Source of the DNA: Ferrithrix thermotolerans DSM 19514
Lineage (GTDB): Bacteria; Actinomycetota; Acidimicrobiia; Acidimicrobiales; Acidimicrobiaceae
Reading direction: 5' to 3'
Assembly: GCF_900128965.1 (NCBI RefSeq)
Contig: NZ_FQUL01000019.1
Location: 1-41,271 of the forward strand
Length of the DNA stretch: 41,271 bases
Shown here: positions 1 to 41,271 of the stretch, in pieces
Layout of the letters: every line of letters begins with the position of its first letter
Numbering within the stretch: position 1 is the stretch's first letter
The notes under the pieces: model-generated
What the model saw: only the letters and a program-made list of their open reading frames with translations
Databases searched by the model: none
Told to the model about the DNA's origin: nothing
Translations under genes and position numbers: made by a program

Positions 1-219
1 CATTTAGGCATTGCACTCATGACTCCAGCTGATGTCCATGAGGGATACGCCGAAGCCATCACCGAAAAACGAGACGAGGTTCTAAATGGCGCCTATCAAA
101 ACCACCCCGAGCGCTTTGTAAACAAGGTTCCGACCCCACCCACCCTCAACACCGAGGTCTGGATCAACCGACCAAATGACGAGGAGATGAAAGAGAGTCC
201 TTCCCTGGCCGGAAGTTAA
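1..219 (+). CDS. IS3-family transposase, C-terminal end (cut by window edge)
   Basis: The reading frame is already open at base 1, so the gene begins outside the window. About 72 residues remain. They show the usual C-terminal pattern of IS3-type integrase-core (DDE) transposases: a LTP/MTPADVHxG-like stretch, an R-x-x-VLxxAYxxHPERFV block, a proline-rich segment, and a VWINRP tail. This part lies beyond the catalytic residues, so whether the element is active cannot be judged. No terminal inverted repeat is obvious within the next few hundred bases. Family assignment rests on the motif string alone; the IS3 subgroup is not resolved. Confidence 0.8.
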   Translation, partial: HLGIALMTPADVHEGYAEAITEKRDEVLNGAYQNHPERFVNKVPTPPTLNTEVWINRPNDEEMKESPSLAGS

Positions 220-742
220 CGTTTTGGATATTAAATTGATAACTACTTCGTGCACTTTCTGTAGAGACCTTCCGTCATCCCTTACATGTTTCCGTGGACT
301 CATGAACGGAAAGGCCTGGTAGTGCAAGGTGGTAATTTCTGCCAAACCCTTTTTATAACGTCTTTCGATGTTTTGCTAATCAGCAAGATAGTGTCCAGAT
401 GTACTTCCTGCGCTGAAGGTTGGGTACAGCCTGTCCTGGCGAGTGTCATCCTAAGAACTTCTATATTTAGGCTTTACAAAATAACTATCCCAAGGTCCCT
501 CGGCTCGCTATCGTGAGTTAGGGACTTAGTCCCGAGTTCGAGGATCTCCAATGGAGCAACCACCGATCGCCTAGGGCGTACCTTATTGACTAAAGAGCTA
601 ACTATAAGTTGTCAGGCACTGTCAGCGTCTGAATCGGAGATCGCTGGGATCTCTCGATTAGAGATGTTCCTGTAACTCCCTGCTTCCCTGAAATCCTCGT
701 CTTTACTCTCATGTCCTTGTAAAGTGATCTCGTTGTGAGGAC
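220..742. other. Intergenic stretch without a recognisable gene
   Basis: About 520 bases lie between the transposase end and the end of pncB. Short open frames occur on both strands, but none has a family resemblance, a convincing ribosome-binding site or protein-like composition. A short inverted pair GTCCCT/AGGGAC flanks roughly 493-521. The stretch probably holds the element's right flank and decayed sequence, but nothing specific can be supported. Confidence 0.5.
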
Positions 743-2002
743 CTAGTTTTGAAGTGCTACTGCGGTTGTGTAGGGACCTTCAGGCTGTAGCTCGGTCCGA
801 ACTTGTTCTGGTAGCATATTTATCAGCTCAAGATGTCGCTGGCGAAGCCGGCTAACAGGGGTTGGCCTCACGGCGTCTTTGCCCTCAGTTATGATGGGTA
901 TTTGTACTTGATCCGCAGGACTCCAGCCCCTGGGTCCTCTTTGGTGTGGATCTATGATGAACTCACCTCGCAAAATTCCGTTATCGTCGTAGCGTCTTAT
1001 AGCATCCTTGACTCCGCCTTTGGAACTCTTTGACGGGGAGGTCTTTGCAACTGCCCGATATCCCGACCCTCCGTCGATAGCTACCAATTTATAAACAAAG
1101 TTAGCGCTTGGATATCCCGATCCACTCACAAGACGTGTTCCCACGCCAAAGGCGTCAGCGCACGTTCCTGAAAGATCAGAGAGAGCGTACTCGTCAAGAT
1201 CTCCCGAGAGCACGATCTTTGTATTCTTGGCTCCCAAGGAGACCAGGCGCTGCTTTGCTCGTTCTGCCTCATACTTTAGATCGCCAGAGTCTATGCGGAT
1301 TGCTCTAAGACCAGGACCAAAGATTGAGACTGCATTTTCAATACCTTGATATATGTCGTATGTATCTACAAGGACGGTTGTCTCGGCGCCGTAAACTCTT
1401 TGTTGCGCTCTAAAAGCCTCTAATTCATTGTCGTGCGCCAGTATCAGAGCGTGTCCCACGGTACCTTGGGTGGGAATGCCGTAGCGACGGCCAGCTTCAA
1501 GGTTGGATGTAGCGTCGAAGCCACTTATGTAGGCGGCTCTAGCTGCGAGAACGGCGCTCTCCACTGCAGTGCGCCTACTTCCCATCTCGATGAGTGACTT
1601 CCCTCTGCTCACCTGTACCATTCTGCTGGCAGCAGAAGCAACAGCAGTTTCGAAGTTAAGGGTTGAAAGGATAAGTGTCTCTAGGATTAGAGCCTCTGCA
1701 AATTTAGCTTCGACTCGAAGAACGGGAGAGTTTGGAAAGTACACTTCGCCGTCCCTATAACCCCAGATAGATCCACTGAACCGAAAGTTTGCTAAGTAGT
1801 CCAGCGTATCTTTGGTGAGAGGTGTATTGGATTCCAGGAATCTTAGTTGCGCATCTTTGAACTTGAAGGATTCGATCGCCGCTGGAAGAGCTAAGGTGCC
1901 AGAAACGACTCCATAGCTTCTAGATGGTGGCAACGTACGTGCGTAAACCTCGAAGCAACTTGCTCTATGGGCAACGCCAGATCTTAGCGCTGCTTCTAGC
2001 AT
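743..2002 (-). CDS. pncB: Nicotinate phosphoribosyltransferase
   Basis: This enzyme makes nicotinate mononucleotide from nicotinate and PRPP with ATP hydrolysis (Preiss-Handler NAD salvage), in the cytosol. Visible family features are a GTLALPAAIESFKF-type N-terminal block, GTVGHA with the His (about 184) that is phosphorylated in the family, and the RIDSGDL motif (about 236-242) that binds the ribose-phosphate. The length of 419 codons from the ATG is slightly short. The ATG at 2002 falls inside the conserved TDLYELTMLEAALRSG block: the codons upstream of it continue that block in frame back to an ATT at 2041-2039. The real start is therefore probably upstream and non-canonical. It lies 91 bases downstream of the lgt-like gene on the same strand, so co-transcription is likely. 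Function is confident; the start is not. Confidence 0.92.
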   Translation of the reverse strand: MLEAALRSGVAHRASCFEVYARTLPPSRSYGVVSGTLALPAAIESFKFKDAQLRFLESNTPLTKDTLDYLANFRFSGSIWGYRDGEVYFPNSPVLRVEAKFAEALILETLILSTLNFETAVASAASRMVQVSRGKSLIEMGSRRTAVESAVLAARAAYISGFDATSNLEAGRRYGIPTQGTVGHALILAHDNELEAFRAQQRVYGAETTVLVDTYDIYQGIENAVSIFGPGLRAIRIDSGDLKYEAERAKQRLVSLGAKNTKIVLSGDLDEYALSDLSGTCADAFGVGTRLVSGSGYPSANFVYKLVAIDGGSGYRAVAKTSPSKSSKGGVKDAIRRYDDNGILRGEFIIDPHQRGPRGWSPADQVQIPIITEGKDAVRPTPVSRLRQRHLELINMLPEQVRTELQPEGPYTTAVALQN

Positions 2003-2041
2003 AGTTAGCTCGTATAGATCGGTATTAAGGGCTGTTGAAAT
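2003..2041 (-). other. pncB: Probable N-terminal extension of pncB with ATT start
   Basis: Read on the minus strand, the 13 codons before the pncB ATG translate as ISTALNTDLYELT, the standard beginning of nicotinate phosphoribosyltransferases. The frame is open back to a TAG about 21 bases further upstream and contains no ATG, GTG or TTG. The best initiator is ATT at 2041-2039, preceded about 12 bases away by an AGAGAGGA Shine-Dalgarno-like stretch. The coding continuity is seen directly; ATT initiation is inferred. A sequencing error hiding a normal start is the alternative. Confidence 0.6.
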
Positions 2042-2093
2042 GGTCGCTAAATTCCTCTCTGTCTATCGTTAGGTCTTCCATCTGTAAGGAAAG

Positions 2094-2906
2094 CTAGCCC
2101 GCTATGGCCTGGGAACTCTGTTCTGACTCGCTACTTATTGCGTGTCCAGTCGATCTGCGCCGTATTTGCAGGTAGGTAAAGCCCATGACAGATAATACAA
2201 AGAGAATGATGGAGAAGACTTCGACGGCATCCCAAAGCCTCGGCACGGCAAGCCAAAGATATTCGTCAAAGAATCGTTCTATAGACCAAAGCGCCATTCC
2301 CGAAAAGACCAAGGACCCAATCGGATAACACCTACTTGTAAATACCTTTTCTAGCTGTAGAAGTATCACAAATACCGTGAAGTCTTCGATCGATTGGAAT
2401 ATGGGAACCGGTATGCGGTATCCGACCTGCCCTGCGTATTGCAGGCCGTACCAAGCATTCGTAGGGTGTCCGCCACCTTGGTACATCAACTGTGGCCCAA
2501 GAAGACGCCCCATGGACCATGAGGCCATCATGACAGGGGCAGCTATGTCTGCTGTTCGTAGTAAGGGTGTGGTAGTCCGATACCGGTGCATAAAGAAAAG
2601 TGCGGCAACAAGTCCACCTCCTATCCCGCCAAATGAAGATAGGCCTCCGTGCCATATGAGTGGAACCTGGACTGGATTCTGCAGGTAAAAAGATATATTG
2701 GCGATTACGTGAACGACCCTAGCGCCGATAATTGCGGACGCGATTATCCAGATAAATCCGGAGGTCAACCACTCGGAGCTTTGACCGTTTGACCTAAGTC
2801 TCTTCACCAGATAGGAATAGCCGAACCAAGAGGTAATAGCCAGTCCAATGCCGTAAGTATGCACCAAGAGTGGTCCGATGTGGAACTCCACGGGAATGGG
2901 TTTCAT
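2094..2906 (-). CDS. Prolipoprotein diacylglyceryl transferase family protein (divergent)
   Basis: This is a 270-residue polytopic membrane protein of the Lgt family, which moves diacylglycerol from phosphatidylglycerol to the lipobox Cys of prelipoproteins. Family traits are the HTYG start of the first membrane segment (Y18), WHGGLS...GG (85-94), a GR motif (R134), and the late ERFFDE motif (R211, E215, matching E. coli R239/E243). The core signature GRxGNFxNxE is changed: after GR the sequence is LLGPQLMYQ, so the residues corresponding to E. coli N146 and E151 are missing, and the usual HP-x-x-LYE motif is altered. It may be a diverged enzyme or a paralogue with another role. The ATG has a weak AGGG site, and the gene is followed by pncB on the same strand. 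Confidence 0.75.
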   Translation of the reverse strand: MKPIPVEFHIGPLLVHTYGIGLAITSWFGYSYLVKRLRSNGQSSEWLTSGFIWIIASAIIGARVVHVIANISFYLQNPVQVPLIWHGGLSSFGGIGGGLVAALFFMHRYRTTTPLLRTADIAAPVMMASWSMGRLLGPQLMYQGGGHPTNAWYGLQYAGQVGYRIPVPIFQSIEDFTVFVILLQLEKVFTSRCYPIGSLVFSGMALWSIERFFDEYLWLAVPRLWDAVEVFSIILFVLSVMGFTYLQIRRRSTGHAISSESEQSSQAIAG

Positions 2907-3119
2907 CTGCTTTTGCCCTTCGCTAACCTATTGACCATTATACGTGACAACTCCGTGCAATGGCCTATGTGTGCTGGCAATCTCTCTAGTGGCATCTAGG
3001 CGTTTATTTATCTGGCGTTGAAATCGTGTGGACTCATCGCCCTTTGTTGATTTGTGAGGTCTTCTTTCATTAATTTTTGTCTATTATTCCACTTTGACCT
3101 TACTATGGAGAGGGAGCAG

Positions 3120-3905
3120 ATGCCAGAAGAAGCGTTGCGTGATCATACACTTAACCTTTTTTCACTTGCTGATGAGACATTTATGGTCACCGGAGCCTCC
3201 TCTGGGCTAGGTGTAGAGGCTTCAAGGATACTGCACCGATTCGGAGCCAAGTTAGTGCTCGTTGCCCGAAGAAAGGATAGGTTAGAGCGCCTATCTGAAG
3301 AACTGCCAGGTTCGGTGCCGTATGCGTGCGACCTCTCCGAGTCAGCGGCTATCGATAAACTATGGAAGTTTTGCGACTCAGAGGTTGGGTTGGTCACTGG
3401 ATTAGTCAATAATGCTGGAGTGTCTCATGCTGCTAGTGCTCTTGATGAGACCGACGAAGAGTTTCGAGCTGTCGTCGAGGTCAACCTAAATGCCGTGTTT
3501 TCGATGTCGCGTAGGTTTGCGCAGCGTCTAGTTGCTGTACAGAGGGCTGGTGTAATAGTAAACGTTGCATCTATCTTCGGCATCGTAGGCTCTGGACAGG
3601 TTCCTTTAGCCTCATATTCGGCTTCGAAGGCCGGTGTTGTAAACCTCACTCGTGAGTTGGCGATTCAGTGGGCGAGACACAGCATTAGAGTTAACGCTGT
3701 TGCCCCGGGATGGTTCCACTCTGAGATGACGAGTGAAATGTTTGAAGACGATGGTGCGATGCACTGGATACAGCAGAGAACCCCACTTGGTCGCCCAGGG
3801 AATACAGGGGAGTTGGACGGAGCGTTTATTTATCTGGCCTCTAGAGCTAGCAGTTACGTTACCGGGCAGACCTTAGTCGTTGACGGCGGTTGGTCTACCC
3901 TCTGA
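3120..3905 (+). CDS. Short-chain dehydrogenase/reductase (SDR)
   Basis: This is a classical SDR of 261 residues, an NAD(P)-dependent oxidoreductase of unknown substrate. Visible are the cofactor motif TGASSGLG (about 24-31), an acidic CDLSES stretch for the second dinucleotide contact, NNAG, a serine in NVASIFG, the catalytic YSASK, and a C-terminal YVTGQTLVVDGGW typical of FabG-like members. The ATG at 3120 was chosen because GGAG stands 9 bases before it (3107-3110). The in-frame ATG at 3105 and GTG at 3054 lack ribosome sites and would add a non-conserved hydrophobic leader. The gene stands alone between divergent and convergent minus-strand genes. The FabG-like sequence suggests a 3-hydroxyacyl or sugar/alcohol substrate, but this cannot be settled. 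Confidence 0.88.
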   Translation: MPEEALRDHTLNLFSLADETFMVTGASSGLGVEASRILHRFGAKLVLVARRKDRLERLSEELPGSVPYACDLSESAAIDKLWKFCDSEVGLVTGLVNNAGVSHAASALDETDEEFRAVVEVNLNAVFSMSRRFAQRLVAVQRAGVIVNVASIFGIVGSGQVPLASYSASKAGVVNLTRELAIQWARHSIRVNAVAPGWFHSEMTSEMFEDDGAMHWIQQRTPLGRPGNTGELDGAFIYLASRASSYVTGQTLVVDGGWSTL

Positions 3906-4291
3906 TCTCACGGTATCGACCCTCATGGCCCTTTAGGTGCGTTTTGCCATCTGATGCCAAATGACCAATAGCTCGAAGCATGTCATGCCAACGTTGCGTT
4001 GTAAGACGTGTCGATTGCAAGTGCTAGACAACCACCACTATGAGGAGACGTAGGCTTTTGCTCGGATTTCCGCAGAGAACTGATGTGTGCTGTAGGTGGG
4101 TACAGACTGAACTGTTTTGCGCGGCTTTCCGCAGAGAACACTAGGGGTGAGGTTTCGGTATTCTTAGAATCGGTCTCCTAAAATTTTGGTGTTGAACTTC
4201 TCTGCTCCGTCCTGGCCGAAGCTAGTGAAAGGCACGAAATTGTGGTGGCTTAGTCGCTGCGCTGGGCAGCTCTAAAGGCGATATCTCGTAC
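3906..4291. other. Intergenic region with a duplicated 25-bp element
   Basis: About 390 bases lie between the converging SDR and MDR genes. No protein-coding frame is convincing. Its one conspicuous feature is the near-perfect 25-base direct repeat described separately at 4056-4139. Confidence 0.5.
4056..4139 (+). repeat. Two direct copies of a 25-bp element, 34 bp apart
   Basis: Copies lie at 4056-4080 and 4115-4139 and differ at two positions (T/G and A/C). The shared 3' part is TTTCCGCAGAGAAC. Each copy contains a small inverted repeat, CGG-ATTT-CCG in the first and GCGG-CTTT-CCGC in the second. The 34-base interval and 59-base period imitate one CRISPR repeat-spacer unit. There is no third copy on either side and no cas gene in the window, so a tandem operator or mobile-element relic is more likely. 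Confidence 0.6.
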
Positions 4292-5251
4292 CTAGTCCCA
4301 GGTCAAGATCACCTTCCCTAGCTTGCCACCGACCCTAAAGTGTTCGTAGGCGAGCGAAACGTCTTTGTAGGAAAAGGTGCGATCTACTACGGGTGCTATC
4401 GTGCCGGAGTCGAGAAGGTGGGAGAATCTCTTGGAGAAGGCTCGAGAGAGAGTTGCCTTCTCGGCAGTAGACCTGTTACGCAGGGTAGAGCCGCGAATCG
4501 TTCCTCTTGTTGCCATAAGCGCTCGCAGGTCGATGTCGGTTGTTGCTCCGGCGCCGACGCCGATTACTACTATGCGACCGAGCAGGTTTAGTTCTTTCAA
4601 GTTGTTCTGTAGGTTTTTTGCTCCCACGAGTTCAAGTATGACGTCGTAGGGACCAGAACCTTGGAACTCTTCTTCCGCCAAGACTTCACATCCTAGGGAC
4701 TCAACCTTAGGTCTGAGTTCTTTGTTGCGAACGGTGGCGGTGACGTGAGCCCCTGTTGACTTGGCAAGCTGTATTGCGGCCGTTCCAACGCCGCCAGCGC
4801 CTCCATGGATGCACACGCAATCACCCACAGAGAGATTTGCTTGGTCAAATAGGGCATCGAAGGCGGTAAGGAAGGTTTCGGGTATCCCTCCAGCTACTTC
4901 TATGGGTACGTTTTTGGGGACTTCAATTACGTTTGAGAGGTCGGTGCATAGATATTGGCACTGCCCACCACTGCCCACGATGCCCATTACTTTGCGTCCA
5001 AGAACCCCTTGGTCGACTCGTTCTCCGACCCCTACTATCTCGCCAGCAAACTCTAGACCGACGATGTCTCGAGGCCACCCCAATGGGGACGGGTATAGTC
5101 CCCGAATCTGAAGCAGGTCTGCTCCGTTAATTCCTGATGAAAGCACCTTTACAAGCACCTCGTTGCCTACTGGAGTCGGCTTTGGAACCTCCCTAAGCTC
5201 GACCGTTCCATCCCCGATAGACGTAACCGCTAGCATCTCAGCACCTGACAC
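4292..5251 (-). CDS. Quinone oxidoreductase-like medium-chain dehydrogenase (MDR)
   Basis: This 319-residue MDR oxidoreductase of the zeta-crystallin/QOR type is predicted to be NADPH-dependent and zinc-free. The N-terminal GroES-like domain has G(I)NGADLLQIRGLYP and the DIVGLEFAGEIVGVG block. The Rossmann domain has the AGGVGTAAIQLAKSTGA motif at about 150-166. The structural-zinc cysteine cluster of alcohol dehydrogenases is absent. The start is a GTG with a strong GGAGG site about 7 bases upstream; an in-frame ATG follows five codons later. It converges with the SDR gene, and no obvious pathway partner adjoins. The substrate is unknown; a quinone or enone is typical for the family. Confidence 0.88.
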   Translation of the reverse strand: MSGAEMLAVTSIGDGTVELREVPKPTPVGNEVLVKVLSSGINGADLLQIRGLYPSPLGWPRDIVGLEFAGEIVGVGERVDQGVLGRKVMGIVGSGGQCQYLCTDLSNVIEVPKNVPIEVAGGIPETFLTAFDALFDQANLSVGDCVCIHGGAGGVGTAAIQLAKSTGAHVTATVRNKELRPKVESLGCEVLAEEEFQGSGPYDVILELVGAKNLQNNLKELNLLGRIVVIGVGAGATTDIDLRALMATRGTIRGSTLRNRSTAEKATLSRAFSKRFSHLLDSGTIAPVVDRTFSYKDVSLAYEHFRVGGKLGKVILTWD

Positions 5252-5835
5252 AGATCCTCCTCGTTATCTTTCTCTTCTCTAAAATTACTACGAACGCCTT
5301 AGCCTACGACCCTATCTTTGTTATCTTGGAGGTTGGTTTGGTCTCGTGCAAAATCTCCTGACTCTAGGGGCGAAGATACAACGTTTCACAAGCGACCTCC
5401 AGCACCTCGGTCTTGATGGTTCTCCAAGGGACTTCTGTACGTTACATGTTTTGGTCAGAATCTTTGTTTGCCACCGTGAACTTACCTGTGTTGGTCATTT
5501 CGGGTCAGATCCATTGCGAAGTTGTGGAGTAAGACGTATTGGAAGATGTCTATCTCTGATCTCTCGTTCGATCAAGTGGCCTGGAAACAGGGTTCGAGCA
5601 GCCAAAGCACACAAAGCTATCTCCAGTTGGGACGAACTAGCCAATAGCGCTCTGTTATTACATCGAGTGGTCATGGAGGTATTGATCTAATAATTGGGAC
5701 TGTATGTAGTAAAACACTTGCTTATGGTTCGAAAAAACCACTTATGATGACTTAGTTACCCAATAAATATCACAATGAGTGAAAAAAGTTCCGTAAAGCG
5801 CTCAAGGAAATTTTCTCGTTAGTCGAAGCAAGACC
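5252..5835. other. Intergenic region upstream of the chitinase gene
   Basis: These 584 bases separate the divergent MDR and chitinase genes. A 114-codon frame at 5346-5690 starts with GTG but has cysteine/arginine-rich, low-similarity composition and no ribosome site, so it is not called. The last 130 bases are distinctly AT-rich (5695-5820) and include TTGCTT and TATGAT hexamers 19 bases apart (about 5718-5748), a possible promoter for the chitinase gene. Confidence 0.4.
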
Positions 5836-7260
5836 ATGACTAAATCTTTCCCTCTTAGAAAAAGTTCTTGGAAAAAGGCTGTGGCCATAGGCTCATCAGC
5901 CCTTACCGCCGCAGGGGTGCTTGGTCTCCAGGTCTCCTCTCCTCTATCTGGCGCAAAGCTATCATCGGCCTCCGTTCAAGTGGCCCCCTATGTGGACATG
6001 ACGCTTTGGCCGTTGCGAAATCTATCTCAGATCGCTACCGACTCGCAACTGCGAAGCCTAACCTTAGCATTTATCGTCTCAAACAAGGGAACTTGTTCTC
6101 CGTCTTGGGGTAATTACTACCCTGTGGGTCAAAATAATGGCTCATTCCTGAGCAACATCAGCGGTTTCCAATCTATGGGTGGAAATCCGATCATCTCCTT
6201 TGGAGGGGAAGCTAATCAAGAGATGGCTCTCGTCTGCCCCTCGGCCCAAGCGCTAGAGCAGCAGTACCAATACGTCGTCGATCACTACCACGTCTACAGT
6301 TTGGACTTTGACATCGAAGGTACTGCCCTGAATGATCAAGCCTCCATACAGATGAGAAATGAAGCGCTGGCGATGCTGCAAAGAGATGAAGCGGCCATGG
6401 GTCACAACATAACTATCTCATATACGTTGCCAGTAATGCCGTGGGGACTTCTTTCGAACTCCTTGTATCTCCTAAATAACGCCGCAGCATCGGGCGTGAA
6501 CGTCTCGGTTGTCAACGTTATGGCGATGGACTACGGTCTTCCTAATCCTCAAAATCAGATGGGCAACTGGGCTGTTCAGGCTGCACAGGCTACCGAGGCG
6601 CAGCTAGCGAAGATATGGCCTCAAAAGAGCTCTTCGGAGCTTTGGTCTATGGTGGGTCTAACTCCGATGATCGGCCAGAACGATCTTTCGGGGGAGATCT
6701 TCACCCCGCAAGACGCGTCTCAGGTGTATAACTTTGCTGTCTCTCAAGGTCTTGGCAGGCTTTCCTATTGGTCGGCTGAGAGAGACTTCGAGTGTAGTGG
6801 TGGTGCCGACGTCAACTCAAATACTTGTTCTGGAGTTGTGCAGTCCCCTTACGAGTTTGCGTCGCTGTTTATGGGCGCAACGACCACAACGCAGCCTCCA
6901 TCCACGACCACAACGCAGCCGCCATCCACGACCACAACGGTTGCGCAGGAATCGAACGCAACTTTGTCGGTGACGGTATCTAGGAATAGCACCTGGTGGG
7001 GTGGGTACAGTGACTACGTCACTCTTACAAATAACTCGTCCTCTAAGGTTCAAGGATGGAAGGTATCGTTCTCCTTAGACGGAGCCAATGTGGCGGATCT
7101 CTGGGATGGGGTGGTTTCTGAGCCAAACCAAGGTAGCTATCAAGTTACCCCGGCCTCGTGGAACCAGGTGATTGAGCCAGGAGGCTCGGTGAAGTTTGGA
7201 TTTGTCGTAAAGTCGGACAGCAAGGTAGCGCCAAATATTGGACCGGTTGTGTTGAACTAA
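5836..7260 (+). CDS. Secreted GH18 chitinase-like protein with CBM2 domain
   Basis: This 474-residue protein is predicted to be exported and to cleave chitin or related beta-1,4-GlcNAc polymers. The N-terminus is basic, followed by a hydrophobic stretch (about 14-33) and small residues, a signal peptide. The catalytic domain (about 50-345) carries the GH18 active-site line in the form LDFDIE (D157, D159, E161; E161 is the proton donor), SFGGEAN (121-127) as the second conserved strand, and MAMDYG (229-234) for the substrate-binding Asp/Tyr. A Thr/Pro linker (about 348-370, two copies of QPPSTTTT) leads to a family-2 carbohydrate-binding module (about 376-474) with paired Trp (387-388), GW (407-408) and the [16 protein letters not shown] signature. 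The ATG has only a weak ribosome site. It sits 164 bases before fumC, probably as a separate unit. Confidence 0.88.
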
Positions 7261-7424
7261 TAGGTGAGTTGGTTTCAGGTAAGTTCCGCTCGCAGATGCG
7301 ACTATGGCCTCATGAGTTCCGGAAGGTTCTCATGAGGCGTTTCTTTGCTGTTGGGCTTGTGAGCTATTTGGACTTTCTCCTCAGGAGTTGGATAGTCCTT
7401 CAATATCAGCTAGTTTTGGACCCG

Positions 7425-8843
7425 ATGAGTAAAGATGACAATATCGACAATAGTGACGCTGCCATGAGTTTTAGAACAGAGCATGACTCAATGGGAGATG
7501 TAAAGGTGCCAGCCTCAGCGCTTTGGGGGGCTCAGACTCAACGGGCTGTAGATAACTTCCCCATATCCAATCTCAGGCTCTCAAGATCAATGATCTGGGC
7601 TCTAGCAACGATCAAGGCAGAGGCGTCGAAAGCTAATCAACAGCTCGGTGTTATCGATTCTGATCTTGCTGTTGCGATCAGTGAGACGGCGGATGCGGTA
7701 GCAGAAGGTCGTTATGACAACCACTTTCCCGTAGATGTATTTCAGACAGGATCGGGCACGTCGTCAAATATGAACATGAATGAAGTTATTGCCCACCTTG
7801 CATCGGCACAGCTTGGGCGGGATGTGCTTCCAAATGACCATGTCAACGCCTCTCAGTCCTCGAACGATGTATTTCCAACCGCCATCCACCTAGCCTCAGC
7901 CTGGGAGATCAAGACGTCGCTCATCCCCTCGTTAGAGGAGTTAGAAGACGCTCTCCGAGAAAAATCCGTTGAGTTCTCCGAGGTGGTAAAGGCGGGTCGT
8001 ACCCACCTAATGGATGCAACTCCGATAACTTTAGGTCAAGAGTTTTCTGGGTATGCCGCTGCCGTAGAGTACGGGATCGAACGCCTGCTTGGCGTGTTGC
8101 CTAGAGTCTGTGAGGTGCCTTTGGGTGGTACTGCCGTTGGAACAGGACTCAACGCACCGCGTCGCTTTGCAGAACTCACAGTAGAGGGACTTGCCAGGCG
8201 GACGGAACTTCCGATGATAGAGGCGCGAAACCACTTCGAAGCTCATGGGTCCAGAGACTCTTTGGTGGAGCTGTCAGGAGTGCTAAAGACAGTGGCTATC
8301 TCCATGTACAAAGTTGCAAACGACCTTCGTCTCATGTCATCAGGCCCTATGTGTGGCTTGCGGGAGATCCACCTACCGGATCTCCAACCCGGTTCCTCGA
8401 TCATGCCGGGAAAGGTCAACCCCGTCGTTCCAGAGGCTGTTTGTCAGGTGGTGGCAAAGGTGGTTGGTAACGATGCGACGGTGAGTTTTGGAGGGGCAGC
8501 AGGCACCCTTGAACTCAACGTAATGCTGCCGGTGATTGCTCTGTCATTGGTGGAGTCGATAAAACTACTTGCTTCGGTGTCAACTACTTTGGCGTCGAAA
8601 TGCATCCTTGGGATAACGGCCGATGAGGAACGTTGCCGACACTACGCACTCTCTTCTCCATCAATAGCGACGTCTCTAAACCCTTACCTAGGTTACGAGA
8701 CTGTAGCTCGCATCGTGAAGCGCTCTTTGGCGGAAGGGGTTGATCTGAGGTCGCTGGTGCTAGAGGAGGGACTCATGTCAGAGTCAGAGGTGGATCGGAT
8801 ATTGAATGTGATGGCGATGACGCAAGGTGGCATCCTAAAGTAA
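7425..8843 (+). CDS. fumC: Class II fumarate hydratase
   Basis: This 472-residue fumarase/aspartase-superfamily enzyme interconverts fumarate and malate in the TCA cycle. The FRTEHDSMG...[11 protein letters not shown] opening is the class II fumarase N-terminus. Also present are [13 protein letters not shown] (about 109-121), [20 protein letters not shown] (191-200, with the catalytic-region His 194) and the signature [11 protein letters not shown] (323-333). The frame extends upstream to a GTG at 7269, but that would add a 52-residue unrelated leader. The ATG at 7425 puts the conserved start close to the N-terminus. Its ribosome site is weak, and an ATG at 7467 is another option. Aspartase is the main alternative; the sequence fits FumC better. 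Confidence 0.93.
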
Positions 8844-8917
8844 AGGCTTTGGATCCAAGTCTCTAAACCTTGTAGCCCCTTTTATCCAGCTGATTTACGA
8901 AGGGAGTTGATGTTAGG

Positions 8918-9382
8918 ATGCCTTCACGCCGAGATCTGATAAAGATGTCAGAGTCAGAGGTGTTGCAGTTTCTTCATGGTGCTAGAACTATGTCTTTAGC
9001 TACCATCTCTGCCTCTGGTCAGCCGCACCTAGTTGCAATGTGGTTCATTGTCAACGAGAATCGGCTAGAGTTTTGGACCTTTGCAAAGTCACAAAAGGCC
9101 GTCAACCTTAGGAGGGATCCGAGGGCAACTGTTCTAATTGAGAGCGGTGAGACATACTCTGAACTACGCGGAGTTGAGATCGCCGGCACTTGTGAGCTTC
9201 TCGATGAGCTCGGCGAGGTGGATAGAATAGGTACGGCTCTCTTCAGACGTTACATGGGTGACGATGCATCGTCTTTGCAGCGCGAGCAGTTTCTAGCCTC
9301 AGCACCCAAGAGGCTTGGCTTCAGGCTTCATCCTTCAAGAGTGGTTAGCTGGGACCACACAAAGTTACAGGGAATTTACTGA
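8918..9382 (+). CDS. Pyridoxamine-phosphate-oxidase-fold protein (PPOX class, possibly F420-dependent)
   Basis: This 154-residue split-barrel flavin-binding-fold protein is of the type common in actinobacteria as F420- or FMN-dependent oxidoreductases. It has a TMSLATISASGQPHLVAMWF strand pair, a WTFAKSQKAVNLRRDPRATVLIE block that normally contacts the cofactor phosphate, and an ELRGVEIAGTCEL strand. A C-terminal RLGFRLHPSRVVSWDHTKL segment is typical of the Rv1155-like subgroup. Cofactor choice cannot be read from sequence alone. An AAGGGAG site lies about 15 bases upstream of the ATG. It is followed after 37 bases by the dienelactone-hydrolase gene, and the two may be co-transcribed. Confidence 0.82.
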   Translation: MPSRRDLIKMSESEVLQFLHGARTMSLATISASGQPHLVAMWFIVNENRLEFWTFAKSQKAVNLRRDPRATVLIESGETYSELRGVEIAGTCELLDELGEVDRIGTALFRRYMGDDASSLQREQFLASAPKRLGFRLHPSRVVSWDHTKLQGIY

Positions 9383-9400
9383 AGTGACGCCTTGGTCACT
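9383..9400. promoter_or_regulatory. Inverted repeat between the PPOX and DLH genes
   Basis: AGTGAC and GTCACT form perfect six-base arms around six bases (GCCTTG), directly after the PPOX stop codon and 20 bases before the next start. It could be an operator or a weak transcript-end hairpin. There is no T-tract, and the TGA-N8-TCA spacing does not match a CRP/FNR site (N6). Confidence 0.4.
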
Positions 9401-9419
9401 GTGATGGTAAGATCAAGCT

Positions 9420-10097
9420 ATGGGTAACATGATAGAGTACAAAATTAATGGGTCCACGACCCCAGGATACCTTGCTGAACCCCTGTCGGGCGAAGGACCC
9501 GGAGTGGTTGTAATACAAGAGTGGTGGGGGTTGGTCGATCACATAAAAGATGTGTGTGACCGTCTTGCGGCTCAGGGTTTCTTTGCTTTGGCCCCCGACC
9601 TTTACAAGGGTCGAGTCTCCAGTGAACCCGACGAGGCGGCCAAAGAGATGATGGCTTTGAAGATGGACGAGGCATCAAAGGACATGTCTGGTGCTGTCGA
9701 AGAGTTGATCCGTCGTACAGGAAAGGATGGAGTAGGAGTAATCGGATTTTGTATGGGTGGGGGCCTTGCGTACGTACTGGCTTCTAAGAACCCTCACGTA
9801 AAGGCGCTGGTGCCCTTCTACGGGGTCATTCCTTGGCCTGATGCAACACCTGACTACTCAAAGATTGAGGCGGCCATTCAAGGTCATTACGCAGAAAAGG
9901 ACGACTTTGCTTCACCAGAGATCGTTAGAGATCTTGAATCTAATTTGAAGGGGCTAGGGAAGACTGTAGAGTTCTACATCTATCCCGGAACGCAGCACGC
10001 GTTCTTCAACGATGCGAGGCCAGAGATATACGATGCGACAGCGTCTCGACAGGCCTGGGACAGAACAATTGAGTTCCTGAAGGATCATCTGGGGTAG
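9420..10097 (+). CDS. Dienelactone hydrolase family protein
   Basis: This 225-residue alpha/beta hydrolase belongs to the carboxymethylenebutenolidase family. The nucleophile elbow is GFCMGG with Cys 111. A candidate acid is Asp 161/162 in AEKDDF, and the His is H193 in YPGTQHAFFND. E34 in QEWWG matches the glutamate that activates the cysteine in Pseudomonas DLH. It hydrolyses a lactone or ester in the cytosol; no other chloroaromatic-degradation gene is present, so the true substrate is open. The ATG at 9420 and an in-frame ATG at 9429 are both possible, and neither has a strong ribosome site. Confidence 0.9.
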   Translation: MGNMIEYKINGSTTPGYLAEPLSGEGPGVVVIQEWWGLVDHIKDVCDRLAAQGFFALAPDLYKGRVSSEPDEAAKEMMALKMDEASKDMSGAVEELIRRTGKDGVGVIGFCMGGGLAYVLASKNPHVKALVPFYGVIPWPDATPDYSKIEAAIQGHYAEKDDFASPEIVRDLESNLKGLGKTVEFYIYPGTQHAFFNDARPEIYDATASRQAWDRTIEFLKDHLG

Positions 10098-10234
10098 CTA
10101 TCTTCTCTCCAGGTTATCCTTTGATCTCTCCCCAAATGCGCCTTGTACTGGCGCCGAGTATTGAAATGGCTTACTCTGCGCTGTACTCATACTCATGAAG
10201 ACTGAAGTAAGTAGATAAGAAAGAAGAGTCAAAA

Positions 10235-11179
10235 GTGTCAGAAAGATCTCGCAACCTTCCTAGGCGTTCGTGTCTCTCGTCTCCTGGATCAAACGATCGT
10301 TTTTTGCAAAAGGCGGTTTCTGTTCCAGCTGATATGTCCTTTTTAGACCTTGAAGACTCCGTTGCGCCTTCCGAAAAAGCTGCTGCTCGCAAGAAGGTGG
10401 TGGAAGCTATTAGGGATCTGCCGTGGGACGATCGTGTACTTTGTGTCAGGGTCAATGCTTGGGATACCCCTTGGACCTATCAAGACGTCGTCGAGGTGGT
10501 TGGCAACAGCGGTATGCGTCTCGACGAGGTCATGCTGCCGAAGGTTCAAAGTGCATCTGAGGTGGTTGCACTAGATCTTCTTTTGACACAGGTCGAAAAG
10601 AACGTCGGACTTCCTGTTGGACATATAGGCATAGAAGCCCAGATTGAGACGACTCGGGGGCTTATCGAAGTCGAGAGTATATGTGCTTCATCTAAGAGGC
10701 TCGAGACCGTGATATTTGGTCCAGCGGACTTTGCTGCGTCGATGGAGATGCCAGTGCTTACTGGTGGCGTCCAGATTCCTACCTACCCTGGAGATCACTT
10801 TCACTATGTGTTCTCGAAGATTCTCATGGCCGGACGTGCAAATGGTCTGCAGGTGATCGATGGACCCTATCTCAAGGTCAGAGACACGGATGGTCTGATC
10901 GACTACTGCAAACGTACAGCTACTCTCGGCTACGACGGAAAGTGGGCTCTGACACCTGACCAGGTTGAGGTGATCAACTCCGTATACTCTCCCACTCAAG
11001 AGCTTTTCGATCGTGCTTGGGACATCTTAGAAGCTTACAAAACTGCAACTGAGTCAGAAGGTAAGGGGGCAGTCATGTTTGGCGATGAGATGATCGATGA
11101 GGCGAGCCGGAAGATGGCAGCTAAATTTGTTGCGAGAGGAGAGCGTGCAGGGAGAAAGAGAAGCTCTTCATCGAGCTAG
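10235..11179 (+). CDS. mcl: CitE/HpcH-type CoA-ester lyase, probable malyl-CoA/beta-methylmalyl-CoA lyase
   Basis: This 314-residue HpcH/HpaI aldolase-family protein is of the citrate-lyase-beta type. Visible are the LSSPGSN opening, LDLEDSVAPSEK (37-48), VRVN (71-74, CoA/acid-binding Arg), QIETTRG with the metal ligand E138, FGPADFAASM with the second ligand D165, and a C-terminal GKWALTPDQVEVIN stretch. In actinobacterial ethylmalonyl-CoA gene sets the lyase has this size and architecture. It would split (2R,3S)-beta-methylmalyl-CoA into glyoxylate and propionyl-CoA, and often also malyl-CoA. The mcd- and mch-like genes within 6 kb support this reading. The GTG start has an AAGAAGAG site upstream. 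A generic citrate-lyase-like or citramalyl-CoA lyase role is the alternative. Confidence 0.85.
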   Translation: MSERSRNLPRRSCLSSPGSNDRFLQKAVSVPADMSFLDLEDSVAPSEKAAARKKVVEAIRDLPWDDRVLCVRVNAWDTPWTYQDVVEVVGNSGMRLDEVMLPKVQSASEVVALDLLLTQVEKNVGLPVGHIGIEAQIETTRGLIEVESICASSKRLETVIFGPADFAASMEMPVLTGGVQIPTYPGDHFHYVFSKILMAGRANGLQVIDGPYLKVRDTDGLIDYCKRTATLGYDGKWALTPDQVEVINSVYSPTQELFDRAWDILEAYKTATESEGKGAVMFGDEMIDEASRKMAAKFVARGERAGRKRSSSSS

Positions 11180-11510
11180 CTTCGGCTTTGGAGTTCTGTG
11201 AGGTACGTCGATTTAGGACAACCCTTATCTTTGTGAGCGAGCTCAGAGATCTATATAAAGAAGAACTGGAAGTCGCGGAGTTCGAGGTCTACGACATAAA
11301 GTCACCTATTCGGTATCGTCTTTACTCTGATCCGAAGATGAAATAGCTCAACATGCATTGACTTTTCGTGAACGAACAGCTTAGAAGCGATCTAACTTAT
11401 TACGGCAGACACTCTCCCACGGACGTTATTTTCGCTGCTAAGACCAGATATTGGACGTTTGTTTTGACAGTGGATACTGTGCATTTCTTTGATAGCCCTC
11501 TGGTACTTAT

Positions 11511-11540
11511 AGTCACAATGTATGGGATCATGGTGTGACT
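11511..11540. repeat. Inverted repeat AGTCACA-N16-TGTGACT
   Basis: There are perfect seven-base arms at 11511-11517 and 11534-11540. Another TGTGAC follows closely at about 11550. Purpose is unknown; no gene starts within 500 bases on either strand. Confidence 0.45.
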
Positions 11541-11582
11541 GATTCAAGCTATCCGCTGTGACACGAGTGTGATAGTGTAAAG

Positions 11583-11622
11583 GTCAAAGGGTCCCAACTA
11601 ATGAGCGACAGTGTCCTTTGAC
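11583..11622. repeat. Inverted repeat GTCAAAGG-N24-CCTTTGAC
   Basis: There are perfect eight-base arms at 11583-11590 and 11615-11622. Together with the neighbouring repeat this makes a cluster of possible stems over 110 bases. Confidence 0.45.
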
Positions 11623-11815
11623 GGTTTGGACGAGCTCACCTATGGAGCAAGGACTCCTCCGCCGGGCTGTTTCCTTTCGGTGCCAAGCACTTAGTCGAAG
11701 TTACCCGAACGAGCAAAGTTGGCGTGGGGTTGGATGAACTCAAGTAAGTTAACGACCGGAATCAGTAAATGGTCAATGTTGCTAATGACAGTCGTCTTTG
11801 GTGAAATTACAGAGC

Positions 11816-11834
11816 CCTTCAATCATGTTGAAGG
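11816..11834. repeat. Hairpin CCTTCAA-TCATG-TTGAAGG
   Basis: A perfect seven-base-pair stem encloses a five-base loop. No T-tract follows, so it is not a classical terminator. Confidence 0.45.
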
Positions 11835-12117
11835 TAACCTGCGTCGAACCTCCGGCGAAGGCCCTCCTTAGTGGCACATTCGATTTAGAAAACTTTGTAC
11901 CCATTATTTTCTTGGGAATCGCTCGCTTATGGGAGTGGGGAGAATTAGAGATCAAGTAAGTTCAAAGATCGATTTTGCCTCGATATGTCGAGAGATATTT
12001 GGATCTGTACAGGAGAGACCTAATAGACGAACTCATCCATGTTGAATCCCTCACTTAGTTGACGGAACTTCTGAGAAAAACTGCTCGAGCCACGCAAGAA
12101 CTTGACTTTTCGACTTT

Positions 12118-12912
12118 CTATGAAAGCTTTTTCACGCCTTCGCCAAGGACTAAGACTATCGCACCAGCTGCAAAGAGTGCCACATAGAACGTAGTAGCTG
12201 GTCCACCAGCGGTGCGGAGTACGGCTGATGTTATCTGCGCCCAGCTAAAGGCGACTTGGGGAAGAATGTAGCTTGGCACAAACCAAAACACTATTGCATC
12301 TATAGCTGAGGTACCTATAAGCCACATGCCAACCTTTCTGAGCACTGCTCCTGGACTGGGATGAATGATCAGTGAGAGAATGAGCATAAGTGCAGCTAGA
12401 GCGATAAATAATCTTTCTAGCTTGCCTGCTGCCTTTGCGTATCCGCCTAGATTGGGGAGAGCAGATCCAGGAATATTGATCGCCAGACCTTGTTGTGCGA
12501 TTGTCTGAGCGACCTGCGGAGAATACGGTGCCACTTGAGCCGCTATCTCTTGAGAGAACGCGGCTCCACCTAAGGTGATCGGACCTGTGTTCACACCGAT
12601 CAGGTGTCCTTGGGCAGTGTTCATGGCACTTTGAAACTCTGCATCTACTTGGGGATTGGCCAAAGCCTTGGTGATAATTTGATCGAGCTGCGCCTGGGAT
12701 ATTACTGTATTGCCACCGAAAAGAGGAAGCAGTGCAGTTCCTAGTGCTCCTGCCATGGCGGAACGAACGGCACTGTTTTGTACAAGTTGGGAAGTCGCTT
12801 GTCCCAATCTGCCTGGCTGTAAGAAGGATAACTGTGTGAGGTGTATGAAGGTCGCACCCCACCCGAACAGTAGACCGATAGTTAGAATCAAGCTGCCTAA
12901 GGTTTTACGCAT
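12118..12912 (-). CDS. Uncharacterised membrane protein
   Basis: This 264-residue protein begins with a membrane segment (about 8-26). A roughly 135-residue Gln/Ala-rich region follows, predicted extracytoplasmic, with repeated short hydrophobic patches. Three more membrane helices lie at about 166-184, 193-213 and 238-257, and the tail is basic (GVKKLS). No enzyme motif or named domain was recognised. The architecture, with an N-terminal anchor, a soluble alpha-helical loop and a C-terminal TM bundle, recurs in unnamed actinobacterial envelope proteins. The start ATG has GAGGAG a few bases upstream. It lies 117 bases downstream of the acyl-CoA dehydrogenase gene on the same strand. Confidence 0.75.
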   Translation of the reverse strand: MRKTLGSLILTIGLLFGWGATFIHLTQLSFLQPGRLGQATSQLVQNSAVRSAMAGALGTALLPLFGGNTVISQAQLDQIITKALANPQVDAEFQSAMNTAQGHLIGVNTGPITLGGAAFSQEIAAQVAPYSPQVAQTIAQQGLAINIPGSALPNLGGYAKAAGKLERLFIALAALMLILSLIIHPSPGAVLRKVGMWLIGTSAIDAIVFWFVPSYILPQVAFSWAQITSAVLRTAGGPATTFYVALFAAGAIVLVLGEGVKKLS

Positions 12913-13029
12913 GGCTCCTCAAGTGTTATATGCCCAAGAGTAGGCTACTGCCACTACGCTATCGGCACTTTAGTGTGCAATACTTAGCGTGTTGGCAGAA
13001 ACTTCACTACTGTAGTTATCCTAGGGCGT

Positions 13030-14634
13030 TTACTTGGGATCCAACAACCTCTTTGCTATGACCTTTAGGGAAAGGGTTTCGTCGGCTCCTTCGAAGATTG
13101 ATAGAACTCTAGCATCGACGAATAGGCGACTAACGCTGTACTCCTCTGCGTAGCCCATTCCTCCGTGTATCTGCATGGCCTCTCGTGTTATCCACTCAGC
13201 GGTGTTGCAGACGTGTGCCTTTATCATCGACGCTTCAAGCACTCCCTCCCCTTTTGCCATGAGGGTTGACACATCGTATGCGAACTGGCGGGCTGCCTGA
13301 ATGTGTGCTGCCATCTTTGCGAGCTTGACTTTTGTTAGCTGGTACTCTGACACACTCTTGCCGAAGACTTTTCGATCGGACGCATATCTCAGTGCCTGCT
13401 CGTAGGCTGCCTGCATCACACCGATCGCACGCGCTGCGGTTTGAATTCTTCCGTTTTCGAACCCCTCCATTTGGAAGTAGAAACCTTTACCCAGCCCTTG
13501 CTCGCCTCCGACGAGACTATCGTTGGGTACCCACCAGTTCTCGATTGAGAGCTCGTAAGAGTGCATTCCTCGATAGCCGAGGGTGTCGATGGCACGGCCC
13601 TCTATCTTTCCAATAAGATCAGCGCGAGTTGGGTGCGGCTTTGTAAATCGAAAGGCATGACCTGGGAACCTCTCTTTTTCGATGATGAATAAAGATAGTC
13701 CTCGGTGAGCCTTCGTGCGATCAGGATCGGTTCTGGCTAATAGCATGAGGACATCGGCTCTGCCCGCAAAGGTACACCAGGTCTTGACGCCGTTGATTAA
13801 CCACCCCTCGCCATCGCGAGTCGCTGTAGTTTTTATGTTAGCTACATCTGAGCCGTAGTCTGGTTCAGTTACTGCGACAGCGTTCATGATCTCCCCGGAT
13901 GCAAGCTTGGGTAACCACCGCTGCTTCTGTTCTTCAGTCCCACCGCGTAAAAGCGCTCGAGTTAGGATCTCAGGTCTGGTGATAAGGGATCCACCTGCCC
14001 CAAGCGAACCTCTTGACAACTCTTCCGTAGCGACTACCATTGCCAAGTAGTCGTTTCCCCCGCCAGTTGCAAAGCCACCGTAAGCCTCAGGTATTGAAAG
14101 GCCGAACGCTCCCATCTCTCCAAGTTCAGATATGATCTCCTCAGGAATGTCTAGGTTGCGGCGGTGAATCTCGTCTGCTACTGGGAATAGTTTCTGTTCT
14201 GCGAACCTTCTAAAGGTGTCTTGTAAAAGTTCAAACTCAGCGTCTAACCCTCTGTCACCCTGAGTCTCAGCCAGCTGAGAAGTAAAGTTGGGGTTCCCGT
14301 ACCTCCTCCTGAAGGCAACCATGTACTCATACTCGTTAGAGGGTAGATCAAATATGTGTTCGTGCTTTACCGCCCCCGAGATTATGGTGTCGACCACATC
14401 CGCAACGAACACCTGAGCCAATTTGAGCTGCGTCGAGCCTCTTCGTGCATAGTTTAGGGCGCTGTTTGAAGCCTGAACAGACGCTGCGGTGTGCGCCAGC
14501 TCGTAAGCTAAGACCTGGTCATATTCAGGATCTACTGCAGCTTGTCTACACCGAGTTAAAACTCTTTCAATGTGGTAGTTGCACGAAGATACGACGTCTT
14601 CAAGCTCTGACAACTCTGACTTTTCCATCTCCAT
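13030..14634 (-). CDS. mcd: Acyl-CoA dehydrogenase with N-terminal extension, probable methylsuccinyl-CoA dehydrogenase
   Basis: This flavoprotein dehydrogenase of 534 residues is far longer than the usual 380-400. The acyl-CoA dehydrogenase body spans about 130-534: LGEMGAFGLSIPEAYGG, the FAD/substrate loop AVTEPDYGSDV, a WLINGVKTWCTFAG strand, ARAIGVMQAAYEQALRYASDRKVFGK, QIHGGMGYAEE, and a C-terminal SIFEGADETLSL carrying the catalytic-base glutamate. The first roughly 125 residues form an extra helical domain. Such an extension and total size are characteristic of (2S)-methylsuccinyl-CoA dehydrogenase (about 550 residues), which makes mesaconyl-CoA in the ethylmalonyl-CoA pathway. The neighbouring mch- and mcl-like genes agree. 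Electrons would pass to ETF. The ATG has no strong ribosome site. Substrate assignment is inferred from length and context. Confidence 0.87.
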   Translation of the reverse strand: MEMEKSELSELEDVVSSCNYHIERVLTRCRQAAVDPEYDQVLAYELAHTAASVQASNSALNYARRGSTQLKLAQVFVADVVDTIISGAVKHEHIFDLPSNEYEYMVAFRRRYGNPNFTSQLAETQGDRGLDAEFELLQDTFRRFAEQKLFPVADEIHRRNLDIPEEIISELGEMGAFGLSIPEAYGGFATGGGNDYLAMVVATEELSRGSLGAGGSLITRPEILTRALLRGGTEEQKQRWLPKLASGEIMNAVAVTEPDYGSDVANIKTTATRDGEGWLINGVKTWCTFAGRADVLMLLARTDPDRTKAHRGLSLFIIEKERFPGHAFRFTKPHPTRADLIGKIEGRAIDTLGYRGMHSYELSIENWWVPNDSLVGGEQGLGKGFYFQMEGFENGRIQTAARAIGVMQAAYEQALRYASDRKVFGKSVSEYQLTKVKLAKMAAHIQAARQFAYDVSTLMAKGEGVLEASMIKAHVCNTAEWITREAMQIHGGMGYAEEYSVSRLFVDARVLSIFEGADETLSLKVIAKRLLDPK

Positions 14635-14680
14635 AGTTTAACACAGGTAGGGTAACTACAGAGTGTCGTACGCATCCGTG

Positions 14681-15340
14681 TTAGAGGTGCTGTGCTACTA
14701 CCGTTACAAGAGGGGGAAGAACCACGGTTGTGATCTCACCTTTGCCACTATCTGTCATATGAGACAAGTATTCGATCTCTGGTCCTCGTCGGTAGCCAAC
14801 AGGGGCCTCGGCCCACATATCTTTCAGATCGACGTCAAGATCTCCTAAGAGGTGTGGAAGATCAGCGCCGATGTCAGGCCAAAGAATTGCTTCTGTATCG
14901 GCACCTATGGGCTGTCCATCTACCCTTCCGGCGGTAGTTACTGGCTCCTGAAGAACGATCCAACCTCTGGGTTTGACGGCCGCTACCATCTGTTTGAGAG
15001 CGTCTTTGGGCTTAGACACTCCGAGGAGTAAGAAGCGGGCGAACACGAGGTCTACCTTCTCGGGCAAGGCCAGCTCTTCAGCTGCTTGTGTGATGGCGAT
15101 TACCTGAGAAAGTAGACTGGCACGAGCGGCCATCTCGTCTCGTCGGCGTGGGTCGATGTCAACGGCGTAGACGCGACCGTCTCTGCCCACCTGAGATGCC
15201 AGAGCCACGGAGACGTCTCCGTTTCCTGCTCCTACATCTGCGACCCTCCACCCCGGACCTAGACCAACGCGTTGTAAGGCTGTAAACAATGGTCTTCGAT
15301 AAACATCATCTCTTAACTCGTATAAGTCGGTTAACTCCAC
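14681..15340 (-). CDS. Class I SAM-dependent methyltransferase
   Basis: This 219-residue protein has a Rossmann methyltransferase core. Motif I is VADVGAGNGDVSVAL (about 34-48), an acidic AVDIDPR marks the end of strand 2, the SAM-adenine region is QAAEELALP, and motif IV is VDLVFARFLLLGV. After the core, LKPRGWIVLQEP-like sequence (KPRGWIVLQEP) matches the UbiE/methyltransf_11 type. The substrate is unknown. The GTG start is 24 bases from the oppositely oriented DUF6941-like start, so both promoters must overlap coding sequence or share this gap. On the same strand and 46 bases upstream of mcd, it may lead the mcd transcript. Confidence 0.85.
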   Translation of the reverse strand: MELTDLYELRDDVYRRPLFTALQRVGLGPGWRVADVGAGNGDVSVALASQVGRDGRVYAVDIDPRRRDEMAARASLLSQVIAITQAAEELALPEKVDLVFARFLLLGVSKPKDALKQMVAAVKPRGWIVLQEPVTTAGRVDGQPIGADTEAILWPDIGADLPHLLGDLDVDLKDMWAEAPVGYRRGPEIEYLSHMTDSGKGEITTVVLPPLVTVVAQHL

Positions 15341-15364
15341 AGATGCACGCTAGCTTGGAGGATT

Positions 15365-15811
15365 GTGAAAGCAACCATACTTCTTTGTGACTCGGCGCTA
15401 GTAGCCGAAGGAAAACTGTTCATACTTGGTGGCGGCTGGTCCTTGACCGGTCCGGGGCTGGCGCCGATGGCGATAGCTCTCAAGTTAGACGTGGCATGGG
15501 GCGAGACTCAGGATATGCACCACTGGGAGCTTTACCTTGTCGATCAAGATGGGAACTCGGTGGTATTTGACACTCCCGAAGGTCCGCAGCCAGTCGAGGT
15601 GAGAGGTGATTTCCAGGTCGGTAGCCCCCAAGGCGTTCCTCCAGGGGCGGATGTCCCGGTGAACATAGCGGTAAACCTAGGTCCATTGCCTCTTCCTCCA
15701 AACGGTCGGTACACATGGAGGCTGAGTGTCGATGGTGAGACCAATGAATCGTGGGAAGCCTCATTCTCGACAAGGCCATCCGAAGAAGGTCAGCCTCAAG
15801 GGATCCTATGA
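15365..15811 (+). CDS. DUF6941-like actinobacterial protein
   Basis: This 148-residue protein begins MKATILLCDSALVAEGKLFILGGGWSL and then alternates predicted beta-strands (WELYLVDQDGN, VNIAVNLGPLPLP, YTWRLSVDGE). The pattern resembles DUF6941, a beta-sandwich family of unknown function found mainly in actinobacteria. There is no signal peptide or catalytic motif. The GTG start has a GGAGG site four to five bases away. Its stop overlaps the start of the mesaconyl-CoA-hydratase gene (ATGA, 15808-15811), so the two are translationally coupled and possibly linked in function. Family naming is from recall of the N-terminal pattern. Confidence 0.75.
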   Translation: MKATILLCDSALVAEGKLFILGGGWSLTGPGLAPMAIALKLDVAWGETQDMHHWELYLVDQDGNSVVFDTPEGPQPVEVRGDFQVGSPQGVPPGADVPVNIAVNLGPLPLPPNGRYTWRLSVDGETNESWEASFSTRPSEEGQPQGIL

Positions 15812-16317
15812 CGACTTACGAAAGGAGCTTTGGGCGAGCGCTAGAAGACTTTGTGGTGGGCGATGTCTATCGACACTGGCCTGGAAAGACGATTACCGAG
15901 TATGACGATCATCTCTTTTGTATGATCACCATGAACCATCACCCCTTGCACACCAACTCCTACTATGCGGAGCACGACAGCGTCCAAGGAAGGAACGTCG
16001 TGGTAGGGAATCTGGTCTATTCACTAGTACTTGGGATGAGTGTTCCAGATGTATCTGGATCGGCCATAGCCAACTTGGAGGTGGAGTCTTTAATCCACAA
16101 GAACCCTGTTTTCCACGGTGACACCATCTACGCAGAGACTCGGGTGCTTGATGTCGTCGAGTCAAAATCGAGGGAAGACCGGGGTGTAGTGACTGTCGAG
16201 ACGAAGGGTTTCAATCAAGACGGTCTTGAGGTATGTTACTTTCGACGCAAGGTAATGGTCTACAAACGCGAATACATTCCGCCTCGAAGACGTCCTTACC
16301 AGGATGACATATGGTAG
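15808..16317 (+). CDS. mch: MaoC-family hydratase, probable mesaconyl-CoA hydratase
   Basis: This 169-residue single hot-dog-domain protein carries the MaoC signature in the form TMNHHPLHTNSYYA, followed by GRNVVVGNLVYSLVLGMSV and a FHGDTIYAETRVLDVVESKS strand pair. In actinobacterial ethylmalonyl-CoA gene sets a MaoC protein of this length hydrates mesaconyl-CoA to (2R,3S)-beta-methylmalyl-CoA. The proteobacterial enzyme is a two-domain version about twice as long. The ATG at 15808 overlaps the previous stop by four bases and has AAGGGAT just upstream; an earlier in-frame GTG at 15751 would lie deep in the preceding gene. With mcd on the other strand and mcl at 10.2 kb, three consecutive pathway steps are present. 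Confidence 0.87.
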   Translation: MTTYERSFGRALEDFVVGDVYRHWPGKTITEYDDHLFCMITMNHHPLHTNSYYAEHDSVQGRNVVVGNLVYSLVLGMSVPDVSGSAIANLEVESLIHKNPVFHGDTIYAETRVLDVVESKSREDRGVVTVETKGFNQDGLEVCYFRRKVMVYKREYIPPRRRPYQDDIW

Positions 16318-16405
16318 CAGTGTTAGCTACTCAGTGGACTGCGTTATGAATTTCTTGCGATAGGTCTCAAGTTTGTGCCGACTGAGACGATCTAACCTAC
16401 GCAAA

Positions 16406-16459
16406 CGGATTGAAGATGGCGCAGGTTTGACTCCCCCGGACCTTGCGCCATTTCATCCG
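16406..16459 (+). other. Strong two-stage hairpin between mch and pilT
   Basis: Outer arms are CGGAT (16406-16410) and ATCCG (16455-16459). Inner arms are ATGGCGCAGGT (16416-16426) and ACCTTGCGCCAT (16440-16451), which pair fully apart from one bulged base. They are separated by a small internal loop and closed by a 13-base loop with five consecutive C. No T-tract follows. It may be a transcript-end structure for mch, a REP-like element or part of a small RNA. Confidence 0.5.
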
Positions 16460-16501
16460 GATTTCAAATTACCGCCGTTGGGCAAAGGGTCCACCTCGTT
16501 G

Positions 16502-16526
16502 AAGTAAGTTCCGACTTAAGTAAGTA
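16502..16526 (+). repeat. Tandem AAGTAAGT motifs upstream of pilT
   Basis: AAGTAAGTT at 16502-16510 and AAGTAAGTA at 16518-16526 are 16 bases apart, about 25-50 bases before the pilT start. The same octamer occurs in other non-coding stretches at 10205, 11742 and 11954. This could be a protein-binding site; function is unknown. Confidence 0.35.
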
Positions 16527-16550
16527 CCTCGTGGCGGTCGATGTAAGATT

Positions 16551-17642
16551 GTGAATCCTTTAGAACAATTAGATTGTTGGCTTGCTGAACTTTTGGAAAG
16601 GCATGGATCGGACCTCCACCTAAAGGCTCAAGCTATCCCCAGGATAAGGGTTAATGGAGATCTTTCGGTGTTGGGAACCCAATCGGTATCACCAGAGGAG
16701 ACGATGTCCATAGCCAGATACTCCATGGGTGAGGAGCTATGGGCAGGTTTTGTTCGTAGACACGAAGCGGACTATGCCTACAGAAGGTCAGGGTTGGGTC
16801 GCTTCCGCGTCAACGCCTTTTTACAGAGGGGATCTGTCTCGATGGTCTTTCGGGCAGTAAGTACCAACCCACCCACGATCGAAGAGCTCGGTCTTCCAGA
16901 GTCAATAAGAACTCTAGCTAATGAACATAGAGGGTTGATATTGGTCACAGGTCCCACCGGTTCGGGCAAGTCCTCCACTTTAGCTGCGATGGTGAACCAT
17001 ATAAATGCAACCAGGAGTGCTCACATCGTAACCATCGAAGATCCTCTAGAGACCTTGCACCAGGACAAAATGTCTATTGTAAATCAACGTGAGATCGGCT
17101 TTGATACCCACGACTATTCAACAGCGATGCGTGCTGCGATGCGACAGGACCCGGACGTGATCTTAGTGGGTGAGATGAGAGATCTGGAGACCGTTACTGC
17201 AGCGATTCAGGCTGCCGAGACCGGGCATTTGGTGCTCTCTACGCTCCACACCACCGGTGCGGCAGAGACGATCCTAAGAGTGGTTGACTTCTTTCCGCCT
17301 CATCTGCAACAGCAAATCCGAGTCTCTCTCGCAGGTATCTTGAAGGGTGTAGTATGTCAACGTCTCGTTCGAACTAAAGACGGTCTGTCTCGGGTCCCAG
17401 CCCTCGAGGTTATGGTAGCGAACGGTCGCACAATGCAGTGCGTAGTTGATCCTCTAAAGACCTACGATCTTCGGGAGATTATCAAGGAGGGTGCTTTCTA
17501 CGGCATGATGTCCTTTGATCAGTCGCTGAAAGCTCTGTATCTGGGTGGTGTCATATCGCTAGAAGATGCGATGGAGAACGCAACAAACCCTCACGACCTG
17601 AAACTCGCTATCGGGGAGACTGAAGAAATGGCACCTCTGTGA
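16551..17642 (+). CDS. pilT: Type IV pilus retraction ATPase PilT
   Basis: This 363-residue secretion-superfamily ATPase is of PilT type. The N-terminal PAS-like domain contains SDLHLKAQAIPRIRVNGDL. Walker A is GPTGSGKSS (about 134-142), the Asp box lies around TIEDPLE (161-167), Walker B is VILVGEMRD (E208) and the His box is AETGHLVLSTLHT (222-234). A VCQRLVRTKDG segment and GMMSFDQSL near the C-terminus are usual for PilT. It would form a cytoplasmic hexamer that drives pilus retraction. The GTG start has only a weak ribosome site. No other pilus gene is in the window, so the pilus it serves must be encoded elsewhere. The MBL-fold gene follows immediately. Confidence 0.93.
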   Translation: MNPLEQLDCWLAELLERHGSDLHLKAQAIPRIRVNGDLSVLGTQSVSPEETMSIARYSMGEELWAGFVRRHEADYAYRRSGLGRFRVNAFLQRGSVSMVFRAVSTNPPTIEELGLPESIRTLANEHRGLILVTGPTGSGKSSTLAAMVNHINATRSAHIVTIEDPLETLHQDKMSIVNQREIGFDTHDYSTAMRAAMRQDPDVILVGEMRDLETVTAAIQAAETGHLVLSTLHTTGAAETILRVVDFFPPHLQQQIRVSLAGILKGVVCQRLVRTKDGLSRVPALEVMVANGRTMQCVVDPLKTYDLREIIKEGAFYGMMSFDQSLKALYLGGVISLEDAMENATNPHDLKLAIGETEEMAPL

Positions 17643-17698
17643 CTGCAGTCACCCAATCTAGATATCTAGTTATAGGTCTTGGCTATCTTCTAGGTGAG

Positions 17699-18586
17699 AT
17701 GTTGTCTGTGAAGTTTTATGGAGTTCGTGGATCTTTCCCCTCCCCGGGTTCCAGTACAAGTTTTTACGGCGGCAATACCTCTTGTGTGGCGATCTACGAC
17801 GCTGAATCTAAAAACACTGAAGCAGTACTGCTGGACGCCGGTACCGGAGGATTCAGTGCATCCAAAGAACTCTTTGATAGGGGCGTGAGGAAACTACACG
17901 TCCTTCTCTCCCACTTGCACTTAGATCACATCCAAGGGCTCCCATTTATGAATATGTTGGACTCGTTAGAGTGCGAGGTAATCGTCTATGCCTCTAAAGA
18001 GTATGCGCCACTGGAGGATGTATTAGCGCCTGTGATGTCACCTCCATACTTTCCCGTAGCACCTAAGCAGCGAAGCGCAACATTGAATTACCTAGAGGTT
18101 TCTAAGGCCTTTGAGCTTAGGGGTATGGGGCTTGAGGTCGTGCCCTTTCCTATAACCCATAGCGATCCAGCTCTTGGCTATCGAATAAACGCAGAGAACG
18201 CATCGCTAGTGTACCTAACAGATCACCAGTGCGGGTCAGACTTTCACTGCGTCTCAGACGATCTAATCCAGTGGGGCAAAGGTGTCGATCTGTTGGTGCA
18301 CGATGCGCAGTACACCTCCTCGGAGTTCATCTCCAAATCCAACTGGGGTCACTCTACGTACGAATTTGCAGTAGATGTGGCGGAAAAGATGCAAGTGAAG
18401 GAGTTGATCTTCTTCCATCACGACCCAGAACGAAGCGATGTTGAACTTAGTGAGATCGTGCAAGGTTGGAAAGCGGCGGACCGTAACTTTCGTATCTCAG
18501 CAGCTAGAGAGGGTCTCGTCGTAGATATGATCCGCCCGTCTTTTGCAAAGGCGCTCAACTCCACATCAGCCATTACTCAAGGGTGA
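17699..18586 (+). CDS. MBL-fold metallohydrolase
   Basis: This is a metallo-beta-lactamase-fold hydrolase of 295 residues from the chosen ATG. The start VKFYGVRGSFPSPGSSTSFYGGNTSCV is a hallmark of a common subgroup whose members begin with this strand. The metal site is SHLHLDH, with a later PITHSDPALGYRI and LLVHDAQYT for further ligands, and FFHHDP near the C-terminus. The role is unknown; relatives include RNase Z-like and cyclic-phosphodiesterase-like enzymes. The frame opens at a GTG (17639) overlapping the pilT stop as GTGA, adding 20 non-conserved residues. The ATG at 17699, or the GTG at 17708 behind AGGTGAG, better fits the family start. It is probably co-transcribed with pilT. Confidence 0.87.
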   Translation: MLSVKFYGVRGSFPSPGSSTSFYGGNTSCVAIYDAESKNTEAVLLDAGTGGFSASKELFDRGVRKLHVLLSHLHLDHIQGLPFMNMLDSLECEVIVYASKEYAPLEDVLAPVMSPPYFPVAPKQRSATLNYLEVSKAFELRGMGLEVVPFPITHSDPALGYRINAENASLVYLTDHQCGSDFHCVSDDLIQWGKGVDLLVHDAQYTSSEFISKSNWGHSTYEFAVDVAEKMQVKELIFFHHDPERSDVELSEIVQGWKAADRNFRISAAREGLVVDMIRPSFAKALNSTSAITQG

Positions 18587-18893
18587 CAAGAGCCTCTCGA
18601 TCTACCTTGGCCTTCAAGGATCATTTACTTATCCTCCGAGTGTCGTTAGGGGATAGTTAGCAGGAGTTGAGGTTCATAGTTTCCCGACAGTCATAGTAAG
18701 ACAATAATTCGATACATCTCCTCAACGTTGGGTTAGACCGGCATTGACATGTGTGAGCCGTCACAACGAAGCTGTGCATTTGGTCGGCCGTTATGATCTT
18801 ACCGTAATGTCCCTCCGTAATACACCTGCTAACGGCGGCGGAGAGCACTTGGATGATAGTTTGTTGACGGTTAGGTAATGAAAGGTGTAACAA
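18587..18893. other. Intergenic region with inverted repeats upstream of the epimerase gene
   Basis: This is about 307 bases with no gene. GTTGAGG and CCTCAAC arms lie at about 18667 and 18720. A TTGACA hexamer (18745-18750) is followed at once by TGTGA-GCCG-TCACA (18752-18765), suggesting a regulated promoter region for the rmlC-like/ftsH-like genes. No good -10 hexamer is visible at the expected distance. Confidence 0.4.
18752..18765. promoter_or_regulatory. Inverted repeat TGTGA-N4-TCACA
   Basis: Perfect five-base arms overlap the region just after a consensus TTGACA -35 hexamer, about 130 bases before the epimerase start. The half sites equal those of CRP/FNR-family operators, but the spacer is 4 rather than 6 bases, so a different regulator is possible. 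Confidence 0.4.
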
Positions 18894-19445
18894 GTGGCGG
18901 AAGTCTCTGCTGTAAGTGAGATAGAAGGTGTTTACATCGTCACCCCCCAGAGGTTTGAGGACGATAGGGGGGTCTTTGCGGAAACGTATAGGCGTTCCTG
19001 GTTTCCCGAAGGTCGAGAGATGGTGCAAGGATCTAGGTCCGATAAGGTCAAGGGATCCTTGGTTGGTCTACACTACCATCTACATCAGGCGGACTACTGG
19101 TATGTCGTATCTGGGAAAGCACAGGTCGCACTAGTGGACATACGAGTAGGGTCACCGACTGAACTAGGGGTATACCTAGTTGAGTTGGGCGACGACAACC
19201 TCAAGGGGCTTTATATTCCTCCTGGAGTTGCACACGGTTTTGCTGTCGTTGAGGACATGGTACTAACTTACCTCGTAGATGGCTACTACAATCCTAATGA
19301 CGAACTTGGTGTCAGGTTTGACGACCCGTCATTGGGCGTCTCGTGGGCGATATCTACTGCAGTTGTTTCGCAGCGTGACCTGTCAAATCCGCTCTACGCA
19401 GATATCAAAGACTATCAAAGACCCAGGTATGGTCTACGCACCTAA
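18894..19445 (+). CDS. dTDP-4-dehydrorhamnose 3,5-epimerase family protein (RmlC-like)
   Basis: This 183-residue cupin is of the RmlC family. It has FEDDRGVFAETYR (21-33), VGLHYH with the catalytic-type H60, VVSGKAQVALVDIR (71-84), IPPGVAHGFAVVE (108-120) and Tyr-Tyr plus VRFDDP (140-145). In true RmlC the sequence after GLHxQ contains QAKLV, whose Lys stabilises the intermediate. Here the matching stretch is QADYW, so this Lys is replaced. The enzyme may epimerise a different nucleotide sugar or only isomerise it. The GTG start has GAAAGG about 9 bases upstream. The FtsH-like gene begins 69 bases later and may share its transcript. No other dTDP-rhamnose gene is present. Confidence 0.82.
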   Translation: MAEVSAVSEIEGVYIVTPQRFEDDRGVFAETYRRSWFPEGREMVQGSRSDKVKGSLVGLHYHLHQADYWYVVSGKAQVALVDIRVGSPTELGVYLVELGDDNLKGLYIPPGVAHGFAVVEDMVLTYLVDGYYNPNDELGVRFDDPSLGVSWAISTAVVSQRDLSNPLYADIKDYQRPRYGLRT

Positions 19446-19514
19446 ACGACTACCTAATGTGGTACAATGAAGTTTCATTGAGCACCCAAAGTGGTAAACG
19501 TAGGGAGTATCTAC

Positions 19515-21281
19515 ATGAAGACGGGTACGCAACTTTCAGATGAGTTAGAACCAGACGATATTGAGCGGGCTCGCCGAACTTCTTCGGCGGGTCGAAAGTT
19601 GATTTGGATGTTTTTGCTGTCTGCGATGCTAATCCTATTAGTGCTGCGAGATGTCTACCGTGAGATCTCTGGGGAGGGATTGAGTTTTGCGATTCACATC
19701 CCGACGTTCGTTACGCCATATATTCCAGCTATTGTCTTGGTCTTTGTGCTGCTTGCGGTTGTTGTAGGTCCCATGTTAGGACTTGGTAGATCGCCTCATC
19801 GTCTAGTTCGTCCGTCGGAGATCGACGTTGACTCCGACGATATGCTAGGAGCGTCCAGTACCGTAGAGATGATCGAACAGTTACTGGAGGAGTACAGAAA
19901 CTTCCAGGTACTTAGTGACCGCTATGGGGCCACGCCTCCGAGGGCGGTGCTCTTTGAGGGGCCTCCAGGAACGGGCAAGACCATGGCAGCAAAGGTGATA
20001 GCCAAGAGAGCGGGAGTTCCGTTCCTGTTTGTCTCGGGGTCGTCTTTCCAGGCTATGTACTATGGCCAAAGTGGTAGGAAGGTGCGTTCTTACTTTAGGG
20101 AGCTAAGAAGGCTTACGAGACGCTATGGGGGCGCTATCGGCTTTATCGAAGAGTTTGACGCAATCGGTTCGGCGAGAACTAACATGGGGGTTTCCCAGGG
20201 CGCTGATGGCGTGACCGGAGTAGTGGCAGAACTTCTTGTGCAGCTACAGTCCTTTGAGCACAACACGATTGTAGAGAGAATCGCAGTTAAATTCGGCATC
20301 TTGTCAGCCTCGAGAAAATCACCTAGGTTTCTCCTTGTTGCGGCGACGAACCGTGCATCAGAGCTAGATCCTGCTCTCATCAGACCAGGCAGGTTTGACC
20401 GCTCAATCCACTTTGATCTGCCCAATGTTCAGTCCCGAAGAGAGATTGTCTATGGACTTGTTGAAAAACGAGTAGGACAAGCCACCGCCGCGTCTTTTCA
20501 GCCAACGATAGATAGGGTGGCGTCCATGTCAGGAGGACTCTCTCAGGCATCACTATATCGTATGGTGGAGGAGGCGGGAGTTATAGCTTTTCATGACGGT
20601 AAAAGACCTCTTTTGGAGCAAGACCTATGGAACGCTTTTGCGCAAGTTGCCTTAGGGCGAAATAGTGGTGTTCCCTATAACGACTTTGAGAAACTGGTTG
20701 TCTCGGTTCATGAAGGTGGACACTGCTGCTACCGCTGGTTTGGTGGTGGCAAACCAAACGTGTCACTCGTGTCGATTTTAAAGCGAGGAGAAGCGCTAGG
20801 TTTGACTGCGTCTCACGGAGAACAAGATACCTATCTGCTATCCCGTGACGACATGTTAGATGAGATAGCTGCCTTGATGGCGGGCATGGTGGCGGAAGAG
20901 ATGATCTTTGGGGATGTGACCTCAGGATCTAGTTCGGACCTTAAAAGGGCCACCTCCTTGGCTATGAAATACTCGACGAACTTGGCGATGGGTCGATCCT
21001 TGATATCACTTGGCGAAATAAGTCCACAGACGGAGGCCGCAATTCTCACCTCTGAAGGACCCGTTAGAGACGAGATAGAGTCGATTTTGCGAGCCGGTAG
21101 AGAACGCTCATTTGAAGTGCTGTCTAGATGTTCGAAGGAGTTGTGGCGGCTAGCTATGAAGCTATGCGAGGTTGAGGAGTTGGATGTTCGAGATCTCACT
21201 GAGGTACTGGGTCCAAGGCCAAATAGCGCTCGCTCGATAGATGTATCGCAGTTTGAGTCCTCAAGGCGAAGCCAGAGCTAG
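19515..21281 (+). CDS. FtsH-like membrane AAA+ zinc metalloprotease, divergent
   Basis: This 588-residue protein has FtsH architecture. Two membrane segments (about 28-46 and 68-92) flank a roughly 20-residue outer loop. The AAA domain has Walker A GPPGTGKT (149-156), Walker B GFIEEFD (about 209-215, Glu where FtsH has Asp), sensor AATNR and arginine fingers RPGRFDR. The M41 peptidase domain has HEGGH (399-403, FtsH HEAGH) and the third zinc ligand in SSSDLKRAT (about D475). The pore loop reads YYG instead of FVG. An insertion of about 20 residues (about 251-272) follows the second region of homology. It is probably a membrane-protein quality-control protease, distinct from the main FtsH. The ATG at 19515 was chosen for its AGGGAG site; a GTG at 19491 has none. 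Confidence 0.85.
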   Translation: MKTGTQLSDELEPDDIERARRTSSAGRKLIWMFLLSAMLILLVLRDVYREISGEGLSFAIHIPTFVTPYIPAIVLVFVLLAVVVGPMLGLGRSPHRLVRPSEIDVDSDDMLGASSTVEMIEQLLEEYRNFQVLSDRYGATPPRAVLFEGPPGTGKTMAAKVIAKRAGVPFLFVSGSSFQAMYYGQSGRKVRSYFRELRRLTRRYGGAIGFIEEFDAIGSARTNMGVSQGADGVTGVVAELLVQLQSFEHNTIVERIAVKFGILSASRKSPRFLLVAATNRASELDPALIRPGRFDRSIHFDLPNVQSRREIVYGLVEKRVGQATAASFQPTIDRVASMSGGLSQASLYRMVEEAGVIAFHDGKRPLLEQDLWNAFAQVALGRNSGVPYNDFEKLVVSVHEGGHCCYRWFGGGKPNVSLVSILKRGEALGLTASHGEQDTYLLSRDDMLDEIAALMAGMVAEEMIFGDVTSGSSSDLKRATSLAMKYSTNLAMGRSLISLGEISPQTEAAILTSEGPVRDEIESILRAGRERSFEVLSRCSKELWRLAMKLCEVEELDVRDLTEVLGPRPNSARSIDVSQFESSRRSQS

Positions 21282-21437
21282 GCGGCGCGCTCATCGATCT
21301 TTAGACAGCTAGTAACTTCTCAAGAAACTTTGAGAACTGTGTTGTATCCTTTTCTTCTTAAGAGACTTCAACTCTAAGCGGATTTCGCCGCGGCGCTAAG
21401 ATATCGATAGACCAGTTTATGAAAGAGAGGGTCACTC

Positions 21438-22517
21438 GTGACGGCAATTTTAGTTGTTGCCATTATCGTACTGCTTGTGGGGGCAGTCTCTGGAGCGACC
21501 ATGTCCGCGCTAGGCAAAGAGCGCAAGTCTATCGAGTCCCATAAAAAGATCCTCAGTGTTATGGAGGACCTTGCATCTTCGAACTCAATTTTAAAGGAAT
21601 CTAATGAACCGGAGGTGTCGAGGAGGTCTGACCGTACAAGATCACACGTAAGAGCAGTAAGGCCGGTAAGGGATGGTAAGAGTCCAACCGTTGGTAGTTC
21701 CGTAGTTTCTGAGTCGCTGTCAGGTGCTGGGATCCGAAAGGGTCGCGGCCGACTAATAGGGTTGCATGGAGACAGGTTCGTAGTTGAGGAAGCTGAAGAG
21801 GATCCCAAGACCCTTCAGATACCTATAGTCGACTTGGAAAGACCAAGGCAAGCTTTCGTGGGGGCCGAGTCGCCTGCTACCGATGCGTTACAACAAAAAC
21901 ACGATGTCAATAACGGAGGTGGAGGACCCTCTCCGATAGTGATAGACGATGAGCGTATCCCTGATCTAGAAGAGATGAGACAAGGGACGGTTCCTCAGCA
22001 CGCTTCAAGATCTTCACAGGTGAGAATCGGCTCGGTTGTAGTGGCCGTAGGTTTAGGGGTAATTGGGGTGTCGACCGTTGTATTCAAGGTCGCCACTGAG
22101 AAGCATTCGACCGTATCATCAGCTACTCAAACTCAAAACACCACGGCACGGTCGCAAGTAAGCAGCTCTTCTACGAAAAAAAAGCATCGTGTAAAGTCGA
22201 CAACGACGACAACTTCTCCTCAGATCTCTCCAGTATCGTCGAACTCCTTAGGCGCAACCTATCAGGTTCCCTCTGGCACGCTAACTATCCAACTGACTGC
22301 GTCGGCCCCTTGCTGGGTTGAACAGTCAAACTCGCCGTATGGAAAGCTGTTTTTTGCCCAGACGTTGGCGGCGGGTCAAACTCAGACTTTGACATCCACA
22401 GCACCAATTTGGATAAGAACCGGAAACGTAAAGGCGCTCTCCATCAAAATAAACAACTTGCCCGTTGTGATCTCTGCACCCCCAGGAACATATAACTTTA
22501 CCTTCAACGCAGGTTAG
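21438..22517 (+). CDS. Membrane protein with RodZ-type (DUF4115-like) C-terminal domain
   Basis: This is a 359-residue protein. A membrane helix spans about 3-24, and a long hydrophilic, charged region runs to about 195. A second helix (about 197-217) is followed by a Ser/Thr/Lys-rich linker. The C-terminal beta domain (about 270-359) has the order TIQLTASAPCWVEQ...AAGQTQTLTSTAPIWIRTGN...IKINNLPVVI. That pattern resembles the DUF4115 domain of RodZ, which acts outside the membrane in cell-shape control. The RodZ helix-turn-helix is absent. The GTG start has a GAGAGGG site about seven bases away. An A8 run (22176-22183) gives the slippery heptamer A AAA AAG in frame. It probably belongs to the transcript of the FtsH-like gene. 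Confidence 0.7.
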   Translation: MTAILVVAIIVLLVGAVSGATMSALGKERKSIESHKKILSVMEDLASSNSILKESNEPEVSRRSDRTRSHVRAVRPVRDGKSPTVGSSVVSESLSGAGIRKGRGRLIGLHGDRFVVEEAEEDPKTLQIPIVDLERPRQAFVGAESPATDALQQKHDVNNGGGGPSPIVIDDERIPDLEEMRQGTVPQHASRSSQVRIGSVVVAVGLGVIGVSTVVFKVATEKHSTVSSATQTQNTTARSQVSSSSTKKKHRVKSTTTTTSPQISPVSSNSLGATYQVPSGTLTIQLTASAPCWVEQSNSPYGKLFFAQTLAAGQTQTLTSTAPIWIRTGNVKALSIKINNLPVVISAPPGTYNFTFNAG

Positions 22518-22696
22518 TTCCAAAGAGCGATCTTTCCCCAACGTTATCTCTGTCCTGATGGGATCGGGTTCATCAACTTGCTACTCGGCGAAGTGTACTC
22601 TCAGCAGCTAACCCTATGTGTTCTTTGCCCAGATGAGACCGATACAACTCTGTGGGTCGGCCTCTTTGGTGTGAGAGTATGGTAGGGCATGGGTTC

Positions 22697-22728
22697 AACT
22701 CCTCTTATCACAAGAAAGAGGAGGAGTT
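22697..22728. terminator. Possible bidirectional transcript-end hairpin
   Basis: AACTCCTC (22697-22704) and GAGGAGTT (22721-22728) are perfect eight-base arms between two converging genes. No T-tract is present on either side, so it would be a weak or Rho-assisted terminator. Confidence 0.35.
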
Positions 22729-22736
22729 CGCCAAAA

Positions 22737-24821
22737 TCACTTGGTTATGCTAACAACAAACGCCAGCACGGAACTTTCATCCCGCCACGCATCGTATCTT
22801 CCAGTGGGTCCCATGTGACCGGCTCCCATCTCGACCTTGAGCACGGTGGGCGCTTTTGGAGTTACAGAACGTATCTTGGCGACCCACTTAAGGGGTTCCC
22901 AGTACGAAACACGCGGGTCATTGAGCCCCGTACTTACGTATAGAAACGGGTAGACCCCCTGATCACGGTAGTTGTCGTAAGGTGAGTACGACAACATAGT
23001 CTCGTAGATCTCCCTACTTTCAAGTGGATTGCCCCACTCCTCCCACTCTGTAACTGTAAGCGGTAGGTCGGGATCTGAGATTGTGGTCAGGCAATCCACG
23101 AAAGGTACCTCTGCGATCACTCCCTTGAACAGATCCGGCCTAAGGTTCAGTACAGCTCCCATCAGTAGCCCCCCGGCGCTCCCGCCCCTTGCCACGAGAC
23201 AATCTGGTGCAGTATAACCTTCTGCGATTAGATGAGTTGCGCAGGCGACAAAGTCGTGGAAGGTATTGGATTTCTTTTCAAGCTTGCCGTCCTCGTACCA
23301 CTTGCGTCCTAGCTCTCCACCTCCACGTACGTGGGCAACCGCAAAGATGAAGCCCCGGTCCAAAAGAGACAGTCTTGATACGGAGAAGGTCGGATCTATG
23401 GAGTGTTCGTATGATCCGTATCCATATAGCAAGGTAGGTTTTGGTTCAGAGAGGTCGAGGTCGACTCTATGGACAAGAGAGATGGGAACCCGTACTCCGT
23501 CGTGGCTGGTGGCCCATAGCCTTTCAGATGAATAGTTCTCGCTGGAGAACCCTCCTAAGACGGGCTGAGCCTTTATGAGAGATACGGAGTAGTCTTTGAG
23601 CGATATCTCAAATATCGATGTCGGTGTGGTGAACGATGTGAATCCGTAACGGAAAAACTCGGTGTCGTACTCCGCATTGACACCTGGCCAGAGTGTTCCG
23701 AGAGGGTCTGGGGTCGGAATCTCGTGCACAGCCCTGTCAGCTACCGAAACTAGCTTGATCGATAAGTGTGCGTCGCTACGAAGCAAGACTGCAACATGGG
23801 TCTTGAATATCTCGATACCTTCTACCTTGTCGTGGTCCGAAAGTTCGATGTAGTTCTCCCACGTCAGATCTTTATCTGGGGCGTAGGGGTTACGCTCATC
23901 GCTGATCAACACGGAGAAGTCGACCCGGTCCCTATTAGTTACCATAAAGGTTGCTTCCTCGTGGGTGTCTATCGAGTACTCTACCCCATCTCGACGAGGC
24001 ATGAAGACTTTGGGGGGAGACAGAGGCGACTCCGAAGGAATGAGTAGTTGTTCTGTCGTGGTTTTGGACTGGCTGTCTATTACTATGAAGCGTTCGTCCG
24101 ACGTTTTGCCGAGATCTAGAAAAAATCTCTCGTCTTGCTCTTCATACACCAGCTGGTCCTGACTTTGAGGGCTTCCAATACGGTGACGGTAGATTCGGTA
24201 GGGACGCATAGTATCGTCCGGCGTGATGTAGAAAATAAATTTAGAGTCAGCCGACCAGACGATACCGTAGTAGGTCTCTGAAAGTACGTCGAAGGGTCTG
24301 TAAGCGTCTTCAGCAGCTGCTACGTTGAGCTGGAATACCTCAGAGCCGTCGAAGTCAACTGAGTAAGCTATCAGCTTGTGATCGGGCGAGATCGATGACG
24401 TTCCGATTGACATGTAGTCGTGGCCCTCTGCGATTACGTTCTCGTCCAGGAGAACTCGCTCCGTGTCTTCTTGGCTACGCAACCTGCGGCAGTGAATTGC
24501 GTACTGTTTTCCTTCTTCGGTACGTCCGTAGTACTCGTATGGCCCCTTGGCGGCTGGCACAGACATATCGGTTTCTAGAACCTTCGATCGGATCTCAGTG
24601 AATATCTCGTCTGCGAGCCCCTGTAACTGAGCCGAGACTGCCTGGTAGTAGGTGTTCTCGGCCTCGATATAGTTCTTGGTGTCAGGGTCGTCCTTGTCCC
24701 GTAGCCAGTAGAAGTCGTCTACTCTTACCCCGCCCAAACCTTTGAGTTCTGTCGGTATCCGTTTTGGGGGACGTGGGGGGTTTAGCCCAGCCAAAGTGTC
24801 TAGGAAACTGTTATTTTTCAC
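22737..24821 (-). CDS. ptrB: Oligopeptidase B (S9 family protease II)
   Basis: This 694-residue prolyl-oligopeptidase-family serine peptidase cuts after basic residues in short peptides in the cytosol. An N-terminal beta-propeller (about 60-410) precedes the alpha/beta-hydrolase domain. The nucleophile is S548 in RGGSAGGLL, the acid D635 in GLNDPRVSYWEP and the base H669 in GAGHMGPTGR, all in family order. The opening PPRPPKRIPTELKGLGGVRVDDFYWLRDKDDP is the typical PtrB start. The length equals that of the family. A GTG start is preceded by AGGA at about 7 bases. The gene diverges from sufB over a 133-base gap. Confidence 0.93.
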   Translation of the reverse strand: MKNNSFLDTLAGLNPPRPPKRIPTELKGLGGVRVDDFYWLRDKDDPDTKNYIEAENTYYQAVSAQLQGLADEIFTEIRSKVLETDMSVPAAKGPYEYYGRTEEGKQYAIHCRRLRSQEDTERVLLDENVIAEGHDYMSIGTSSISPDHKLIAYSVDFDGSEVFQLNVAAAEDAYRPFDVLSETYYGIVWSADSKFIFYITPDDTMRPYRIYRHRIGSPQSQDQLVYEEQDERFFLDLGKTSDERFIVIDSQSKTTTEQLLIPSESPLSPPKVFMPRRDGVEYSIDTHEEATFMVTNRDRVDFSVLISDERNPYAPDKDLTWENYIELSDHDKVEGIEIFKTHVAVLLRSDAHLSIKLVSVADRAVHEIPTPDPLGTLWPGVNAEYDTEFFRYGFTSFTTPTSIFEISLKDYSVSLIKAQPVLGGFSSENYSSERLWATSHDGVRVPISLVHRVDLDLSEPKPTLLYGYGSYEHSIDPTFSVSRLSLLDRGFIFAVAHVRGGGELGRKWYEDGKLEKKSNTFHDFVACATHLIAEGYTAPDCLVARGGSAGGLLMGAVLNLRPDLFKGVIAEVPFVDCLTTISDPDLPLTVTEWEEWGNPLESREIYETMLSYSPYDNYRDQGVYPFLYVSTGLNDPRVSYWEPLKWVAKIRSVTPKAPTVLKVEMGAGHMGPTGRYDAWRDESSVLAFVVSITK

Positions 24822-24866
24822 AACTAGATCCTAAATGGTAAACGACCAAACTATATCTTCATTAGT

Positions 24867-24880
24867 ACTATATCGATAGT
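24867..24880. promoter_or_regulatory. Palindrome ACTAT-ATCG-ATAGT in the ptrB-sufB gap
   Basis: Perfect five-base arms lie 75 bases before sufB and 46 bases before ptrB, in an AT-rich stretch. A TACAAT hexamer (24902-24907) downstream could be the sufB -10 region. This is a candidate operator for a regulator of Fe-S assembly genes such as a SufR/IscR-type protein; the identity is inferred from position only. Confidence 0.4.
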
Positions 24881-24954
24881 GCAAATTAGGTGCATAAGGA
24901 CTACAATGTTTATAACGCAGAGTGCTGTAGGTCCGAAGCGGTGAGGAGGCACTA

Positions 24955-26352
24955 ATGGCAAATAGTTTAGATCTAGGTAAGTACCAGCTTGGGTGGGCAG
25001 ACGTAGAGGATTACGTATTTAAGCCTAAAAAAGGGATCTCGGAAGAGATAGTAAGAGAGATGTCTGCCATGAAGAAGGAGCCGACATGGATGCGCGAGTT
25101 TAGGCTACGTGCGTTGGCCAACTTCTTCAAACGACCAATGGCACCTTGGTTTGCGGTTAACATGCCAGATCTGGACTTCTCTGATATCTACTACTACATA
25201 AAACCTACAGACAAGCAGGTGAATGCATGGGATCAGCTCCCAGACTCAGTCAAGTCGACCTACGAAAAGCTTGGGATACCGGAGGCAGAGCGGAAGTACC
25301 TAGCGGGTGTCACAGCTCAGTACGAGTCCGAGGTTGTGTATCATCGAAACCGTAAAGAGCTCGAGGACCAGGGGGTTCTATTCTGCGACATGGATTCAGC
25401 CCTCAGGGACTACCCCGATCTGGTACGGCAGTACTTCGGTACGGTAATCCCCCCGAACGACAATAAGTTTGCAGCTTTGAACTCAGCTGTCTGGTCGGGT
25501 GGTTCGTTTATCTATGTTCCACCAGGGGTAAAGGTAGAGATGCCTCTTCAGGCCTACTTTCGGATAAACGCTGAGAATATGGGTCAATTCGAGAGGACTC
25601 TGATAATTGCAGATGAAGGATCTCAGGTCCACTATATAGAAGGTTGTTCAGCTCCTGTATACACTACAGATTCGCTGCACTCAGCGGTTGTTGAGCTGAT
25701 AGCAAAGCCGGGTGCCCGCATAACGTATACCACAATTCAAAATTGGTCTACGAACGTCTACAACCTTGTCACTAAGCGTGCCAGAGCCGAAGCCGAAGCC
25801 AGGGTGGAGTGGATAGATGGAAACATAGGTTCCCGGCTGACAATGAAATACCCTGCAGTTTATCTCGTGGGTCCAAAGGCGTCAGGTGAGGTTCTCTCCG
25901 TTGCCTATGCTGGAGCAGGCCAGCATCAAGATGCTGGAGCAAAGATGGTGCACGCAGCTCCTGAAACAACATCTACGATCGTTTCTAAGTCCATCTCTAA
26001 AGACGGTGGTATCTCGACCTATCGTGGACTGGTCCATGTAGACGAAGGTGCCAAGGGCGCAAAGAGCTACGTACGCTGCGATGCACTGTTGCTCGACGAC
26101 CACTCGATATCAGAGACGAAGCCTTATATGGAGGTAAGTGAGAGAGACGCATCAATCGGTCATGAAGCGACCGTGTCTAGGGTCGGCGAAGACCAGTTGT
26201 TTTATTTGATGACTAGGGGACTTAGCGAACCCCAGGCGATGAGTCTTATCGTAAATGGTTTTATCGAGCCAGTTACAAGAACGCTACCTATGGAGTACGC
26301 TGTCGAGTGGTCACGGCTAATCGAGTTGCAAATGGATGGTTCTATCGGTTGA
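24955..26352 (+). CDS. sufB: Fe-S cluster assembly protein SufB
   Basis: This 465-residue SufB is the core scaffold subunit of the SufBC2D complex that builds [4Fe-4S]/[2Fe-2S] clusters. Visible are the [14 protein letters not shown] opening, [74 protein letters not shown] and the C-terminal half [24 protein letters not shown] with a conserved Cys, then [25 protein letters not shown]. The length is normal. The ATG has a strong GTGAGGAGGCACTA ribosome site. In most actinobacteria sufD follows directly, but here it lies 6.5 kb away. Confidence 0.96.
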
Positions 26353-26357
26353 GGTTG

Positions 26358-26384
26358 CTCTAGTGGTACGTCGAAGAACTAGAG
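26358..26384 (+). terminator. Hairpin directly after sufB
   Basis: CTCTAGT (26358-26364) and ACTAGAG (26378-26384) are perfect arms around 13 bases, five bases past the sufB stop. There is no T-run, so termination would be weak or Rho-assisted; an mRNA-stabilising stem is also possible. Confidence 0.4.
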
Positions 26385-26648
26385 TTGAGTAGCCTATACG
26401 CTCGTGGATAGTCCCTAGTGCGCGACCTTCTTACTTGTGTTGGTAATTAGGGCTCAACTTGGTATGCGTGAAGCTTCTGCAAAGGTGTTTTGGAACTTGT
26501 TCTAGAGCGGCAAGAATAAGAGCCATACTCTAATATCGACTTTAGGTTTCATGTGGATAAATTGTTCTTTGCTCCATGACTGAATCATCTAGCTAGGGCA
26601 GGGGTCCAAGAAGATGTGCGACTCTGTAAGTGCCCTTAGCTGGTCTGA

Positions 26649-28187
26649 TCATTCGACGCTGTCCGGCTCTATTAGGGGTAAGTCAACACCAAAGGTCGTC
26701 CCCTTGCCAAGGCCTGCGCTGTAAACCCAGGCTCGGCCACCGTGTGCGTGTACAATTGCAGCGACCAAAGAAAGCCCTAGGCCGGCGCCTCCCTGCGCTC
26801 TTGACCTCGATGCGTCAGAACGGTAGAAGCGCTCAAATACTTTTGAAAGATTTTCGGGTTCAATACCCGGTCCACTATCTCTCACCTCTAGACGTGCGTA
26901 GCTCTCCCAGAGCAGTTCTTTGATTGTTGGGTCCACGCTTCCAAATAGGTCACCGATATCTTTCGAAGTAGACTTTGCTCCAGGCGGTATGGGCTCCAGT
27001 TTTGAAATTCTGTGGGTGGACACCCACACCGGCGAGTCTGGCGGCGTGTGACTCCTTACGTTCGACATAAGGTTTGCAACAACCTGTGTGATCTGGTTTT
27101 TATCGCCGAGAACCCATAAGTTTTGAGCTAAGTTGACATCGAACTTGCGCTCGGGCTGTACTACAGAGGCGTCGGTTACCGCCAGTTCAACTAGGTGAGA
27201 CAGATCGATAGGTTCAAGGATGAGAGGACGGTTTTGATCCATCCTTGCTAACAGGAGTAAGTCTTCAACCAAAGCACTCATTCGCTTGGCCTCTGACTCG
27301 ATCCTTTCAATACTCCTCTTTAGATCTGCCTCGTTCTGTAGTGCGCCTGCCTTGTAGAGTTCAGCGTATCCCTGAATTGATGTTAGGGGCGTGCGGAGTT
27401 CGTGGCTGACATCAGCTATGAAGACCCTAAGCCTCTCCTCTGAGTTTTTCGATCGGTCGAGAGCGCTCTGGATGCGTTCGAGCATCTTGTTTAGAGCGTT
27501 TGCGAGACGTAGGACCTCTGTTCCGGTTCCTTTTGCCTCTACTCGTCTATCGAGCTGTCCATCTGCGATAGCGGACGCCGTGTCAGTCATAGCTTGAATT
27601 GGTCGGAGTCCGAACCGTAACGACGCGCTCCCAATCGATGAAAGAAGAAGCAGGACGCCAACTGATACTAACAGCTCCACGACCAGTAGCCTGTGCAAGG
27701 TTGCGTCCACTTGAGTTTCAGGTAGAGCTACCACCACAAGTCCACTCCCTATGGGCAGACTTTCATCTATGGCAAGAACCCTATAAGAGAGATCTTGGCT
27801 TTCCCCTACAGCTTTAACGGTTGTAACCTGACCCACCTGGAAGGTATACGATACCGACTTGCCGGCAGACCTTATCAAGTTGGGCGGTGGACCAATCGTA
27901 TTGTTAGCAGCTTTGATCGGCAAAGTCAGCCCAACTCCTGAACGATCAATGAACTCGATGTAGGTTCCAACGGGCCATTGACCTAGAGCACTTTGGGGAA
28001 CAAGACCTCCATTTAGATCACCGTTTACAAGGACGTGTGATGCTGAACTCATGGAGCTGACTAGCTGTTCGTCTAATCGCTGATAGAGAAAGGAGTTTAG
28101 AGACGAGTACAGAGCCAGGTCCAAGATCAGGGTTGTGAGAGCCAAGAGGCCCAGTATGATGCTAAGAAGCTTTGCCCTAAGCGACAT
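26649..28187 (-). CDS. Sensor histidine kinase (MprB-like)
   Basis: This 512-residue membrane kinase has TM1 at about 5-25, an extracytoplasmic sensor of about 130 residues and TM2 at about 163-183. A HAMP linker (RFGLRPIQAMTDTASAIADGQLDRRVE) follows, then HisKA with DVSHELRTPLTSIQGYAEL (phospho-acceptor His) and HATPase_c with N-box ANLMSNVRSHTPP and the glycine boxes DSGPGIEPENLSKVFERFYR and GGAGLGLSLV. The ATG at 28187 was chosen, 10 bases after the response-regulator stop. A TTG at 28226 would extend it by 13 residues into that gene. It is the last gene of the htrA-RR-HK unit and probably senses envelope stress. Confidence 0.92.
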   Translation of the reverse strand: MSLRAKLLSIILGLLALTTLILDLALYSSLNSFLYQRLDEQLVSSMSSASHVLVNGDLNGGLVPQSALGQWPVGTYIEFIDRSGVGLTLPIKAANNTIGPPPNLIRSAGKSVSYTFQVGQVTTVKAVGESQDLSYRVLAIDESLPIGSGLVVVALPETQVDATLHRLLVVELLVSVGVLLLLSSIGSASLRFGLRPIQAMTDTASAIADGQLDRRVEAKGTGTEVLRLANALNKMLERIQSALDRSKNSEERLRVFIADVSHELRTPLTSIQGYAELYKAGALQNEADLKRSIERIESEAKRMSALVEDLLLLARMDQNRPLILEPIDLSHLVELAVTDASVVQPERKFDVNLAQNLWVLGDKNQITQVVANLMSNVRSHTPPDSPVWVSTHRISKLEPIPPGAKSTSKDIGDLFGSVDPTIKELLWESYARLEVRDSGPGIEPENLSKVFERFYRSDASRSRAQGGAGLGLSLVAAIVHAHGGRAWVYSAGLGKGTTFGVDLPLIEPDSVE

Positions 28188-28197
28188 GTAGGCTAAT

Positions 28198-28932
28198 CTA
28201 CGATGGAAGGCGCAGGCTGTAGCCAACGCCTCTTATCGTCTTTATAAGTGGTGGCTGGTTTGTATCGATCTTTTTCCTAAGGTACGAGATATAAGTTTCA
28301 ACTATGTTGGCATCCCCGCCAAAGTCGTACTCCCAAACATGGTCAAGAATCTGAGCCTTCGAGACCACCTTGTTTGCGTTAATCATGAGGAATCTCAGTA
28401 GTTTGAACTCAGTGGCAGTGAGTTCGATCAGTTCATCTCCCCGGCGCACCTCATGAGTATCTTCGTCAAGGACTAAGTCGCCAAACACCAAGCGGGCTTG
28501 GCGCTCTGGGGAGTTGCCTGACCGCCTCAAGATAGCCCCCACTCTCGCTGAGAGCTCGGCCAAGGAGAAAGGTTTTGGTAGGTAGTCATCGGCACCTGCT
28601 GTGAGACCCGTAACTCGATCCTCCACCGCATCCTTTGCAGTGAGGAACAGCACGGGGGTCTTGTTACCTTCTTCCCGGAGGCGCTTTAGTACCTGAAAGC
28701 CGTCTAGATCCGGCATCATGATGTCCAGTACGATCAGATCAGGTCGGAAAGACCGAGCCTTTTCGAGACCTTCCCGACCTGAGTTGGCGGAGGCTACCTC
28801 GTAGCCTTCGAAGCTTAGAGACATGTTGAGTAGTTCCGTTATAGGCGGTTCGTCGTCGATGACCAATACCTTGATCCCAAGGGGATCCTTCCCCACTCGA
28901 GACCCCTGTGTTGGAGATGCTATATTTTTCAT
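28198..28932 (-). CDS. OmpR-family response regulator (MprA-like)
   Basis: This 244-residue protein has an N-terminal receiver with acidic pocket DDE (26-28), phospho-acceptor D70 in VLDIMMPDLDGF and the LTAKDAVED / PKPFSLAEL switch residues. The C-terminal winged helix (about 148-242) carries the YDFGGDANIVETYISYLRKKID and TIRGVGYSLR motifs. It is a DNA-binding transcription factor paired with the kinase encoded 10 bases downstream. The ATG is preceded by AAAGGCAGGA. The gene follows htrA after 36 bases on the same strand. The gene set recalls mprAB-pepD of mycobacteria. Confidence 0.94.
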   Translation of the reverse strand: MKNIASPTQGSRVGKDPLGIKVLVIDDEPPITELLNMSLSFEGYEVASANSGREGLEKARSFRPDLIVLDIMMPDLDGFQVLKRLREEGNKTPVLFLTAKDAVEDRVTGLTAGADDYLPKPFSLAELSARVGAILRRSGNSPERQARLVFGDLVLDEDTHEVRRGDELIELTATEFKLLRFLMINANKVVSKAQILDHVWEYDFGGDANIVETYISYLRKKIDTNQPPLIKTIRGVGYSLRLPS

Positions 28933-28968
28933 CGTTGTTCCTGCCTTTCGACTACTCTCAGGTTCAGC

Positions 28969-30438
28969 TTAGGCTCCAGCGGGAGCGGCTGCTAACGTGA
29001 CTGTAGCAGAGTTTTGACCGGTATTTGGGTCCAACCAGGTAACTGTCACAGTGCTCCCCGCCGACTTTGAATCGATCGCAGCGACCAGTTGGTTGATGTC
29101 AGTGACCTTAGTGCTCCCAACGGACTGGATCACGTCTCCGGACTGGATGCCAGCCGCCATGGCAGGGGAGTTGGCTACAACGTTGTCTACTAACACGCCC
29201 TCTGTACTAGATGGGTATCCAAGTTGCGACGCTAGAGATGCCGTTAGATTTTGAACGCCTACTCCGAGGAAGCCATGAGAGGCAACACTAGTGTTGGTAT
29301 TTGGGTGCGCTTCTATCTGCTTTACGATTGCTAAGACCGAGTTAATTGGCTCCGCAAATCCGATACCCTGGGCGGACTGTGAGCCGCCAGCACCGGTGGC
29401 GGCCGCTGTATTCATGCCGATGACGTACCCTTGTGCGTTTAGAAGAGGTCCTCCTGAGTTCCCGGGATTGATAGGTGCATCGGTTTGAATCATGTTGTAG
29501 AGCGTCTCCGTTGCTCCGGTCTCGTTCTGTGCCTGTACCGTGCGGCCTAAAGCGGATACAATACCCTCTGTTACGGTAGGAGTACCCTGGAGGGCGAGAG
29601 CGTTACCTATGGCCACAACAGGATCACCGACCTTGACGGTGTTAGAGTTGCCCAGTGTAACCGTTGGGAGATTGGAGGCACCTTGTATCTGAATCAACGC
29701 CACGTCATGTGTGGGGTTGGCTCCTATAACCCGAGCTTTGTACGTCTTCTTTGAGTTGTAAAGAGTTACGGTTATGGAGCTGGCGTTTGCGATCACGTGA
29801 TTGTTAGTGAGCACATATCCATTAGGAGATATGATCATACCGGTCCCAGCTGCCTGGAACTGGCTAGAGGTGTATCCGCCAAAGAAGCCGTTTGAAGGTG
29901 TTGATATATAGCCCGTTGTGTTGATGTCCACGACCGCTGGCTCAACCTGGCTTAGCAGCTGAGGGACGTCGATGGTCCCCGATGAGCTAGTTGCACTCGC
30001 CAGTGGTGTAGCTGTAACCTGCTTGATCACTGGTGCCTGACTGTTCGTGGAGTTCTTCGCTACCTCGTAACCAACTCCTGCACCTACGGCACTAGCTACG
30101 AGCGTCGATACAAGCGTGATGCCAGCGAGAGTCTTTAGTCCTCTGCCGTTTTTGTTCTTTACTGCATGAGGCTGACCACCATCGTTTGTCTTACTGTAGG
30201 AGTATGCCCCAGCAGCGTACGCCGCTGTCGCTGCGAAGGGCTCGGACGTCGTAGCGGCATTGGTAACTCCGTCATTAGGGCCGTCCTGATTCGCTCCCTT
30301 GGTCTGGTCGAGGTGGGAAAAGATGTTGAACTCTTTCATCGTCTCCTCCCCGTCTGGCTCTGTAGAACCTTGCGAGTTTACCGCTAAGTCCTGCTCCGTT
30401 GAGTCTGGGTCCTTATTAAAGTTTTCTTCGCTTGTCAC
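28969..30438 (-). CDS. HtrA/DegP-type serine protease with PDZ domain (PepD-like)
   Basis: This 489-residue membrane-anchored protease degrades or refolds damaged envelope proteins. A long acidic, low-complexity cytoplasmic part (1-100) precedes a membrane helix (about 102-124). The trypsin-like S1C domain has catalytic H214 (LTNNHVIA), D245 (THDVALIQ) and S328 (NPGNSGGP). One PDZ domain (about 393-478) has GFLGVGVQNL, SPAMAAGIQSGDVIQSVGSTKV and a terminal beta strand. The long N-terminal cytoplasmic region matches mycobacterial PepD/HtrA proteins. The GTG start has an AGGAGAG site. It leads an operon with the two-component genes and may be controlled by them, as pepD is by MprAB. Confidence 0.94.
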   Translation of the reverse strand: MTSEENFNKDPDSTEQDLAVNSQGSTEPDGEETMKEFNIFSHLDQTKGANQDGPNDGVTNAATTSEPFAATAAYAAGAYSYSKTNDGGQPHAVKNKNGRGLKTLAGITLVSTLVASAVGAGVGYEVAKNSTNSQAPVIKQVTATPLASATSSSGTIDVPQLLSQVEPAVVDINTTGYISTPSNGFFGGYTSSQFQAAGTGMIISPNGYVLTNNHVIANASSITVTLYNSKKTYKARVIGANPTHDVALIQIQGASNLPTVTLGNSNTVKVGDPVVAIGNALALQGTPTVTEGIVSALGRTVQAQNETGATETLYNMIQTDAPINPGNSGGPLLNAQGYVIGMNTAAATGAGGSQSAQGIGFAEPINSVLAIVKQIEAHPNTNTSVASHGFLGVGVQNLTASLASQLGYPSSTEGVLVDNVVANSPAMAAGIQSGDVIQSVGSTKVTDINQLVAAIDSKSAGSTVTVTWLDPNTGQNSATVTLAAAPAGA

Positions 30439-30978
30439 TTCTCTCTCCTAGCTCATAAACTTTCCATATACATACAACTGCTGGTTGCTATGTTTTAGCT
30501 GGGAGTTAAATAAGACGGATTTAGGACATTTTCCTGCTGAGCCTGATCTTAGAGATAGGGTAGGGGACTTGGATGCTAAGTTGTAGAGTGACACAGGTTT
30601 CACCTATCGTCCAGCCCTTATGTAAAAAATATAAAGCAACGTGAACATTGAAGATCCAGGAAATAGACTTAGAACTTTGGCTCCTACAACTTGGAAGACC
30701 TTGTTCTGGTAGTCCCTTTGCATCGCCGATTAGGCTGAAATAACGCCATCGCTGAACTCAAACCTAAGGTTTTCTAAGAGGAGCTATCGACTTCACTGGC
30801 TGTGGGGCAGATTCTCAGTCAGCCTCTGTGAGTAGCTCCTAAAGAGGATACAGAGCATCTACAGGTGACTTGGATGTAAGCGTGGTAATGTTTTGGAGGG
30901 TTGATTCGTCTCGTGCCAGCGGAGTTACCTCTGGGGACGTGCGTAGCACAGCCGATAGGAGATAGACATAGAAAAATG
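30439..30978. other. Intergenic region between htrA and the four-cysteine protein
   Basis: About 540 bases separate two divergently transcribed genes. No recognisable coding frame is present. It should contain the htrA promoter; an AT-rich patch lies at about 30620-30645. It also holds the nested inverted repeat at 30779-30840. Confidence 0.45.
30779..30840. other. Nested inverted repeat, candidate structured RNA
   Basis: Outer arms AGGAGCTA (30779-30786) and TAGCTCCT (30833-30840) are perfect and enclose inner arms GGCTG (30798-30802) and CAGCC (30820-30824). On the plus strand it would sit 140 bases ahead of the four-cysteine protein gene, where a leader structure would lie. No known riboswitch class is recognised. 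Confidence 0.4.
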
Positions 30979-31302
30979 ATGCGTGAAGAGTGTAAGCACT
31001 TTCAAAGCAGGACCTACGACTCTGGCGAGGCATCGAGATTTTGTGTTTTGGATCTTGCTCCAGAGGCTCCTTGGAGATGTCCCGATAACTGCCCATCCTT
31101 TGCGCCCCGCTTGGCAGATGTAGCTTGGGTTCATGGCTCTCTGATTCCAAAGGCTTTGGGCCCGGAACCCAACGATATAGATAGCGAAGATGTCCAGGCG
31201 GTGCTGCAGGATGCGGAAAAAGTCGTTGAGGAAGAGGCTCAGGAGGTTGCGCAAGAAAAGCCCAGAGGCATCATGTCAAAGTGGAGGGGACGGAAGAGCT
31301 AG
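30979..31302 (+). CDS. Small four-cysteine protein of unknown function
   Basis: This 107-residue protein opens MREECKHFQSRTY. Its cysteines are C5, C22, C34 and C38, the last two in RCPDNCPSF, a spacing suited to binding zinc or an Fe-S cluster. A conserved-looking APEAPWRCPDNCP block is followed by LADVAWVHGSL. The C-terminal 40 residues are acidic and helical with a basic end (KWRGRKS). An AGGAGA site lies about 20 bases upstream; an ATG codon directly before (30976) and a GTG-type opening at 30901 are alternative starts. Its stop codon shares the CTAG palindrome with the stop of the convergent crotonase gene. No named family was recognised, but the composition is that of a real protein. 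Confidence 0.72.
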   Translation: MREECKHFQSRTYDSGEASRFCVLDLAPEAPWRCPDNCPSFAPRLADVAWVHGSLIPKALGPEPNDIDSEDVQAVLQDAEKVVEEEAQEVAQEKPRGIMSKWRGRKS

Positions 31303-32093
31303 GGCTCAGAGAACCTAGGAGGCCGTTTTTCAGCAAACGCTCTAGCTACTTCTCTCAGGTCCTCTCGATTCAAAAACGCTGTGTTCCAAAGAGCAACGTA
31401 CTCAAGGTTTTTGGCAAGATCCTCGTTGTAGATACCGTCTAGTATCTTCTTGGTACCTCGCACCGCAGCTAAAGAGTTTTCGGCGATCTCGGCTGCGAGG
31501 TTCAAGGCACGCCTTTCACATAGTTCCTTATCCGGTAGCACCTCGTTTACGAGGTTAATGCGAAGGGCTTCGGTGGCATCAAAGTCGCGGCCAGTAAGGG
31601 CAAGTTCGTACAGTAAACCTTTTGGTATGATTGAGGGTAGGAGTTGTAAGGTCCCTAGATCTGCAACGATTGCGATCTTGGTTTCTCTAATTGAAAAGAC
31701 CGAATCTGCGGAGCAGAATCTGATCGAACAGGCTGAGATTAGATCGATCCCGCCTCCAATGCAGTACCCAGAGACGGCTGCGATGGTTGGGTGCCTAAGG
31801 TTCGCTAGCAGCTCAGTAGTACTTTGCAGTGACTTGATATGGCTATGAAGATTGGTCTTGCCGTCTTGGTGGTTACCGGAGAGTGTGCTCATCTCCGAAA
31901 GATCTAATCCGGAGCTAAAATGTTGGCCATCGGCTGTTATGACTACAGCCCTGATGTGGTCGTTGGAGTCCAGCTCTTTGAGCACCTTGGGCATCTCGTC
32001 GAAGTACTCTTTGCCCATAGCGTTCAGCTTGTGTGATCTGCTAAGCCTTACGACAGCTATATTGCCAACATGTTCGACTGCTACTGCTGACAT
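31299..32093 (-). CDS. Crotonase-family enzyme, probable dienoyl-CoA isomerase
   Basis: This 264-residue protein belongs to the enoyl-CoA hydratase/isomerase superfamily. Oxyanion-hole segments are HFSSGLDL (58-65) and YCIGGGIDL (110-118). The catalytic positions are E137 (SIRETKIA) and D145 (VADLGTLQLLP). This Glu/Asp pair eight residues apart and the ADxGTLQxLP motif are typical of delta(3,5)-delta(2,4)-dienoyl-CoA isomerases (ECH1 type) rather than of classical hydratases with two glutamates. It is predicted to act on dienoyl-CoA formed in the breakdown of unsaturated fatty acids. The ATG has a very strong AAAGGAGGAGAG site. It shares overlapping stop codons with the four-cysteine gene. 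Confidence 0.88.
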   Translation of the reverse strand: MSAVAVEHVGNIAVVRLSRSHKLNAMGKEYFDEMPKVLKELDSNDHIRAVVITADGQHFSSGLDLSEMSTLSGNHQDGKTNLHSHIKSLQSTTELLANLRHPTIAAVSGYCIGGGIDLISACSIRFCSADSVFSIRETKIAIVADLGTLQLLPSIIPKGLLYELALTGRDFDATEALRINLVNEVLPDKELCERRALNLAAEIAENSLAAVRGTKKILDGIYNEDLAKNLEYVALWNTAFLNREDLREVARAFAEKRPPRFSEP

Positions 32094-32178
32094 CTCTCCT
32101 CCTTTGCTATCTCATAAAGGTAACAGGGAGCAATCAAAAAGTCTGGTCTCCCGCTGGCATTGAACAACTCTTTTATTT

Positions 32179-32679
32179 TCACTCCTGCTTTGCTGATGCG
32201 ACCAGTTTCTGTAACTCGGCAAGATGTTGCAGAACCTTGGTCTCAAGATCATCGATCTTCTTGTCCTGTTCGGCAAGGTGATTGTCGATGATCTGGGTCT
32301 CGTGTAAAAGCGCCTCTGCATCTTGGTACGTTTGGTCGGCTCGTTTGTCAGCGGCCTTGGCCTGTACATCTTGGCCTACCATGATGATTGAAAGAAGAAC
32401 AAGTTGGAGGAAGGTTTGGGCAACCCATGACACAATTGCTTGTATTCCCGATCTAATAGCCGCCGGAAGTGACAGCATGTCAAATGCGGCGAAGAGATAG
32501 GCGCACCACATGGAGCCAACAGCCTTGGTTATCTTGACGGCGAGCCATGCGTTAAACCTACTTACGGCGTTGTCTCGCGGCAGTTGGTCGAAGACCTTTA
32601 CGGGCTTCTCTGACTTGTGTAGCTCCACCCAAGGATGATGTTGCCTCTTTGACTCTTCCGCGACAGAGACGTTGGACAC
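32179..32679 (-). CDS. Small two-TM membrane protein with coiled-coil tail
   Basis: This is a 166-residue protein. A polar N-terminus is followed by FNAWLAVKITKAVGSMWCAYLFAAFDMLSLPAAI (helix about 55-75), then VSWVAQTFLQLVLLSIIMVGQ (helix about 82-102). A charged heptad-like C-terminal region (about 112-162) is predicted as a coiled coil. The MWCAYLFA...SLPAAI...WVAQTFLQLVLL pattern recurs in actinobacterial DUF1003/low-affinity-permease-like proteins, but no function is proven for them. It diverges from sufD over a 190-base gap. Confidence 0.75.
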   Translation of the reverse strand: MSNVSVAEESKRQHHPWVELHKSEKPVKVFDQLPRDNAVSRFNAWLAVKITKAVGSMWCAYLFAAFDMLSLPAAIRSGIQAIVSWVAQTFLQLVLLSIIMVGQDVQAKAADKRADQTYQDAEALLHETQIIDNHLAEQDKKIDDLETKVLQHLAELQKLVASAKQE

Positions 32680-32716
32680 GGGTACTCCTTTATTTTATTC
32701 AGTAGGACGTTGCAGA

Positions 32717-32728
32717 TAGCATATGCTA
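32717..32728. promoter_or_regulatory. Perfect 12-bp palindrome upstream of sufD
   Basis: TAGCATATGCTA is fully self-complementary. It lies 37 bases from the start of the divergent two-TM gene and about 140 bases before sufD, in the only gap between them. It is a candidate operator. It is not the same sequence as the palindrome upstream of sufB. Confidence 0.4.
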
Positions 32729-32869
32729 ATGGATACTTGCAGGCAGTAGGGGTTGTGTTGGATTGCTGCTCGTTAGTTTTCCATCCGCATCAGTCGGGGA
32801 ATTTATCACATTGCGGTAGTGTAATTATGGGATTCAATTTGGGTATCGAGTCGTTAGGGATGGATTTAG

Positions 32870-34111
32870 TTGCGATTATTTAGAGAAGATCTATCTTGGT
32901 CGCTCCCTGAGGAGCTGAACAAGGGTGCAATCTTGGAGAGCATCGAGAGAGTGCTCGGGGATATGGAAGCACCTAATACTTCCCTAGAAGACTGGCGCTA
33001 TGGGCGAGTTGATGAGCTTGATTTATCGAAATATAAGGTGGTAAATCCACATATTCGAAGCTCAAACGGCTACGTATCTGAGTGGATCTCAAGGTGGCAC
33101 GAGCTTGGATCTGACGCGTTCGGCGTAGAGATCGTTGTCGAGGACTTTGAATCCGTTTGCCAGGGCGTAGCGAGTGATACAGTACTTACAGCCAACGAGA
33201 ATGATGCTTCATCTGCTGAAGCAGTCTTAGATCAGCAGGAGCCGTTTCACTACCTGAGTAAGCTGTTGTCGACTAAGAAGACCTCTATCGTAGTTGGCGA
33301 TTCGAGTGAGAATTCTTCTGTGTTCTTGGGGCTCTTAGCTCCAGATGTTGACGGAGCGGTCTTTGCGCGAGACCTGCACATAAAGGTTCCCAACTATACC
33401 AAAGGTGTATTGGCGCTCGTTAGGGAAGGCGGTAGCAGAGACAGTCTCTTCCTCGACAGTATCTCAGTCGAGGTTGGAAGGGACGCGGAGTTGAGTGTTG
33501 TGGTTCTGCAAAATCTCAGTGATGGAGCCTGGGACCTAAGTTACTATGACTCTCAGATCGACCAGGGGGGAACACTAAAGTCTCTTACCGTCTCGCTGGG
33601 TGGCGACTACTCAAGACTTAGGAGCGTGTCGAGTCTGCACGGTAGGGGGGCACAGGCCTATCTAAAGGCAGGCTACGTTGCAGGAGGTACGCAGACTATG
33701 GAGTTCCGAACCTTCCAGAGACACCTAGCTCCGGCAACTCATTCCGACCTCTTGTACAAAGGAGCGGTTGCGGGTAGCTCACACTCCATCTATTCAGGGC
33801 TAATTGCGATAGAAAAAGGCGCCAGAGGATCTAATGCATTTCAGACCAATCGTAACATCGTCCTCAGTGAGAGCGCTCGCGCTGACTCTGTGCCAAATCT
33901 CGATATCCAAGAGAGTGACGTTCGGTGCTCTCACGCTTCTGCCGTGGGCCCCGTAGATGCGGACCAACGCTTCTACCTTGAGACAAAGGGTATAACGACC
34001 GAAGTGGCCGAAAAGATGATTGTGAGTGGGTTTTTTCGGGATCTCACGGAGTCTGTGCAAGGGTTAGATCTGTCAAGTTTGGTACTTGAGTCACTGGAGC
34101 GAAAGTGGTAG
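32870..34111 (+). CDS. sufD: Fe-S cluster assembly protein SufD
   Basis: This 413-residue SufB/D-family scaffold subunit pairs with SufB and SufC. The C-terminal half carries the family core: HSDLLYKGAVAGSSHSIYSGLIAIEKGARGSNAFQTNRNIVLSESARADSVPNLDIQESDVRCSHASAVGPVDADQRFYLETKGI, in which the DVRCSHA segment contains the conserved His of SufD. The N-terminal half is less conserved, as usual. The first usable codon is a TTG after an in-frame stop, with TTAGGGATGGA just upstream; no ATG or GTG allows the full domain. It is followed by the Rieske gene with a 7-base overlap. Confidence 0.92.
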   Translation: MRLFREDLSWSLPEELNKGAILESIERVLGDMEAPNTSLEDWRYGRVDELDLSKYKVVNPHIRSSNGYVSEWISRWHELGSDAFGVEIVVEDFESVCQGVASDTVLTANENDASSAEAVLDQQEPFHYLSKLLSTKKTSIVVGDSSENSSVFLGLLAPDVDGAVFARDLHIKVPNYTKGVLALVREGGSRDSLFLDSISVEVGRDAELSVVVLQNLSDGAWDLSYYDSQIDQGGTLKSLTVSLGGDYSRLRSVSSLHGRGAQAYLKAGYVAGGTQTMEFRTFQRHLAPATHSDLLYKGAVAGSSHSIYSGLIAIEKGARGSNAFQTNRNIVLSESARADSVPNLDIQESDVRCSHASAVGPVDADQRFYLETKGITTEVAEKMIVSGFFRDLTESVQGLDLSSLVLESLERKW

Positions 34112-34449
34112 AGAGAAAAGAAAGAAGTAAGGGCATGCACTTTGTCTGCAAACGAGAAGATCTGAAAAGCGGTGAGGCTCGTCAGTTCCAGGTAAAGGGA
34201 GTAAAAATTGCCATAGTCAGAATCGATGACGACTTCTATGCAATAGGTGATATCTGCTCTCACGCAAAGTACTACCTATCAGAGGGAGAGGTGTACAAAG
34301 AGGAGAGGGAGATCGAGTGCTGGAAGCACGGTAGCACCTTCTCTTTGATCGATGGAAAGCCCCAGTGCCTCCCAGCAACAAAACCAGTGCCTGTCTTTGG
34401 CGTTGCCATTGAAGGCGATGACGTCTTTGTAACGATGGAGAGATCATGA
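34105..34449 (+). CDS. Rieske-type [2Fe-2S] ferredoxin of the suf operon
   Basis: This is a 114-residue non-haem-iron oxygenase-ferredoxin-like Rieske protein. Cluster ligands are C51-S-H53 and C72-W-K-H75 in ICSHAKYYL and ECWKHGSTF. The fold continues with IDGKPQCLPATKPVPVFGV. A Rieske protein between sufD and sufC is standard in actinobacterial suf operons and is thought to supply electrons or handle clusters, though its exact role is unsettled. The GTG start lies within the sufD end behind GGAG; the ATG at 34135 is an alternative. The stop overlaps the sufC start (ATGA). Confidence 0.92.
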   Translation: MVERKERSKGMHFVCKREDLKSGEARQFQVKGVKIAIVRIDDDFYAIGDICSHAKYYLSEGEVYKEEREIECWKHGSTFSLIDGKPQCLPATKPVPVFGVAIEGDDVFVTMERS

Positions 34450-35225
34450 GCCAAGCGTCCATGGTTCCAGTGCTGGAGATTACCGATCTTCATGTTTCGG
34501 TAGGTGAAAAAGAGATTCTGCGGGGCGTATCTTTGACCGTTGGGGAAGGTGAGAAGGTAGCCATAATGGGACCAAACGGTTCTGGAAAGACGACCCTCTC
34601 TAATGTGTTGCTAGGTAAGCCGGGATATCGTATCGATCAGGGATCGATTAGGTTTATGGGTCAAGACCTATCCTCTCTTAGCACACATGAGCGTGCCCAG
34701 CTTGGACTTTCCCTTGTGTCGCAGTATCCTCAGGAGGTAGAAGGAGTCGATCTGAAGGATCTCGTAGGTGCCGCTCTATCAGCGCGAGGGCTAGACCTAG
34801 ATGGTGTCGAGAGTCGTGTCGCTAATGAAGCTAGGAAGATTGGCTTCTCCGAGTCTCTTCTGGGGCGATGGGTAAACGTTGATCTCTCCGGAGGCGAGAA
34901 GAAGAGGTTGGAGACACTGCTTCTGTCTCTTGTGCCCGCCAGGCTCGCTGTACTTGATGAGCTCGACTCAGGACTTGATATCGATGCTCTGCGGCAGGTA
35001 TCTCAGAGAATTGAAGATCTTAGCTCTTCGAACTCGATGGCCGTGGTTGCTATTACTCACTACTCCCGTCTTCTCAAGACCCTAACCGTCTCTAGGGTTC
35101 TAGTTCTGGCTCACGGCCTCTTTGTAACTGAAGGAGGTCCAGAGCTAGCTGAAGAGCTGGAGACTACTGGGTACAGGGACTACACAGGTAAAGGGACACC
35201 CACTGAAGACATTTTCCCCTTCTAA
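34446..35225 (+). CDS. sufC: Fe-S cluster assembly ATPase SufC
   Basis: This 259-residue ABC-type ATPase energises the SufB-SufD scaffold. Walker A is GPNGSGKTT, the Q-loop region has SLVSQYPQEVEGV, the signature is LSGGEKKRLE, Walker B is LAVLDELDSGLDIDAL with the extended D-loop, and the H-loop is AITHYSR. The length is normal for SufC. Translational coupling to the Rieske gene (ATGA) makes it the last gene of the sufD-Rieske-sufC unit. sufS, sufU and sufT, often next in actinobacteria, are absent here; transcription probably ends at the terminator about 110 bases downstream. Confidence 0.95.
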   Translation: MSQASMVPVLEITDLHVSVGEKEILRGVSLTVGEGEKVAIMGPNGSGKTTLSNVLLGKPGYRIDQGSIRFMGQDLSSLSTHERAQLGLSLVSQYPQEVEGVDLKDLVGAALSARGLDLDGVESRVANEARKIGFSESLLGRWVNVDLSGGEKKRLETLLLSLVPARLAVLDELDSGLDIDALRQVSQRIEDLSSSNSMAVVAITHYSRLLKTLTVSRVLVLAHGLFVTEGGPELAEELETTGYRDYTGKGTPTEDIFPF

Positions 35226-35248
35226 TTACCGAATTCATGGATTAAAGT

Positions 35249-35264
35249 TGTGACTTTGGTCACT
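35249..35264 (+). promoter_or_regulatory. CRP/FNR-type operator-like site
   Basis: TGTGA-CTTTGG-TCACT differs from the CRP consensus TGTGA-N6-TCACA at one base. It overlaps a possible promoter (TTGTGA at 35248-35253, TACAGT at 35272-35277, 18-base spacing), so binding there would most likely repress. It stands between sufC and the candidate small RNA. Confidence 0.5.
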
Positions 35265-35283
35265 TGTATGCTACAGTAGTAAC

Positions 35284-35371
35284 AGGCCTTGGCCCAAGGT
35301 TTCGGAGGGGAGGCTGCAGAGTCAGCCGGGTTTTTGGGGACTGAGTGAAATCAGTCCCCAATCATTTTTTT
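35284..35371 (+). ncRNA. Candidate small RNA downstream of sufC
   Basis: From a start inferred about 7 bases after TACAGT, about 88 bases run to a strong terminator and contain no reading frame. Possible stems are CCTTG/CAAGG (about 35287-35299) and GGCTG/CAGCC (35312-35327, loop CAGAGT), followed by the terminator hairpin. It may instead be only the 3' untranslated region of the suf transcript, but its own promoter-like hexamers and operator favour a separate RNA. No known family was recognised. Confidence 0.45.
35334..35371 (+). terminator. Rho-independent terminator
   Basis: TTGGGGACTGA (35334-35344) and TCAGTCCCCAA (35351-35361) form a perfect 11-base-pair stem with loop GTGAAA, followed within three bases by T7 (35365-35371). 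It is the clearest intrinsic terminator in the window and ends plus-strand transcription after sufC and the candidate small RNA. Confidence 0.9.
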
Positions 35372-35500
35372 CTCAGGTGCCGTCGTGGTCTAGAGTCGTC
35401 GGTGACTTCTAATGATTTGGGATTGGTATATCGGATCTTGGGACTGTGAGAACTGAAACTATGCGAGCGGATTATCTTGGCACATACAGGAACGTCAGGA

Positions 35501-36670
35501 TTACTCTAGGGAGTTGGTAATCCTTGATTTTATCTCTGGAAGATGTTCGCTCCCGTCAAAGAGAGCCGCTCCTGTGAGTCGCAAACCGTCGTGGAAGTAT
35601 ACAACGGTTTGTGCGTCCTTGGTAATCACCTCTTCTTCGGACCCTTCAGTTCGAACTCCGATGGTTTGGATGAGGTGGCCGTGCTGTTCAGTCCAGGCAA
35701 AAGGAAGCTCGTGGACTACCTGCTCTGCATTGGTGATGTACCGAGCAACGTTTAGAGCTTGGTTGACAGCAGACTCAAAGTGCTCAATGTGGAGGTTCTT
35801 CTTGTAATGTGGCGAGTACCAACTAGCCACGTCTCCCACTGCGAAATGGACACCTTCTTCGTCTATACGTCCGCAGCTGTCGGCTAAGAGAGCGCCCTCC
35901 CTGCCCAGCTGGAACCCGGAGTCTTGACCGAGCCAGTTGGTGGCAGGCCTTACACCGACTCCCACTACCAAAAGATCGAGCTCATAACTTTTCGACGAGC
36001 CATTAGCGATGAGTGTAGAACCCGCATCTGTTTCAACTACCCCTATAGGCTCTCCAAAACACGTCTTCACACCCATCTTTCGATGAAGGTCGGAGAGCTT
36101 TTTTGCTAGGTGGGTTCCAAGCGCCTGTGCCATTGGAGTAGGAGATGCGTCAAATAGGACTACATCACTTACTTGACCTACGAGGGATGAGGCGATCTCA
36201 GACCCGATAAAACCTGCGCCTAGTATCCCTATGCGCATAGAAGAAGAGATGCTCGCCCGTAGCTTTACAGCGTCATCCAGTGTGCGAAAGTACATGACTC
36301 GTGTTGACGGTGCAAGACCCGGAGGCGTTATAGGAGTAGCGCCTGTGGCTACTATGAGAGCGTCGTAACTGAGATCCTCATGGTCCGAGGTGAATACAAC
36401 CCGGTTGTTCTGATCGATAGATGTCGCTGTGACCCCTAGCCGAAGGGAGAAGGGCTCCTCTACGGTTCCCCTCAGATAAACTCGCTCTTTGCTGGTCGTG
36501 CCTTTCAAGATCTGTTTCGATAAAGGAGGTCTTTGATAGGGGTGATGGTGCTCCTCTCCAATTAGGACTATCTCCCCTTTGAACCCAAGACGGCGAAGCT
36601 CGCGAGCGCTACGAAATCCCGCAAGTGAAGCACCAACTATAACGCAACGCTCTATCGAACTTTGGGTCAT
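35501..36670 (-). CDS. NAD(P)/FAD-dependent ferredoxin reductase
   Basis: This 389-residue pyridine-nucleotide-disulfide-type oxidoreductase is of the putidaredoxin/rubredoxin reductase class. The FAD-binding opening is CVIVGASLAGFRSARELRRLG, followed by PYQRPPLSKQIL, the VATGATP strand, the NAD-binding GAGFIGSEIASSL and a late GVHFAVGDVASW FAD-ribityl motif. It passes electrons from NAD(P)H to a small Fe-S protein. The [3Fe-4S] ferredoxin gene lies 13 bases upstream on the same strand, so the two form an electron-transfer pair of the kind serving cytochromes P450 or Rieske oxygenases. No such oxygenase is in the window. Confidence 0.92.
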   Translation of the reverse strand: MTQSSIERCVIVGASLAGFRSARELRRLGFKGEIVLIGEEHHHPYQRPPLSKQILKGTTSKERVYLRGTVEEPFSLRLGVTATSIDQNNRVVFTSDHEDLSYDALIVATGATPITPPGLAPSTRVMYFRTLDDAVKLRASISSSMRIGILGAGFIGSEIASSLVGQVSDVVLFDASPTPMAQALGTHLAKKLSDLHRKMGVKTCFGEPIGVVETDAGSTLIANGSSKSYELDLLVVGVGVRPATNWLGQDSGFQLGREGALLADSCGRIDEEGVHFAVGDVASWYSPHYKKNLHIEHFESAVNQALNVARYITNAEQVVHELPFAWTEQHGHLIQTIGVRTEGSEEEVITKDAQTVVYFHDGLRLTGAALFDGSEHLPEIKSRITNSLE

Positions 36671-36683
36671 TGTTCCTCGGGTT

Positions 36684-36872
36684 TTAGACGATCTTGATGG
36701 CTTGGGTGGGGCAACTAGCGACCGCTTTTTCCACGATGGATCTCATGGAGTTGTCGGGAGATTCGTTCAAGATATACAGAAACCCATCTTCGCGCACCTC
36801 AAATATTGAAGGTGCTATCTGCATGCAAACTGCGTTCGATTGACACTTGTCAAAGTCAACTTCGATTTTCAT
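36684..36872 (-). CDS. [3Fe-4S] ferredoxin
   Basis: This 62-residue ferredoxin is of the actinobacterial P450-partner type. Ligands are C10, C16 and C54 in DKCQSNAVCMQ and ASCPTQAI. The position that would hold the fourth cluster ligand is N13 (C-x-x-N-x-x-C), a residue known to vary (His, Asn and others) among mycobacterial 3Fe-4S ferredoxins and to tune redox potential. IAPSIFEV and CPTQAIKI are family marks. The start ATG follows an AGGGGAGTT-type site on the minus strand. It is co-transcribed with the reductase downstream. Confidence 0.92.
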   Translation of the reverse strand: MKIEVDFDKCQSNAVCMQIAPSIFEVREDGFLYILNESPDNSMRSIVEKAVASCPTQAIKIV

Positions 36873-36926
36873 AAAACTCCCCTTTTTGAACTTAGCCTAT
36901 AGCTTTATCGTAGTTCATACGATGCT

Positions 36927-36942
36927 CATAGTTTCAACTATG
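36927..36942. promoter_or_regulatory. Palindrome CATAGTT-TC-AACTATG
   Basis: Perfect seven-base arms lie in the 131-base gap between the divergent ferredoxin and response-regulator genes. An overlapping GTTTC-N6-GAAAC pair (36931-36946) adds to the symmetry. It is a probable binding site for a dimeric repressor such as a TetR or MarR protein; the target gene is undecided. Confidence 0.5.
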
Positions 36943-37003
36943 AAACATCTCAGGAAAATCGGTTATCGTTGCACTATAGCCAGATAGTAAGGAGTTTCTT
37001 TAC

Positions 37004-37717
37004 GTGAGGGTACTATTAGTTGACGACGAAGTTAGTTTGGGAGAGGCGCTTAAGCGTGGTCTAAGCGCCGAAGGATTTGCTGTAGATCTGGCGAAAGACG
37101 GTCTCGAAGGTCTTCGGATGGCTAAAGAGACTGCGTATGACATTATTGTACTTGACATAATGTTGCCGGGAATGAACGGCTTTAAGTTGACTGATACCTT
37201 GAGGAAAGAAGAGATCTGGACTCCTATCCTCATGCTCACTGCGAAGGACGGGGAGCTCGACGAAGCAGAAGCTCTTGATACCGGAGCAGACGACTTCTTG
37301 AAAAAGCCCTTCTCTTTTACGGTTTTGTTGGCGCGCATGAGGGCTTTATTGCGAAGGGGGGTTGAGAGTCGTCCTCCCGTTCTCTCAGCTGGCGAGCTAA
37401 GTCTCGATCCCGCCAGCCACATCGTAAAGCGAGGTGATGTTGAGATCGACCTAACGTCACGCGAGTTTTCTTTCCTCGAGTTGCTACTTAGGTCTAAGGG
37501 TCGCGTTTTGACCAAGCGAGAGATAATAGAGCACGTGTGGGATTACGACTTTGAAGGCGACTCGAACATAGTTGAGGTCTACATAGGTTACCTTCGGCGT
37601 AAGATCGATCTGCCTTTTGGCACCAAGTCGATTAAGACCGTGAGAGGAGTTGGTTATCTCCTCGATGAGTCAGGTGGTGCCAACAGTGAGGATCCGGTCG
37701 TATCCAAGGTAAGCTAA
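37004..37717 (+). CDS. OmpR/PhoB-family response regulator
   Basis: This 237-residue protein has a receiver with acidic pair DDE (7-9), phospho-acceptor D51 in VLDIMLPGMNGF and K103-region KKPFSFTVL. The winged-helix domain (about 125-222) has REFSFLELLLRSKGRVLTKREIIEHVWDYDFEGDSNIVEVYIGYLRRKID and TVRGVGYLL. The GTG start has AAGGAG about 11 bases upstream. The kinase gene follows after 69 bases, making a complete two-component system distinct from the one at 26.6-28.9 kb. A palindrome just upstream may be its own operator. Confidence 0.94.
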   Translation: MRVLLVDDEVSLGEALKRGLSAEGFAVDLAKDGLEGLRMAKETAYDIIVLDIMLPGMNGFKLTDTLRKEEIWTPILMLTAKDGELDEAEALDTGADDFLKKPFSFTVLLARMRALLRRGVESRPPVLSAGELSLDPASHIVKRGDVEIDLTSREFSFLELLLRSKGRVLTKREIIEHVWDYDFEGDSNIVEVYIGYLRRKIDLPFGTKSIKTVRGVGYLLDESGGANSEDPVVSKVS

Positions 37718-37786
37718 GGATTTGAAATTGATTTTATCTCCTTTGAAGACTCACTGAGGAGTTGCTGTGGAGGCTTACCTGAAACG

Positions 37787-39364
37787 GTGACTTACGGTTC
37801 GCGTGATTGGTCAAAAGCTCGTAGAGCTCGTGATAGAGGAGCGAAGAAGCGCTGGTCTGTTCGTGCTCGAACCACGCTCGTGGCCTCCCTCGTAGTAAGC
37901 AGTGCGTTACTACTTGGTTCTATCATCATGGTTGAGCTCCTGCGAAGCGAGCTCACTGCAAATGTGATTGAGACCGCAAAGAACGAGTCGGTCAACATCG
38001 TATCGCTGGTTCAAGGAGGTGAACTCCCCAACCCGATACCGATTCCAAGGGGTGATCTTGCGGCCCAAGTAATAGCTCCCGATGGAAAAGTGATTGCCTT
38101 TACTCAAAACCTCGAAGGAGAAAGACCACAGTACCAGTTTCCACAGATGAAAGGTACGTCTCAAACCGTTGTAAGGCAGTCAAACAATGCGATTGCCCAA
38201 GTAGGCGATCATGACCATAACTACATACTGGTGGCCAACCGTGTCGATGTTGCGGTGCCTGTAGAGACTCAGGCTGCTAAGACCTACGAGGTATTTCAGT
38301 CCAAGAAGCAGTCGAAGAACGTCATCTTTTCTGGCAGTACTGCTCCGGGTAACTACTACGTCTACGTCTGGGCGTCGCTTCAGTCTGTTGACCAGTCGGT
38401 GAGGACACTGTTGCTAATACTGCTGGCGGGCTTTCCCTTGTTGATTACCGTCGTTGTAGTGGCGACTTGGCTAACATCCAAGAAAGCTTTTGAAGCTGTG
38501 GAACGAATTCGTGTTGATGTGGATGAGATCTCCGAGACTAACCTTTCTCGAAGAGTGTATGAGCCCAGTCAAGGAGATGAGATCTCGCGGCTCGCCCACA
38601 CAATGAACCAAATGCTTGAACGTCTGGAGATCTCCACTGAAGAGAGGAAGCGCTTCGTTGCTGACGCTTCGCACGAACTAAAGAGTCCTTTGTCTGCTCT
38701 AAGAGCGTCACTAGAGATAGCGATCCGCCATCCAGATGAGGTTGACTGGGTCGCAACAGCCAGAACCGGTATCGCTGAGAGCCAGAGGATGCAACATATT
38801 ATCGAGGACCTTCTGCTTCTCGCAAAGGCCGATGCTGGTCAGCTTCTTGGAACATTTCAAAGCGTCGATATCGATGAACTGGCTGTTGAGGAGTGCCAAA
38901 GGTTGAGGGCTCTTACCGATGTGCGCTTCGATCTCTCTGATATGTCTGCCGGTCGCATCCAAGGAGATTCAGAGAGAATTCGTTCCGTGGTTAGGAACCT
39001 TTTAGAGAATGCGGTGAGGCACGCGTCGTCGCAGGTGTGGGTCTCGCTTAAGGCGGTGGACTCACACGTTGTTTTCCAGGTGGCGGACGATGGTAAGGGT
39101 GTCCGGGAGCAAGACAGGGAGAAGATCTTTGATAGATTTACGCGTCTTGACGAGTCCCGGAGCCGGGATCGGGGAGGATCGGGTCTCGGACTCGCAATAG
39201 TCAAGTCAATTGTGATTGCCCATGGAGGCACAATTTCGGTTTCAGACAACGATCGCTGTGGCCACGGAGCACAGTTCACAGCAGTTTTTGAGGCGGATTC
39301 ATGTAGTGTGTTGGAGTCGGATGCGTTGCCGTTTCCTCCTTTGAACGTTAACAACTCACATTAG
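37787..39364 (+). CDS. Sensor histidine kinase
   Basis: This is a 525-residue membrane kinase. A basic N-terminus is followed by TM1 (about 29-51), an extracytoplasmic sensor (about 52-205) and TM2 (about 206-229). A HAMP domain (EAVERIRVDVDEISETNLSRRV) precedes HisKA with DASHELKSPLSALRASLEI and HATPase_c with NLLENAVRHASS, DDGKGVREQDREKIFDRFTR and GGSGLGLAIV. The GTG start is supported by GGAGG 12 bases away. The signal is unknown. It is paired with the upstream regulator, and the membrane-anchored glycosidase-domain gene 19 bases downstream may be in the same operon. Confidence 0.93.
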   Translation: MTYGSRDWSKARRARDRGAKKRWSVRARTTLVASLVVSSALLLGSIIMVELLRSELTANVIETAKNESVNIVSLVQGGELPNPIPIPRGDLAAQVIAPDGKVIAFTQNLEGERPQYQFPQMKGTSQTVVRQSNNAIAQVGDHDHNYILVANRVDVAVPVETQAAKTYEVFQSKKQSKNVIFSGSTAPGNYYVYVWASLQSVDQSVRTLLLILLAGFPLLITVVVVATWLTSKKAFEAVERIRVDVDEISETNLSRRVYEPSQGDEISRLAHTMNQMLERLEISTEERKRFVADASHELKSPLSALRASLEIAIRHPDEVDWVATARTGIAESQRMQHIIEDLLLLAKADAGQLLGTFQSVDIDELAVEECQRLRALTDVRFDLSDMSAGRIQGDSERIRSVVRNLLENAVRHASSQVWVSLKAVDSHVVFQVADDGKGVREQDREKIFDRFTRLDESRSRDRGGSGLGLAIVKSIVIAHGGTISVSDNDRCGHGAQFTAVFEADSCSVLESDALPFPPLNVNNSH

Positions 39365-39382
39365 ACTAATGCGGGAGAAATT

Positions 39383-40576
39383 TTGCGAACACGAAGAAGA
39401 CGTCGGCCGTCTAAACGAACTTTTTTGATTCGCCGTAGCGCCGTAGGGGTTTTCTCACTGCTCATTTTGATTACGGGTTACTCCTATGTCAATGCTCTGA
39501 CGGCGCCGGGAGGTGCTGGCTTTGGTGTTACAACTGTAGAGTGGGTTCGAGGCCATGGAGGAGCTTCTCTTGTGAGAACTCTTGAGAACATGTGGTATAC
39601 CCTCAATGCTCCTAAGGTGGGTGGTCGGCCTCCCAAAGGGGCGTTTATTCCGAAGGGTAAGGCAAAGGTTAGTGCAAGCACGGAGCTCTCCACGACTCCT
39701 CACCTTCCGCCACCCACGCCTATCACTCCTTTGGCCTTTCCCTCTTTACCAAACGAAGGTAAGTGGACTCCTGAGGGTTTGACAATCAATGGATATCCAA
39801 GTCTATATGTGACACTTCTTCGACCAGATCCTATCCATACCTCGCTAATAGCAGGGATCGCTTGGATGGATCCACACTTGGTCAACTTCACTCAGTTTGC
39901 AGGGTATCAACAGCCCCCATCTGGTGGCCCCTGGCCTTATAAATCCCCAATACCGGCGTCCATGCAAAGTAATCTTGTTGCTGCATTCAACTCAGGCTTT
40001 AGGATGCAAGACGCCCAAGGTGGATACTACGCCTACGGAAAGTTCGCTGTGCCTCTGGTCGACAATGCAGCGTCCTTTGTGATCTACAAGAATGGATCAG
40101 CCAACGTAGTGGCGTGGCACGACGGTCAGAAGATCCCTAGCGACGTGGCCGTAGTCAGGCAAAACCTGACCCTTTTGGTAGACCACGGAAAGATTAACCC
40201 AGCGGTTTACGACAATAACTACACGATCTGGGGTCAGACGGTCGGTAATACTGTCCTGGTTTGGCGCTCTGGAGTGGGCGTGACGAAGGACGGTGCTATC
40301 GTTTACGTGGCTGGTCCGGGTCTCTCTGTTCCATCGCTCGCTAACCTGCTAGTTAAAGCGGGAGCGGTGAGAGCTATGGAATTTGATATAAATACTGACT
40401 GGGTAAACTTCTTCTACTTCAATCAAACCCCGGGAACCCTGGCATCTCCGGCGAATGGGTCGCAGCTTGTTGGGGGCATGCTACGGCCAGTAAGTCGCTA
40501 CTTTGGGGTGACTGATCGTGACTTTGTAGGGGTTTTCGCCCGCCCGAAGGCCGTGTCACTAGCTAGCGGTTCCTAA
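39383..40576 (+). CDS. Membrane-anchored phosphodiester glycosidase domain protein (NAGPA-like)
   Basis: This 397-residue protein has an Arg-rich cytoplasmic N-terminus, a TM anchor (about 19-38), a Pro/Lys-rich stalk (about 75-125) and an extracytoplasmic phosphodiester glycosidase domain (about 145-385). The domain shows LVAAFNSGFRM, RSGVGVTKDGAIVYVAGPGLSVPSLANLLVKAGAVRAMEFDIN. These match the NAGPA/DUF2233 fold, where a GGxS-type active site usually follows the AxxLDGG strand; here that strand reads AMEFDINTDW, so the usual DGGGS is missing. The TTG start has GGGAG 7 bases upstream. A role in cell-surface glycopolymer trimming is inferred. It follows the kinase by 18 bases. Confidence 0.82.
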   Translation: MRTRRRRRPSKRTFLIRRSAVGVFSLLILITGYSYVNALTAPGGAGFGVTTVEWVRGHGGASLVRTLENMWYTLNAPKVGGRPPKGAFIPKGKAKVSASTELSTTPHLPPPTPITPLAFPSLPNEGKWTPEGLTINGYPSLYVTLLRPDPIHTSLIAGIAWMDPHLVNFTQFAGYQQPPSGGPWPYKSPIPASMQSNLVAAFNSGFRMQDAQGGYYAYGKFAVPLVDNAASFVIYKNGSANVVAWHDGQKIPSDVAVVRQNLTLLVDHGKINPAVYDNNYTIWGQTVGNTVLVWRSGVGVTKDGAIVYVAGPGLSVPSLANLLVKAGAVRAMEFDINTDWVNFFYFNQTPGTLASPANGSQLVGGMLRPVSRYFGVTDRDFVGVFARPKAVSLASGS

Positions 40577-40724
40577 GCGAACTTACTCCACCTAAATCCA
40601 TGCTCTCTTACTTTGAGTAGTGATCATGATTTGTTTTGGTTATAAGTTGTAGCCAGTAATTTACTTGGTATATGAGATGTCCTGTGTTGGTATAGCCATG
40701 TGGATCCAAAGAACGCTTCAATGC

Positions 40725-41271
40725 ATGTATCTCACATAGCAAGCAAGCAGGCGTGGTGAGAAGGAGTACCATAGCTATCTTGTACATAGTAGCTGCAGAG
40801 AAGGCGGTAGGGTAAACCACAACACGGTGGCTAACGTCTCAAAGCTTTCCCTTTCGTCTACAGAAGCGCTTACCTTAGCTCTTGCGAAGAAAAACAGTCA
40901 TTGATGCTGGAAGCGACTTTGGGATTACCTCCACTAAAGACACGGTGCTTCTGCACTTCTTTACGCTTTGGCAAAGAGTTCACATCTCATAGGCTCAATG
41001 GGTAATAGCTCCAAAGAGAAAAACATAACTCTAGCAATGATCATCTCCTAAGCTATTGCCCCTTCCTCAAAACTAACGAATGTAAAATATCTCAAAGACT
41101 CCACCTTGGCAGATGACCTAACCCAACTTTCGATCCCCACCCAACAACTCCCAGCTCAGCGGCTTAGTCCCAGTGGATAGGGCACTACAAACTGGCTACT
41201 ACCTTGGCTCTCCTGGGTAAGGGGTCACTAATCCCGAGTGAGTCATAGATCTGGCGTTGTTCGGGATCTGG
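40725..41271 (+). pseudogene. Decayed IS1634-type (IS4 superfamily) transposase, cut by window end
   Basis: One reading frame from the ATG at 40725 keeps the order of IS1634-family transposases: a Met-Tyr-Leu start, YLVHSSCREGGRVNHNTVANVSKL (about 40776-40847) and RHGASALLYALAKSSHLIGSM (about 40938-41000). KEKNITLAMIIS follows, then AIAPSSKLTNVKYLKDSTLADDL (about 41052-41120). Four in-frame stops interrupt it (TAG 40737, TGA 40902, TAA 40935, TAA 41049) and another follows at 41178. The catalytic DDE part would lie beyond the window. The gene is clearly non-functional. A 70-codon frame on the opposite strand at 40608-40820 is a shadow. Confidence 0.75.

Follow-up and report, generated by a model that had tools for sequence, protein, structure and literature searches.

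A predicted G-rich small RNA gene with a CRP-type operator in Ferrithrix thermotolerans and its family relatives

Here we present a predicted small RNA gene of Ferrithrix thermotolerans DSM 19514, located at 35249-35371 of the window, by which we mean the whole stretch of 41,271 nucleotides that was analysed (contig NZ_FQUL01000019.1). Comparison with a set of 42 genomes of the same family, whose genera are labelled g1-g8 and whose genomes are labelled G000 onward, makes it highly probable that the locus is a real independent gene. The best explanation of the sequence data, which we favour with modest confidence, is that this small RNA gene would be repressed by a CRP-type regulator and that its product would act by pairing of its G-runs with a C-rich RNA. 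A conserved CRP-linked G-rich RNA, together with a candidate C-rich partner, offers a concrete circuit, open to testing, in an actinobacterial lineage that has been little studied and, if true, would mean that C-rich small RNAs are under sponge control outside the Firmicutes as well. In the open-access literature, as judged by titles and listed text, small RNAs were not found described for the Acidimicrobiia; the lineage is not known to have Hfq.

Results

Elements of the locus

A first-pass annotation of the window had described an operator, promoter-like hexamers 18 bases apart, two small stems and an 11-bp terminator with a T7 tract at 35249-35371, and all of these elements are present. They are listed here with the flanking genes:

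35248..35253, + strand: -35-like hexamer TTGTGA, shared with the operator, inferred from its spacing of 18 to TACAGT
35249..35264, + strand: CRP-type operator TGTGACTTTGGTCACT, a GTGAC-N4-GTCAC palindrome that overlaps the -35 box; the same pattern is seen in 22 family loci
35272..35277, + strand: -10-like hexamer TACAGT, 18 bases from TTGTGA
35284..35371, + strand: predicted small RNA of ~88 nt (MFE z-score of -2.3 for 35283-35371)
within 35284-35302, + strand: stem 1, from folding
35303..35310, + strand: G-rich core CGGAGGGG, with a mean predicted unpaired probability of 0.7 for GGGG
35312-35316/35323-35327, + strand: hairpin (stem 2) GGCTG/CAGCC, 3' of the core
35334..35371, + strand: intrinsic terminator, stem 35334-35344/35351-35361, with 11 perfect pairs and a loop of 6
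34446..35225, + strand: sufC, of the upstream SufD-Rieske-SufC cluster, over the TIGR01978 cut-off
35501..36670, - strand: convergent ferredoxin-NAD reductase-like gene, below the cut-offs of the named families

The 5' end of the RNA, placed from the -10 hexamer, is predicted to lie near 35284. The stretch between stem 1 and stem 2 includes TTTCGGAGGGGA, and the terminator stem is followed by TCA and then by T7 at 35365-35371. The reported absence of a reading frame was also borne out, in that the longest start-to-stop run comprises 19 codons, from a TTG (35278 to 35400), and none is convincing. No Rfam family exceeded its gathering score in the window or in the loci of six relatives.

Upstream of the RNA locus are genes for a SufD-like protein, which scores under the SufD cut-off, for a Rieske protein and for SufC. 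No sufB or sufS was seen directly adjoining this cluster in the ORF list, and two sufC-like copies were noted, one at G000:C54:56258-56983 and one in the window cluster (32870-35225). Among the matches listed, relatives of SufC come from a Ferrimicrobium and from Acidimicrobiaceae MAGs, at 48-54% identity. Relatives at 52% identity (L073, L075) were also seen in Bifidobacterium breve MAG records, which are possibly mislabelled.

Chance expectation for the elements

Generic scans of 33000-37500 returned 3 terminators versus 3.6 expected and 2 sigma-70 promoters versus 3.3 expected, the RNA promoter not being among the latter; because these counts are not above chance, such scans alone prove nothing. 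Using more specific patterns, we found TGTGACNNNNGTCAC in 2 copies in the window versus 0.02 expected in shuffles, and an operator followed by a -10 hexamer at 7-9 bases once versus 0.01 expected. In the whole 2.49-Mb assembly, the RNA locus is the single occurrence of this operator and -10 combination. Also, when both strands of the window were scanned for perfect stems of 9 bp or longer (loop 3-8) with a T-tract (6 or more T in 8), the terminator of the RNA was the sole match. The second perfect TGTGACNNNNGTCAC palindrome, at 17638-17652, lies across a start codon, inside coding sequence, and is probably a chance copy. What makes the locus more than chance is its conservation among relatives.

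Distribution across the family

The unit of operator, -10 hexamer and RNA was found in 22 of the 42 family genomes, directly after sufC in 19 and behind or beside a transporter gene in three. The family's 30 best SufC loci served as the starting sample; of these, 17 had the layout right after sufC, 12 did not (seven from g4, one from g7, one from g2 and three from g3) and one was cut by a contig end; the later addition of G003 and G012 brought the sufC-adjacent copies to 19. Two of the three g3 loci scored as lacking an adjoining unit, those of G005 and G014, have it ~1.8 kb past sufC, on the far side of a transporter gene (MFS by eye), and in G007 the unit lies beside the same transporter gene (MFS by eye) on a cut contig. 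Because these three copies sit behind or beside a transporter gene and not directly after sufC, we regard the RNA unit as an independent gene.

A pattern search for the operator with its -10 hexamer over the 42 genomes, which would miss copies with a departing operator, gave 32 rows, corresponding to 30 distinct sites, versus 5 rows for the reversed control. In each of the 22 matching genomes, one of these sites belongs to the RNA unit. With a stricter pattern, a sample of 298 genomes of the order yielded matches in 7 genomes versus 3 for the control; the three that fall in the family (G000, G003, G025) are all the RNA unit, and the remaining four are, by eye, promoters of protein genes. The RNA model R1, run over the 298 order genomes, matched only 3 family genomes, a count that is an underestimate since scoring was limited to 16 candidates per genome. 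In sequence, the locus thus has its own promoter and terminator and is conserved apart from its neighbour gene, and the comparison strongly supports the original suggestion of an independent small RNA gene.

Conservation and structure of the RNA

Comparison of two genomes of the same genus, G000 and G023, revealed agreement at 25 of 31 positions from the operator to the -10 hexamer and at 27 of 31 in the core and hairpin, versus 8 of 21 and 44 of 109 positions in the flanks; that is, 81-87% identity for promoter and core and 38-40% for the flanks. The 5' stem is identical at 5 of 20 positions and the terminator at 18 of 37, and the terminator stem folds in both. Genera g1, g6 and g8 share an invariant core, CGGAGGGG, in 12 of 12 copies aligned. 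In the hairpin after the core, all 48 cells of the alignment are occupied by standard pairs, a score reached in 1 of 500 shuffles. Compensatory changes occur in two of the four aligned hairpin pairs; two such pairs are reached by 55 of 500 shuffles and both stem from a single contrast, g1 versus g6/g8, so that this support for the hairpin is modest.

The core varies between genera, from CGGAGGGG to runs of G4-G7, the copies of g5 and g3 having, in its place, multiple G-runs of 4-7 bases, some of them in loops. Altogether, the 22 RNAs contain 54 runs of G4 or more versus 1 of C4, where mononucleotide shuffling gives an expectation of 27.4 G runs and at most 39 in 1000 shuffles. Predictions of how accessible the core G-run is are mixed, with unpaired probabilities of 0.7 for the window copy, 0.55 for G023, 0.25 for G030 and 0.26-0.86 for g8. 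The folding z-scores of the copies range from -1.6 to -6.2.

A single CRP-type protein as candidate regulator

The window genome has one protein with a PF00027 (cNMP-binding) domain at E 0.01 or better. Its gene (L069:1165-1839) is situated between disA, encoding a c-di-AMP synthase, and a putative CarD-like gene that had no family match (L069:72-2461). The protein scores below the CRP equivalog cut-off and has no cysteine; its nearest solved relatives are, we presume, the M. tuberculosis CRP entries. The window operator, which lies in the promoter, has 9 of the 10 consensus bases of a TGTGA-N6-TCACA-type CRP site.

Close orthologues of this protein (51% identity or more) are present in 28 of the 42 family genomes. 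The unit is carried by 21 of these and lacking in 7, all of which are <90% complete; of the 14 genomes without a close orthologue, 13 lack the unit and one, G034 (87% complete), has it. When the set is restricted to the 20 genomes with at least 90% completeness and at most 5% contamination, orthologue and unit agree in every case (11 with both, 9 with neither). This co-occurrence is clustered by genus, yet within g3 one genome, G004, lacks both. Genera g4 and g7 have a diverged homologue of 38-41% identity, and the g7 copy lies beside a disA-like gene (by eye). The sequence SRERVNK, which we take to be the CRP-type recognition helix, is found in all 23 of the 28 close orthologues that were read. 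The five g4/g7 homologues read have SRERTNK in this helix and GD in the pocket instead of GE, which we take to be the cNMP pocket residues.

From these patterns, the operator is most likely bound by the single CRP-type protein of the genome, and we consider CRP control of the RNA to be likely. Control by a CRP/FNR protein had been suggested before, with identification of such proteins as a check. One CRP-type protein was found in the window genome, and the CRP half of the suggestion is well supported by that protein being the only one with PF00027, by its nearest solved relatives and by the agreement in all 20 near-complete genomes, whereas the FNR half fell away. FNR was rejected on the grounds that the single family protein is without cysteine and that the operator half-site reads GTGA, not TTGAT. 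A crude cyclase motif had no match in the sampled 33% of the window genome, the motif being too rough to say much.

Position of the operator and further sites

With a start near 35284, the centre of the operator lies at about -27.5, so that it covers the -35 box, and in all 22 loci the constant operator covers this box. Repression by CRP of M. tuberculosis goes with start-proximal sites and activation with upstream ones (PMC4117774), and a similar rule of site position is stated in PMC4218801. Since the operator is near the start, repression is favoured under the M. tuberculosis rule, and by this analogy binding of CRP probably represses the RNA. All nine g8 copies have a second site 33 bp upstream, at about -60.5 as counted by hand.

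Eight further distinct operator and -10 sites lie outside the RNA unit. Four of them precede a coxS-like gene in G003, G008, G011 and G012:

L355, L337, L368 ~4713-4740 and L369 ~6600-6627: operator sites ahead of coxS-like genes in four g3 genomes

The coxS-like protein of G003, the only one scanned, has two 2Fe-2S domains, and the name CO dehydrogenase small subunit was given by eye. Two more sites lie ahead of a gene for an NrtR-type NUDIX regulator in G008 and G012 (L336, L359; the G008 protein was scanned), and G035 and G041 account for two to which no gene was assigned.

The location of the RNA next to suf genes had earlier been taken to point to control linked to Fe-S or redox state. 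This link was based on position only and is not supported: in G005 and G014 the RNA and sufC are set apart by a transporter gene, and the same promoter pattern elsewhere precedes coxS-like and NrtR-type genes. According to PMC13098282, mycobacterial CO dehydrogenase typically rises on carbon starvation, and two mycobacterial CRPs showed no binding to a hydrogenase promoter. By analogy, the CO dehydrogenase link would suggest a carbon or energy signal.

A candidate C-rich partner RNA in genus g3

In Bacillus subtilis, as described in PMC8216469, the C-rich RoxS is sequestered by RosA, a stand-alone RNA that has two G-rich regions and is under the control of CcpA. No match to the 6C RNA (RF01066) over the 47-bit cut-off was obtained in the 42 family genomes, under strict filters and with up to 86 candidates per genome scored; because RosA is G-rich and sequesters a C-rich RNA, sub-threshold matches were examined. 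There were ten weak matches, with G012 at 25.2 bits. Three of these (G012, G005 and G014:C54) proved to be copies of a C-rich RNA, in which CAACUUCCCCC, close to the predicted 5' end, is invariant and which has a hairpin resembling a terminator; the other seven (G033, G031, G001, G002, G016, G009 and G014:C84) were discarded as coding or unrelated by eye.

From the distance between the C-rich RNA and the cox promoter in G012, its location in G008, G011 and G003 was predicted beforehand. It was found in the stretches of 4-18 kb examined there, at most 0.1 kb off in G008 and G011 and 1.1 kb off in G003. The C-rich RNA is thus present in the six g3 genomes examined for it, in three by discovery and in three by prediction:

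L368:6971-7032, L369:8831-8891, L371:2357-2417 and L370:10653-10720: C-rich 6C-like RNA copies
L372:6058-6110 (+ strand) and L373:6773-6825 (- strand): C-rich 6C-like RNA copies

Its neighbours are eno-like and CO dehydrogenase-like genes, the names eno, ftsB and coxL having been given by eye. Of the ten consensus pairs in the alignment, three show compensatory changes, but several are broken in one or two of the rows, and at 0.06 the covariation term is not favourable. The promoter contains conserved AAGGA and CGAT-GTT blocks, whose spacing, counted by hand, we take to be that of an ECF-sigma-type promoter. About 60 bases upstream, an ATGAC-N4-GTCAC palindrome is present in G008, G011 and G012 and absent from the other three.

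Complementarity between the two RNAs was assessed in the order G012, G008, G011, G003, G005 and G014. The longest perfect duplexes are of 10, 10, 10, 10, 9 and 9 bp, which were matched by 1, 1, 2, 7, 14 and 21 of 200 shuffled C-rich RNAs, and the duplex energy was matched by 20, 3, 0, 1, 30 and 1 of 200. From these comparisons, the evidence for pairing is fair in G012, G008, G011 and G003 and weak in G005 and G014; pairing, moreover, comes easily to any two RNAs of which one is G-rich and the other C-rich. In the window genome, neither a C-rich partner nor eno was found in the 814,250 of 2,486,861 bases sampled (33%; 40 stretches and the window).

Discussion

Proposed mechanism

The promoter, operator, G-rich core, hairpin and terminator are kept together as one unit. 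In the mechanism that we propose, the single CRP-type regulator would bind the operator over the -35 box, with repression as the most likely outcome. Because the site covers the -35 box, so that binding most likely represses, the RNA would be made when the regulator is off. The controlling signal would probably be carbon or energy, not Fe-S. As a weaker step, the RNA may act in trans by base-pairing of its G-run with a C-rich RNA, and in genus g3 the C-rich small RNA would be the likely partner, sequestered as RosA sequesters RoxS. A sponge mechanism in general is a tentative proposal, which we hold to be somewhat less likely than not.

A fuller reading, in which a C-rich 6C-like RNA beside CO dehydrogenase genes and a G-rich sponge after the suf cluster would form an antagonistic pair, we hold to be doubtful as a complete two-RNA circuit. 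In that circuit, the C-rich RNA would have an ECF-sigma-like promoter (GGANN-N17/18-GTT), and one CRP-type regulator would serve both RNAs from different site positions, at -27.5 for the sponge and, in three of the six genomes, ~60 bases upstream for the C-rich RNA. The pair would then be a separately evolved actinobacterial counterpart of RosA-RoxS.

Comparison with known systems

We take ncRv13660c of M. tuberculosis to be B11/6C. CRP of that species binds upstream of ncRv13660c (PMC4117774). The g3 C-rich partner resembles the 6C/B11 RNA of Actinobacteria (RF01066) in its C5 loops and terminator hairpin (PMC10470900), and differs from it in that none of the 42 genomes has a match over the cut-off; the window RNA, being G-rich, is its mirror image.

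By the description of RosA in PMC8216469, the window RNA is like it in being stand-alone, G-rich without C-rich regions and, probably, under a global carbon regulator; a C-rich small RNA partner would be a further likeness, with a candidate here in g3. The two differ in phylum and in regulator (CcpA versus CRP-type), with no sequence relation shown, and sponge action of the window RNA is a proposal. RsaI of Staphylococcus aureus likewise binds C-rich small RNAs through G-rich regions and is under carbon control, but it additionally has a C-rich region and belongs to another phylum (PMC8216469). RoxS/RsaE of Firmicutes, of which RoxS is repressed by Rex according to PMC8216469, are similar in being small RNAs with a palindromic operator that links them to central metabolism; they are C-rich, not G-rich, and Rex is absent from the family genomes here.

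Alternative explanations

The position of the unit directly after sufC in 19 genomes, and generic promoter and terminator scans that do not rise above chance, could also fit a terminator and 3' UTR of the suf operon with a chance palindrome. We think this very improbable, since few parts are as well conserved as the promoter and operator, a transporter gene stands between sufC and the unit in G005 and G014, and the operator with its -10 hexamer occurs only once in the genome. With an independent gene granted, its operator might belong to another regulator, such as Rex or some other factor. Some g8 operators read TTGTGAA-N4-TTCACAA, equal to the Rex consensus, and G034 carries the unit but no close CRP orthologue; CRP binding is itself a prediction. 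Rex was rejected, as its DNA-binding domain was found in 0 of the 42 family genomes while controls were positive in 7 of 14; this, the single CRP-type protein of the genome and the agreement in all 20 near-complete genomes make another regulator unlikely. Given CRP as the regulator, the g8 site at about -60.5, near the classical activating position in other CRPs, would suit activation of the RNA in place of repression. The constant site over the -35 box in all 22 loci argues against this, as does the M. tuberculosis rule that ties start-proximal sites to repression (PMC4117774), and we regard activation as rather doubtful.

As to what the RNA would act upon, C-rich stretches of mRNAs, regulated directly, might be the targets in place of a C-rich small RNA. 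The G-rich core would suit them, as would the absence of the C-rich RNA from the sampled third of the own genome. Full-length perfect complements of the seed are, however, not enriched in the nine g8 genomes (95 rows, 9 of them own sites, versus 87 control rows), comparison of the 86 other sites gave no convincing conserved 5'-region site, and the window has 9 seed-complement sites versus 10.6 expected; we lean away from direct action on mRNAs. The RNA could also be a protein decoy of the CsrB/RsmZ kind, working through GGA motifs and not through base-pairing. Such motifs are frequent in the g3 copies (6-7 each), but two of the three g5 copies have one GGA, at a stem foot, and keep their G6-G7 loops, which renders a decoy quite improbable beside a base-pairing RNA.

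A variant, CCCCCTCCGCCA, was seen 8 times, including at the 3' end of a tRNA-Ser-like gene (by eye) in G033 and G037. At L251 and L287, from the same two genomes, the 3' end of that tRNA-Ser-like gene (by eye) shows complementarity to the core of g8, GCGGAGGGGG. The tRNA-Ser 3' end was set aside as a target, and its CCCCCTCCGCCA matches were treated as chance.
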